The notes beneath the pieces are model-generated. The model saw only the letters and a program-made list of their open reading frames with translations. It did no database searches and was not told the DNA's origin. This document shows positions 1 to 64,000 of a stretch of 64,000 nt of DNA, one piece after another. The translations under genes were made by a program, and so were the position numbers. Origin of the DNA: Microthyrium microscopicum. Taxonomy: Eukaryota > Ascomycota > Dothideomycetes > Microthyriales > Microthyriaceae. The DNA is taken from NCBI GenBank assembly GCA_010405405.1, contig MU004237.1, positions 2,305,345-2,369,344 of the forward strand, in the 5' to 3' direction. Position 1 is the first letter of the stretch. Each line of letters begins with the position of its first letter.

Positions 1-1350
1 AACTTTAATTACACCAATACTGGCGCAAACAGTAACGGGTCAACTGGGAAATGCTATAGAGAGCGACAAGAACCCTGCCGGAGCAGCATATGTCGCCGTA
101 CTGAAATTTGGAGAAATTCAAGGCCGGATCATTGCGACGAATGCGCAAGATAAGGGAACAGAATTCTCAGTCTGGTTCTCAAAATTGCCTGCATCAGGTG
201 GACCATTCCGTAAGCCTTACATCCAGATATGTCAAATCATACACTGACAGCCCAAAGCATATCACATTCACGTCGACCCAGTACCAGCTTCCAACAACTG
301 TACTCAAACTCTAGGACATCTGGATCCGTTCATTCGCGGCGAAATGCCGCCCTGCGAACCAGATCGACCAGAGACCTGCCAAGTGGGCGATCTGGCTGGC
401 AAGCACGGCAAAATCACACCCACTGGTCCAACTCTCGCATTCCAGGCAAGGTACGTTCTCCATTCTCAACCACTCCCATCTTATCCAACCACTGACACTT
501 AATCTCCAGCTATACCGACCCCTATGTCTCCATGAGCCCAGGTGTCGGCGCCTTCTTCGGCAACCGCAGCTTCGTCATCCACTACGCCAACACCACGCGC
601 ATCACCTGCGCAAACTTCATCTCCGCTGATGCCGCCCTCGCTGCCCAGCCCGGCGGCACATGGCCATGGCCAGTTCCACCCGGAATTCCTGGCGCTGGAG
701 CAGGAGCCGGAGCCGGAGCCGGAGCAGGAATGCCTCCCGGTATGCCTATGCCTGGAGCTCCAGTACCCTCCGGTATTCCTGGAGTAGCTCCCGGCGCTCC
801 AGTTCCCTCCGGTATTCCTGGAGTAGTTCCCGGCGCCCCGGGCGCTTCCGGTATGCCCGGGCTACCTGGCGGATTTCCCGGCGCTCCTGGCGCCTCAGGT
901 ATGCCCGGTCTTCCCGGCGGATTCCCCGGCGCGGGAGGTGCTGGCTTCCCTGGTATGCCCGGTATTGGCGGTGGGGGTATGCCAGTGCCCACTGAGCTGC
1001 CTGGCATCGCAGCAGGCCCAGGTTCAGGTCGAGGCGGTCGTGGAGGCGGCAAAGGCAGGCCAGGCAGGAACGGCGCTGTGAACACGACAGATGTGACAAA
1101 TACCACCGATACGGCTACGAGTGATGTGCCCAATCCGATTGCCGGCAACGATGCACCGGATCTACTACCGGGCGAGTCAGCGAGGGCGCCACCAGCCAGT
1201 CCAGCAGCAACTGCAGTACCGGCGACAGTGAGCGCACCGGCTGGTAAAGACCAGGCGGTGGTGAGCAAGAAGAAGCCAAGTTCAGCAGGCAGGATAGAAT
1301 TGAGTGTGAGCATTCTTGGAGGGGTAGCCATGATTGCTGCATTGTTATGA
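1..1350 (+). CDS. GPI-anchored copper-only superoxide dismutase (5' end cut by window)
   Basis: Exons 2-209, 258-450 and 510-1350; introns of 48 and 59 bases restore one continuous frame. The window starts inside what looks like the end of a signal peptide (ITPILAQ). The SOD fold is recognised by YHIH, GHLDP and RSFVIHY, which match the copper ligands, and by the Arg-Cys pair in TTRITCANF. The zinc-site histidines and electrostatic loop are not visible, as in fungal cell-surface Cu-only SODs of the Candida SOD5 type, which dismutate extracellular superoxide. After the domain, about 690-1010 encodes a Gly-Pro-rich tract with G-x-y collagen-like periodicity. A Ser/Thr/Ala-rich stretch follows, then a hydrophobic C-terminus (ILGGVAMIAALL) suited to GPI attachment. 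Converges on the SCAP gene. Family call is firm; copper-only status is inferred. Confidence 0.85.
690..1010 (+). repeat. Collagen-like Gly-Pro coding repeats in SOD tail
   Basis: In-frame degenerate repeats. A run of (GA)n is followed by two PGAPVPSGIPGV units, then two copies of a 17-residue unit built on GASGMPGLPGGFPGAP. They probably form an extended, wall-spanning stalk between the SOD domain and the GPI anchor. The near-identical DNA copies mean that copy number could vary between strains. Confidence 0.8.
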
Positions 1351-1720
1351 TGGTGAAATTGAGGCCAGGAAAATCATGAAGAGACGACAGGTTTGATGGA
1401 TTCATTTCGGTGGCGCAAAACATTATTCTCACGATCCTTATACGCGTAGCCTCTCCTTTAGCACAGCATACTTCACCCTATAATGGTAGCGAAGGGTGGA
1501 CAAAGTGTATTTAATACCATAACAGACAGAGTAGGAAAGGAACATGTAATTCTAGTTGGGAAAGTTTCCTGTATTTTATTAGCTCTAAAATTTGACTTGC
1601 AACATACCACTATCTTCAAATCGTTATTGAAAGCTTGATTATATGGTGATGTCCCATTCAATGCGTGAACGCTATGCAACGCTAATAGGGACCGAAAATC
1701 TTTATCGTACATGTATCTGG
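1351..1720. other. Convergent intergenic region, no gene seen
   Basis: Lies between the stop codons of the SOD gene and the SCAP gene. It should hold both 3' untranslated regions and polyadenylation signals. No open frame or RNA gene recognised. Confidence 0.6.
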
Positions 1721-4700
1721 CTACATTGGGCCAGGACTGAACTCATCACTACCTCGCGGGGGAGGTATACGACGTCTTCGAGGCATCTCTCGAAATCTGG
1801 AATGGTCTGAAGGCTTTTCCCACTCTTTCAATACCTCTTCTTCGATCTTGTCGCCGACCGTGATGACTAGAATCGTCTCGCCAAACGTTGCTGCGATGGA
1901 GCGAGCGCCGACTCGTGCCATTACTCCGTGGTCTGGCATGAATAAATCGCCATCTTGTGGTGACAGCGACTTGGTCTCCTCAGGCGTAGTAGGTGAGACT
2001 GTCCATGCTTCCCACTGGCGAACTATCTCTTTCGAGACAAGATGAGAGGTTCGGGAAGGACGTGGCTCCGGCACCGATATTGGCGCGGTTGCTAGTCGAT
2101 GACGGAGTACTGCTCTCGAAGTTTCCGTCGCGGATGTGACTGAAGCCCCTATGTAAGCCTTGAGAGACGACTCCGAGTCAGAAGCGGGTGAAAATCTATC
2201 TTTACCTGACCTGGCGAAATGTTTGTTACTCCTGTCGGTCAAAGAAGATTCCGCAATTTTGATGCCAGCCTTGGACGCTACCTTGGAAAAATCTTTTGTT
2301 GATGGCTTGAAAGATCTGGCAGAGAATTTTGTTAAGGCCTTGGAAGTATCTTTCGCAATCTTTTGACGAACCCCCAGGATACTCTGGTGTCCAGTGACCT
2401 GCCATTTTCCAGGATTCACGACTTGAACCTCAGAAGTTACAGCAGAAGCTACACCGTCACAGCCGCGGTCCTCGCCGCTGTTAGTCGACTTAAGACATAT
2501 TAGCGACGACTCCGAGTTATTTGCTGTGAAGGTGAAGATGATGCAGTTTTGGCTTTCACCATCGGTGTATACAAAGGAGAAGGTGCGAATTGCTGGCGAC
2601 TTGCATTTCGGACATTCTTGAGGGGTGGAGTGAAAGAACCGAACTGTTGATAGCAATGGTTGATGAGGTGGTTTGATTGAACAAATCAGTTGTCGACTGT
2701 GTAGATCAATTAGTTGGAATTGACGTGACGGAAATCGCATTGCAACCAGGACAGATAATCCCGGTACCAAAAACAATTCCCGAATAGGTTCCTCCTCATC
2801 GTGTAAAGCAATTCGTGGATCAAAATCGCTGAGTATGAGTATGGGACTGTTGAGTATGATCGATGGACTTTTCTGCTGTCCATTTCGTTGAGCTTTATCG
2901 GGTACGTAGGAGGATGTCTTGGACATGAAGATTTGCCCATCCCGGCAAACGACCACTATGTAAGGCTTTGCCAAGATTGCTGAACGTGCAAAATCTTCAG
3001 AAATTTGGTGTTCAATCAGTCCTTTCGAGGCATCATCGATGGCAGAGCAAACTGAGTTAGCACTACAATAGATGAGTTTGCCACTGCGTGAGACCACCGC
3101 AAGATGGCAGTCTTTTTCGCCGGTAAGGGAGAAGTGAATCGGTTCGCCCCATGACCAGTCAAGGTCGACTCTCGAAATATGATAGCCAGTCGAACCATGT
3201 AATGTCCATATATACAGCCTTTGTGCTCCTTCATCAGCAAGTGCAGCAATACACTCGCCGTTATCGCTGATTGCCAATCGACTGACATTTCTCAGGCCTC
3301 GGTCGCTTGGAGTTGGAAGGCTTTCTACTAAATAGCTTTGTGTCGTTGAATCGAACATGTACAGGTTCATCGAGTAGTCAAGGCATTTGCAAACAATGTG
3401 CCCTTTTGGTGAACTCGCAAGCTTCTTGACATCAAAATTTCCCTGTTGTAGTCTTTGGACCTGAATCATTCCTGATTGGCGAGTTTGGCCATCCTGAACA
3501 CTTCTAGAGTCCCAGAGCAAATAGTCCATAAGGGCCAGGACTAGTCCCAAAAATATCCCTATGAAGAAGAGTAAGGGCAGAATTTGTTCGCTGATAGTTT
3601 GCCATGAAACGTGGAACACACCAGGATCGGAGACGCGTCCTCGATCAGAACCTTTTATCACCATGATCATTGGATCATAAACCCTAGCTATCATAGTGTG
3701 AGCACCCGGCTTGACGAATTCAAGCACTTCTTGTGATGTTTGATGATCTTGAAGTTTGAGCCAGGACTGCGGTGAGCGGGCTTGATTAATTTGCGGTGAA
3801 TACGAGTGGCCATTAGACTCTAGCTCCTTTCCACGGTGTAGTACGTGGAGCAAACCGTGAACTGAGTGAGACACTCGGCTGAAAATACCATCAGAGTTCG
3901 GAAAGCGCATATAAACGTACAGGACGAATAATCCGGTGATGCTTGAGCCTGCAGCTCGAAAAGAGAGTCCGGTTTTGCCTTGTATAAGTGCTGGAAGCCA
4001 GTACTGTCTCCCTGATAACTTTTGTTGGCCTTGTGATCTCATGTTGGCCTTGTCGATAAACTCTTGCAACTCCATTCTTCTTACATCGACAGAGAGGACT
4101 GCAGTGAAGAAGATGAGATGAAAGAAAAAGTCGAATGACAGAGCGACTCCAGCGAAAACACAAAAGGCTCGAACTCCTGGATTGAAGACTATTGACAGAA
4201 TCCAAAGAATGATAAGATTTTGTGCAGCAACGGCAAGGGACAGATGGCCTACGCGGCCAAGAGCGGATGCGATTCGTTTTGTCAGCTCGACTTGTTCTGG
4301 CTGTTCGACTACGGCATTCATCAAGCGCAACCTAAGAAACATTAGATTATCTTCAGTTTAGTATGGAAGCGAGTACTAACATGTTTTCTAATCCCATGAC
4401 AAACACTACAAAAGGGTATGTCTCTTGAGGAACCCAGCTGAGATCAATGCCTAATAAGCCACATATGGTGAAGCTCGCGAGGATTGATATAACCATCTAC
4501 ACTTGTGAGAAATGGCATATGGATGCAATCATTGCAGTGCTTACTTCGGTAATAACTGTTGCGACTAGGCCAATTCTACTCTTGACAGCAAGAGTTGCCC
4601 GAAGCTTGTAGATGAGGAAACACAGCATGCCGGCATAAGCGATTATGAGCAGACATAAATCTCGCAGGCTGATTAGTTCCCGACTGTAGGCATTCAATTG

Positions 4701-5592
4701 ACTATTCGTGTTGATCCCACTTTGCGGATAGAAAGACCATCGATCCGGATAGTTTGTTGCAAGTTTCATCATTCGCAAGTCCCAGCGTGAAGCCCCAGGA
4801 GAAGGTGACTTTTCAAAAAGGGTCAGGACAATTCCATCGGCTTTGACCAGGCGCTGTCCATTGAAGGATTTGCCGGAGAACACTGAGGTGGGCAACAGGG
4901 TGAGGTTGAGTTTCGTTTGACGGGTCGACTGTCGTTGAATTGTGTTGAGAATGTTCGGGTCAGATGAAATGCTTTCAGAAGAGCAGTCCCAGTACATGAG
5001 AGGTGAGTGAAAGGCTGAAGAGAAGTCATGACTAAAATCCTCGTAGCATCCATTGAGTGGTATTTCTGGTACAGTAGATTGAACATCTGTCTCGGCACTG
5101 GATTTGGACTTGGACTTGGACTCGCCATGAGGAAATTTGTCGAATACGAGAGCATTTTGAATGGTCAAGGCATCCTGGAGGACGTGCGGTTTCAGCGCAC
5201 CCATGTAGTCTCCATGAATGAAGACGCGGCGAACAGCTACATCACCCAAGATGCTTTGGTCTCCGTTGACTGGCCTAGCAGAAATCCAACCATGGCCAGG
5301 AAGGGTTGATATCCCTGAAGCAGAGAAGAGGAACCTATAGCAGACAGTCGCGGAAATCAAGACAGAACCGATGAGAAAAGTGCGCCAGTAGTGAGCAACA
5401 ATGCTTCCATGACGGTAAAAGGCTCTGTAGATGGGATGTTCTGCAGTAAGAACCGGGGGTTCGGTTGTTCTAAAGGAATACCATGTAAGTCATCTATAAG
5501 AATGGTGCTTGCAAAGGAGCTTAGAGTAGTGAGGCCTAAAGTCTTAGAGGCGGAACTTACCCGCGGAAGGGCCCGAGTAGGTACCAGATCAT
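1721..5592 (-). CDS. SREBP cleavage-activating protein (SCAP) homologue, sterol-sensing domain plus WD40
   Basis: Exons on the minus strand: 5561-5592, 4545-5469, 4381-4496, 1721-4331; introns of 91, 48 and 49 bases; 1226 residues. The 32-base first exon encodes MIWYLLGPFR. One N-terminal membrane helix (YWRTFLIGSVLISATVCY) is followed by a luminal loop of about 210 residues. The sterol-sensing domain covers about residues 275-440 and includes GLVATVITE-MVISILASF, VFVMGLENML, ALGRVG and RAFCVFAGVALSFDFFFH. Two more helices follow (LFVLYVYMRF and LPLLFFIGIFLGLVLALM), then a C-terminal cytosolic region with weak WD40 repeats. SCAP escorts the SREBP transcription factor from ER to Golgi when sterol or oxygen is low. 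An SREBP partner is not in the window. The exon joins fall inside conserved sterol-sensing motifs, which supports the model. Confidence 0.88.
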
Positions 5593-6776
5593 GGTTGTCT
5601 ACACTGTCAAGTTACAGCGACAGGCGTGGCATTGCCAGCATCATGATACGATAAGGCTGGTAGATTGTCAGGCCGTGCCTGTCGGATATATGTAAGTATG
5701 AGGAGATATCAGGTCATGTTTTGATGGTGTTGAGTGAAGATGGCGTGTTGAAGACAGGAGAGAGTGGAGCCTCGACTTCGGTTGCAGGGGTCTTTTCCTC
5801 CAGCATGAATGATTCTTGTGCATGACTCCATCACTTTGACCAACACGCGACTTGAATCCATGAACAACATCTATTTACACAAGCCCCAAGGAAGGGGAAT
5901 ATTCTGCCCCTAAGAATCGTATGTTTAAGTACAATAGATCGTGATCTTTGGAGTTGATCTACTTAAAAGTCTGTTGCACCGGACCTCGACGTACATACAG
6001 CCCAACCTGGACTCGCTTATCTTACAGAATCCAACCCAACTACTGCATATATTGCATAACCCTGTCTTCCGTCAGAACCTAGATTCCTTCTTTATGGCCC
6101 CTCGAAGAACATGTGCAAAATGAAGCACTTCGCCCCTACCAATTGCGCTTCAAAGACATCTGATCAATACGCTCCTCTCCTGCGTTGTGTGTTGTGTACT
6201 CTACTGCCATGGCCAGCTGCGTTATAAAGACATAACTCAGCACAAACGCAGGTACACTCGACCTTTACAAAGGACACGCTAATCAGTGCTTCTCTCCACA
6301 TATATCTATGAGGTTGAAGATGCACAGCCAGGGGACACAAAACGATACAGCAATTGGCCTCCTGCCATCACCATGAGACGGGATATACTCCGTGAAAATG
6401 GCGTTGCACAGCCAGTTGCACAGCCACTAGAAATGGCAGTTTGATGGTCGTTTCTGGAGTTATCGTGAGGCGCATTTTTGCATTCGCTAACGGTGAGCTG
6501 TGAATGGCTGAGATGTCTGGCCAGACTCTCTTAGACTTTCCTCCCGCGACATATCCAACACATCCCCGCCAGCTGAAAGAAATCACATTTGGAGGCGTTG
6601 AGATCGAGACCATCTTTGTTTGAAGACACGCATTGAATATAAGCAAAGCTTGTCCAACGTTGAACCGACCTCTCATTTTTGCTTCATGTGCTAACTCCCT
6701 CTGTTTTCAACATCGCTGAAAATCGACTCATTAACAACAAAATAACAGCAATCCGCTGGTCCTCACGAACTTAACC
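5593..6776. other. Divergent promoter region, no gene seen
   Basis: About 1.2 kb between the SCAP start (reverse) and the ankyrin gene start (forward). Only short chance frames, and no spliced model with good signals could be built. Presumed to hold both promoters. Confidence 0.5.
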
Positions 6777-9700
6777 ATGGCTGCTTTCAATCCGTCGACA
6801 AGTACGCTGCTGAGCGGCGTGGCAGCCGTCAGTACCACTGGGAATTCAATCTCTGTTACCATGAACTCCTTTCTAGACAATGTCAAGAACCAACCCCTAG
6901 GTTTTCGCGAACTGGGCCTGGACTTCCTGTCGATTTCTCAAATCCTAAACTCATTGGAGAGAAGTCTAACCGAGCACTTTAATACCAGCCAGCCGTTTCC
7001 AGAGGCAGCAGTGCCAGAATTGATGCGCGTTGTGAATAATACATCTTCCGACTTTTCTGAGCTAGAAAAGCTGCTAAACAAATTCATGGACTTTGAAAAG
7101 GGAGGTATGACCGCTCGAGTACAAAAGACATGGCGCCAGTTCTTTGCGGATAAAGATATCGCAAAGGTTCAGAAGAGTCTGAGAGAGCAAAAAGGGAGTC
7201 TGAATATGGCAATGCTATTAACCAATATGTCAGTATAAATGTGCGTTCAATTCAGCGAGCTGATACTAACGTAACAGATCTCCGGCCATGGCATCAACAC
7301 TTGGAGACGAGTATAAGATTCTTGCAGCGAAATTGGAACAAGTAGAGCCTGCGCAAAGCTACAGTACTCCTCCGCCTGGCTATGTAACAGCAGCTCATCC
7401 TCCAAGTGGTTATTATGCTCCTTCGACAGGACAGCCTCCTCATACTGCCATGCTAAACATGAGTATGGCTGATACGCCAACATCGCAAGGAATACACGAA
7501 CTACCAACACCGGACATGACCCATGCAATTCCTGCACTAACCAAAACGGTGCCAACAGTAACAGCGATCTCGAAAACATCCCAAGAAGCAGACTCTCCTC
7601 CTCCGCCTCAGCCAGGAGCTATGCCAATTCCGCCCATAGCACTCGTGAACCAAGATACAGCACCTCCAGCGCCACAACCAGGGCCTTCACCAGCACCTCC
7701 AGCAGCAATTCCTCCTCCAGAGCCAGCTCTCAAGCCGATGAAAGCTATACCAGTGGACAAAACACCAGAGCCTTTGCCGGAGCCAGTTATTGATTCAGCG
7801 ACCGCCAGCACAAAGAAGCCCATCAAGATTGAGCGTTCTCAACTTCAATTTCGCCAGCCCAAAACCGCCTCTACTGCTGCCAGTGCTGCTTTACAGAAGA
7901 CTCTGTATAATGCTGTTCTAGGAGGTAAAGCCAATATAGTGGAGCAACTGTTGGATCGTGGTGTCAGCCCAGATACTGGCGCAGATACAAACGCTGTGTA
8001 TGCTGCAGTGGATCGAAAGGATATTCCGTAAGTGCTGCCGTTTGATTCATTCTCTCTGTATTTAGAACGATCATATTTTCAAGGCTTCTTGAGGACATGC
8101 TCCCGGAAGATTCATCGTTCGCTAAAGTTTGCTAGTATTCTTCAACTACTTCTGGAATTTGGTGCCAATCCAGACCTGCCCAACCAGCATGGAAACACAC
8201 CACTTTACATGGCTGCGTTCAATCGAGTCGCTGAGACCAAGCTCTTACTATCGTATGGCGCAGATCCAAATCTGAGCACTCCTCACTGGACGGCCATACC
8301 ATGGGCAATTGACTCGAGCAACGCGAAGATTGTGCAACTTCATATCGACCACTCTGCAGACCCAAATCTCGTGTCCAAGAATGGAGAGACTGCCATAGTC
8401 TACGCTTGCTCTCGTCGCTTCAATGAGGCTGTTCTCGCCGCCCTCTTCACATTCAGTCCTAACGCCAACGTACCTAACGGCCAGAAAATCACCCCTTTGA
8501 AAGCAGCCGTCGCCCACAATCAGCCCCAGACGGTGGCATATCTGCTAAAGAAAGGCGTCGACGTTAATAGCAAAGACTCACCCAGCCCACTCCTCGAAGC
8601 TGCGCACAACCCAGCCGTTCTCACCGTTCTCCTTGAAGCAGGCGCAGACTGGCGATTGTGTCCCGAGATTCTCGAGCTAAGCGTCTGGCACAACGCACTG
8701 GATTGTGTCAAAGCACTTCTCGCTGCGGGCATGCCTGCCGATACACCAAATCCCAGAAATAACTTCACACCACTATCCACCGCAGCCCGCGATAACCGCC
8801 AAACGCAACTCGCCCTGCTTCTCCAACATGACGCGAACCCAAATCTCAAAGGCCAAGAACTTCCCCTCGTCCTCGCAACTCCCCACGCTACCCTCCTAAC
8901 CACCCTCCTCCAGGCAGGCGCAGACTGGCATCTCTGTCCCGAAATCCTCGAACTCAGCGTCTGGCACAACAAACTCGACTCCACAAGCGCCCTTCTCGCC
9001 GCCGGCATCCCCGTCGACACACCAAACCCAAAGAACAACTTCACAGCCCTCTCCACCGCCGCTCGCGACAACCGCGCCGCACACCTCGCACTCCTTCTCG
9101 AAGCTGGCGCGAATCCAAATCTCAAGGGTCAAGATTTTCCCATCGTTCTCGCCCTCCAGCACCCAGAAGCCCTTTCCACTCTTCTCTCCGCCGGCGCCGA
9201 CCCATCCCTCAAGCCAGGAATTTGCGAACTAGCCGTCATCCACAACCGTCCTGCGTCACTGAAGGCTTTGGTCGAAGCAGGCGCGAACATCAACGCCGCC
9301 ATGCCAGGCGGCTACACAGCACTAAGCACATCCGTCCGCGATAAACGCCGCACAATGTTCGACTTGTGCTTACAACTCGGCGCAGACGTAAACTACTGCG
9401 CTGAAGGCCATGAAAACATGCGGCCGCTACGTTGCGCGGCGGATAAAGAAGAATATGCGGTAGCCCTCCTCGATGCTGGCGCAGATGTGAGATTGTGCGC
9501 GAATATGCTAGAGAACGTCGTATATTTCAACAATCTGCCTGTCCTCAAACTACTGGTGGAGCGCGGTCGCTTGGATGTCAACGCGAGTTGTAAGGGGTAT
9601 TATCCTGTTGATACGGCGATTCGTGATAATCATCCGGAGATACTGGCGTATTTGCTTAGCCATGGGGGGAGCGTGGATAAGTTGGGTGATGGCGATTCGC

Positions 9701-9963
9701 CGTTGGTAAGAGCGGCGCGCGAGAAGAATTTAGAGTTGGTGAAGACGGTATTGGCGGCTGGTGCGAAAGTTGATGCGGCGAATGGGAAGGGTAAGACGGC
9801 GTTGGCGAGTGCGGCGTGGCATGGCAAGGGGGAGAATGTGACGATGTTGTTGGAGGCGGGTGCGGATGCGAATTTGGCAAATGCGGATGGCTTGACCGCT
9901 ATGGATGCTGCTGCGAATCAGGGACATGAGGATATCGTGATGATGTTGTTGGAGAAGATGTAA
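6777..9963 (+). CDS. STAND-type N-terminal domain protein with C-terminal ankyrin repeats
   Basis: Exons 6777-7228, 7278-8027, 8136-9963; 1009 residues. The N-terminal 180 residues are helical, with WRQFFADKDIAKVQKSLREQ resembling the fungal N-terminal domain of STAND proteins. A Pro-rich linker follows at about residues 190-330. The rest is a long ankyrin array, with motifs such as GNTPLYMAA, LLLSYGADPNL and GKTALASAAWHG. No P-loop NACHT or NB-ARC module lies between, unlike classical STAND receptors. The second intron is 108 bases and ends at GCTAG. Splicing there joins DRKDIP to ILQLLLEFGANPD as a perfect ankyrin helix, whereas nearer acceptors break the frame. Repeats in the middle form a higher-order duplication (see findings). 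Likely a cytoplasmic interaction scaffold, possibly in non-self recognition; that role is inference. Confidence 0.8.
8638..9560 (+). repeat. Ankyrin supra-repeat, about 276-base unit
   Basis: Units begin at GAGAD(W/P/V) codons near 8638, 8914, 9190 and 9475, spacing 276, 276 and 285 bases (92, 92 and 95 residues). Units 1 and 2 share CPEILELSVWHN and NNFT(P/A)LSTAARDNR almost identically; units 3 and 4 are diverged. Each unit contains about three ankyrin repeats. Confidence 0.8.
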
Positions 9964-10180
9964 TGAGATGATGACTGTGATATGGAGATGTATTATGCTA
10001 TGCGAGATGATTGATATGATGGATAGTTGTATGAAATTTGTAATCGTAGTACAAATCTAGTTCTGAAACTATCAGCTTCTAATAATCCAAGATGTCTTCA
10101 TGATTGTTACGTATTCTTTCAGACTCCACAGCGCCAAAATGCATGCCTGTAATTCGCTGTTCCGCCGGGATATATCTCAC

Positions 10181-11427
10181 TCAAATGCCCAAATACCATT
10201 TCGCTCGTTCGTATGCAAAGAAGCTGGTCGCTGCCATCGGTACGATCTTCAAATAACCAATTCCCAGGCCGACAAAGAAGCCCTTGAATCCCTTCTCAGC
10301 CAATATCTGAGACGCAACTTCGACCATGCGTAGCCTACGACCATCACCAACCACTCCGCCAACTTGCATCCGCCGTCGAATGACCTCTACCGGGTATGAT
10401 ACCGTTTGTGAAAAGAAGCCTGCAAAGCCTCCAGATAAAAGCTCAGCCCAGTATTTCAACTGCGGAGGTTTGTCAGGGTTGGTAGTCCCACCGCCACTAC
10501 CTGGTATCGTCGTTTTTGCTGCAAACGCCGGTGTACGTAGGAGTTCCGAGACTGTATCATGGGCAAGGAATGAAGCACCAGCATATGGTATCATGCCGAC
10601 CATGGTGGCACTAAAGCCACGAAAGAAGTTGGCCAGGCCCGCTAACGGAACCGATTTGAGAGCGATCATCTCATTTGGGTTCGTTGGGTGCGGTATCCGT
10701 GGTGATTCTGCGTATATTTTCTTGCAAATCCCAGATAACGTATTGCGCTTATCGACCTTCGTCTCAAAGGCGGCACGAACCCGGATCACCTCCAGAGGGT
10801 AGGTGAAAAGAACGGAAACCATACCGGCCAACGAGCCTGAAGCAAATCGGCGTAGATGGGTCTCGTACTCTTTGGAGGGTATTACAACATGGCGTATTTG
10901 TTCGTATGCTAAGAATTTGATACCTGCATAGGGGAAGATGCGAAGCAAAGTGGCAGAGTGGCCGCGAAATAGTCCCCGACTTCCATCCTGAGAATATATA
11001 CCCCTTAATGCAGTGACGAATCCGCCCCATGATCCGGAGTATTTAGAGTATTGTGGATTCGAGGTTTGGAAGAGAATCTTGACTCTGTCAAGCGGCGCTA
11101 CTATAGTTTTCGCCTGGATGGTTAGCATATATCAGTTCATCGCAGCAATTGATCGCTTACAGCACATCCAGCTATACCACCGGCAATACCACTCTTTATT
11201 ATGTATTCTCCGCTTTGTTTATCCAACTTCCTCCTTGAATTTCTTGGCACAATGGCTTCGTCGTCGGTCGGACATATCTTGGGATCGCGGGAAGAAGGTA
11301 GAGATCTCGTAGTCGCAACTGGCCGTATATCCATAGTTGTTACCTTGGAAAAGGGTACGCTGTGTGTATCGATTTGAGAGTCTGGCGCGGCTTGTCCAGA
11401 GTCATGTCGTGCGTCGGGGAATGACAT
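10181..11427 (-). CDS. LEU5: Mitochondrial carrier, Leu5/SLC25A42 type (coenzyme A transporter)
   Basis: Exons 11161-11427 and 10181-11113 on the minus strand, 47-base intron, 399 residues. The three tandem carrier repeats each keep the P-x-[DE]-x-x-[KR] signature: PLDRVK, PLEVIR and PVEVIR. Linked features include GLFRGHSATLLRIFPYAGIKF in repeat 1 and GLGIGYLKIVPMAATSFF at the C-terminus, as in Leu5 and SLC25A16/42 proteins, which move coenzyme A (or its precursor) into the matrix across the inner membrane. The intron separates GIAGCA from AKTIVAPLDRVK. I chose the Met at 11427 (MSFPDARHD). The frame is open 34 codons further upstream, but that stretch looks like leader sequence. Function by family; the substrate is inferred. 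Confidence 0.85.
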
Positions 11428-12354
11428 GCCACGGCAGTGGGGCTGATAAGGGGGATAAGCTACCGCGACATGAAGGACAAAGGTAGTGTTCTGTTGATTT
11501 GTGAGGAGAGAGGGATAATGTGGTGTCAATTGGAAGAAGAGAAGTCAATGTGAAAAGACAAGAGAGAAAGATAGAGAGCGCGAGTCAAGAAGTCTAAGTT
11601 TGGTGGTCACTCTGATCGCAAGACGGAAGCTGGGCAAAAATGCGGGTGACGCCATCGGCTCCTTCTTCTTTTACCGACGCCACGAGTTGTTCCATCCCCA
11701 GCCGTTCATCGTGCCTGCCTCTTTCTCCTTTCGGACATCCGGTATCAACTACATGCCTGATATCCTATCAGATACTCTGTAAGCTCAGTTCTCTACTTGA
11801 AGAGTATACAATTCCAGAGTCACAGCTTGTTCTTCGGATTCTTTCATCGGACGTACGGATTTGTCGGTAAACACAAGCATAGCGGATATCATCGGCTAAC
11901 AAGCCATGGTACTTTGCGACTTGCATCCGCTACAATATCAAGATCACGCTTCCTATAACACGAAAGACGAGCCCTACGATTGGCAGTTGAACTCATATGT
12001 CTTTCAGCCTCATATGTCCTCGTGCAATCTTCACTTTTTGGAAGTACTTGAGGCTTAACAACGTGGAATAAATATGGATACTGTGGCGTTCATACATCGA
12101 CTTCTGGACTTCAAGCCTCATCCACGCGTCTGAATTGAGACTTTGTCAACGCGAGTTCCTTGCAATATCGTATTGAGCAACATCTTGAATTCATTGGTAT
12201 CATTGCTAGAGGTATAGAACAACGAAAATACGACGCAATCGATCGTCAACTTCTCGTCCTCTTTCAGCGTACACTTTTGGCACGCGAATCTATACGCGTC
12301 GAGACTCAGGTCAACTTCATCAAATTTATCTCAACAGTCTACTACTCTATCTCT
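11428..12354. other. Intergenic region, no gene seen
   Basis: About 930 bases between the carrier start (reverse) and the acetyltransferase stop. Small open frames have no family resemblance and poor coding character. Near 11744 it contains TATCAACTACA, the terminal motif of the short inverted-repeat elements at 15215 and 18450, but no second end was found. Confidence 0.45.
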
Positions 12355-13032
12355 TTACGATTTAGTTGACAAAGCCCTCCATTCGTCCTCCAGAATAGAG
12401 AAACTGATCGTGTCATGATACGCACCATTCCACCAAATCCTATGCCTCAGTCGACCTTCCTCATGAAATCCAACCTTTCGATACATATTCAAAGCCACCG
12501 TGTTGAAAGAGTAACAGTCAAACGTAACAATATGCATCGCACACCAACGAAACGCCCAGTCCAAAGCCCACCGCCCACTCTCCTGTCCATAGCCTTTACC
12601 TTGCCACGGTTTCGCAATGGCAACGCCCAGACAGCCGGTTTTATAGCCTGCAGCAGAATCTTCTGGACGTTCATTTGATGATAGGATAATGTATCCAATA
12701 GGCGTGGGCTCGTTTCTCTTCTTCTCTGGGTTGTTTGAGACTTGGTTGTTCGGCTCTTGGGGTTTTGGCTTTTGATCTTGCTCGCCTTCAGTCGACTCGA
12801 CAGCAGGAAGACAGATTAGGACTGCGAGTTTGCATCCGTCTATCATATCATCTGTCCATTTATCACTGGGTTCTCGAGTTTGCGGTCTGAATAGGACGTC
12901 GGTGGTGAGACCGAACACTTCTGGCACATTTGTGGTATGTTCGAAGATGAATGCTCTGTCTGCTTCATTTTTTTCCATCGCTCGGTATACCAGTCGATCG
13001 GACTTGAAGATGCGTTCTAGGTGATTCGCCAT
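12355..13032 (-). CDS. GNAT family N-acetyltransferase
   Basis: Single exon, 225 residues. The RimJ/RimL-like GNAT fold is indicated by SDRLVYRAM at the N-terminus, GYIILSS in strand 4, the acetyl-CoA pyrophosphate loop QGKGYGQESGRWALDWAF (Q-x-x-G-x-G), and NTVALNMYRKVGFHEEGRLR with a terminal WRAL. Proteins of this type transfer acetyl from acetyl-CoA to a protein N-terminus or a small amine; the acceptor here is unknown. Between strands 3 and 4 (about residues 75-105) is a polar, Pro/Glu/Asn-rich insert that looks disordered. The start codon MANHLERIF gives a normal N-terminus. Confidence 0.8.
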   Translation of the reverse strand: MANHLERIFKSDRLVYRAMEKNEADRAFIFEHTTNVPEVFGLTTDVLFRPQTREPSDKWTDDMIDGCKLAVLICLPAVESTEGEQDQKPKPQEPNNQVSNNPEKKRNEPTPIGYIILSSNERPEDSAAGYKTGCLGVAIAKPWQGKGYGQESGRWALDWAFRWCAMHIVTFDCYSFNTVALNMYRKVGFHEEGRLRHRIWWNGAYHDTISFSILEDEWRALSTKS

Positions 13033-13949
13033 GGTCCTGGTTCCAGTATGTTGTTGGTCAATATGAGGTTTGATCGACTTTCAGGTAGTATGCCGGTATC
13101 CTGGGCATATATTTCCCAGAGTGAAGAGAGCAAGAGAATTTCAAGGAAATGCGTAAACAGCTGTTCTTTTGGGAACCGAAAACCTGAGAAACATCTGGCA
13201 CTGACGACGTACTTATAGACAACCGTTTGAATCCTTCAGAGGCCTGTTCTAGATACCTTGTCTAGAAATAGACACCGCACTCGAGCTTCCGCGGAATAAC
13301 TTCTCAATCCTTCTCGACATACTTTGTTATCCAAATCGGTCAGAATTTACCTGGTCATAGGGGGCTTAGCTTTCACGATGTACCTACCCGGTGAACTTTC
13401 AAGTGACCGGAGTACCTCGTTAACGAATATCGTCATAGTGCCATGAAAGGATAGCTTTGTGGTTATTGTCTCTTCAATCTTCTTATTCGTCACTGTGGCC
13501 TCAGAATAAGATTCTCAATGACTGATAGTACTTTGGAGATTTGATGCTCCGTGCATCGTACTGGCATATTCCAAGATGGTCAGTACATGATCATCAAGGC
13601 CTCAAGCGACTATAACAAGAAGATGTGTTAGGCAACATATGTTTCGAACAAATTTGCATACACCATAGATCTAGCATTCACTTATTAGATTACAGAGTCT
13701 TCCCGCTTGAGCCTCGATGGGTAGCGGCTTCCAAAACAGGAAGTCAATCTCCAATGCCTCACTGCTTGAAACGGCTCTAAATAGCAGCAGTCGCATTGAG
13801 CACTCCTCACACAATAAGTTATTTTGGAGTGACATAACTTTTGAAACCGGGTACAATCAACTCCAGCTTCTCTTCAACCAAGTTTCTCCATAACTTTCTT
13901 GGATTGCAAACATCACCACATTCCTGCGCCAAAGTCCGAAGGCATCAAG
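13033..13949. other. Intergenic region upstream of BTB cluster, no gene seen
   Basis: About 900 bases between the acetyltransferase start (reverse) and the first BTB gene. No coding frame or RNA gene supported. Confidence 0.5.
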
Positions 13950-15019
13950 ATGGCACCGTAAGTTATAATCATACCTTCTAGTGGTTCAAAGGCTCTCAGC
14001 GAGTGCAATGTCTCCCAGCTAGTGCGGAACCGCCACATATGATGCGGAGACAAGGCACGGAAGTCATTCAAGATTACGGTGTTTGATTCAATTTTTGCTG
14101 ACAGTATTAGGAGCAAGCCGGCGGCAGCTTCGCACGGTAAAGCAACTCTTGGAGCCAACTCGTCAGGCGGAGTCCGTCGCCCAGCCTCAGAGCGCCCATC
14201 GTTCGATTCGCATGCCATCAAGATACTTGTCGGTTCGAAAGCTGTAAGTCATAAGTTACCTCTTGGTTTAGCATCTCTGCCACCACCCTTGTTTCTCGCC
14301 ATCCAATGCTGTATCTGCCATATGATGCGTTGGGACTTTCAGTTCTTTTGCAATGCAATCGCAAATTCAGCATTTCTTGTTTCCAAGCTTACATTGTCCT
14401 GCCTTTTGAGGCTGGAGGCTTACATCTACAGGAATCCTTCGTCGTACACACCGGCCACCTGCGCTCAAGTTCGAAATTCTTTTAAGCCATGTTACGTCCT
14501 GGTGCAAACTTCAGAGAGAACAACGATAACGAAATCAAATTGCCTGATTGCGATTCGGAAGCCTTCAGCTCCTATGTCGCCTTTCTCTACACAGGCAAGA
14601 TCTTCTCTCAGTTCACCAAAAGCGAAGACGAATTGGCGAGGGAAGAAGGCATGTTGTTTAGTCTTCTTAAGCTCGCCGACTTTCTACAAGATGATTTATT
14701 GCACAACTGCGTCATTGATACTTTTGTTGCGCAAGTGAAACAGAATTATTTCACCTGTAAGCTCATTACCCGGGCGTGTGAAGCTTTTCCCATCCACAGC
14801 CCGTTTGTTCGCTTGCTTCAGGCATTATGCGTTCAGAACAAACTAGACATGCCCTTCGATGACGTCCGCTCAGCGCATGACACAAGCGAATTCTGGTTCC
14901 TTGTTGCTCAAGGGAAGGAGAAGGAATGGGAAACTGGCAGAGCCCGTAGGAGAGTGGATGCATTTGAAGTGGAAGATGTATGTGCCTACCATATTCATGA
15001 GGATGGAAAGAGATGCTGA
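13950..15019 (+). pseudogene. BTB/POZ domain paralogue 1, with in-frame stop
   Basis: Model: 13950-13957 (ATGGCACC), 14111-14243, 14432-15019. Splicing gives MAP-SKPAAAS...SHAIKILVGSKA joined to ESFVVHTGHLRSSSKFF. At the next codon (14483-14485) the family's Lys/Gln is replaced by TAA. The frame then continues as AMLRPGANFRENNDNEIKLPDC to the natural end, including ADFLQDDLLHNCVIDTF, FWFLVAQGKE and C-terminal CAYHIHEDGKRC. BTB domains mediate dimerisation and often link substrates to Cullin-3. The stop falls in the BTB core; downstream ATG initiation at 14489 would give only a truncated fold. A decayed copy is the simplest view. A sequencing error, or an intron ending at TTTTAAG (14477-14486), cannot be excluded. 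Confidence 0.7.
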
Positions 15020-15971
15020 TCGATACTGAAAATACCGTGATCGCTGGTCGCATATGCGATGTCCTCAGATTACGTTGCTTTTCAATCGAAATATACTTCT
15101 GGACCGCATATATTGTGAGCAAGTCAGTGACATTTTCTGAAGAATAACTAAGTTCAGTCCTGAGAAGCATGGTCAATTGAAATATCGACCAAACGAAAGC
15201 ATACGGCGTGCAGGCCCATCAACTACGGTGTCTTCCATAGCACTTTATAATCAAAAGTTGCTATGGCTCCCATCATATTTGACGAATAGTTGACGGCTTT
15301 ACCCATTCCATGGACAATAAAGCACTCGTTGATAGACATTAGGCTTGGATTATGCTCGGTAATTCTTTAAACACGTTGATCGTTCTCGGCGTACCCTATG
15401 CTCGAGGATCTGCGAACGATCGTCGTTCACATTCTGCAACCCAGCCTTGCTCCTATAACAGCATTCTGATTGGACGAACAAAAGCTTAAACAGAGCCATA
15501 CGTAAAATTGCATAAGGTATGCCCTCTAAGCCATCCGATGTCATTAAATCCACCATTGGACCAATGGCTACAAGTAATTCTAACCTACAGCACTTGAAAA
15601 GGATTGGCTCCCTGGTTCTATTTTTGTATCCCAGATTGTGCCTCGTCCCATATAGCCTTCCTCCATTGACATCGCAGATCTCTGTGCCGCAAAGTCAACC
15701 TCGTGCCACAAACACCTCCAGTTCGCTGCGGCAACCTTTTAAACTTGGCAAAGTATTGCGCCCGGATTTACGTCATGATCATACTACGTCCAGTCTGACT
15801 TTTCGTACCTTCTGATTGCTTTATATAAAATGTGACTCAAGGCGTATCGTTCCAACCGGTTCCTCGATTTCGCATAGTACCAAATGGTAATCCGGCAATA
15901 ATACTCTACATCTTAGCTTGTGCATGACAATCAATGATCAGTCAGGGTATCATCCACAGCTACGTCAAATC
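15020..15971. other. Intergenic region with one short inverted-repeat element
   Basis: Between BTB paralogue 1 and the LURP-one-like gene. Apart from the element at 15215-15335 nothing is recognised. Confidence 0.5.
15215..15335. mobile_element. Short MITE-like element, copy 1
   Basis: About 121 bases beginning CCCATCAACTAC and ending GTTGATAG. Shares in order with the reverse complement of 18450-18589: the terminal CCCATCAACTAC, an internal ATGGCTCC(C/T)ATC..TTTGA, an inner TCCATGG, and the closing GTTGATAG. No open frame and no clear target duplication. A degraded non-autonomous DNA element is likely but not proven. Confidence 0.4.
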
Positions 15972-16562
15972 ATGGCAATAGCAGCTCTCGCCCCACTCGC
16001 TGCGCCTATTGCAGTGAACACCGACTTCATCGCCAATAAAACCGAAACCATTATCCTCAGCACAGAGCCACTCAGCCGCGACTGGCGTGTCAGTCTCCAC
16101 GACGGCACCCCCCTCCTCACCATCATAGGCGAGTCCATGTCCGCCTCGCACCGTAAAACAGTCTCCACGCCTGACGGCCAAACACTCTACCAAATCCGGC
16201 GCCAATTATGGTCCATGGGCAACACCTACTACGCCGAAAGAACAGAAGATGGACCAAAGCTGTGGGAGCTTGAGAGCCATTCTGGCTTCACGGGTCAGAA
16301 GCACAAACTGATGTTCAACAACGTTGCAGCTGGTGGTCAGCCGGCGATGCTGGACTTCAAGAATCGGAAGATGGGTGGAATCTCGGGGGAGGTCAAATTA
16401 ATCGACCAGAGTGTGGCGAATATTGAGCTTAAGAGAGGACTTTTGAAGAAGGATTATTATGTGACGGTGGCACAGGGGGTGGATATGTCGTTGCTTGTGG
16501 GAATGGTGGTCGCTATAGAGGATCGGATGAAGACGAGGAGAGCTGGTGCTGCTGGAGCGTAG
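15972..16562 (+). CDS. LURP-one-related (Tubby C-terminal-like fold) protein
   Basis: Single exon, 196 residues from the ATG at 15972 (ATCATGG context). An in-frame ATG at 15924 would add 16 residues with untranslated-like content. The pattern of short beta strands fits the LOR/DUF567 family: TETIILSTEPLSRDWRVSLHDGTPLLTI, SASHRKTVSTPDG, LYQIRRQLWSM, and AVAQG-type ending VAQGVDMSLLVGMVVAIEDR. The C-terminal helix is the hydrophobic central helix typical of this barrel. Related to phospholipid scramblases and Tubby by fold; the molecular role in fungi is unknown. Sits within the BTB cluster without obvious functional link. Confidence 0.75.
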   Translation: MAIAALAPLAAPIAVNTDFIANKTETIILSTEPLSRDWRVSLHDGTPLLTIIGESMSASHRKTVSTPDGQTLYQIRRQLWSMGNTYYAERTEDGPKLWELESHSGFTGQKHKLMFNNVAAGGQPAMLDFKNRKMGGISGEVKLIDQSVANIELKRGLLKKDYYVTVAQGVDMSLLVGMVVAIEDRMKTRRAGAAGA

Positions 16563-16618
16563 CATCACGTTGCTGTTATTCTGCCACTTCAGCTCGAGCC
16601 TAATGAACGATTCGCCTA

Positions 16619-17704
16619 TCAAGCTGTCTTGGCTACACACGCCTTACCTTCCTGATGACGATGATATCGACACAGTCCTAAAGCTCGCTCAGTGGGTGTA
16701 AGAGCGAGCTTGGATCCACCAGGTCTCAAAAGCTTTTGTTTTCCGGTCGCAACCGCAAACCAGAACTCGCCTAGTAGCTGGAAACGCGTTAGCAACAGCC
16801 ATCGTAAGTTGTATTTACACATAAGACTTGAAGAGGTTTCTTGCCCATTCCACGTACCTCCAAATTTGTTTGCTTTATCGACTGCTGCATTCGCTGTGCC
16901 TCCAGATTCAAGTGAACGTATATGTCTTTCAACATCAAAATGAACGGGCTATCAGCAGGTAGGTTTTCGTATGCTTTGACAACGATATCGATGGACGGTC
17001 GCTCATCTTTATACTCGGTCATGCAATCAAAAAAGGCACCAATAACCGAGTTATGAAGGTCATCAGCTTGCAAGTAATCGGCAAGAATAATCAGATCGCA
17101 GAGAGCAGTCCACTCTTCGTGGGCGGCCGCTCCACTTGTAGCTTTGGTGGACAGCCAGCCAGTGTAAACGTATTCGACGTAGAGACTGAAACTTTCAGCT
17201 GAGCACTCCGGTAGTTTTATAGTACCCTGTTCACGTCAGCGTGGTAAATGAATGCCAGAGTAGTCGATCGTGATCAGAGTAGTCGATCGTGGTCAAAGTA
17301 GTCGATCGTAGTCAGAGTAGTCAATCGTGGATCGTGGTCAGTGGAAGCCATGGGGGCCAACGGCATATTGTTGTGATATCGTGGGGCATGAGTACCTCTC
17401 TATTCTCCTTGAAATTTCCTCCAGAGCGCAGTAGTCCTTTGAAGAACTCAGAGCTCTCTCGTAATTGATTATTGTGTACTATGAACGGTACCTCGTTCTC
17501 GCCCACCAGAATACTGGCTACATCTGCTGTGAAGCTATTTCGCTCAGAAGGTGGACGTCGAATTCTCCGACGCGGATTGCCGTCAGGACGATCGCCTGGA
17601 TTCGATCCAGGTTTAGATGCTTCACTGCTTTGACTCAGTCAGTAATTTGTCAATGCCTGTCTTTTGAACTGTCTAGAAAGACCAAGATTGACTTACGGTG
17701 CCAT
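16619..17704 (-). CDS. BTB/POZ domain paralogue 2 (inverted copy)
   Basis: Minus-strand exons 17697-17704 (ATGGCACC), 17396-17624, 16858-17226, 16619-16777; introns 72, 169 and 80 bases; 254 residues. BTB core: SILVGENEVPFIVHNNQL, ESSEFFKGLLRSGGNFKENRE, then after intron 2 GTIKLPECSAESFSLYVEYVYTGW and LADYLQADDLHNSVIGAFF. The C-terminal exon gives LLGEFWFAVATGK and CRYHRHQEGKAC. The same C-x-Y-H-x-H-x5-C motif occurs in paralogues 1 and 5. It keeps the tiny first exon of the family but has two introns, inside the BTB domain and near the C-terminus, that its sisters lack. Intron 2 contains a 19-base minisatellite. Probable adaptor protein; partners unknown. Confidence 0.8.
17257..17332. repeat. 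19-base minisatellite, four units, in BTB intron
   Basis: Units at 17257, 17276, 17295 and 17314 follow RRAGTAGTCGATCGTGRTC with one to three changes. A partial extra ATCGTGGTC follows. Lies wholly inside intron 17227-17395 of BTB paralogue 2 and accounts for that intron's size. Confidence 0.85.
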
Positions 17705-18201
17705 GAGGAGATTTTGCGAAATATATCTTGTCAAGCTGTGTTTGTATATTGAGTTGAGAGCTCAGTGAGCTGGTGTGGAAAAAAGGGTGTTAGAGGAGTG
17801 CAGAAAGTTCAAGAGGTCTAGAAGAACCTACAACCCTCGAGATATATGAGCTCCCGTTTACTCAGTAGACTGCTAATTTCACTCTCCAGGAGCAACGTGG
17901 CGAATATCAATGAGCTTGATCCTGGAGATAGGTGGTGAGCTCCTTGAAAATCAAGTAACTTCTTGTCGCTGTTACTGTTCTTGACCTTGAAAGTAAAAAC
18001 AAAGGAAGGGCACCTCGAAATGGCTGGAGGTGTTCTGCTACTTTCTCCCTCTGATAATTCACTTCAGAGGTTTAAAGCAGTACTTAATCTCCTGTGGCCC
18101 AGGAAATCTCGTTCTCTAGTTTCAACAATTCCCTCTCCAACTCCTACATCTGACCATATTTGAAGATCATACCCGACCAACTTCTTGCGTAACCACTAAA
18201 G
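17705..18201. other. Divergent promoter region of two BTB paralogues
   Basis: About 500 bases between the start codons of paralogue 2 (reverse) and paralogue 3 (forward). No gene seen. Likely a shared bidirectional promoter. Confidence 0.5.
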
Positions 18202-19331
18202 ATGGCGCCGTAAGTTATTTCTTATGCTTATGGATTGTTGCTGAAAAGTTTAGACCCTCAATTCCTTCAAAGTCTGCTGCAAGCCAGCGAACGGTCTCCG
18301 ATAACAAGTATCGTGTAACCCGACGACCAATACCAGGACGCCTCGATCATATCAAAACAGAGGTATGTTGTATTCCCTGACATAAAGCAGTATATTGAAT
18401 TAGTACTTTCCCTGTCGTCACAATAAGCAAGCTCTTGGGATGTATCTTCCTATCAACTACAGTGTCTACCATGGACTGCGAACATTATTGGCCGCTCTGT
18501 TTGCCATTTTTCGCGAAGGCTATCAAACACGATAGGAGCCATGCCTTTGTCTATTTTCACGTGTCTTAACATACGTTGTAGTTGATGGGAGTGGCGCCCA
18601 AATACTCCTCTATTCTGACACGAAAGTAGCATTGCAACACTCGCGATGGTTACCTACCTACCTGGTAAACAGTCACTAACATCGTTTAGGTGGTCAAAGT
18701 CTTAGTCGGCAAGTCTGAGGAGGCTTTCATGGTGCACATCGGGCACTTGATCTCAACGTCCGATTTCTTCAAGGCAATGCTTCGAAGCGGAGCCAACTTC
18801 AAAGAAAACAACGAGTCCACCATCAAGCTTCCGGAATGTCTGCCCGAGACTTTTAGTCTATATGTCGAGTTCATCTATGCCGGCCAAATTTCGATGGACA
18901 AGACACTGGACGTTACTAGCCAATATTGGCCTCTGACAAGACTTATACGCCTAGCCGACTACATCCAGAGCGTTGAGCTTTACAACGTGGCTATTGATGC
19001 GTTTATCGATGTTTGCAAAGATACGAACAAGAGTCCGCCTTTGACGGTGGTTCAGACAGCCTACGACGATCTTCAAAGTGATTCTTCGTTCATTCAACTT
19101 TTGGTTGACATGACTGCCAACAGCAATTGCTATGCCGAGAAGGACGTTCCGACCGCTATGATGGACTCGAAGAATCTAGGAGTGTTTTGGTTTCGGGTTG
19201 CTCAGGCAATGAAGAAAACAGAAGCAACCCCGGGAGATGCAGAGAATGGTCGAGGTTCATTTGGAAACCACAAAACTCGCTATCATCGTCAGAAGATCCC
19301 AACAGCACAGGAGGCGAACAAAAGCGATTAA
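18202..19331 (+). CDS. BTB/POZ domain paralogue 3
   Basis: Exons 18202-18209 (ATGGCGCC), 18254-18362, 18690-19331; introns 44 and 327 bases; 252 residues. Short basic leader (YRVTRRPIPGR), then VVKVLVGKSEEAFMVHIGHL, TSDFFKAMLRSGANFKENNES, IKLPECLPETFSLYVEFIYAGQ, LADYIQSVELYNVAIDAF and GVFWFRVAQA. The C-terminal Cys/His motif is degenerate (TRYHRQKIPTAQ), so any metal site is probably lost. The long second intron holds MITE-like copy 2. Exon 3 is 642 bases, as in paralogue 4, which suggests these two are closest relatives. Confidence 0.8.
18450..18589. mobile_element. Short MITE-like element, copy 2 (reverse orientation)
   Basis: About 140 bases with inverted ends CTATCAACTACA and TGTAGTTGATGGG, inside the second intron of BTB paralogue 3. 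Its reverse complement matches copy 1 at 15215 at both ends and at two internal blocks. Target duplication not clear. It probably accounts for the unusual 327-base intron. Confidence 0.4.
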
Positions 19332-20152
19332 GCTTCACCGGAGTGCAGGATCCGGGAAGTGCAAAACGTCTTCTGCCCCTGTTATCCAACCCAACGGACT
19401 GATTTCACGTCCTCTTGTGTTGCAAACCTGGACTGCTAGAGGTGGGATATTCCCCACTATTTAATAGGTAATTTCAAAGAATGCCAAGTTGACAATTTTC
19501 TTCTGGGATTGAAAATGCAGGATTTTGTGCTCAAGTCAACTACATGTGCGTGTAGCTATCAATTAGAAGATTCACGTTAATCATGATGTCGACATAGATT
19601 TTGGAAGTTGACGCCAGCCCAGAGTGCGTACTCGAGCCATCAGGCTGAACCTCAGCCTTGTGACGCCATCCGAAACATAGCTGGCCGACGCCTTCCAGCT
19701 TTGCTGAATCCCATTTGACACACTCAGTGACTGAGTATTCTTTTCCCTATCAATAGCAATTTTCATAGATATTTGATCTAGCGAGATGGCAAAACAGGTA
19801 GGCTATTGTTAAATCTTGCGGTGGCAGCCAACGTCCCAGATGGGAGGTGGCGAGATCCTCGCCTGAAATAATGAGTGGCTCGCTCCTTCCTAAATGCCTT
19901 GTGGGTCATCTCGATCGTACTTCCCTAAATAGGCAACTGAGCGCACTAGTCGCTCAATGTCGAACAAATTTCGCCTTTTCAACCTCAGAAGGTTCCAGCA
20001 CCTGGAAACTTCATCAATTGTCGTGTCTGTATTTTGGCTTCTTCAACTCCTTTCCCTACCATCTATGTCGTGACCTCCGGCGTTTTCTCTCCCTACCATC
20101 TGACTCGCTGGTCTCCAACGTATCTTCCTACAATATCAGCACCGTCCGAAAA
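19332..20152. other. Intergenic region in BTB cluster, no gene seen
   Basis: About 820 bases between paralogues 3 and 4. TCAACTACATG near 19540 resembles one end of the short inverted-repeat elements. Otherwise nothing recognised. Confidence 0.45.
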
Positions 20153-21058
20153 ATGGCACCGTGAGCATCCCAAGTTCCCAACCATTCCCAATTGACCAGA
20201 ATTAAGAAATCTTAGGCCCTCCACCCCCTCAAGGACTACCGCAACCAAGACTTCTACTACGGAAAAGAAGTATCGAATAACCCGACGACCTCTGGCAGAG
20301 CGCCCAAAAGTTGGGACACAGGTTAGTCTAAATCCTCATGGGCTTGGAGAATGCACTCGATGGGCCTACGCAACAATCCTGGGAACCACGACACTCTATA
20401 GGCTGACACGATCTAGGCGATTAAGATTCTGGTGGGCGAGAAGGAAGAGCCGTTCCTTGTACACTTGGGCCATCTACGGTCCACATCTGATTTCTTCCAA
20501 CGCGCCTTACGGGTTGGAGCGACCTTCAAAGAAAACAACGAGTCTATTCTCAGACTTTCACAATTTGCCCCAGAGACGTTTAGCTTGTATGTCGAGTACA
20601 TCTACACCGGCGAGCTTTCCATAGAGTCCGATGACCGCAAGCAAGAACAAACCACCATAGCCAAACTCGTTGTTCTCGCTGATTATCTACAATCTACTGA
20701 ACTTCACAACGTCGCCGTAGATGCGTTCGTCAACCGTCAAAGCCCCTATCTAGGACCGACGTCACTCGCAGCCGTAAAAATAGCTCGCGACGGATTGCGA
20801 CCCGATTCTCCTTTCATGCGATTGTTAGTTGACATGTGGATATGGAGAGATTTTGCCCCACGCGAAACAGAAGTCATAGACAGATTGTCAGAAGGCCTAG
20901 GTGCATTTTGGTTCAAGGTTGCTCAAGGCAAGAACCGGTTCATGAAATCTGGAAGCTGGGACAAGAAGGATTATCCATGGGTCGTGGACAAGAGCCAGTA
21001 TTACTGCGAGAAGGTTGACGAGAACGTCGAGACAAGCCAAGAACACCGGATACAGTGA
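20153..21058 (+). CDS. BTB/POZ domain paralogue 4
   Basis: Exons 20153-20160 (ATGGCACC), 20216-20321, 20417-21058; introns 55 and 95 bases; 251 residues. Leader with YRITRRPLAERP closely parallels paralogue 3. BTB core: AIKILVGEKEEPFLVHLGHL, TSDFFQRALRVGATFKENNES, FAPETFSLYVEYIYTGELS, LADYLQSTELHNVAVDAF and GAFWFKVAQGK. The C-terminal Cys/His motif is degenerate (SQYYCEKVDENV). Intron 2 sits at the same place as in paralogue 3, before the strand starting IKILVG. First donor is GTGAGC rather than GTAAGT. Function inferred only from the domain. Confidence 0.8.
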
Positions 21059-21412
21059 AAAGTAACTGATATGCCGGGGACCACTCTGGTACATGGAACG
21101 AATCAAGAACGTGGATGGCGAGAAGTTGAGAACGAAGTCTTCTAGTTGAGAGCGAATACAATGGCAAAAACAATGTCTGCCCTGTTGTTGATGAGAGCAT
21201 GCCATTTTCCACTGCAAAGCATATCCTGTTCAAGACGTTAGAATATTGGTATAGTAGTGCTGTTACCTGCATCCTGAATGTCTCCAAGATACCCCTCACC
21301 CTTTTCCGACCAGAGTAACAAGTAGCTCACCTCCTCACTTCAAGTCTCCAACGTATCAAGATCCGTCCACACACTACTGGCACCTTTGTCAAACTTCACA
21401 AGCCACCTCAAG
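21059..21412. other. Intergenic region between BTB paralogues 4 and 5
   Basis: About 350 bases; 3' end of one gene and promoter of the next. No gene seen. Confidence 0.5.
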
Positions 21413-22310
21413 ATGGCACCGTAAGTTCATTCCATACTTCTGAAGCTGTGTTCTAACTGCCCTCTAAAGCACATTCGCACCAAAGACCGAAAAGAAGTGC
21501 CCCGAACCTGACAAATGCACCAATGTCAGCGCCATTCGAAAGTGGAACTCAAAACGACCCTCTCGCTTCACATCCAATGTCGTCAAAGTTCTCGTGGGCG
21601 AAAACGAAGAAGCCTTCACAGTGCATGAGGGACACCTAACTTCGACATCGGATCTTTTCCACCGAATGCTACACGGAGGAGGAGCAGAATTCAAAGAGCG
21701 CATAGAGGGAGTCGTCAAGCTTCCTGAATGCAGCCCTGAGACCTTCAGCCAGTATATGGAGTATCTCTACTTTGGCCACTTATTTACAAACACGACTGAA
21801 GACAAGCTTCATTACGCTGAACACATGCACGGAGAGATGTTCAACGATGTGGTCGCCGATGAATCTAACAAAGAATACGCAATGCTATGTGAGCTCATTG
21901 CCTTTGGGGATTATGTGCAGGATGATGACCTCTACAACGCAGCTATTGAAGCGTTCATCGACGTTCATAATGTTTGGGGCGGAATACCAAAGCCTGCAAT
22001 CGTCACGACAGCTTACCAGAAGCTAGAGGCCGGGTCTTCATTCATCCGACTCCTACAAGATATATATGTCGACGATCGGGTGATGGACGCCATGTTTGCC
22101 GTGAACAACTACACTGAAGATAATGTGCCTCCAAATCTGGCTGGGTTCTGGTTCAATGTGGCCCTGAAAAGAACTAAATACATGGATTCGAGTAATCCTC
22201 GTACTTGTCCATGGAAGAAAGACAGTTGCCAATATCACCGGCATAAGGATGCGGAAAAATGCGAGGCTAAAGTCAACGAAAACGAAATCTCTGGAGTGAT
22301 CAAGACTTGA
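21413..22310 (+). CDS. BTB/POZ domain paralogue 5
   Basis: Exons 21413-21420 (ATGGCACC) and 21470-22310; 49-base intron; 282 residues, the longest sister. Leader KKCPEPDKCTNVSAIRKW, then VVKVLVGENEEAFTVHEGHL, TSDLFHRMLHGGGAEFKERIEG, VKLPECSPETFSQYMEYLYFGH, FGDYVQDDDLYNAAIEAF and AGFWFNVALKR. C-terminal CQYHRHKDAEKC has the exact C-x-Y-H-x-H-x5-C spacing of paralogues 1 and 2. It lacks the second intron of paralogues 3 and 4. A loop insert after YFGHLFTN (about residues 130-160) is unique to this copy. Confidence 0.8.
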
Positions 22311-22627
22311 CGTTTCTAGTCTGAAAGTCGTCCAGTTGGGTCGTAGTGATTTTGGAAAGGAAGAATGGCTGGTGGTGACTTTGTATCGGGAAGCAGGAGA
22401 GACTTTCTACTTGAAAGTCAAAGCCACAATGGGCTACGCATCGAAAGACATGTTCTTATTGATCAATTTCAATCCTCAAAAAAATCATTTCCCAGTTCTT
22501 TCTTCCTAGCGGATTCCTAGGTTGTTGTGTCGCGCGTAAAACACTAACTTTACCATTCAGGATTAATAAGGAGCGACAGTGCTTTTATGCCCATTTCCTT
22601 GCGTATACTTCCAACCCCAGAATGAAA
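22311..22627. other. Convergent intergenic region, no gene seen
   Basis: Between the stops of BTB paralogue 5 and the permease. 3' untranslated sequence only. Confidence 0.5.
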
Positions 22628-24356
22628 TTATATTCCGTTGCTCTCACATGAAAATGGTCCTCCAAATCCAGTAGGCGAGTTGTATCCGTTGATAATACTT
22701 TGCACCGAGGCCTGCAATTGTTAGTTCAGTCATATTGCGACGCGAATAAAGACTTACATATGTTCCAGCAGTCAAGAACAAGAAACCGAAGCAGATGCAA
22801 GCAATATTGACAACTATTCCAAGGTATCCACGGAATCCTCGCGTCTTCCAGAAATCAGGACCATACTCTGCGTTGCGCATGCGAATATAGGCAACTCCCC
22901 AGAAGATGAATCCGAAGAAACTATCAAACAGGGAGCTCATCAGGGAAAGCAGATCCGAGAAGAATGGAATGACCTCCGCAATGATGAAAGCAAAGACCCA
23001 GGTGACTCCAAGAATTGCGGCCCAGGAAGCCCAGCCAACAACGGTGTGGTTGTGCACATGTCTGGAACCCTTGAAGACGTTGAAGAAAACAAATCTTGCT
23101 GTGACAGAGGCATAAAGCACACCGAGGAAAATGAGTGTTGGGATCATGAAGCTGAAGGACACTTTCTTGTACAATTCGTTTCCGAGAGATGCAAATGCCG
23201 GAGCAGGATTTTCTTGGCCAACAACTCCAGTGTAAGCGTAGATGATGGATCCAACCAGACTGAATAGGATCACTTCAGCAATGGTAACCGCCCAGAGAGC
23301 CTTTGGGAAATCGCGAGGATTCTTCATCTCAGCGATGAACGAAGGCAATGTTATCTGCCCAATAAATGTATATGAAATATTCATAAATGCGTTCATGCCA
23401 GCAACAAATGTAGTACCCTTAGCAGGCACAGCCAAGATCTGGGCCGGATTGAGCTCCGGATACAGCGAGCGGTCCTGGATTCCGGCAAAGATGGTGGCCA
23501 AAATGACGGAGATGAAGGTGAAGAACGCGGAAACGGTGGCCAACCTAGCAAGCGCACTGAATGTTCGCGGAAGAGAACAACACCAAGAAATAATGGCCAT
23601 AATCGCTGAAAATGCAACGGTGCATAGTCCTCCATTGGACATGGTGTTCAAGTACTTGGCTCCAACAAGGCAGTGGAAGCCTTGGATGAAGGTGTTGTTG
23701 AGCACGAACATGACCGCTGTGAACCACCAAGCCCATTTGGAATCCCAAAAGAGCTTTTGTCCAATATCGCAAACGTCTTTGACTTCTGGATGGCGCATGC
23801 AGAATTCCCTGCTGTTGTTAGCAATGCTATTCCCGATTATTTACGCGGACCTACCATGTAATCAAGGAAGTGTAAAGGACGAGACCGGCGATCACGACGG
23901 TAAGAATGAGACCTGGAACAAGACCGAGAACGGAGTAGCTATCAAATATCAGTAACGGATTCGTGCATGGGTTTTGTTGGCAGTACTTACGAATAAGGGA
24001 AACTCATGATAGCCAAGCAAATGTACTCTGAAAAGAGCAAGGCTGCGGTCTATCCTCAGTCAATATGCATTCCCATACATGCCCATCGCGGTACTGACCT
24101 TTTTCCAACCACAAGATCGATACTTAATACTATTTCCTTGTTCCATTTCAATCTGTGCGCCAATATCGACACCGCCATCGTCAACCGGTGGTTTATCGTC
24201 GATGCGGCTCATGCGTCTTCCAGAGAGCGTGGTGCTACGGACACTGCCCTGACGCTCTGGGTCGCCCTTTTTCTCATCATGACTGAGAATGGTTTCTGAA
24301 GGTGGAGATTGGGATTGAGGCGAAGCCTTTTTGGAATTGAGCCATTTCAACGCCAT
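22628..24356 (-). CDS. Amino acid permease of the AAAP family (Mtr-like)
   Basis: Five minus-strand exons: 24099-24356, 23991-24049, 23855-23938, 22758-23808, 22628-22711; introns 46-52 bases; 511 residues. A polar cytosolic N-terminus of about 80 residues precedes SCGWKK-TAALLFSEYICLAIMSFPYSYSVLG, the conserved start of helix 1 in fungal neutral amino acid permeases related to Neurospora mtr. About eleven membrane segments follow, with GFHCLVGAKYLNTMS, MNISYTFIGQITLPSFIAEMKNPRDFPKAL and YTGVVG. The last exon supplies ASVQSIINGYNSP and PFSCESNGI. Without that splice the C-terminus loses family similarity, so the model is well supported. Plasma-membrane proton-coupled uptake is the family role; the substrate is not predictable. 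Confidence 0.88.
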
Positions 24357-25991
24357 TTTACCGCGCGAACCAACTGAACAAAGGGATAGTAATGGAACGA
24401 GGTAGGTAAACGTTGAATCGGCAGCATTAATCTTATCCTGGCTAGATCTAGGTTATGATTCCAACTGGATAGGTATGGGGGAAGGGCGGGAAGTCTGAAA
24501 ACTGAGCCGCTTTGTAGGTTTGTTTCCCGATTGAAGAAATAGTTGAAAGATCACGGAGTAAGAAAGCTGGATGTCAGCAGTGAGAGGGATTAGAGGTTAG
24601 GCGGTCTGGCGGTACAAGATGCAATGGTGTCGCAAAGGGTTCAAAGCAGGCAGGGCCGGGATGGTTTTGTACCAATGAGTTGGAAGGTTTGACTAGGGTG
24701 ACCAGACAATTAATAGGATTGACTTTCCCGCTATGAATTTGTCGACAAGCAGCCTGACCAGGACAACTTGCGATCGATTTATGGATTTATGCAGCGCGGA
24801 CACCATTACTGTATGCACACGCCCCAGCCTGTAAACTAGCTTCATGCTTGGGCTCGTGGGTTGTCTGTGGAGATCGACAAGCTTTTGGAAAACTTGGATT
24901 TTGAACTCCTCTAAACTCGAGTACATCAGGTATGTTGAGGATCCTCAAACAAGACCAAAAACTTCCGCAAACATGGCTCCTTCAGTCTATAAGCTTTACC
25001 TCAAAACCGCAGCCGAATACAACTTTCCAGGCTCATTTGAATGCTGAACAGGTGTTTCATGATGTCATGTATATCATCGGATGTGACCCTAGGAAGCCGT
25101 TGAATTTGTGAACTTATACCGCGCCGCTAAGGGTCCGCGTTGATGGACTTTGAGGTCGTCCAGACGGCGGTCTATCAAATTATGCATAACCACAAAGTAT
25201 CGACTTCTACTACTTCCATGTTATGGTCCTTGTTTCAGACGAGACTTTGCCTGTTCATCTAAGAATCAAGATCTGGTTGGCAAAAGCTTGAAGACATGGC
25301 CGAGCACGACACCAAGCTGATGGTAAAGATATGTGTAAAACTTAGCTCATAACGGGCATGCTAAAGTTTCCAAACTTCTCCAAGACTCCATCAAACCACA
25401 ATTCCTCGAGTAATAATTCCCCAATTGGTCAAACTATAATGCACATGGCATCAAGCTTCGGGAAGAAGGCTTCTAAAAAATCTAAACTCAACCAGTCCCA
25501 CGGTACTTTGCAACTAGCAAGGCTGCCCTGACAAACCATGTCCAGCGTGAACCACAATTCTGCCTTGCCAATTCTACCTAACAAAAACATATGACGCGAA
25601 TCAATTCTGGGCACTGCAAAACTTGTCAATTTCCTTTTGTCAAAGTGTGGGATTTGATTCGTGATGGATTATTATTTGAGTGGCTCCGCTGGCTCGTGGG
25701 ATTTCCATGCCCCATTTGCATCGCACGCAATTTTAGCGTCGTCAAAGAGCACAATTGCGCCGCTCTGCCTTGGTCCTCTTTGGTTGACTCGCGTGCTCTT
25801 TGTTCACGAGGAGAAAACTACTTGTACAGAAGAGTACATCTTGGCTGCAGATCGTTTGAAGTGCAGAAGCCTTCATTGGATGCTCTGCAAGGCGTTTGCT
25901 CCTTTGCATCAACACTATATCTATCTCGACAACGCTGCAACCGACATCCAATGTCTTTGAGGATAATATGGCTGGCTGATTTTTGCATGGG
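24357..25991. other. Long intergenic region, no convincing gene
   Basis: About 1.6 kb upstream of the permease and downstream of the HIT gene. A forward frame at 25591-26043 (150 codons) overlaps the HIT gene 3' end, has no recognisable domain and lacks splice-consistent extension. I treat it as chance. Nothing else seen. Confidence 0.5.
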
Positions 25992-26680
25992 TCAAAGGTT
26001 GCTTTGGTTCCGTGACCGATGGTCTAATTCTTTGCGTATTTGACGACGAATCTCAGCTGCTAGATTTGCTGCTTCATCGTCGTCCAAATCATCTCGTTTT
26101 CCCCTGCCGAACATTGTCCAGCTTTTATTTTGGATGGTTGGTACGCTTTCTGGTCGAGGGATGATGTGAAAATGTACGTGAGGTACCACTTGAGCTGCAC
26201 GAGGGCCATTGTTTTGTACAATGTTGTAATCAGTAACCTTGAGCGGACTTTTAGTCCAATATCACTTCAAATCGTGACTTTGACTTACGCCTACTGTCTG
26301 GGAAACTGCCTTGGCAAGAATTGGTAGCCAAAATCCTATGCAGGTTAGTTGAGGATTCGAAGACTGTCCCTAAATATCGCTATACCTATATCACTGGCTT
26401 CATTTCCCGGTACATGTTCTATCTTCAGACGATGCGATCTCGTTGTGACCAACAAATGTCCCATTGTCATGGGCATGATATCCAAAAAGGCCAGGACTTC
26501 TGGAGCAGAGAGCACTAGATGGCAGCTTGGTGATACCTTCTCCGCATCCACTACATCTGGTACACAGCTCTTGAGATCATCTGAATTCGATATTTGACTG
26601 ATTGGCGATGGATATGTTTGCGCAATGCCACAAAATGGGCAATCAACAGGATAGTGATCTTCAGCCGTTGTAGCGGACAT
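25992..26680 (-). CDS. HIT (histidine triad) domain nucleotide hydrolase
   Basis: Exons 26386-26680, 26289-26335, 25992-26237; introns 50 and 51 bases; 195 residues. N-terminal CPFCGIA is followed by a fold with [55 protein letters not shown], and the catalytic [10 protein letters not shown] (H-x-H-x-H). A charged C-terminal helix [24 protein letters not shown] follows. Family members are nucleoside phosphoramidases or dinucleotide hydrolases acting on AMP-lysine or Ap(n)A. The 47-base middle exon is phase-consistent and completes the helix before the Asn-Asn-Gly turn. The pair of Cys in CPFC is often zinc-binding in this family. Confidence 0.85.
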
Positions 26681-27190
26681 TGTGCTATGGCGTGACGAGT
26701 CCGGAGTAGGGTCTTTGGTGCCGCAGTTTGAATGTCATTAGACCTATGGCTTGAAGAATTTTGACGATGGTTGTAGATGAGTTGAAGTCGTGGTGTTGAA
26801 GCTGTTTCAACTATCTCGTCAAGGCGTCTGCAACGACGTAACGCTTCTGATTGGGCCGAGGCAAACGCGACTTGAACTTTATCCCAACCACTTTTCTCAA
26901 CTTTCTTCCCCCTTCATTAACGCTGATATAATTCATAAAAGCTTGATATAGCATCGGTTTCGTATCTCATGGCGCTTCGTGTCTTCATGTTCAGTCGAGA
27001 TGCGGCGATAAGCGCTCAAACCCCTCATTGACCGATTTAGCTCGGGTACTCAAAAGCGGAGCATTGGTTTTGAAGTTGTCAAGATTGCTGACATGATTCA
27101 ATTTCATTTCCTTGAAATGGCGCATCATTCTTCGCGTCTAAACTTTTGACTTGTATTCATCACTGGACGCGCTCCATTTTACTGAACACT
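26681..27190. other. Divergent promoter, HIT gene and AtuA-like gene
   Basis: About 510 bases between two start codons facing away from each other. No gene or RNA recognised. Confidence 0.5.
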
Positions 27191-29061
27191 ATGCCATCCA
27201 ATCGGCCCATTCGCATCGCATCATGCTCCGGTTCTGCCTCTGATCGACGCCATGGCATGTATTCTCTGGCATCAAACTATCAAAATGATCCCGTCGAAGT
27301 CATTATGGGCGACTGGATGTCGGAAGCGAACATGACCTCAAGAGCATGGACCAAGACATTCAATGATGGTGATTCTTACGAGCCTACGTTTCTGGAAAGT
27401 CTAGTTCCTTCTCTACTACTCATCGCCAAGCACAAGATCAAGGTTATTACCAATGCTGGTGCAACGGACACGCAAAAGTTGTACCACGTGGTTGGGGATC
27501 TGGTCAGGAAGCAGAGCCTAGATTTGAAAGTTTGCTGGGTCTCTGGTGACGAGGTGCTGTCGCAAGTTCTGGAGTTACAACAGAGTGGCGAATCTTCATT
27601 TAAGAATGTTTATACTGGGGAAGCTTTGCAAGATTGGAAATTCAAGCCCATCTACGCTCAAGCATACCTCGGAGGTATGGGGATATCAACTGCCTTGCAA
27701 CATGGCGCAGACATCGTAATTTGTGGTCGAGTCTCCGATGCCTCACCAGTGATAGGAGCAGCACACTGGTGGCACTCTTGGAATAGATCTGATCTGAAAT
27801 TCTTGGCCAACGCTTTTGTGGCTGGTCATCTAATCGAGTGTAGTACGTATATTACAGGCGGCAATTTTACTGGCTTCAGATCCTTCGAAAAGAGCGGCTG
27901 GGAAGACATTGGATTTCCTATAGCTGAGATATCCAAGACCGGAGAAGTGATTATTACCAAACAGAAGAACACAGGAGGTTTAGTGTCGAGAGATACGTGC
28001 ACATCACAACTTCTTTACGAGATTCAAGGACCATGGTACTTCAACTCAGATGTCACTGCCATCTTGGATGGTATCTGGTTTGAAGAGCTGGATAAAGACA
28101 GAGTTGCTCTACACGGCGTAAAAGGAGATCTACCTCCATCCACCACCAAAGTTGGCATTACAGCAGATGGCGGCTATCAAGCAGAGTTTCACTGGTTTCT
28201 TGTCGGACTGAACATCGAGGACAAAGCCCGAATGATCGAGACGCAAATTAGGAAAATCCTTGCACCTCAAAGCAAGGACTTTACTCTTCTTCATTTCCAA
28301 ACTTATGGCTCCGCCGCTGAGAACCCCATCAACCAGCCATCTGCCACTGTAGATCTTCGAATCTTTGTCCAGGCTCGTAAAGAAGCTTCCCTTTCCCCTC
28401 AAAACTTCCTGAGGCCATGTTTGGACGTTATCATGCAAGCTTATCCCGGAGCGACACCGCATCTTGACTTTCGTCAAGGCTTTCCGAAGCAGGTATTCGA
28501 GTATTATGTAACGCTATTACCTCAGTCAGCCGTGGATCATAAAGTGCATCTACATACAGGAGAAGTTATCCGGATACCGCCACCACCCAAGTCGAAAACA
28601 TGGCCTCATACTCAACCAAGCACACCAACGACACAGTTTCCGATATTACTGGATAGCTTTGGCCCAACAGAAACCGCACCCTTGGGCACTTTGGTACATG
28701 CTCGAAGCGGCGATAAAGGCAGTGACGCCAATGTTGGATTTTGGGTCCGTTCAGATGAAGAATTCGAATGGCTTCGAACACTTCTTTCTGTCGATACAAT
28801 AAAGAAACTGTTGGCTGATGAGTACAACGGTAAAGAAATCGTGAGTGCGTCTGCTCTGGAACTACGATGAAATCTAATGTAATTTAGGACCGATTCGAGC
28901 TACCAAAGGCCAGGGCCGTACACTTTTTGCTTCATGATCATCTGGATCGGGGTGTTAGCTGTACAAGTTCTTACGACTTTCTTGGAAAGAATGTGGCAGA
29001 GTTTCTTCGTGCGAGACATGTTGAGATTCCTGTCAAGTTTCTTTATCAGCCGAAGCTTTGA
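27191..29061 (+). CDS. AtuA-like (DUF1446) acyclic terpene utilisation family protein
   Basis: Exons 27191-28840 and 28888-29061; 47-base intron; 607 residues. N-terminal PIRIASCSGSASDRRHGM, VEVIMGDWMSEANM, KVITNAGATDTQKLYHVV, ADIVICGRVSDASPVIGAA and HLIECSTYITGGNFTGF are hallmarks of the DUF1446 family. The C-terminal part has LVHARSGDKGSDANVGFWVR and, after the intron, ARAVHFLLHDHLDRGVSCTSSYDFLGKNVAEFLR. In Pseudomonas, AtuA is needed for citronellol/geraniol catabolism but its biochemical step is not settled. Fungal homologues often carry both halves as one polypeptide, as here. I used MPSNRPIRIA as start; the frame is open 15 codons upstream. Confidence 0.82.
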
Positions 29062-29775
29062 AATTCTCAAAGGACTGGCCCTTGAAAATTGATCACATAA
29101 TAACTTTTGCTATCAGGGAGTTCAGTCTAGCATCCAATTGCTAACTGTCTACTCCTGTAGTTACCCTGGCCTGCCCGTATGTCGCCAAACATGGATGGAT
29201 TTCCCATAATGAGCTGAGATTCGAATTTCACATTCATTTTCATACTTGGAATATCACGTCCATCCGAAATTCTCAATTCAGACTGATTGTATACCATTCT
29301 ATGACTCTTCACGCCCTATTGTACAACCACTCGACACTTTTAACTTGCACAATATATGACAGCCAACCAGAGCTCTATCTTGCAGTTCATTCATGCAGCC
29401 AAGAGCCAAGACGCTCAACAAACTCCAGCCTTTTACCAGGTTCTTCAATATATCTTGTCTTGTCATCCGCTTTCTAATCAGTCATGCTTCGTATCTCTTC
29501 CCCGCTGCGAGCTAATCTTGGAACCGTGCTAGCTCAACACCACGATGATTGGACCATATGCGCCTTTTGCAGCCTTACAAACTCGCTGTCACTGGCTACT
29601 CCGAATACCGAGATGCGAGTTCTAGGTTTGCTCGGTTCTTGGCAGTTGAGTTATCTTGATTCTATGTTTGGACTGAGATATAAAGATGGATTGTTGAGCT
29701 CGGCTTGAACACTGGCTTGATAGAATCTTTCTGGAACGTTGGTCACCTCCTTTTGAACCTAACATAACCACCAAT
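29062..29775. other. Intergenic region, no gene seen
   Basis: About 710 bases between the AtuA-like gene and the reductase gene on the same strand. Small frames only. Confidence 0.5.
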
Positions 29776-31029
29776 ATGAAAGCTATCTCTGTTGCTGAGC
29801 CTGGTGCTGAGTGGAAGGTGATTGATACTGCAATCCCAGAGCCTGACGATGACCAAATTCTCGTGAAGATCATCTATACTGGTTTCAATCCAGTGTAAGT
29901 CTTCACTCATTCCAGAAATACATCCACTGACGCGAACAAGGGATACTTTTCAGGCCGTCTATGGACTGTTGGTTCAAGAATGGCCACTCACGCCAGGCTG
30001 TGATCTAGCAGGAGTTGTAGTCAAGGCTGGAAAGAATGCCATTTCACCACTCGGCAAGCCTTTTAAGGAAGGCGATAAAGTTTGCGGATGTTCTCGACTT
30101 GGCCCAAATAAGTTCCAAACCTACCAGGAATATGTATAGCTGAAGCCTTGTCCGCATCGTGGAAATCGATACTGATAAAGTTTGCAGAATATCATGGATG
30201 CTGCTCTTGCTACGCCAGTGCCAGATAATTTGGACCTTGTTGGAGCTTGCGCTGTTGGGTCCGGGAGTTATGTATGAGATGGTATTCTACAGGAACGAGG
30301 ACAACCAACTGATACCATCACAGACAGCTGGTCTTGCCATCTTTGGCTCCTTGGAGATTCCAGTTCCAAAGTCGGATTCGACACCATCTTCCACAGATGA
30401 ATGGGTTCTCATCCTTGGCGGCGGCTCCAATGTTGGTCGTATGGCTATCCAGATGCTCAAAGGACTAGGCTATAAAGTCATAACCACCGCATCAGCCCGC
30501 TCCTTCGATGTAAGAGACTTCGCTGTCCACTCACTTTAGCGAATGCTAACTACACCTACTGTAGGTCATGACCAAGATTGGCGCCGACACAGTCGTTGAC
30601 TACAAGCAAGACGAAGCAGCCATCATCGCAGAAATTGCCAGCAAGACCGACGGCAAACTGTACAAAGTCTTCGACGCCGTCGCAGCAAACCTCAAGTTCT
30701 CGATTCCCTTATTTGCCGCCCTCAAAGGCGATGAGCACAAGAAAGTCTTCACATCAACCAACGATTGGGATCCCAAGCCAGAGACAAGCGACTTCCTGCT
30801 CACAGACGTGAAGTTGGGGCCAATTGGGCAACCTCAAGCATCGGAACTGAATGGTCTGATCAAGAGTTTCATTCCGTTCGTACATAACCTTTTGGAACAA
30901 GACAAGATCGTAACAACCGAGTACATAGTACAAGGCAACGGTGTCGATGCAATTCCCGACGTAGCAAAGTTCCACGCAGAAGGCAAAGGCGGCAACAAAA
31001 AAGTCATGGTCAAAGTACAAGACGAGTAA
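29776..31029 (+). CDS. Medium-chain dehydrogenase/reductase, ToxD-like trans-enoyl reductase type
   Basis: Five exons: 29776-29894, 29941-30133, 30188-30271, 30324-30509, 30565-31029; introns 46-55 bases; 348 residues. Read without splicing the frame appears broken, but every break lies in an intron with good signals. MKAISVAEPGAEWKV starts the GroES-like domain; NPVDTFQAVYG and PGCDLAGVVVKAGKN follow. The NADPH-binding fold has WVLILGGGSNVGRMAIQMLKGLGY, and GADTVVDYKQDEA is the next beta-alpha unit. Catalytic zinc ligands are not evident, as in zinc-independent enoyl reductases that act in polyketide pathways or alone. No biosynthetic core gene is nearby, so a secondary-metabolite role is not supported by context. 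Confidence 0.85.
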
Positions 31030-31271
31030 GCAAGTATCTAGGCATTCAATAATAATTATGAACAGTGTCTTGATTAAGTATTTACACAAGATAACGATCG
31101 CAAAAACAGAAAAAGGGATATTCAAAGTCGTACAGTCGTCGCTATATGCAGCGCAAACCCGCTAGTAATAGTAATAAAAAGCTCAAAGAAGTGGTATCAG
31201 GCGTCCATCTATATCCCTTGCATTAGAAAATATTCCACTCCGTATCCCTTGATTAGTTGTATACACCCCAT

Positions 31272-33778
31272 CTATTGAATGGGTGAATATTCTGCTTCTT
31301 CTAATCCTTCTAGCAATATTCGTTGCGCATCGAGTAATTTTGTGCGGAGGAGGTCGCGTTTGTCGTTGTGGGCGCGTTGCAGTTCCAGACAGCAGCGTTG
31401 GAGGGCGGTGACGACGCTCTCGACGACTGCGCGGTCGCGTTGTATGGTCTCGGGGCTTGCGATGAGACTGTCGAGACCGATGAAAGAGCTGAGTAGGGCG
31501 GAAGAAGGTCGGTCTTTTGTGGAGAGTAATTGCGCAGCTGCGTTGCTAAGAGGTGGACTTGGGAGATATGTTGGTGGTGCGGGTAGGATGACGGAGCTAC
31601 GAGGGCTGATCAATGAGTATCGTGGATTCATGAATTGGAGTTGTTGATGCTGATTGATGGAAGATAGCTTTGGGCCTGTGATTATGTCAAGCCCGGAACT
31701 GGTTACTATGTCCAGTCCGGCATTGTCCTCCAATACCGCTTCAGCTTCCTCGCCATCAGTATCGACTTCATCAAGCTCAGAAAGTGCTGGTTGATAGGAT
31801 TCATCTCCGTCAAGCGCGGTCTGAAAAGTATTAATGGTCGAGCGACTTTGACTTCGTTCGTGCGAATAGAAGGGTTCGTCTTCTGAGCTCGAGTTCTCAT
31901 CCTCCAAGAACCCGTCTTCAGAGTACGTGTCTTGCGTGCTTCGAAGCGGACTGCCAGCTGGTCTTGTTGTCTCAACACTGCTTTCCGAGCTGTAGCTTCC
32001 ACGGCGAGTATCTCGAGTATAACTTCCCATGGCACTATGAAGAAAGAAGTTCTCATAATCGAAGGCGTCGACTCGATCTTCGTGTCGTTCAGCTACAACA
32101 TCGGCATCAAAGTATTCAGTTTGGCCAGTTTCACTAGCACCTTCAAAGTCTTCTGGTTCTTCCTCGATCACTCCATTTGAATACGAGCGAGGGTATTGGG
32201 ATATTCCTAACCCATTCGATGGGCCATTTTGCAATTCATCTTCGAGATCGTCCAGTGTCTCTTCGGCATCGTCGTAATGGCTTTCCTCATATTCGGCCGC
32301 ATCGAGTCTACTTTCGGCATCCGCAAAGTGTTGCTCAGGGGCACCGGGACTTCCCTCTGGCGTCATATCCCTTGCAGTGCTTTCACTTGTGGTAGGACTT
32401 TTGAAAGAGCCCGCGTATTGTTCTCCATTGCCATATGGGCTTGGTGTTCGCAAGGTCAAAACACTTGCGCGTTTGTTTCCTTCCTTGGTCCGCTCCTTGA
32501 TGTTGGATATTCTATCTCTCAATTCGTTCATTTGAGCTCGGATCGACGAAGCCTGCGAAACTGGTCGCCTCATCTCTGACGGCGTTGGAGATGTTCGTTG
32601 AGTTATACTTATCATGGAGCTACGATGTTCCATGTTTGAGGCGGATCGAACCATTTCCGTTGGAGAAGGGGTTCGGTCATCCATTATCCAATTCTTCAGC
32701 CTGTTTTCCCTCATTGATTCTTGACTTTCTCGCATGGCCTCGTGGCTTTTGGCACCTCGAAGGGAATTTAGCACGACCCTATCAAGTACTGATAAGCCTC
32801 CAGGTCCAGCAAAAGAACCAAGCGCACTAGATGATCTCTTAGGCATATTATTCGGTGGTAGAGGAGCTGGCAAAGAAGGAACGGGGGAGGGCATCGATGC
32901 TTCGCTAGCAGCGCGTGAATGACCAGGCGCAGTTCTTGCTTTGCCAGCCATGGATTGACGTGGACGAGAAGAAGCGTATGATAATCTATTGGAGATGCTG
33001 CCACTTGAGAGAGAATAACGAGCGCCTTTGAGATTACCTTCCATCATCTGAGCCTGATTAGCAATGGCTTTTGGGCCCGAATGGCTCGACTCACATTGAG
33101 GCGTTTCTTCGCGTTGGCAAGTATGATTTCTGCGCGCCGACTAAGAAAGTCGTCGTCGATATCGTCGCGTTTGTTGCCATCTTTGTTGTCACTATGGGAT
33201 TGAGAAGTTTGCAAAAATTGGTCGTCTTCCTCATCAAGCGCCATGGCTGACTCGTCAACGTCCGCGGCAGCCATCGAGGCCTTGTTCGCGGCCCATCTTT
33301 CTAGTTCTTCACTACGCACAGAGCTCGAAGTATTACTGTTGGCACTGAGTCTGCGAACCTTCAATGGCCATTCAGACCCATTGTTATCGTGTCCCAACAT
33401 GCGCAATGTAGGACTAGAGGACAATGCGCCAGTCGCGTACAACTTTCTCGTTGGTGTTGTATCGGATTCGTCGAGCGCTACTGGACTAGAAGGACGGACG
33501 AGAATTGAAGGCGATGTTGGTGCTGGAGATACGGGGGCGCCGTGATATTTTGCCTGATCCGTAAGTGTAAGAACCGATTGCGAAGGCTGGTGTAAGGTCT
33601 GGGTAGAGTAGTAGTGCTGTTGCTGGGCGTTTGCAACAATGGCAGCGGGAGACATGAACAGAATGCTATCGCGAGTTCGCGACGGCAAGATCATGTCAGG
33701 GTTCGTGAGGGTAGGAGAGGGAGGCAATTCATCGTAGACGTCGATAGCCATTTGTCCAGCAGTCCCGTTGTAGGACAA
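31272..33778 (-). CDS. Large disordered fungal protein of unknown function
   Basis: Exons 33095-33778 and 31272-33053; 41-base intron; 821 residues. Not recognised as a named family. The intron joins RRAEIILANAKKRLN to AQMMEGNLKGARYSL, the only strongly helical and conserved-looking segment. Most of the rest is Ser/Pro/Glu-rich and predicted disordered. A second ordered patch is the C-terminus, with RAVVESVVTALQRCCLELQRAHNDKRDLLRTKLLDAQRILLEGLEEAE, a likely coiled coil. Acidic tracts at SSEDEPFYS and DEVDTDGEEAEAVLEDN are possible phosphorylation regions. The start could be MSYNGTAGQ (33778, used) or MAIDVYDEL (33751). A scaffold or regulatory role is only a guess. Confidence 0.72.
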
Positions 33779-35242
33779 CAGATTGAACTAAACGCATGCA
33801 GTGGGGCCGCCGGACTAGAGGGCGACGTAGTCTATAGACGAGCAAGGTGGATTCAGGGAGTCAGGGACGAACAGCCGAATTGGAGCAAATTGACAAAGTA
33901 GCGCTCGGTAGACTGGAAATGGAAGAAGAAAATATGGAGATAGTGTTGGAGGGAGAGAAAATACCAACGAAAGGGGGCATACAAGCCGCAATGGCCAATA
34001 AGGCGGCTGAGCCTCTTTGCACCGTCTACCACCCAGTCCCAACCGGGGATTAGTAGTATCCAATGATAAAGAGTAACCAGCAGATCTTAAATCCAGCTGT
34101 TTGGTTTGTCTATTCAGATCATCAAAAAGGGTGTGATGAAGCGGAATTGATCTTGAAGTGCCAGTGGTTGTATGTATGTAGTATGTACTCCTGAACAGGT
34201 GCACGAGCTGCAATCTTCATCCTTTCAGTGCCATGTGCGCCGAATCTGCACCTCTCTTCCACTCTCGCCCCAGCAATCTTTCTTCATGCACCAAAAGCTT
34301 CAGCCATTCAGCTCCTGTATCAATCCATAGTGCATATTGCATACATAGTATGTACCTACATAGCAAAGGTACCAATAAGGTATCATACATTGATCCTGAC
34401 TGCTGGCTACTCCAATTATTGTACTGGCTCACAAATCCACCAATGTCTGCCATCATACAAATCAATTGCCGATTCTCTTCCATCTATAATCCATGAAATG
34501 TGGTTGAAATAATGATAGATCGGCGTCCGCCTGTCTAACTATCATCTACTTTATCTTTAGCCCAATAGCCTAATACCTTGCGGCGTTCACTAACCCCAGC
34601 CAGCGGCCTTAAAAAACGTAGCCGGGACAGCCATATCCGCGCCTATGGCCAGGTGCAGGGTAGTACTTGGACAGAGTACTTGTATCACCATCGCCCTCAG
34701 CTTCGATGCCATGTCTCACAGAGCTTCACTTCTTCGTAGAGCAAATATTTTTCGAGCAATGCTCAAGAGCAGAGTAAGATGTTGTTACTGGAGCTCGGCC
34801 TCGTCTCAACTGTGACTGGCTTCTTTTGACTGGTACATTACCGAGAACCTACCGTATTGAGTCGAGCAGACCTTGATGAACCGGACCCTCATGCAAGCAC
34901 AGCAGGTGTTGGATCTGGGGTTATTGCAGCTCAGGAGAGCAGCTGATGAAACCGATGTTATGACCTGTAGAAAACCTACGGAATACTCAAAGTATGGCAC
35001 GCAGAGGTATCGTGGTTCAAATGACCACAGCTTTTGGTTGCAACGAAGGGTAGGGCTTGCTCTCAACACCACCTGGAGATATACGAGAAGGATTCCATGG
35101 TTTTATATTACCATCTGGGGCGGCGAGAACGCGCGAATCGTACGGTCCTACAAAGGCTTCTTGTGAAAGCACTGCATAGCCTGCTTTCACAATTCGACTC
35201 CACTGGAATGCTCAAGTTTTTACTCGACTGTGTTGATTCAAA
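33779..35242. other. Long divergent intergenic region, no gene seen
   Basis: About 1.46 kb between two divergent starts. Forward and reverse frames of up to 130 codons overlap one another and have no domain resemblance. TATGTACCTACATAGCAAAGGTACC near 34349 is a weak inverted repeat. Nothing supported. Confidence 0.5.
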
Positions 35243-36625
35243 ATGAAGTACTCCCATCTTTGTTTATCAACAATTGTTGGCGTCGCACTTGCTCAGGAGC
35301 TATTCGATCCACGAAAATATATCCAATTCGACCCCAGAATACCCAAGGACTGCTCTATTTTCAAGCCATGTACAAGGGATACTCTCCAGTTCTTGTCAAT
35401 GTTGGCATCATTTGGAGGACTTCAAGTTGGACCAGAGGAAGTACCACAGAATGGAACTGTTCCACCTGGATCTGGGAAGATAAAGGGCCGCAGGTGCGCT
35501 TTCGGAGACAGCCTCATTTGCATGGTGGTTACTCCAGAAAACGTAAGCTAAGATCTCAATTCATTGACAAGACTCATTGTTCACTCATATAGTATGATAA
35601 GTCGGATGCCACATGGGGTAACGGAAGATTTTTATCCTCATATTACAATTTGACTGATCCTAATAATCCTCTTGCAAAGGTTCTGCCCTTAAAAGCCTTT
35701 CCCGCACAAGTCCTATATTATCCCCTTTCCCCACCTGATATCAAGCTGCCAGTCATCATTCTTAATCATTTTTCTACTACCGGACTGGATCCTACAGTAT
35801 TTCCTATGTTGATAGGATGGGCAGCTCATGGATTTGCAGTGTTTGTGACAGGGGTTGACCCGAGCAAAACGTATTCACCGCAAGATCACAATGAAGAAAC
35901 AACCAGAATGAAACGAATTGTTGATGCTGTCATTGATTTGGCGGCCTCGAATGAAAGCAGCTTAGATACTACTCGAATCGGAGTGGCTGGAATTGCATAC
36001 GGTGGTCGAGCTGCCCACGAATTTGCTCATGATTCTCGCGTCAAAAGTCTGGCAATGCTCACAACAAGAGCGTATGAAGGCCAAACTCTGACCGTTGCAA
36101 ATTCCACTCGGGACTTCAAGACACCCTCCGCCTTCTTCATGGGCGAGCGAGGTACCACACAATCTAAGCTTGTCAGTGACCCTTTAAAACTACCTACACA
36201 TCTGGAAGCAAGCAACTGACTTGAATATAGACGGAAAAAGAATTTGAAGCAATTCCTGCCGGTGTCCCAAAATGGAAAGGCATCCTCAATACCGGCGATT
36301 TCGGCACGTACTGTCAGCCCTATGGAGGACAATTTGGAATTGCTAGCACAAACTGGTGGAAATGGACTCTCCAAGGCGACTCGAAGGCTGGCGAGTATTT
36401 TACCAAGTCGGGTGCTACGAATGACGGCTGGCAAGTGTTCTGGGAAGACTTGGAGAGCTTCAAAGTCCCCAATCCACTTACTCCTTCAGCAAAATTAGGT
36501 AGTTCAGTATCATGAAACCTTGACTGTTCCTGGCTTGCTAATTGAAACTGAAACCTCTTAAGGCAGGATACTATGATCCGGACACAAGGGGAAACTTCTC
36601 ATTGTACCAGAAGATAAGAACTTAG
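35243..36625 (+). CDS. Secreted alpha/beta-hydrolase-fold protein lacking the nucleophile serine
   Basis: Exons 35243-35542, 35593-36171, 36231-36498, 36567-36625; introns 50, 59 and 68 bases; 401 residues. Signal peptide MKYSHLCLSTIVGVALAQ. The fold resembles fungal chlorophyllase/dienelactone-hydrolase-like proteins: LPVIILNHFSTTGLDP (oxyanion strand), GWAAHGFAVFVTGVDP, RIGVAGIAYGGRAAHEF at the nucleophile elbow, and NTGDFGTYCQPYGGQFG with NWWKWTLQGD near the end. The elbow should read G-x-S-x-G but is G-I-A-Y-G (GCA codon), so classical esterase chemistry is unlikely. The last intron has a good branch site (TTGCTAAT) and adds GYYDPDTRGNFSLYQKIRT. Without it the protein ends at 36515 (387 residues). 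Converges on the next gene with a 28-base gap. Confidence 0.7.
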
Positions 36626-36653
36626 GGATAGACAACTTGATTATGATCGGAAC

Positions 36654-37709
36654 TCAGCCAACACGTACAAGACTTCTAGAGACTGCCATCCATTGCCTGA
36701 GAAGTTTAAACCCACCACCTCCTTTCAAATCAGCCTTATGAAAGTGACTGAATGTAAAGCCTATCATAGCCCATATGGTTTCCTGACGTGCGTCCACAGC
36801 GAAGGCATCGATTATTTGGTAACCTTGCTCTTTCGGTACTTGAGCGACTACCTCAGGATCCTTTTTACCCCAATCTTCGACACCAAGTCTCTTGATCCAG
36901 CTGCCTTGCGTCTCACTGTTGCTTTCGGTAACCCAGTATATCGATCCATCAACGTACTGTATCCTCTTCGCATGTCTCTCGTCTTTCAAGAGCATCTGTA
37001 CGCCAGATCTATTCGTCGCAGTCTCTTCAGGTTTCATCGACAATGATAACTTGTGCAGACTTCCAGGGATCAGTGTCCATCGTAAAGATTGTGTCCAGTA
37101 GATGTCCATGTTTCTTGTATCTATAGCCATGTCTTGCACTGGTGGACATGCGGTAGCATTCACTCCAATACTACATGCGTATCTCTTTGTATCGATCACT
37201 GTTTCAATTTCAGTCCTATTGTTGACATTGAAACGCTTGATCAAATGGCCTGCTTGGCCTTCCAATCCCTCTGTTCCTTCTACCCAGTACAACATCTTCT
37301 TGTTTGGGTGTTCAACCAGCTTCAGAGCAGTCGGCAGTGAGTTGGTAGTGATTATTGTTCTAAGATCCGTACCGTCTGTATTGATTTGTTGTATCTTGCC
37401 TTCCCAAGTGTTGTTGGCCTGCTTTCGTCCAGACGTAAAGTATATGCGTCCAAGTCCTTCGTCCACGGCCACGGAATCGGGAATCTCGCTTTCGTCTTTG
37501 AAGATGTAGATTTCTCTCCGCTGATGTCCGTCAAGTTGGATTCTGCAGACTCTGCCAGTTTGCCGTCCGAGCAGAACATCCTCCAAACGACCAAAATATG
37601 TCTGCCCGGGCAATTCAACGTAAAAGAAGCCAGGGCCATAAAAATCTTCCTGCTTGGATGCTATGACTGAGCCCAAGATCGACAGTAGCGCAAAAGTCAA
37701 TACAATCAT
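36654..37709 (-). CDS. Secreted YWTD-type beta-propeller protein
   Basis: Single exon, 351 residues. N-terminal signal peptide MIVLTFALLSILGSVIAS. The body shows repeated blade strands of the LDL-receptor YWTD class: GRIYFTSG, MLYWVEG, DIYWTQS, SIYWVTES, each preceded by a turn such as DMAIDTRN or DSVAVDEGLG, and alternating with strands like GKIQQINTDGTDL. About five to six blades can be counted. Such propellers bind proteins or small ligands outside the cell; the ligand here is unknown. N-glycosylation sites include NNT, NRT, NAT and NRS. The C-terminal 20 residues (RQWMAVSRSLVRVG) look unlike a blade and may reflect a missed 3' intron. Confidence 0.72.
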   Translation of the reverse strand: MIVLTFALLSILGSVIASKQEDFYGPGFFYVELPGQTYFGRLEDVLLGRQTGRVCRIQLDGHQRREIYIFKDESEIPDSVAVDEGLGRIYFTSGRKQANNTWEGKIQQINTDGTDLRTIITTNSLPTALKLVEHPNKKMLYWVEGTEGLEGQAGHLIKRFNVNNRTEIETVIDTKRYACSIGVNATACPPVQDMAIDTRNMDIYWTQSLRWTLIPGSLHKLSLSMKPEETATNRSGVQMLLKDERHAKRIQYVDGSIYWVTESNSETQGSWIKRLGVEDWGKKDPEVVAQVPKEQGYQIIDAFAVDARQETIWAMIGFTFSHFHKADLKGGGGFKLLRQWMAVSRSLVRVG

Positions 37710-38025
37710 GATGAAACTATTTTAGGTGTTGGACGAATGGATTATGCAGCTTCTTTGATCGAAGCTGCTTTGCTGTGAAATCATAGTGCGTGAACTTGTC
37801 CGTTGATGAGGAGAACGGTTTCCAGCAAAGCTTGATATGATAAATTTGATATTAAGCCAAAATCTGGGGGCTATTATATCAAGCTTCAGGTTCGAGGTAA
37901 CGTCTTTTAATTTGCGAAAGAATATAAATATTATAAACCCAGCCACTCAATGCATGCTGAGTCTGAGATTTGACTCCTTCTCGATATGAAGCCCTGGTGC
38001 GCAGATTTGCTCTATAGATCTCTCA
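37710..38025. other. Intergenic region, no gene seen
   Basis: AT-rich stretch upstream of the propeller gene. Nothing recognised. Confidence 0.45.
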
Positions 38026-38576
38026 ATGACACTGCCGCTTGCTTTAGCAGCTGAGATCGTAAGTTTTACGTAAGTTTCAGATCCTTTGGTCTTTGTTAGG
38101 CTGAGAAAAGCATTATACTTATGGACTTGAATGGGATTAAGGTGGTCGGCCTTGTGAATATAGTATTTTCGTGACATGTATTCCCACTGCCTTTCAGTAC
38201 TTGGCTTCGGAATCAGTTTACTTCTGCGGTATCACCAAGTTGATCATGCATTCCATGCGTAACTCGGCCAAGCATCATTCGACTGGACTGATAGGTGCTG
38301 TTGAATTGCCTGGTATTGCTGTGAGTCAGACAGGTGCTACGCCGCAGTATACTAACTTTCTTCTTATGCTGGTTCTTTCTACGGATTAATGCTGATGAAT
38401 AGCTGAAAGTGTCACCTGATTCTGATGAGTGGGATGGTGTCATGAAATGTCGACGGTATTCCGATATGGACTCTGATGATTATTCTAATACTGACGATGG
38501 TAACCAACATGCGTTTGAAGCAGTAGGCTGGTGGCAGTTCGAAAGTAGCGGAAATACCTATACCAAGACTGACTAG
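38026..38576 (+). CDS. Possible small three-exon gene of unknown function
   Basis: Model: 38026-38058, 38198-38320, 38403-38576; introns 139 and 82 bases; 109 residues. All three exons are in phase 0, use canonical donors (GTAAGT, GTGAGT) and acceptors (TTTCAG, AATAG), and stay open through 41 and 58 codons. The product starts MTLPLALAAEI-YLASESVYFCG and ends in an acidic, aromatic tail with EWDGVMKCRRYSDMDSDD and EAVGWWQFESSG. Only two cysteines. No family recognised. The first exon is short and a different upstream start is possible. Could be a small secreted protein, but a signal peptide is not clear. Coding status rests only on splice and frame consistency. Confidence 0.38.
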
Positions 38577-38989
38577 TAGTGATAAGAAATGACATAGAGA
38601 TGTGGATGTTGTTCCGTCATGAAGCTCATTGTGACGAGCTTCAGAACCGTCAGGAAGCTTAGGATAGAGCACTATAGGAGTAATGAAAGACTTTATTGAG
38701 CGGACACTACCTTTTCAACTGGAGAATACGGCAATGCTTCCTCATCGCGTTGCGGAGCTGAGGACCAAAAGTGAAGTGCGATCAAGAAGGACGAGATGGA
38801 ATGATGGATAGGATTAAAAAGTCACTAATCGGTCAGGTGACCACGCGCGTACTCCCCGTATATCGACGCGCGTGCCATCGCGTCTGTCTCAACTTTGAGC
38901 TCTCGACATCTATGACATTGTGGCGGAGAGCACTCTTATATTTCAACATCCTCGAATCTCGAGGACCTTAGTTCTCAGAACCAACCATC
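38577..38989. other. Promoter region of Fpg gene, no gene seen
   Basis: About 410 bases. A small hairpin near 38620 (GAAGCTCATTGTGACGAGCTTC) may be a terminator-like structure for the upstream transcript. Otherwise nothing. Confidence 0.4.
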
Positions 38990-40396
38990 ATGCCTGAAGT
39001 AAGCTCTCATTTAACAAATATTCTATTGACCCTGCTAATAAACCTCCCAACAGATTGGCGAGGTCCATCGGCTCGTTCACTTCCTTCGACGGCATGTCAT
39101 CAACCGCAAAATCGTCAAAATTCACACACAAGAAGATACCATCGTCTACGGCAAAGTAGGGTGCTCCGCCAGCCAGTTTCAATCATCACTAGTCAACAAG
39201 ACCGTCGTCGATGTCAAACAGCAAGGGAAATATTTCTGGCTGGTTATGGGCTCCCCGCCGCATCCATTGATGCATCTTGGAATGACTGGATGGATCGTCT
39301 TTTCCAACGATGACACGGCTTACTATCGACCGAAGACGGAAGAGACAGTTTGGCCGCCAAAGTTCTGGAAATTCAGACTGGTTATGGAAGGCAAGCCAGA
39401 ATGCGAGGTTGCTTTCGTGGATCCAAGACGGTTAGGCCGCATACGCTTGGTGGATGTTGCTGCCGACAAGATGCGACTCACGGCACCGTTGAGTGAAAAT
39501 GGGCCTGATCCGGTTGTCGACAAGGATGTCTTCACGAAGGAGTGGTTCAGGGAGAAGATCAAAAGCAAAAGAGTACCTATCAAAGCGCTGTTGTTGGATC
39601 AACACAACATCAGCGGTATTGGAAACTGGGTCGCGTAAGTACCCACACTTTGATTACTCTACTTGCAAATCACTAACGTATTCGAAGTGATGAAGTGATG
39701 TATCAATCTCGAACTCATCCAGAGCAATACAGCAACACTTTCAGCGACGAACAGGCCGACCGGATACATGATAAGATTGTTGAGGTTTGCGGCATTGCCT
39801 GCGATACACTCGCAGATTCGGAACAATTTCCTGAGAATTGGATGATGCGGCATCGGTGGGGCCAAGGCAAAAAGAATGCCAACACTCTGCCTAATGGAGA
39901 GAAAATGGTCTTCATCAAGGTCGGTGGACGGACGTCAGCCGTTGTTCCAAGTGTTCAAAAGAAGACTGGTGCTGTCGCGGGGGACATTACCGAGGAGACA
40001 ATCACCGGTGACGAAGACGGTGCAACACCCGCAAAGGGTCGCAAGAAAGCGGCCAAAACGAAGAAGGCCCTGAAAGATGATGACGAAGAAGAAGAAAACA
40101 CCAAAACACCAGTAAAGGCTCGCAAGAAAGCCACCAAGCCCACAAAAGACGTCGGAAAGGAGGATGACAGCGCAGGCGAAAGCGAGGAGGAACAGGTCAA
40201 GCCCAAGTCTCGGAAAAAGGCTATGAAAGCATCTGCCAAAGCGAAAGACGAAGTAGTCAACAAAATTTCAGCATCATCACGGAGCAAGCGCAAGACCATC
40301 GGTGGTGACGGATCAGACATAAAAGCGAAAAAGATTAAAGCTGAGAAACCCGCTCCTGCTGAAGGTACTAGGCGATCATCACGGCGCAGTACGTAG
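38990..40396 (+). CDS. Formamidopyrimidine-DNA glycosylase (Fpg/Nei family)
   Basis: Exons 38990-38998, 39054-39634, 39688-40396; introns 55 and 53 bases; 432 residues. The 9-base first exon encodes just MPE, so catalytic Pro2 and Glu3 come from their own exon, and GEV after the join completes the family N-terminus. Other motifs: HLGMTGW, VAFVDPRRLGR, LLLDQHNISGIGNWVADE (helix-two-turn-helix) and YQSRTHPEQ. The zinc finger of bacterial Fpg is missing; instead HRWGQGKKNANTLPNGEKMVFIKVGGRTS forms the zincless finger known from plant and fungal enzymes. A Lys/Glu-rich tail of about 150 residues probably binds DNA and carries nuclear signals (RSKRK, KAKKIKAEK). It excises oxidised purines and cleaves the abasic strand in base excision repair. 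Confidence 0.92.
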
Positions 40397-40509
40397 AAGA
40401 CACTGTCAGATACAACCTGTACATTAATGCATTAATGCTATTTAAAAGCACTTTTTAAGCTCGTCCGAAAATTTGATCAAGTATCAACCAGTCTCAACTT
40501 CCATCCACT

Positions 40510-41526
40510 CTACGGAAATTTGAATCCCACGACATTCTCATGGATCGGCTCCACCATCAACGCCAACCGCTCCTCCAGCACACCCTTCCACGTCCCCCAC
40601 AGTTGATCAGGATTGATTAGCCATCCTGTTTCATTGCGACTATCGACCGCTTCGATTTTTGGCACCTTGTGTAGCAGCTTGGTCAGCATCGCAGCGATTT
40701 CCGGCTCGGGTAGGTCGGCGATGGATAAGTCGAAGTCATCTACTCGGCGCTTGGAGACCTCTTTGGACGCTGCTTCGACACGCTCGGGGGAGCTGGTGAG
40801 AAGGATATAGCGGATGTGGTCTAACCACCAATGAATTGCAATTGGTGGGAAGTGATCCTGGAAGAGAGATGTCCTTGGTAGTTGAATGGAGCTATGGATA
40901 AGCCATGGTGGATTGCTTGATTGTTCTAGGCGTTCCGAGCTGTCGGGAGATTGAGACGGGGTTTGAGGCTCGGTGAAATGGGAGGTGAAAAAGGATATGG
41001 AGTCTTGGGTCGAATCTGATGAGTCGGATTGAGTAGCCTTAGAAGCTCTGTGTTCGTTTGTGAGATTCTCCGTGTCCTCAGAATCTTGATGAGTGTCATA
41101 TTCGGAACTCTCATAAATTTCCCCGTCCTCTAGGCTGTCAGAGCCATCCTTTGAGAAAGTCTGGCTGTGCTCGCTTCCGCTTTCACGGATTTCTCCGTCC
41201 TCTAGGCTGTCAGAACCGACACTTGAGCTAGCCTCGCTCTCTTCAATCTTGTCTCCGTCTTTATCTCCCTCCCACAATTTTGCAAGTTGGGAGTAGAAGC
41301 GCTTGGGCGAGATAGTTTGAGGTGTCAAGTCGACCAGCAGGTGATCTTCCGGAGTCGTGGTGTGCAGGGAATGGTCTATGAGTAATTGAGACTCTGAACC
41401 CAAGCTCATATCATCATTGAAAGCAGGAACTGGCAGCTGTGGAGAGGCTCTACTTTGACAAGCCGGTGGAATGACTGGTTCCGGAAACCAGATCTTGAGA
41501 TCTGTATTGAGTTCTGTAGGCGACAT
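40510..41526 (-). CDS. Hypothetical acidic protein
   Basis: Single exon, 338 residues; not recognised. The middle third is Ser/Glu/Asp-rich and contains two copies of GSDSLEDGEI(R/Y)ES about 26 residues apart, so it is likely disordered and phosphorylated. The C-terminal 130 residues look ordered: FPPIAIHWWLDHIRYILLTSSPERVEAASKEVSKRR, then an acidic helix pair and WGTWKGVLEERLALMVEPIHENVVGFKF. Coding status is supported by the long frame and by good codon continuity to a natural stop. Tail-to-tail with the Fpg gene, 113 bases apart. Confidence 0.65.
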   Translation of the reverse strand: MSPTELNTDLKIWFPEPVIPPACQSRASPQLPVPAFNDDMSLGSESQLLIDHSLHTTTPEDHLLVDLTPQTISPKRFYSQLAKLWEGDKDGDKIEESEASSSVGSDSLEDGEIRESGSEHSQTFSKDGSDSLEDGEIYESSEYDTHQDSEDTENLTNEHRASKATQSDSSDSTQDSISFFTSHFTEPQTPSQSPDSSERLEQSSNPPWLIHSSIQLPRTSLFQDHFPPIAIHWWLDHIRYILLTSSPERVEAASKEVSKRRVDDFDLSIADLPEPEIAAMLTKLLHKVPKIEAVDSRNETGWLINPDQLWGTWKGVLEERLALMVEPIHENVVGFKFP

Positions 41527-42352
41527 GTCGTGATCTATCGTGTGTAAAGACTTTGGCTTCAGCGCTCAGAAGTTTCGACCAGTTGAAGGTTTTCAAGCCC
41601 AATGCTAAAGAAGAGTATTGATCTTGAGGGAATCGCTGTGAAGTTCTGGTTTAATGGAGATCAAAAATGGAACAGTTATGGAAAAACTTTACGATAGTCA
41701 AGGGTAGAAGTGGTGACTGCAACATCAATGATACGCCGGGTGCTGTGAGACGCTGAGCATATAGTGAACTCAACTGAGAAGTCAAGACCGCCGACTGAGC
41801 TGCGATATGCCTTGTTGAAGAAGGCGCTTGGGGTTAGAGGCTTCTGAAAAAGCTTGAGCATTCCCAAGTCAGTAACATAGATCACGAAGACACGAAATAG
41901 CCAAGAGAGGAAGTCGTCAGTTGTATAAGTACCCAAGTAGCCTCAACAGGAATCGACGAGCAGGCCCAGACGTTCTGATAAAAATGAAGAGCGAAACGAC
42001 GAACTCTGTAATATTGAGCGCCTCGGGAAAAGTGTCTTCAAGTTATTCAAGTGTAGCTAAACGACATATAAGGCTGGGCGCCAAAGTCATGATTTCCCCT
42101 AACGTACTCTATCTCGTACCTGATCAACCAGGGGACGGAATCAGCGGCAAGCTTGCATCTCGTTGGCGCCAATCTGCTAGGTTCTAGTTTACTACTGCAT
42201 TTCCCATCGAGTCCGTAAACTAACTGAGAGATGTCGAGTAGGACGAGAAGTAGAATAGTATGCTATTCGCAAGGTGCGATGGTAGACAACGCACTCCATC
42301 GAAGGTAGTCATATATTCTGTCGATCCGTTCCTCATGTAGCATTCCAGCTAC
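41527..42352. other. Intergenic region, no gene seen
   Basis: About 830 bases. Two opposed frames of 86-88 codons near 41676-42187 overlap at their ends and have no domain or splice support. Confidence 0.45.
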
Positions 42353-44418
42353 TCAAATAGCTTCCAACAAATGTTTTGCAGCGGTAGCCTTTTTACGCTT
42401 TTGAGTTTGCTCCTCTCCTTTCGCATCCTTGTCCAAGCTTTCGCCCTCCTTCATGATCTTCTTGAGCTCGGAAGCAGAGGCCTTCACAGACTTCTTGACA
42501 ACTGAAACTCTCTTCTCATCCTTCCATTGAGCTTCAAGAAGAGCGAGAACGACGAAGATTCCGTCTCCAGTAACCCAGCTGGACAACTGTGGTTCGATGA
42601 CATCCAACAATGTATCAGCAAAGTGCAAGGGTGGATCCAGAGGAATAACCTTCTCGGCTTTTGTATCGTAAGGACCTCCCTGTATAAGCAGCTTGAGCGT
42701 TTTGGCGGCAAATGGTGAATGAGAGATGTGCGATTCCTCACTAAGATCTCCTTGACATAGATCAGCTATAGCTTTGCAGGCCGCAGCTTTGTCGCCTAAT
42801 CCCGCAATGAAAATTTCAGAGATGAAAGGACAGCCAAATCGGTTTATAAGGTCGTCTGGACGGGTCTCAATTGTGTGCATACAGAGTGGCGACAGTTGTT
42901 CGACTAGTTCGCTGCGTCTCACAGATTCATCTTTCTTCGATGTTGTTGATCTGATATCTTGAATCTTCTTCATGAAGTTCGCAACATCTGGATAAAGTAA
43001 ACGGCCCGAGGGGCCCATGAATGGGTACAGTAACGAAGCGCGACCGATCTGGTTGGTAGCCAAATTGATGATTTTGTGGTCTTGATCGTCTGCCGTAGCT
43101 GTCTTTGTCAACAGCACCAGCTCGTTGTAGACGCGCACTTTGATCTCTCGTGTATCATCCAGGACTTCAAAAGCAGTAAGAAGAACTTGATGGCCATGTT
43201 TGTCAAATGCAAGCATCTCATACACATCCTTGTAAGCTTTGAGAATTTGACGACGTTGTTTCGCATTTCCATAAGCGAGAGCATAACAAACCACCTGAGA
43301 GCCCGACGACGTGAATGCTAGATTTTTCAAAAGATCGGCTTCCTCTTCGTTGTTATCACCAATGACTAGGTTGAGGAAAGCTGTGAAATCTTCACTCTCA
43401 GGAGAAATGTTAAGGAAGTATTCGAGCATAGCATCATGCAGAATCGTAAATCCCGTCATTTTCTTTTGTACGAGTTGATTGATTCGTTCATGAAGGTATT
43501 GGAGGATGGGTGTTCTTTTCTCCGGTGAGGCCTTTAAGATTGTGGAGAGATCAGCCGAAACTTTGGTGGGCTCTGCAGATTTGAAGACAGCAAATTCAGG
43601 GCCGTAAAACTCGCGTAGCATAATTGCCTTTTGACTTTTGGACGCAACTGATCGATACATGTCGTCGAGAATCCAAGAGGCCTCTGGATCGTTAATGAGG
43701 CGGCGGATATGGCCATAAAATTCGGGAATGATCATGGCTTTGGTTTCGTTATCGCCTTCGGTGATGATCTTGGCCAGTAAGAACTTGGCATATTTGCTCT
43801 TGGCTAGTTCAATGTAAGTCCCCTTTAGTTCTCTAGCGATTTCCTTCTTTCGAGCGATGGTGGAGTATTTGACGGCACATTGAATGATTCGGACACTGTC
43901 GTGCTTGAAGACAAAATCGTGCACTCGTCCAGTGATGATTTCAAACAATTCGGTGAGAAGCTTTTGCCGTTCGTCTTTCTGAACATGAGACTTCAACCGC
44001 AATCTCTCCCACAGCTTCTTGGCTCGTGCAATCTCGTCGGCGTTTGGTTTGGCAGCTTTGCGGGCAGCAGCCTGTTCCTTTTGCTTCTTGTGGGACTCTC
44101 GAGATTTGTTTGGATCTAGAAAGTGTCAGTCCAGTGCTTCAGACTGCAGATAGTAGAGTAAATAGAAATCATACCATCTTGTCCATTGGCGGGTGCATCT
44201 TCCCGCTTTTTGTGTGATTGAACGGGTATGGCCTTGTCTTGTTCATCATCAAAGCCTTCAAAGTCGCTGGTGTCGTCGGAGATGTCTTTGCGGAGCGGGG
44301 CGGTACTTGGAGTGAACGTTTTCTTTGGCGCAGGATTGGCAGTCTTTTGTTTCTTGAAATTCTGGTTCTTCGAAGCTGGGGCAAAGGATTGCGACTTTCT
44401 CTTCTCGGGTAGAGCCAT
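42353..44418 (-). CDS. PUF6: Puf6/PUM3-type pumilio-homology ribosome biogenesis protein
   Basis: Exons 44175-44418 and 42353-44115; 59-base intron; 668 residues. Lys-rich N-terminus (MALPEKRKSQSF, HKKREDAPANGQDG). After the intron come NADEIARAKKLWERLRLKSHV and an array of Puf-like helical repeats: HDFVFKHDSVRIIQCAVKY, KSKYAKFLLAKII, GFTILHDAMLEYF, DKHGHQVLLTAF. The C-terminal CPL-like region follows, ending with a Lys-rich segment. Yeast Puf6 and human PUM3 act in 60S ribosome assembly and bind RNA non-specifically compared with classical Pumilio. The start lies only 109 bases from the target-site duplication of the large AT-rich element, so the native promoter is probably displaced. Confidence 0.88.
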
Positions 44419-44526
44419 GATAATGGGTGGATGTAGAGAGTTTGGAGTTTGGTGGAAAGATGGAAATATTTCTTTGGATCCAAAATTTCGAGTTGGAAAA
44501 ATATTGAAAACAAAAATGGTGAGGGG

Positions 44527-44534
44527 AGACATAT
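44527..44534. repeat. Left target-site duplication, AGACATAT
   Basis: Eight bases identical to 55845-55852 and directly abutting the first base of the terminal inverted repeat. Neighbouring bases do not extend the match on either side, which fixes the length at eight. Confidence 0.9.
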
Positions 44535-44620
44535 ATGACGGCGCATTATCGCCAACACCGCTCAAGATAAGAACTTCTAAACTTCTAAACTTCTAAACAC
44601 GTTATTATATTACTATATTA
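44535..44620 (+). repeat. Left terminal inverted repeat (86 bases)
   Basis: Starts ATGACGGCGCATTATCGCC and matches the reverse complement of 55751-55844. It contains three tandem 8-base units (ACTTCTAA) where the right end has four, plus C/T differences at the CGCCAACACC-proximal site and at ACGTTAYTATATT. Confidence 0.92.
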
Positions 44621-46891
44621 ATGACGTTACCCTATTACTATATTACTATATTATCCTTTAATCTCTAGAGCTCTAGGTTATTAATTATAGATAATTATAA
44701 TTCTACCTTACTACTTAGAAGTTATTATATTTATATTAGGATATATCTTTTTAATAAGTTAGTATAGTTATATATATATTATATAATAATTAGTAAAAAG
44801 TATAAAGTATAAAGTATATAAATAATTACTAAATATAAGTTTATATTACTATTTAATAAATAGGTATATATATATATATCTACCTAAACTAATTAAGTAT
44901 TTATCTCTTTCCTAAAATTATTCTTTATACTTTTTACTTTATTATCTTATTTATAATAAAATACTAGGCCTTACTTCTATTAATTTAGAGTTCTATTAAG
45001 ATAAAATTAAAAATCTTATTATAAGATAGTTTTTTACTTATTTAAAAGTTATATATTAGCTAAAAGAAAACTATAATATTAACGTTACGCTAAGTATACT
45101 ATATTAAAAGATTAAGTAATAAAAGATCTAATGCCTTATAGCTTTTCTATTAGAGCGCTATAAAAAGCTTAAAGAAATAATAAAATTCTTATTTTATAAT
45201 AAGAATAATAATAAAGATAAAATACTCTTTACTCTTTAAATTATAGAATATTTAATAACTATATAAACTCTCTAGTATTATTAGTAAAAGCTTACTCTTA
45301 AATGCTACTATAAGTTTACGTTAGATAAAGATTTTATAATAGCTTACTACTAAGATAAAGTAATAGTTTTAGTTAAGCTTTATAAAGCTTATTTATTAGT
45401 GTCATTATATAGCTATTAAGCTCTAGCTACTAGACTTTATAAATATAAATACCTAATTCTAGAGGCCTAGATTAATTAAATTTAATAAGATTTAGATCCT
45501 ATTAATATATAAGCTTACTAGAGATAAAAATATTAAAAACGTAGTAAATATAGGACTAAAGGCCTAAACTATATCTAATTAATTAATAAGTATAATAAAC
45601 TTAAAAAAGTAAGAATTAAAATTTATAGCTATATTAATACCTACTTATAAAATATAATCTAGTATTATGTTAGTATATTAAATACTATAAGTATAAGTTA
45701 TTTATATTAGTACTTAGATTAGTTAACTATTAATCTTATAATCCTTTAGTTTATTTACTTAGATTAAGAAGGTAAAACTATAATACTTACTAACGCTTAT
45801 TATAAGTTTATAAAGGCTCTAAAGTATAGAATTTCTTTCTTAGATTATTATCTATATAAGACTAGTATTATAAATTAAAGGATTAAGTACTAATAAAAAA
45901 GCCTTAATAGATTAGCATTAACTAAATAGTAAGTAAGTTATATAACTATATATACTTAAGAGTTAGTACTAATATAATAACTTACTAAATATTCTTTAAT
46001 AAGCTAGTTAACAAAGGTTCTTATTTAAAAAATAAACTTAAAGACTAAATTATAATACTAGCTATTTATCTTCTTATTCTACGACGTATAGTAAAGGAAT
46101 TTATTAATAACTAGAATAATTATAAGATTATTAATAATAAAAAAAAATAACTATACGTAGTAAATAGTAAACCTTAGTATCTATATACTTTTCTTTAAAG
46201 AGCATAAAATATAAGCCTAGTTATTAATCTAGTAGTATTTTAGGCTAAGAAAGTAGTAGTAGGAAACTAGAATAAGAACGCTTTTTTACTATTTAATATA
46301 CTTTAATAGTATAATAAAAAGCTAGATATAATAAAATTTAATCCTAATAGTAACCCCTTTAAAATAAAAAAGGATTAGCATAACCTAATAAATCTATATC
46401 TTAGTTACTATCTCTACTTATAAAAAATAATTAGTTATTATATAGTATTAAGTAATACCCTAATTTTAGCTACTCTTAAAAATTCTTAAAGTAATAAAGC
46501 TTAAATTAGAGATTACTTAAACTACCTTATAGTTTAGGAGATATAAAGGGCTATAAATAAAGATAATAGAGATAATAATATTATAAAGTTTTAGGCTATT
46601 ATAGAATATATAGGACTTAGCTATTTTAATAATAATTAATTAAAGGATAATTCTAATATTAATTTAGCTAAAAAAGAGGAAATTTAAGCTAATAATATAA
46701 AAAGTAAGGATAATATAAAAGAGGAGCTTTAGTTTATATTTAGGCGTTCTAATTAATAATAATAATTTATAATAATTTTATATACTTTAACTACTTTTTA
46801 AAACCTTATTATACTAGTAAAGCTTAATACTATAAGGTATATTATTAGATAAATAGTATATTTCCTTTATATTAAGTAGTTAAAGATTTCT

Positions 46892-46936
46892 AAGTCTCTT
46901 AAGTTTCTTAAATCTCTTAAATCTCTTAAGTCTCTT
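46892..46936. repeat. Five tandem 9-base units inside the element
   Basis: Units are AARTYTCTT (AAGTCTCTT, AAGTTTCTT, AAATCTCTT twice, AAGTCTCTT). A multiple of three suggests an old amino acid repeat, but no frame can be trusted. Confidence 0.75.
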
Positions 46937-49900
46937 AAAAAGGATAATATAGACGTTACTTAAATTTTTAGTTTTTTTCTTTATTCTTAATAGTATTAAT
47001 AATAGAGTAAGGGCTTATAGTAGCATTAGGCTTAGTACTCTTAAGTACTTATCTTATTATTATAAATAGCGTATAAATTAATTATAATTAAGTAACTAAA
47101 ATATAATGCCTAAAGTATTAGGCGCTTATAAGCATATTTTCTAAAAGAGTTATTCTTATGCCTTTAGTTATATCTATTAATTTATAAAAGCCTAGGTAAA
47201 GATAAATAAAAGATAATCTAAGGCCTTATATATTATTACTATTAGTACTATATATAATTAAAAACCTAGATAATATAATTAAGGTTTCTAACTCTAAAAC
47301 GCTACTATAATTATAGTAATATATTAAATAAGAGCTTTTCCTTATTAAGATAAAAGAATATAATAATATTCTATTATAAAATCTAAGTAATAAAAGAACT
47401 CTAAATAATTTTATTAAGATATAATATAGTTAGAGAAGCTACTAGAACTATATAAGATATAGATTAATAAATACTATAGCAAAGCTAAATTTTATTATAT
47501 AAAAGATTTAATAAGGCGTATTAGTAATTCCTAAAAAAAAAGGTATAAGATTCTATTAAGATATAAGTATAAAAACTTACCTTAGTTTAGTTCCTAAAAT
47601 AACCTTAGTATAAATAGAATAGAAAGTAAAAATTTATTTTTATATTATTAACTATAAGACGTAGGGTAACTATATATAATTTAACTTTATTAAAGAATAT
47701 TATAAGTAGCTTAGTTATTAAGGTAGCTTATATTAATGTATATAATAACTTTAGTAAATATAGACCTTTTTTAAAGTAACGTTAAGAGTATTTAAGACTT
47801 TATTTATAAATACTTAACTCCTTATTTAGATAATATAGTACTTACTAACTATAATAAAGTCTTTACTTATAATAGAGGTATTTAAAACGTTAAACTTGCT
47901 AGTAAAATTAAACTAAGTAAAAGACCTATAGATTACGTATTTTTAAAGAATAAGAAGAGTAAGACTTTAGGCTTTTCTTTAAAATAAGGAGAGCCTCTTA
48001 AGATTAGCCTTATTAATAGAATATATAACGTTATTAAGCTAGCTAGCATTACTATAAGTAAGTTTATTAAAAGAGCTATCTTTAATATTAATAAAAAGAA
48101 TTAACTATAAATCTACTTAATTATATATAAGTATTAAGAAATTATTCTAGACTCTAATTCTAATATGCCTATCTTATTAGTACCTACCTTAAAGACTTTA
48201 AAAATACTTACTCTAAAGACTCTAAAGATATACTAATAGCTACTCTTAAAATAAACCTTTTTAAAACTTAGGTTAAATAAAGTTATTAAAGCTAATCTAG
48301 GTACTTAGGTAAAGCTTAAGAAAATTAAGCTTAATATAGACGTCCTTAAGAAAATAAAAGCTACTATACTAGAAGCTAAGCAAATTATAAAGAATTTATA
48401 AATAGTAAAGAATCTAATAAAAAATAAAAGTAAATAAGACTCTAAGTTTACTATAAATAATAAAGATAATAGCCTTAGTAATAAGAAAAAAGCTATAGCT
48501 AGTAGTAAAAATAATAATTCTAATGCCTTATTATTATTACTAAGAATATTATTTTAGTAACTAAGAGAGAAAAAAGCTACTAAAAAAGAGAAAAAAGCTA
48601 CTATTACTAAGTAAGAAAAGAAAACTACTAAATAAGATATATAAAAGTAAGCTATATTCTAAGTTAAGCTATTAAAAAATAGTATATTTACTTATATTTC
48701 TTAATCTTATAAAGTAATACTTACTTTAATAAATAAATAAGTAGCTATAGCTATTAAAGTAGATATTCTTAAGGCAACTAAGGCTAACGTAATAATAAAG
48801 AAATATAAAGGGCGTAGAGAAAAGAATATAAAATATAAATATAAAGATAAAAAGCAAAGTAGCACTACTTAGTTACGTTAAAAGGCTATTTAGATATCTT
48901 TACTTATTTAATACTTATTATAATTTTATTATACTTATTTTACTCTTTTCTTTACTAATTCTTAAATAATTAAGGTAGTATTAACTTACTAATAATTACT
49001 TAATAAATACTTTCTTTATAAACTTAGTAAAAGTTCTATATATAATAAATATAATGCTATCTTAATTTAGTAAAGAAGCTAATAAAACCTATAACTAGTA
49101 CTAGCCTATTATTTCTAACTCTATTACTAAAGTTACTAATCTAAAAAGAATATATTAAATACTTAATTAAAAAGTAAAAAGTAAGTATAGAAAACTTACT
49201 AGGGTTTCCTCCTAATAGTAACGCTATAATTAGGATTAAGCTATATTTAGTAAGTAGATCCTACGCTAAGTCTACTAAACTATAAGTTACTTATAACTTA
49301 ACTAAACTTTAATAAACTCTAGTTTCTTAAAATAATTATTCCTTAAAGTTAACTAAGTAATCTTTTATTAAGCTTTAAGTATTACGTTCTTTATATATAA
49401 ACCTTAAACTTAAATAAAACTAAATCTTAGAAAAGGCTAATACTTTTCCTAAAATAGAACTAACTAATCTAATAATATATTCTTATATAGGTACTATATA
49501 TATACTATAAAAGAATAAGTAACTAGCTTATTAAACTATTATGCTCCTTCTTTATTCTACTAAACTAATACTTTTATAATACTTAAGTAGTTTATTAATT
49601 TATAAGTTAAACCTAAATAAATATTAGTAAGTATAATAATTAATATAATTTATTAAATAGAAGTTATAAAACATAGTATAGAAAACTACTATATAAAGAT
49701 AAAATAGTTAAAAAATAAGCTTAAGGAATTTATATAATATTACTATAAATACTACTAGAATTAGAACTACTAATTAAAAATTAAATTAATTAAAAGTAGT
49801 ACTAAATTATAAATCTAGAAGCTAGGGAAATTATTAGTTAAGTATTAATATATTTCTATAAAAAATTAATTATATTTCTATCTAATACTATTAATTACTT

Positions 49901-52900
49901 ACTAAAAAATATAATAATAGTTATTAAGCTCTAACTCTAATTCTAATAAACTTTCTTAGGCTATTAGTCTATAGAGAAGTTATAGTCTTATTTAAAGTAG
50001 ATATAATATTAGTTAGTAAAAAATAACTTAAGAAGGATTAATAAAGTTAATTATTAAGCTACTAGGTACTTAAGGATAAGAATAGTAGGCTTTTTAATAT
50101 CTAAACTATATCCTTTTAAGACTCTCTAATTAGGAGTAACTCTATTTTTTCTCTTATACGTAATATAGTTATTTATATCTTTATTATTAAATTTATAATA
50201 GCGTTCTAACTACTTCTTACTATTATATTTATAAAGAGGGTAGCCTTTATTAAAGTTAACTTCTTAAACTAATTACTTATTCTCTCCTTATTCTATCTTT
50301 ACTCTATTTATCTTTTTTAAAGCTCTTAAAGATATATTAATTTTTTTAGCGTTATTTAAAATATAAATAAGCTAGTAATACTCTCTTTATTTAGTACTAT
50401 TTATCTAAATAAAGCTTACCTTAGCTTTACTTATACTTTTAAGAATTCTTCTTATTTACTTTTACCTTTTAGAAGATTTAAGTTACTAAACTTAACTAAT
50501 AAGCCTATTATATTACTATTACAATCTATATATATCTTTATCTTCTCTATTTTTAAACATACTCTAAAAATATCTAACTTCTCTTTACTATTTATATAGT
50601 GCTAAAGGTCCTTATAAAAAAGCGTTAGGTAAGATTCTTTAATTTAATATTATATTATATTAATTTATATTTAGTTATTAGTATTAAGGACTTAATTAAA
50701 TCTATAACCTTTAGAGTAAATATTATTAAGATAATATATAAGACAAAATAAAGCTTATAAATTCTTAGCTACTCCCTAATAAACTAAGAAAGTAGCTAGA
50801 AACGTATAAACTTTATTTATTTTAAAGACTTTTTAGCTAAATACTTCTATATTAGAATATTTTATAAAGTAGTAACTTTAACTATAAAGTAAGATTTAGA
50901 GAAAGTTATACCTATATTAACTTATAATTTTAATCTACTCTTTATTCTAGATAATATACTACTAAAAAGTATATTATACTAAAAGAGGGTTAAATTTAAC
51001 TTATATATACTACTCTTAGTATTTTTAAGTTTTTATTTTTTAATATTAGACCCTAACTACCTTTTAAATAAACTAAGAAAATAATTAAGGTCTAATATAG
51101 CTTTAAAGAAGCTAATGCCTATCTAAATTAGGATTTTTATTAGTTTAATATTAAGTTAGCATTCTTTTTAATAGTAAAAAGAAATAAATAAATTTTTACT
51201 TATTAGTTATCTTATTACTAATATATATTTCTTTTATATAAAGTATTACTTTAATTAATAATATAGTAGATAAAGATTTAGTACTTTATTAGTATATATA
51301 TAATAAAGTCCTTAGTAAAAATATACTATTATATTAGATATAACTATCTTTCTAAAAAGAAGTACTACTAGCTATACTTTAATTAATACTTATAATATAT
51401 ACCTAAGTTTATAATTAGCTTTAACCTATTAATATAATATTATCTCTATAAATAGAAGACTTTCTAAAAAGATAAAAAAACTAAATATATAATAAGTATC
51501 TAGAGTAGATAAAGTAATATACTTACTTTACTATTCTAAGTATAGTAATAATAAGTAAAAGTAAATATATTAAAAAATAACTACTAAAATAAATAGAGAT
51601 ACTAAAAGTAATCTCTACTATTTTAAAGTAAATTAATAGATAATAAAATAAATTTAGAATTTATCTAAAGTATATATTATAGGCTTAAATCTAGTAAAGA
51701 ATAGTCTATAATACGCTTTTTATATTTTTATTTCTATTAGTTATAATATATAAAATATAAGCTTACTATTCTATACCTTTAGATATTTTAAATAAACTCT
51801 TAGTTTATTCTTAAAGTTATTAATTATTATTAAGTAATAAAGTAGATAAATATATAAGCTCTATAAGTTAAAAATTTAACTACTTAGATTTTATAATATC
51901 TCTTTATAAATAAGCATAATAACTAGTTAGTAATTACTATAGCTAGTAATATATTTTTAGATATTAGCTAACTTTAAGCTACTTTTTTACTACTTAATTA
52001 TTTAGTATTTAGATATATACTATAGTTATTACTTTTACTTACTAGAGATTAGTACTTTTTAACTTAAGGAGAATGCTACTTAAATAAAAATATTTAGAAG
52101 TAGTTAACTAGTCTATCTCTATATATTAATAAACTAATAATAATATTTATTAATATCTATTTACGTTATCTAGTATATATTAATAGAAAGTATATTCTTA
52201 TCTTTCTTATAATATATTATTAATTATATACTAAATAATAAAGTTTCTCTATTTTTTTAAAGACTTCTATATCTATATTCTTTTAATAATAATATTTACT
52301 ACTTTAGATTAATAATATATACTAAGATTTCTATCTAAGGAAAAATTAAATATATTTAAAGTATAACTACTAGCTAATAAATAATATAGTTAAATTACCT
52401 TAATAAGGCTATCTAAAGTCTTTATCTAATAAACTTAACTTTCTTAGAAAAAATATATACTTTATACTAAAGTAAAGAGTATAACCTTTATTATACGTTA
52501 GGGCTAATATATTAGATATACCTATTAATACTAAATTAAGGTAAAATTACTTTTTATAAATAAGAATACTCTTAGTAAAATTAAAAGCTTATAGTTTATA
52601 TAGGTTAATAATCCTATAACCTACTTATACTATTTATATTATTTCTAATATAGTGCTTATACTTCTTAAGGATATAGAGTAGTATATAGAATTATCTCTA
52701 TATATAATAATAATAAGGTTATAATAATATTAGAAAGTCTTTAGAGAGCCTAGTTTAAATAAAAATTATAGTAGAAAATTATAATAGTTAGCTTTAGTTT
52801 TTAGGCTTTACCTTCCTTTTAATTACTAACTTACTAATATTTAGTTTAAATAGTATTTAAATAATATGCTAGTTTTTAACTAACTTTTCTCTATATTATA

Positions 52901-53142
52901 AAATATAAGCTTCTTTAATATATAGAATAACCTAATTGCTATACCCTAGACTAGAGTATAACTACTATATAAGTATAATAAGTTATATAAAACTATAGCC
53001 TTAGAAGAGTATTATTAGTAAAATAGGTAAAGAAAGAATAAGATTAGACTTAAAAGGTATACTAGAATTACTCTATTATAACTAGTAAGCTTATCTATAA
53101 TATAAAATCTCTAAATAAGAAAGTAATTAGTTATTATTAATA

Positions 53143-53174
53143 AGCCTACTATAGATAGTAGTCTATAGTAGGCT
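53143..53174. repeat. Perfect 13-base hairpin inside the element
   Basis: AGCCTACTATAGA and its complement around a 6-base loop, with weaker pairing outward. May be a relic of a local inverted duplication. No function assigned. Confidence 0.6.
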
Positions 53175-53862
53175 ATAACTAATAAAGAGTAGTAATATTA
53201 TTTATATCTTATATATAGTATCTTTAAGTAGTAAGTAGTTATAGTATTTAGTATAACTAAAATACTAATTAATTAATAGTTAAAAACTACCTATATTACT
53301 ATAAATTAACTTAGCGTAATATAATATATTAATATAAAATATATTAATATTAAAGATATTAAGACTTTTTTTTAAAAGAAAAAAATTAATATAAAAAATA
53401 CCTTATTATTTTAATCTTCTCTAAAAAGCGTATTAAAAAAAAGTAACTAATAAAGTATAATAAGATATTTCTAATAATAAATACTAAAATATAAATAGTT
53501 ATAAAGATTATTATAATATTATTACCTTAAAAGAGTCCTAATATTAATTAAGATCTATTAAGATACCTTTATAGTAATTTTACTAAGTATTAGTATAAAT
53601 ATACTACTTAATAAGCTTTATTATAGAAAGCTTTGCTTACCTAAGTAATACGTAGTATTAAATAATACTACTTAGTAATAGAAAAGCTTTATAGCTATCC
53701 TAGCTAGTTAATATTTATATATCTAGAAAACTAGATTAGGTTATAAAAATAGGTTAAACTAATAATCTCTATTAGTTTTAGCTACCTTAAAGCTAAGTAA
53801 TTATTAAATAGTACTTTAAAAAGTAACTATAAGTTATTCTTTTTGTTTTACTAAAATAAATA

Positions 53863-53933
53863 TATATAATAAGTAAAATAATATCTTAATCCCTTATATA
53901 ATAAGTAAAATAATATCTTAATCCCTTATATAA
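53863..53933. repeat. 32-base tandem duplication inside the element
   Basis: About 2.2 copies, built on AAGTAAAATAATATCTTAAT. The copies are identical although the surroundings are heavily mutated, so the duplication arose after the mutation. Confidence 0.85.
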
Positions 53934-55750
53934 GGTATCTCTTTATAAAGGATAGATATCTTAATATATTTTAATAAGTTATTTATAAAGTATACGCTAT
54001 AAATAAAATACTAAGTATTTTACTATAAGGTATCTTACTATATATATTCTCTTAAGTAATCTTTAAGAAGAAATAGTATAGTAGGCTTTATAATTAATTT
54101 TATATATATAGAAGTATACTATATTAGAAAGTATAGAATTAAGAGTAAAGAGAGCTTTTTAACTAAGAAGGCTTACTTTATAATAGTAGAACGTTATTCC
54201 TAAAGTAATACTTACTACTAAATTATTATAGTAAGACTACGTAAGTATAAAACTACTATATAGTATAAGCTTAAATAATTACTATAAATTCTATATAATT
54301 TTAAGTTATATAAATTTTTTTAGATAATTATAAATAATATTTTTTCCTTTTTTTATAAAATAGCTAAAAAAAAATTATTTTTCTACTAACCTAGCTCTTA
54401 ATATAGCTATAAAGAAACTTAATAAGACTTAGATACGTATACTACTTACTATATAAACTAGCTTAGCGCTACTTAGATATAATAGCTAGATTAAAGTTAT
54501 AATTTCTCTCTTACTTAATACTAAAAAATCTTACTTTACTAAACCTTTTCTATTATAATTTTATTACCTAATTATATTAGTTATACTTAATTTAATAAGA
54601 AAAGATAAACTTATATATAATTTAGCTCTATAAAATTATTATATAGTAGTGTTAATTATCTTAGTACTAATTTTATACTATTTTTTTACTTTTTTTATAT
54701 TCTTATAGATATAGTATTCTATAATAATAAGCTAGCTCCTTAGATATTTAAGTATAAATATATTTTATAAAATAATTAGTATTTATAAAGAATACTTACG
54801 CCTCTAGCGTTAGTAGTTTTACTAATTAATAAGCTAAATAATATATATAATAATTTAGTACGTAAGCTAAGGAATATAAACCTACTAAAACGTAACTTTA
54901 CCTTATATAATATAAATAGAGAAGTCTAAAATACTCTATATTAACGTCTTAAAGCTTATATAATTATATTAAAAGCTAGAAATTACTTTTAAGGATATAA
55001 ATTAGTAGTAAAGAAGTATTAGAAAATATTATAGCTAAAGGAATAGAAGTTTTTAGTAACTTAGACTTACTAAAAGTTAGTAAAGTAGTTATAAGTAAAA
55101 AGGACAACGTATTAAAATAATATTATTTAGTAAAGGATTATATCCTCTTTACTATTAAGATATAATGCTTAACCTAAAAAGATAATATATAAAGAAATAA
55201 CCTAAGAACCTATAAAAGAAATAACGCCTTAAAAAGAATATTATAGCTAAGGCTTACCTATAAGCTAATTTAGTAAGAAACTATTATTACTAAGCTTTAC
55301 TAAACTTTACTATAGTTATAAATTTATAATCTTACTTTTATCCTTTTAAGGAAGAAGCTTTATAATACTTATTCTAATTAAAACCCTTAGGTAGTATTAT
55401 TTTATTTATTAAAGCTATTTTAGGAAAGATATTATAAGTATAGTTCTCCTAAAGAATATTTCTTTATTAAATTTAATAAGCTTCTCTATAAACTAATATC
55501 TTTACTTATAATATATCTCTATAACTATACTAAAATCTATATATAGCTTACTAGACTCTTTTATATAAGCTATAGTATTATATAAGAGTACTACCTTACT
55601 AAATATTAGTAACCTTATTATAAATAAAGATAATTTCTATTACTAAAATATAAAAAATAATTATTACTAAAAATACTATTTAGAGATAACCTTAACTAAG
55701 AGTAGAGTAGAATAAATATTAGAATTATTATTAATAAGGGCTAACGTTGC

Positions 55751-55844
55751 TAATATAGTAATATAGTAACGTGTTTAGAAGTTTAGAAGTTTAGAAGTTT
55801 AGAAGTTCTTATCTTGAGCGGTGTTGGCGGTAATGCGCCGTCAT
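55751..55844 (-). repeat. Right terminal inverted repeat (94 bases)
   Basis: Reverse complement of the left repeat with four rather than three ACTTCTAA units, which accounts for the 8-base length difference. Outer 45 bases (GCCAACACCGCTCAAG region) still contain CpA, unlike the interior. Confidence 0.92.
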
Positions 55845-55852
55845 AGACATAT
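55845..55852. repeat. Right target-site duplication, AGACATAT
   Basis: Exact copy of 44527-44534, directly adjoining the end of the right inverted repeat. Confidence 0.9.
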
Positions 55853-56121
55853 GATTAGTCAAACATTTTTGATAGCCACGATCCACGAGCCACAGTCGCG
55901 ATTTCCCATTTCAGCCACTTCAATATTGACTCCATCATCGCATCTTGATCAACACATTTTCCTTGTGACATCTTCCCACCTTACAACATTGACCCTCCAC
56001 TATCTACTATCCTCACGCTTGCCCTTCAACGAACTCTGTCCTTATTCGTACTCATTAACCTGTCCGTCAGATCGCGTTGCTCAGATGACAATATGATATC
56101 GCTGCCAGCTCTCTAGCCATC

Positions 56122-57400
56122 ATGGACGGTGTTGACGCGACTGTTCGCGGCTCTGTGAGAACTTCTTCTGGTGATTCTATCTAATATGACATTTGTTCGT
56201 GTGCTGACATTGTAGTGAAGCTGCTCCACCCTCTCTCCTAACCATAATACTCGATACGAATCCTCTCTCGTGGTCTCATTTATCATCCTCCTTGCCACTC
56301 TCCGCCGTCCTCAAAACACTGCTCATCTTCGTCAATGCCCACCTTGCCATAAATCACGCAAATCAAGTCGCCGTTCTAGCTAGTCATGTCGATAATGTAG
56401 CTTGGTTATACCCTACACCAGATGACGGAGATGCCTCGAAGCAATCTTCTCAGACAAATGGACATACGGAGGTAGCAGATGAGCATAGGGTGGTTAGCAA
56501 CAAATACCGACCCTTCTTGACCATAGAAAAAAACATAAGCAAGAATCTGCGGAATCTACTTACATCAGACATACCATCTGCCGAAGCTCTCAAGTCTCCT
56601 CCACTACTCGCCGGCGCTCTATCCATCGCCCTGGCATACGCCAACCTTCAGCTATTAAAAGCGGACCCAATGACCAGCGATAGTGCATCAACTGGTACGG
56701 GAGCCGTCGGTGCTGCTGATTTGGACGCACATACTTCCGCGCTGCGAACCGCTAGATCAGGTCATCAATTCGTCAGTCGAATATTGATCGTCAGCGTATC
56801 ACAGGCGGACTTGTCGAGTCAGTATATTGGACTGATGAACTCTGTATTCGCAGCTCAGCGACTGAACATACCACTTGACGTTCTTCGTATAGGCGAACGC
56901 ACTGCATTTCTTCAACAAGCAAGCGATGCTACATCTGGAGTCTACCTAACCTATGATCCTCCAAACTCGACAGCGAATGGTACAAATGGGGCAGCTACAG
57001 CGAGCTTTAGTTCCGCTACTGCAGGACTGCTTCAAACCTTGATGCAGGGGTACTTTTCGGATGTCGCAGCACGAAAATTGCTTGTCATGCCTGGGTCCGC
57101 CGAAGTCGACTTTCGTGCCGCCTGCTTTTGTCATGGCAAGATTGTAGACTTGGGAGGTGTTTGCTCTGTATGCTTGAGCAGTAAGATAACCTCCTGCAAC
57201 AAATATCGAGTTTTTTCTAATGCGATCTAGTTTTCTGCCTTCCACTGGAATTTACCTCGTGTCCGACTTGTCAATCCCCTCTGAGAGTACCCAAGTCAGT
57301 GACAACCAAACCCGTCGCCTTTGCGAGAAGAAAGAAGAAGAAGAGAAAGATTGGCGACGGCGGACGAGATTCTGCGGCTGGGACTCCTGTTCCCAATTGA
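56122..57400 (+). CDS. TFB4: TFIIH core subunit Tfb4 (p34)
   Basis: Exons 56122-56170, 56221-57180, 57231-57400; introns of 50 bases each; 392 residues. The vWA-like domain contains PSLLTIILDTNPLSW, INHANQVAVLASH, RILIVSVSQADLSSQYIGLMNSVFAAQ and LLQTLMQGYF. The C-terminal C4 zinc finger is [28 protein letters not shown] with CPTCQSP. A basic tail (ARRKKKKRK) follows. Tfb4 pairs with Ssl1 in TFIIH for transcription initiation and nucleotide excision repair. The first intron is the uncertain part: GTGAGA donors give the wrong phase. GTGATT at 56171 with acceptor GAAG at 56220 keeps frame and yields APPSLLTIIL. Starts 269 bases from the large element. Confidence 0.87.
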
Positions 57401-57713
57401 TTTAATATGTACTCTACTACTTTGATGCTGTTGTGGTAGGATGTGAAAGTTGCATTTGTTGGGCGTTTTGAGCTTTAAGTAATTGCATAGCGTTCACTCT
57501 GTTATCATGAACTTTTGCATTGAATTCAATTTTATCTATTTGCTCACTGATTACCCTCACATTCTACATTATGCAACATAGTACACGATATTTTGATGTA
57601 TTGTACTCCTTTTTCTGGCCATTAAGGCTGCGCCCTAGCCCTCGTGGCCATCTCCTACTGACGCTCCACTCGAAATCAGACTCCTCAACATCAACATCAG
57701 CAGCAACAAATGA
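57401..57713. other. Intergenic region, no gene seen
   Basis: About 310 bases between two genes on the same strand; 3' end and promoter sequence. Confidence 0.5.
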
Positions 57714-58664
57714 ATGAAAAACATTGACAAAGTTCCCAAAAATCTAGGCGCTCATCGACAAGCTGGTTTGCTGAATTCTCCCTATATATGCTGTTATAAC
57801 TAACGTTCCACAGCCATCGCGCTTTTCCGCGCTCTCCTCTCACAATGTAGTCTTCTTCCCATTGACCCAGGCTCCATCCACGCCCTCAAAAACATAATCC
57901 GCCAACGTTTTCGCCTCGCGCGCCCTCAACGTATTCGTCTCGGTCTAGCCTTTCAATCTGGCTATACCGCCCTCGACATTCTCGATGCGTCCGTCGCCGG
58001 CTCTGCTGATGCGACCAAACGCGTCCTGGATCTGCTCGCGCGCACACCGAACAAGCTGAAAACTACGCCCCTCTCGAGACAGGTTTTCTTTAAGAATGAA
58101 CGGGAAGCAAAAAAGAACCCAGCACATGCAGATCCGCCACCAGAGAAGCGTTTTGAGGCAGTGTTTCCTCGCGAAAAAGTGGAAGGCGTGCGCAAGGTCC
58201 CTTTCATGGTCAACGCAAATGGCCTGCCATTTATACGGTGGAAGAAACCGCAGCCAAAGAATGTCAGTCGTACAATCTGGATGAAACTGCGCACGCAACA
58301 GCGGCAGCTGGATCAGGTTCAGGCGATTGCAGCTCTGCATTGGCCGTTGGCGGATCGGGAGGATGAATGGGATGGCATGATGAAGAGACTAGGCGCAGAG
58401 TATGAAGAGACTAGGGGCAGGTGGGCAGAAGCGGTGGAAGGGTATGAGAAGGAGTTGAGTGATAAATGGCGGGCGGACAAAAAGAGGGATCGAGAGAGGG
58501 TTGAGAGGTTTACAAAGATTATTTGGAGAGAGAGGGAACTTGCGGAGAAAGAGAGGGTAGAGAGGAAGGCTTTGAAATTGGAGAAGAGGACTGAAAGTCT
58601 AGCAGAGCGAGTGAAGTCTGAATTGTCTGAGAAGTCTGCATTGTCAGAGTGGAATGCGGTGTAG
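57714..58664 (+). CDS. LYR-like fungal mitochondrial protein (DUF1763-like)
   Basis: Exons 57714-57765 and 57814-58664; 48-base intron with branch site AACTAAC; 300 residues. AIALFRALLSQCSLLPIDP and HALKNIIRQRFRLARP resemble the three-helix LYR fold. IRLGLAFQSGYTALDILDASVAG continues the helix bundle. The middle has VEGVRKVPFMVNANGLPFIRWKKPQPKNVSR, a conserved-looking block. The C-terminal 130 residues are a charged coiled coil rich in Glu, Arg and Lys. LYR proteins act with acyl carrier protein in mitochondrial Fe-S, respiratory complex or ribosome assembly. Assignment to that group is by pattern and not certain. The first exon uses donor GTTTGC, weaker than usual. Confidence 0.6.
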
Positions 58665-59022
58665 TTGAGTTGTTGTCTCCATATTTTTTGATATACTAGT
58701 CCGCTAAAGATACCCCAGATTACTAGCACATTATGAACTTAGCAACCTCTTGCCTTGCTAATGATTGTGAACCAGTAGAATTATCGTATACTCCCATGGA
58801 GAACGGCAACTCGGTACACACTGACATATGCCAAATGACCCGTTCCGGATAATATTAGCCAGTGTAGCCATTCAAAGGTACATCAGAATCCGACATACAT
58901 CGAGCATCGCCAAAACTCACAACGCGCCTGAAAACAAGCTCGAAAAGAAAATCAACTTCACTTCAGATCCTTGAACTCCTTCAGAAGACTCCTGACAACT
59001 CACCCAAACAACTAGAAATACC
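58665..59022. other. Intergenic region, no gene seen
   Basis: About 360 bases; promoter of the VOC gene. Confidence 0.5.
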
Positions 59023-59571
59023 ATGGCGCATTCAGACTCCCACTCGCATTGCGCCAACTGCTCTCCTCAACCAGTCCTCCCGCGCGTCGTTAATCACATT
59101 GGCATATCCGTCCCCGACATCGACGCCGCCATAAAGTTCTACAGCGAATCCTTTGGCATCAAATGCCTACGCGAAAGCAACACCTACTCCGCCGCCAAAT
59201 CACCAAGCATTCCCATCTTTAAGATCTATGGCGCCGCGCTGAAAGAAGTTCGCGTCGCATACATGACCTCCGGCAACGGAGTCGGTATCGAGCTATTCCA
59301 ATTCATCGATCCAGTTCATGAGCCAAAACAGCCGTATAAGCACCCAGAAGGCGATTTACCATTCGACTATCCAAGAAGTGGATTCTTCCACGTAGCATTG
59401 ACAGTGCCGAGCGTGGAACAGGCGGTGGAGAGAGTGAAGGAGTTGGGTGGGAAGATTGTAGGGGAAGTGGTGGAGTTGGGAAAGAATAAGGCTGCGTATA
59501 TTCAGGATCCGTGGGGAAATGTTTTTGAGATGATTGATAATAGTTTTGAGTGTTTGTTTGCTAATACTTGA
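59023..59571 (+). CDS. VOC superfamily (glyoxalase/dioxygenase fold) protein
   Basis: Single exon, 182 residues. Two beta-alpha-beta-beta-beta modules: VNHIGISVPDIDAAIKFYSESFG with VGIELFQF, and SGFFHVALTVPSVEQAVERVKELGGKI with GNVFEMIDNSFE. The His (VNHIG), Glu (IELF), His (FFHVA) and Glu (VFEMI) sit at the usual metal-ligand places, so a divalent metal site is probably intact. Members include glyoxalase I, extradiol dioxygenases and resistance proteins; the substrate is unknown. The N-terminus has a His/Cys-rich stretch (HSDSHSHCANC) before the first strand, perhaps a second metal site or flexible leader. Confidence 0.85.
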   Translation: MAHSDSHSHCANCSPQPVLPRVVNHIGISVPDIDAAIKFYSESFGIKCLRESNTYSAAKSPSIPIFKIYGAALKEVRVAYMTSGNGVGIELFQFIDPVHEPKQPYKHPEGDLPFDYPRSGFFHVALTVPSVEQAVERVKELGGKIVGEVVELGKNKAAYIQDPWGNVFEMIDNSFECLFANT

Positions 59572-59812
59572 GAGTTTATACGAATGAATGCAAGTTATGG
59601 ATTTATGAGGCGGTCTATTCTAGTGGGCTTGCTTGCCTTGTGGATATCATTTTCACTCATTGAGGTCTTGGGCGACGCTATTCTCTACTTCATCTCTGGC
59701 CCAGCGAAGAAAATGCTCATTAGAGCCATTGTCTCTGCCATGTTACCATTATGCTGCTTTCGCCTATTCTCTGGTTAGACGCAATGAGCAGTATACATTG
59801 GACGGACATGAC

Positions 59813-60860
59813 TTACAAAGGATGCTTCTCCAAATCATACGAAGCCTCCAGTGTCATATTATCTCCCTTCTTGACCTTCATCGGCTCTTTGGGATAGCAA
59901 TACGTCATCTCATTGATAGTACCTTCGCCAGGATTGTTTGGATCAGAGGCAGCTCCACCATACTTTGCGAAGGATGAACAAATCTCCTTTCCGTTGATCT
60001 TTGCGCTCAATGCAACACCTCCATCATGCAAATGGCCACCTAACACAGTCAGCACATGGAGTCATATCAGAACAACGTTCTTACGGAAAGCTAGGAAGAC
60101 TCCATCTTGGACAATAGTCATCTCTGAGCCTGAAACTGAATACTGCTTCACGTCTTTCGGCGGTGGATTTGCTTTCATTCCTCCAGTGCATGTCTTGACA
60201 TCCCAAAGCTGTGTTACTGCTTCCATACAATCAGACGCTTTGCCCTCAATGTACTGGATATCCGAAAGATGATATACTTCCTGTGTCTCGTTTTTGTAAT
60301 TGACAACATCCCCAAGCATTATAATCCTATCATTCTTCCCAATGTAATACCCAGAGTTGAACTCGCCACTCGGTGTGCTATAGAACGCACCTCCTTGGTC
60401 TTCAGAGCTGCCAGAAAACATTGACATTCCTGGTGGTTGTACGCCTCGACCATTGGCACATTTTGCAATCGTTGGTGCTGACTTGCTGGTATCGAGTACC
60501 AGTAGATGGTGGTTGTATAGGCCAGAGTTGATATCTGCCAGTTTGCCATCTTTCAATATCCATGTTGAGTTTGAAGTTATTATGGTCGCGTCGCGAGGGA
60601 TATCTGCGCTCTCGTAGTTGAAGGCGGTACCGGCTGGGTCCATGGATCTACCATTTCCAATCTTCTCCTTACTCTGCAAGAGAAAGATGATCAGTCTTCG
60701 TTGTAGTGATAAACACTCCCAGACTTACATTAGCTCCTTTTATTGGATAAGGGCCATATGTGAGTCTCAGTCTCTTGACGGTATGTCCTTTGCGTGATAC
60801 TGTTGGTGGTAGACCTGTCTCAATTTTCATGGCTTTCTGACTCTCCAACTTCCCCAACAT
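59813..60860 (-). CDS. SURNod19-like secreted protein
   Basis: Exons 60729-60860, 60085-60673, 59813-60039; introns 55 and 45 bases; 315 residues. Recognised by NHHLLVLDTSK, ESADIPRDATIITSNSTW, GGAFYSTPSGEFNSGYYIGKND, and FRGHLHDGGVALSAKINGKEICSSFAKYGG, a His/Asp-rich pattern like the plant stress up-regulated Nod19 family. The biochemical function of that family is unknown; the conserved His residues could bind metal. The second intron joins LAFR to GHLHDGG in frame. The N-terminus is unresolved: the used start MLGKLESQ lacks a signal peptide. A TTGCTCACTAG acceptor at about 60888 allows an extra upstream exon that might carry one. Start confidence is low. Confidence 0.62.
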
Positions 60861-61612
60861 TCCCGACAATTGTCTTTTGTCTATCTCCTAGTGAGCAAGA
60901 TACAACCTCGACTGTATAAAATTTCATACCATGCGACTTTGCTGGCGCTGCCGTGGCGCATAAAATTTCATTTTGCCAACTTGATAACGAAACAATTCCG
61001 AAAGGGAGCCCAGATGAAAAGAACATGTACTTCAAAGCCCCAAAAAATACCAACTTGTCGAGGATGCAGTGCTTTTAATAAATATGTCTAGCTCTGTTTT
61101 TGCCCGATATCACACCAGTTATCAGAATCGTTAAGCGATTCTTACGGCACCTGGACATAGCTCCATGGGCCCAAGTTGGTAAACTCAATCATTGGTCTGC
61201 TGAATATAATGGATGGTTGTGCAATAAATTCGAAACCAGCTTGATCACTCAAACCCCCATCTACAAGTTGACGATCTCGTTCGGTTATATGGCCCTGTAT
61301 GTCATCGACAAAGATTCGTGCTCCGATACAAGACCGATCAGGCCTAACCGGACAAAAGGCTGTCAGTCACCTACAATGTTCGCTTCAACCCTAGCAGACG
61401 TATTCACGTAGGTTGTTTCACCCAGACATGAGAGCACGCGACAGTGATATATTTTCCTTTCCAGGACACATTGAGGGCATGCGGCAAAAGAGCCTCACTT
61501 TCAAGCATTGACACGGATATAAGTAATCAGACAACTTGATTTACAACTTAAAATAAGGCTGAGCCCGCTAAACGCATTTACATGTTCCAACCAAGATACC
61601 TGATTTTATATC
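60861..61612. other. Intergenic region, possibly with first exon of SURNod19-like gene
   Basis: About 750 bases. Upstream part may hold a missed 5' exon on the minus strand; the rest shows nothing recognised. Confidence 0.4.
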
Positions 61613-62584
61613 CTATTCGTAGAATACTAAGCACCGAACTTCGATACTCTGTCTGCCTGGAGCGTTGCTTGGAGTTTCAGGGTCAACGAATGCAGTGTGA
61701 GGTGTATAACTAGCAATACCCTTCTTGCCAGCCGGAACTGCCTCGCCTCTGGAATCAAAACACTTGATGAATACAGCCTCTTCTGGCTTCATGTCCTTGA
61801 GATAGTAGAATTCGTGGTCATCACTAGGCGCCACTGAGAAAGTCTCGCCTTTGGCAGCATAGCCTTCTGTAGATTCGTTGGATACGACGGGTGGAAGTGT
61901 TTCCTTTCCACGATCATCGCCATCATCGCCGTCAGCTCGGTCTGGGTACATCAAGTCTACAGGAATAAGATCTGCGGGCTTTGTGCTTCGATAATCGACC
62001 AGAGCTAGTGGAAAATCCGATGCTGGATTCTCAATTGGGCGCCAGACATTGATGATTTGGAAACGGCCTTTGGCTAGTTCGCCAGCTTCTTCTTTGGGTA
62101 GATGTCTGAAGACGCGCTTTTCTGCTGCTGCTGGCGTTTGGTCGACATGGACTCGTTGCACTGGTTGGCGAGGTGAGTCCTTGGTTCGTCGGCGGATGGT
62201 GTGGTCGAATATGACGACTTTCTTGACGCCGGGGAGCTTGGATTTGACTAATTCTTCAACTTCATGGTAGTAGCCATTTCGCACGGCGTTGTCGTCGGTG
62301 AATAGCTTTTCTTTGGCCGGTGAATTGAAATATTGGAAGCCAGTTTTGTCGACCGAAAAGTTGGCCTCTTGTCCACGAACGTTGTGTACGACCTTGGTGT
62401 TTGTGACAGTTCCGAACGATTGTCCACCACCGTCGACTTTAGTCCATGGCTTGCCAGCATATGATTTGGGGTCAATGTAGTTGAATTCTGATGGCGACAT
62501 TGTGGATAACTTGCGAAGAGCAACTTTTGGTATTTGATGAGTTGGTTGAAGTCGAGTGGCGGAAGATACCAGACTTTTGAGCAT
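61613..62584 (-). CDS. AsaB/CmcJ-family oxidoreductase (GA4-desaturase-like)
   Basis: Single exon, 323 residues. FNYIDP, VHNVRGQEANFSVDKTGFQYF, VVIFDHTIRRR, VHVDQTPAAAEKRV, RFQIINVWRPIENPASDFPLALVDYRS, EFYYLKDMKPEEAVFIKCFDS and GIASYTPHTAFVDPETP are typical of fungal AsaB/CmcJ/NvfI-like hydroxylase or desaturase proteins. Several members are secondary-metabolism enzymes, with His-Asp-type ligands (VHVDQT and a later His). The first 28 residues (MLKSLVSSATRLQPTH...RKLST) look like a mitochondrial presequence with an R-x-x-S/T cleavage site. An in-frame Met at 62500 (MSPSEFNY) begins the conserved domain, so both mitochondrial and cytosolic forms are possible. Confidence 0.82.
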   Translation of the reverse strand: MLKSLVSSATRLQPTHQIPKVALRKLSTMSPSEFNYIDPKSYAGKPWTKVDGGGQSFGTVTNTKVVHNVRGQEANFSVDKTGFQYFNSPAKEKLFTDDNAVRNGYYHEVEELVKSKLPGVKKVVIFDHTIRRRTKDSPRQPVQRVHVDQTPAAAEKRVFRHLPKEEAGELAKGRFQIINVWRPIENPASDFPLALVDYRSTKPADLIPVDLMYPDRADGDDGDDRGKETLPPVVSNESTEGYAAKGETFSVAPSDDHEFYYLKDMKPEEAVFIKCFDSRGEAVPAGKKGIASYTPHTAFVDPETPSNAPGRQSIEVRCLVFYE

Positions 62585-63442
62585 ACAGTATAACTAAAAT
62601 CTCAAAAGCAGTGAATATGGAGCTCTTGTATGGTTGCAATTGTGATAAGTAGAGTGTTGGCGGATAGGAGCGGCTGTTCTTATACTGACTTGACTGGGGA
62701 TGAACGATGGCGCAATTGATTACAATTGGTAAGGCGCTCTCACGATGACAAAACCATAAAGCCACAGCTTACAAAACAGTAGAGTCAGTGATGTCACGGA
62801 AATTGACGTGCTACAATTGGAGTTTATTTCCAAATGCGTGAATCGCCACTTCAATGTTCAGGATCAAATATTGCTGTCATTGTGTCCAATCACTTTCATG
62901 GAAGCAACATTGAATTGTACCTGTACATTCGAAGATGACATTGGATGCGCCCTAAATCTCAATGGCATAATGAGCCAGCCTTTGCCTGCATAAGCAAGGG
63001 AAAGTACAATGTATGAGTGGTCCAAATGGGCGGGGTCGCATCATAAACGGAGATCTTTCGGTTCAAGCTCCTATACAATTCGACTGAGATCTAAATCCAT
63101 TGGTAGGCTGGGCTGATTTAAACGACCGGAACAATAAGCTTCATCAGCGAGGAAGCATGACGCCTCTGCTCCGTATAGTTCTGGACTTAGCTGCTTTATT
63201 TGCCTCCATCAAGGTTGATACACAGATACATCATACGGCGTAAAAGATGGCAACTATTTGAGCCTGGAGAGTCCAGCCTCAGCCTTACTCAGTATTTCTC
63301 AGCCTTGTTTGACTTGCGAGTCACCTTCTGCATACAATAAGATAACTCACCAGATCAGAACTGTTGCAAGTCTCTTCAATATATCCCTTCGACATCTTCC
63401 TCTGACATTGACCACCGATGATGAGAACCAAAGCCATCAATC
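62585..63442. other. Intergenic region, no gene seen
   Basis: About 860 bases between the AsaB-like start and the 3' end of the last gene. No coding frame supported. Confidence 0.5.
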
Positions 63443-64000
63443 TCATTTCTTTGCCTTGGCCAGGTCCGCCAACCACGGAGCTTCTTCTACCGCCTGCGCC
63501 CAAGTCTTTCTCGGCCGCTCAAAAGTCTCCGTCACACGAGCATAGGCTATACCGCCCAGCTGAGCAACTGGCTTCAACACGTTCAAGTCAATATGATTCC
63601 TACTCTCATCGAGCGCATCGCTGCGGACCCAGAACCATTTCGCTTCCAGGATAGCAATGGACGCAACGCTGAAGCCTGGCTTGGTACGATGGTTGAACTC
63701 CTTAGAATCAGCGAGCTTGCACTCGATTGAGAAGACGGATTCTTTGACACGTGAAGGTTTCACCACCTTGGTCTCTCCGCGCGTCAACCCAGAAATCTCC
63801 CACTCTGAAACACCGTAGGGTGCATCGACTGAGGTTGCCATGACGGCTTCGACCATATCTTCGGAGACGATGTTGATGACACATTCGCCAGACTCCAAGA
63901 GATTGCGCCATGTATCCTTTGGTCTGTCAGTCCGCGAAGAGAAGCCGACCACAAAAGTTGCTGGATCATGATCAACAACCTGGAAGTAGCTCATTGGAGA
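63443..64000 (-). CDS. Flavin-reductase-like, FMN-binding split-barrel protein (N-terminus beyond window)
   Basis: Partial, at least 185 residues, running off the right edge in the frame ...SPMSYFQVVDHDPATFVVGFSS. That junction lies within the FMN-binding domain, so the ATG at 63994 is not the true start. FVVGFSSRTDRPKDTWRNL, ECVINIVSEDMVEAVMATS, FSIECKLADSKEF and AILEAKWFWVRSDALDESRNHID match the flavin reductase like domain of the DIM6/NTAB group. Such proteins bind FMN and reduce flavin or act as small-molecule oxidoreductases. C-terminus is Lys-rich (LADLAKAKK). Confidence 0.82.
   Translation of the reverse strand, partial: SPMSYFQVVDHDPATFVVGFSSRTDRPKDTWRNLLESGECVINIVSEDMVEAVMATSVDAPYGVSEWEISGLTRGETKVVKPSRVKESVFSIECKLADSKEFNHRTKPGFSVASIAILEAKWFWVRSDALDESRNHIDLNVLKPVAQLGGIAYARVTETFERPRKTWAQAVEEAPWLADLAKAKK

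What the first reader, a model, noticed from the sequence alone, without database searches (positions are those of the whole stretch)
44535..55844. Large RIP-saturated element with clean ends and perfect 8-base target duplication
The interior has lost almost every CpA and TpG over about 11 kb, while the outer 40-50 bases of both inverted repeats keep CpA (CCAACACC, CTCAAG) and the target duplication AGACATAT is intact. Mutation at this level normally hits all of a repeat. The contrast suggests either that the ends were under selection because the mutated copy was still mobilised in trans, so insertion here is younger than the mutation, or that RIP stops short of repeat ends. The combination of size, long TIR with 8-base subrepeats, and an 8-base duplication does not match a family I can name with confidence.
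Basis: partly seen in the sequence, partly recalled or inferred. Interest (0 to 1): 0.75.

Follow-up and report, generated by a model that had tools for sequence, protein, structure and literature searches.

The report
RIP-mutated transposon with shared cargo block
This is a dead, heavily mutated 11.3-kb fungal DNA transposon whose clean-looking ends are explained by mutation fading out at repeat edges, but half of it is a nearly identical block also carried by four other, very different transposon families and in part by chromosome-end repeats of the same genome.

Summary
An 11,312-bp TIR element (44534-55845) lies between PUF6-like and TFB4 genes, saturated with RIP. The target duplication is 6 bp (GACATA), not 8. 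The genome holds six large copies of this family (F1), related families F2 (five copies) and F3 (two), two further loci, and mostly un-RIPped mini-elements. TSDs are 6-7 bp in F1 and 5 bp in F2. Termini (TAT..ATA), TSDs and an integrase-like ORF point to the IS3EU superfamily; sequence profiles could not confirm it. Clean ends are general: in three families RIP fades over the last ~100 bp, and 11 of 26 full-size ends still carry RIP-type changes. F1 copies differ by 0.02-0.4% transversions but 9-11% transitions, and no pair has a common RIP pattern, so they were most simply RIPped independently after inserting. The surprise: the right ~6 kb is nearly identical (about 0.5-1% transversions) between families whose transposase halves differ by 15-35%. 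Up to 4.5 kb of it also sits in repeat arrays; the array beside a telomere holds its last ~1.5 kb. A cargo block was exchanged between transposon families; its genes are mostly unidentified.

The parts
44528..44533 (.). left target-site duplication GACATA (6 bp)
   Evidence: sequence
55846..55851 (.). right target-site duplication GACATA (6 bp)
   Evidence: sequence
44534..55845 (+). whole element, 11,312 bp, TIR DNA transposon (family F1), RIP-saturated
44534..44643 (+). left terminal inverted repeat region (TATGACGGCGCATTA...), with 8-base sub-repeats at 44572-44598; RIP-poor edge zone; inner limit approximate
55736..55845 (-). right terminal inverted repeat region, sub-repeats at 55773-55807; RIP-poor edge zone; inner limit approximate
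45036..46202 (+). broken transposase/integrase-like frame (14 TAG and 29 TAA inside); three-base rhythm of transversions between families at 45500-45900
   Evidence: identification as an integrase core is by recalled motif pattern, not confirmed by profile searches
47530..49030 (+). second + strand coding stretch of the family-specific half (approximate, carried over from the C7 copy), by a RIP-invariant purine/pyrimidine codon test
49450..55600 (.). cargo block: nearly identical in F1, F2, F3 (and in F4, F5 where read) although the left halves differ by 15-35% transversions; borders approximate
50087..50251 (-). about 55 codons related to an open host frame (C1:3421216-3422253, 345 aa stop to stop, no Pfam family above its cut-off)
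51006..55550 (.). part of the cargo block that also occurs, whole or in part, away from transposase and TIRs in arrays with tandem repeats of 94 and about 132 bp; the array beside a telomere holds its last ~1.5 kb
54200..54600 (.). variable patch with two haplotypes that cut across transposase families (window copy, C4 and F4 share one; C7, F2, F3 and F5 the other)

Best explanation
A cut-and-paste-type TIR DNA transposon, most likely of the IS3EU superfamily, inserted between PUF6 and TFB4 and duplicated 6 bp of target. It belonged to a recent burst (four F1 copies differ by 0.02-0.07% transversions). Each copy was then mutated by RIP independently and in place, and RIP efficiency falls to a fraction over the last ~100 bp of a repeat, which leaves the TIRs nearly clean. 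The element is a mosaic: a family-specific left half (TIR, integrase-like transposase, second gene) and right TIR, joined to a ~6-kb cargo block that has been exchanged by recombination or gene conversion between five transposase families, and up to 4.5 kb of which also lives in arrays at or near contig ends and elsewhere. Shown: boundaries, TSDs, RIP gradient, lack of a common RIP pattern, mosaic structure, one telomere neighbour. Inferred: the transposase class, the order of events (insertion before RIP), recombination as the means of exchange.
For: TSDs and TIRs of 7 F1, 16 F2 and 2 F3 elements. RIP indices. RIP by distance from the end at 26 ends of 13 copies, in four contexts with C7 as reference, and end by end. 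F1 copies: transversions 0.0002-0.0042, transitions 0.087-0.108, no pair with a common RIP pattern. Mosaic: transversion fraction in 500-bp windows 0.15-0.35 in the left 4.5 kb and 0-0.03 from 5.5 to 11.0 kb; the block also at F4 and F5 and in a C14 array; in the right part with one variable patch left out, F1-F2 and F1-F3 0.17-0.22%, F1-F4 and F1-F5 0.11-0.17%, C14 array 0.81-0.89%, within F1 0.02-0.07%. Cross-family haplotypes in the patch. Transposases of the five families are 31-48% identical in read-through. Telomere repeat at the C12 contig start, followed by an array. Published IS3EU traits: TA..TA termini and TSDs usually 6 bp (PMC10045372, passages; PMC12730594, passages).
Against: Pfam, PDB and rva_4 profile searches gave no integrase match for the RIPped transposase, so the superfamily rests on termini, TSD and a motif pattern recalled from memory. 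F2 makes 5-bp TSDs, shorter than usual for IS3EU. Rust IS3EU end in TAYGG, these in TATGAC. RIP states are weakly correlated between copies (phi up to 0.16), and among four F1 copies retained CpA sites coincide 1.8-2.8 times more often than expected; I ascribe both to site mutability. The left 1.5 kb of the block differs by 2.7-3.0% transversions between F2 and the others, so it is less alike than the rest. Cut-and-paste after RIP is not strictly excluded. No other RIPped element class with unique flanks was obtained as an edge control.
Confidence: 0.68

Rival explanations
1. The element was RIPped elsewhere and later mobilised in trans; selection for transposition kept the TIRs clean, so the insertion is younger than the mutation.
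For: The TIRs are the least mutated part; a Styx copy with a non-functional integrase was mobilised in a pedigree (PMC10853768, passages), so movement in trans is real in this kind of element. Retained CpA sites coincide more often than chance among four F1 copies.
Against: No pair of F1 copies has a common RIP pattern, although moves that raise the copy number of a mutated element would leave one. 11 of 26 ends carry RIP-type changes and none any other kind in the outer 23 bp. The fade-out is gradual and also holds for CpT, CpC and CpG.
Confidence: 0.12
2. The shared block is an independent mobile element that inserted into each transposon family, rather than exchanged cargo.
For: Part of it (51006-55550) occurs away from transposon ends, in arrays near contig ends and elsewhere.
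Against: The block begins and ends at nearly the same place in F1, F2 and F3 (4.95-5.05 kb and about 11.15 kb in C7 coordinates); independent insertions would be expected to land at different places.
Confidence: 0.15
3. The block is ancestral to all families and was kept alike by strong purifying selection while the transposase halves diverged.
For: All 15 loci with a clear transposase match carry at least part of it.
Against: Transversion columns in the block show no codon-phase bias (52, 55 and 45 of 152; low power), and near-identity over 6 kb with haplotypes that cut across families needs recent common descent of the block.
Confidence: 0.08
4. Polinton/Maverick-like or LTR-derived element with an integrase and 6-bp duplications.
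For: 6-bp TSDs and an integrase-like frame; size over 11 kb.
Against: The termini are inverted, not direct, repeats; no polymerase, ATPase or retrotransposon domain in six-frame Pfam scans of most of the C7 copy and of the C14 array, though RIP weakens these negatives.
Confidence: 0.05

Closest known systems
IS3EU superfamily (fungal members in rusts and Tuber; PMC12730594, PMC10045372, passages)
   Same: TA..TA termini, TIRs over 30 bp, TSDs usually 6 bp, cargo genes beside the transposase, cargo genes passing between transposon lineages (reported there for TET/JBP genes)
   Different: F2 has 5-bp and F1 6-7-bp TSDs; termini TATGAC rather than TAYGG; no TET/JBP or alpha-kinase gene recognised; transposase class not confirmed by profile search because of RIP
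Styx of Zymoseptoria (PMC10853768, passages and part of one section)
   Same: assigned to IS3EU, integrase, 36-bp TIRs, 6-bp TSDs, four ORFs, a copy with a broken integrase mobilised
   Different: 7.9 kb against 11.3 kb; Styx is reported as restricted to its genus and as escaping RIP in Z. tritici; no cargo block shared with other families in the text read
X26 subtelomeric repeat of Stagonospora nodorum (PMC3017866, passages)
   Same: 4,628 bp, subtelomeric, RIPped; of the length class of the array part of this block (about 4.5 kb)
   Different: [quoted passage not shown] here the genome's own RecQ frames gave no match to the block, and X26 itself was not compared
MITEs mobilised by a full-length relative
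   Same: mini-elements of about 0.55-0.6 kb share the outer TIR and the TSD length with the full families
   Different: nothing unusual, except that most are nearly free of RIP

Membership tests
IS3EU superfamily | DDD/E transposase of the IS3EU/GingerRoot clade | tested here: inconclusive
   A conserved frame at 15 loci plus one weak one, with an integrase-like pattern in alignment A1 (pattern recalled), but no Pfam, PDB or rva_4 match
IS3EU superfamily | TA..TA termini | tested here: met
   26 of 26 full-size ends and 24 of 24 mini ends begin TAT (ends found with TIR patterns allowing 6 mismatches)
IS3EU superfamily | TSD usually 6 bp | tested here: inconclusive
   F1: 6 bp in 5 of 7, 7 bp in 2 of 7; F2: 5 bp in 15 of 16; F3: 5 bp in one, 6 bp with one mismatch in the other
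IS3EU superfamily | TIR over 30 bp ending TAYGG..CCRTA (rust TET+ families) | tested here: not met
   TIR is over 50 bp but begins TATGAC; the published motif is for rust TET+ families, not for the whole superfamily
RIP | C>T above all at CpA on both strands, limited to repeated DNA | tested here: met
hAT / Zisupton (8-bp TSD) | 8-bp TSD | tested here: not met
Polinton/Maverick | protein-primed polymerase, ATPase, protease | tested here: inconclusive
   none seen in six-frame scans of the first 9.5 kb of the RIPped C7 copy
Telomere-linked RecQ helicase | RecQ helicase domain | tested here: inconclusive
   none of the 37 listed TIGR00614 matches lies at the block or array loci, and the genome's own RecQ frames have no match there; RIP weakens both

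The most novel reading that the evidence does not exclude
A cargo cassette circulates as a unit among five divergent TIR transposon families and the chromosome ends of one genome: the transposons swap it by recombination at homologous borders and may ferry a subtelomeric sequence between telomeres and the chromosome interior.
Probability: 0.3. Interest if true: 0.7.

Novelty: new variant of a known kind. Interest (0 to 1): 0.5.

Why it matters
It turns a puzzling 'clean-ended' element into three testable statements. First, RIP loses efficiency over roughly the last 100 bp of a repeat, which has to be allowed for whenever clean TIRs are read as signs of recent movement. Second, transversions alone can rank the ages of RIPped copies, here showing a burst followed by independent mutation. 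Third, a large cargo block can be shared between transposon families far more closely than their transposases, and with telomere-adjacent repeats, so family trees of transposases and of cargo in RIPped genomes need not agree.

Tried and rejected
Six-frame Pfam scans of the first 9.5 kb of the least mutated F1 copy, of shorter stretches, of 14 transposase rows and of the C14 array gave no family. A PDB profile search gave three proteasome-subunit sequences at E 0.27-0.30, read as chance. PF24764 (rva_4) had no match in the genome. RecQ as the identity of the block: not supported. Finding reading frames by stop columns common to all copies failed, because the sites are saturated. The purine/pyrimidine codon test put 39 of 56 windows of its own training genes in the true frame and was ambiguous in the block. 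A codon-phase test in the block showed no bias. An edge control on LTR elements failed: the two fetched loci are AT-rich and RIPped throughout, without unique flanks. hAT/Zisupton was rejected on TSD length.

Not examined or left out of counts: L020 (C4:736126-737188), fetched for a weak TIR hit, matches the fetched F1 mini-element locus over 359 bp. C10:729924-731115, a further F2-type pair of ends 1.2 kb apart, and single-end hits at C10:944605 and C10:122212. F4 (C6) and F5 (C5:2523620) are separated by transposase identity (39% and 37% to C7; 39 of 125 to each other) and tied to the block by position; their TSDs were not determined. The C2 copy of F1 and the left part of the C5 copy contain runs of N and were compared only where letters were present. 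Only one F2 and one F3 copy were read in full; the others were read at their ends.

An earlier reading that C7 carries a diverged block was dropped: 15 or 16 of its 19 differences from the window copy in the right part lie in or beside one variable patch.

Papers: PMC12730594 outline and passages, PMC10045372 passages, PMC10853768 passages, outline and part 1 of 2 of section 13, PMC4858203 passages, PMC7296669 passages, PMC3017866 passages; all other papers only as search listings. I saw no report of a RIP edge effect in the listings of searches or of such a shared block in that of one search; these cover only the held library, and the listed papers were mostly not opened.
Full report
What is there. 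The window belongs to an unnamed 36.9-Mb genome in 20 contigs (C8:2305345-2369344), evidently a filamentous fungus. Between a gene with CPL and PUF domains and Tfb4 lies an 11,312-bp element, 44534-55845, with long terminal inverted repeats that start TATGACGGCGCATTA and carry 8-base sub-repeats. Inside, CpA and TpG are almost gone (observed/expected 0.044 and 0.056, left flank 1.13 and 1.11) and GC is 18.9%.

The target duplication. Searching the genome with the outer 166 bases gave 16 matches: both ends of five copies of 11-15 kb, the ends of a copy now 55.5 kb long on C5, both ends of a 0.59-kb mini-element and one weak hit. With the TIR read as TATGAC...GTCATA, the duplications of these seven F1 elements are 6 bp in five (window GACATA, C12 GGCTCA, C2 TTCTGA, C7 CAAGGG, C5 CACAGC) and 7 bp in two. 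The window's 8-bp reading is 6 bp plus two chance matches with the TIR ends. A second family, F2, has five copies of 11.4-11.7 kb and about a dozen mini-elements; 15 of the 16 examined (5 full, 11 mini) have exactly 5 bp, and one mini has no clear duplication. A third family, F3, has two copies of 11.2-11.3 kb; one has 5 bp, the other 6 bp with one C/T mismatch. The C5 copy is one F1 element split by about 44 kb of other DNA, and the C12 copy holds an insertion of about 4 kb.

The clean ends. At 12 ends of F1, 10 of F2 and 4 of F3, CpA+TpG stand at 13-15 per 100 bp in the flanks, 9-15 in the outer 30 bp, 5-10 at 60-90 bp, 0.3-4 at 90-120 bp and 0-1.5 beyond 160 bp (at 30-60 bp F1 has none, its sub-repeats showing no such site, and F2 and F3 have 10 and 14). 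With the least mutated copy, C7, as reference, the other five F1 copies have lost 15% of its CpA sites at 0-30 bp (7 of 46), 68% at 60-90 (21 of 31), 93% at 90-130 (13 of 14) and 88% in the deep interior (766 of 871). CpT, CpC and CpG fade in the same manner (CpG 5 of 56 at 0-30 bp against 437 of 782 inside). The edge is not sacrosanct: 11 of 26 ends have at least one C>T or G>A in the outer 23 bp, and none has any other change there. In the outer 24 bp of F2, 4 of 140 sites are changed at full-size ends and 1 of 308 at mini ends. So RIP reaches the ends, but at a much lower rate. The zone has a similar width in three families whose TIRs differ in sequence. I take this as an edge property of RIP; selection on the TIRs would not be expected to protect CpT, CpC and CpG over ~100 bp or to leave mutated TIR ends in place. 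[quoted passage not shown] neither passage describes a fade-out inside the edge. An independent control on LTR elements failed.

Order of events. Between F1 copies, transversions are 0.0002-0.0042 per site and transitions 0.087-0.108; among the window, C12, C4 and C2 copies transversions are 0.0002-0.0007. Of 55 transversion columns, 23 are private to C5, 18 to C7, 6 to the window copy, 2 to C12, 1 to C4 and none to C2. Among 2,279 transition columns no pair of the six copies has a common RIP pattern (phi from -0.01 to 0.16). At 244 CpA sites where at least one of five copies retains C, retained sites coincide 1.8-2.8 times more often than expected in the six pairs of window, C12, C4 and C2, and below expectation in the four pairs with C7; I read the excess as site mutability, but it is the one result that leans towards common history. 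The simplest order is a burst of nearly identical copies followed by independent RIP of each. Cut-and-paste of a mutated copy with loss of the donor would leave the same trace and is made unnecessary, not excluded.

What kind of element. Read with stops as X, 45036-46202 of the window belongs to a protein found at 15 loci plus one weak one (17 rows, two of them parts of the split C5 copy). F2 and F3 are 44-48% identical to F1 and two more loci 37-39%; these two are distinct from each other (39 of 125 letters alike). The alignment shows a pattern that I recall from fungal integrase-core proteins (I[DN]AY.R.I..YY, FI..[DN].G.[EK], N..I[EK]), and transversions between families have a three-base rhythm at 45500-45900 (26, 29 and 65 by phase), as expected of a protein under selection. 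But Pfam, PDB and rva_4 profiles found nothing, so the class is inferred. IS3EU families have TA..TA termini and TSDs usually of 6 bp (PMC10045372); fungal IS3EU carry extra genes (PMC12730594); Styx is a known ascomycete case with an integrase, 36-bp TIRs, 6-bp TSDs, and a copy with a broken integrase that moved (PMC10853768). This element fits best there, with 5-bp duplications in F2 and TATGAC termini as deviations.

The mosaic. One copy each of F2 and F3 was read in full. F1, F2 and F3 differ by 15-35% transversions over the left 4.5 kb, then by 0-3% in 500-bp windows from 5.5 to 11.0 kb, and again by 11-18% in the last window, which holds the right TIR. Over 5.0-11.0 kb F1 and F3 differ by 23-33 transversions, F1 and F2 by 33-65, F2 and F3 by 59, against 0-22 within F1 (the lower figures are for the C2 copy with N runs). 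The left 1.5 kb of the block is less alike: F2 differs there from the others by 2.7-3.0%, F1-F3 by 0.5-0.6%, F1-F4 by 0.9-1.1%. The right part is also present at the F4 locus on C6 (0.1-0.5% from F1) and the F5 locus on C5 (0.4-0.5%). Leaving out one variable patch (54200-54600), the right part differs by 0.11-0.22% between F1 and the other families and by 0.02-0.07% within the three F1 copies compared. In the patch the window copy, C4 and F4 share one haplotype, while C7 (F1), F2, F3 and F5 share the other. Blocks have therefore moved between transposase families, recently compared with the age of those families. All 15 loci with a clear transposase match carry at least part of the block; the weak sixteenth, C11:869592, showed none in the list, which was cut.

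The chromosome-end link. The right part of the block (51006 to about 55550) also occurs, whole or in pieces, away from transposase matches on C14, C4 (two places), C16, C11 and C12; tandem repeats of 94 and about 132 bp were found in the C14 and C12 stretches read. On C12 the contig begins with CCTAACCCTAACCC, a telomere repeat, followed at once by such an array with the last ~1.5 kb of the block. On C11 it runs to the last base of the contig, without a telomere repeat in the fetched stretch. The C14 array lies about 11 kb from a contig end; the C4 places are about 49 kb from an end and deep inside (positions), so not all are subtelomeric. The C14 array differs from the transposon blocks by 0.8-1.2% transversions. 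In the three stretches read, matches stop before the TIR. The direction, from chromosome end into transposon or the other way, is open.

What the block encodes. On the minus strand at 50087-50251 about 55 codons match an open host frame of 345 aa at C1:3421216-3422253 (C7: 53% over 55 aa, E 1e-14 in a search of a few loci; 50% over 58 aa, E 1e-13 in the genome); that protein has no Pfam family above its cut-off. A second, weaker match is C1:2564807-2564911 (57% over 35 aa, E 3e-4). Nothing else was identified: no Pfam family in the C14 array, no RecQ match, although a subtelomeric RIPped repeat of similar length in Stagonospora nodorum, X26, has been assigned to a RecQ helicase (PMC3017866) and could not be compared.

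Verdict. The element itself is a RIPped member of what is most likely a known kind. The clean ends and the perfect duplication are ordinary once the other copies are seen. The shared cargo block is the part worth following.

Noticed in passing
L040-L050 (C8:1317722, C10:1434173, C17:250783, C2:19052, C1:428734, C11:1704959, C12:217515, C4:602779, C2:3342049, C2:3765653, C12:1301060): Eleven F2 mini-elements of 554-607 bp; nine have CpA indices of 1.29-1.47, like the host flanks, two are lower (L040 1.08, L048 0.80), so repeats of this length mostly escape RIP.
   Followed up: partly
L017 (C2:2071323-2071909): The F1 mini-element is itself RIPped (index 0.60, TA/AT 1.67) although only 0.59 kb long.
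   Followed up: no
L009-L010 (C12:34557-49857): The C12 copy of F1 carries an insertion of about 4 kb, milder in RIP than its host element.
   Followed up: no
L018-L019 (C5:2106965-2162538): One F1 copy is split by about 44 kb of other DNA yet keeps its TIRs and 6-bp TSD.
   Followed up: partly
L065:2317-3354 and 4112-4702 (C1:3421216 and C1:3423011): Two neighbouring host frames with CxxC motifs; the first is related to a piece of the cargo block.
   Followed up: partly
L063 (C12:1-3100), L064 (C11 end): Arrays built from the end of the cargo block: on C12 beside a telomere repeat with 94- and ~132-bp tandem units, on C11 at the last base of the contig.
   Followed up: partly
C2:1275804, C2:944033, C13:845224, C6:2138264, C9:1500854: Integrase_H2C2 domains in open frames without stops (up to 1,443 aa), so some LTR-type integrases here have escaped RIP.
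   Followed up: no
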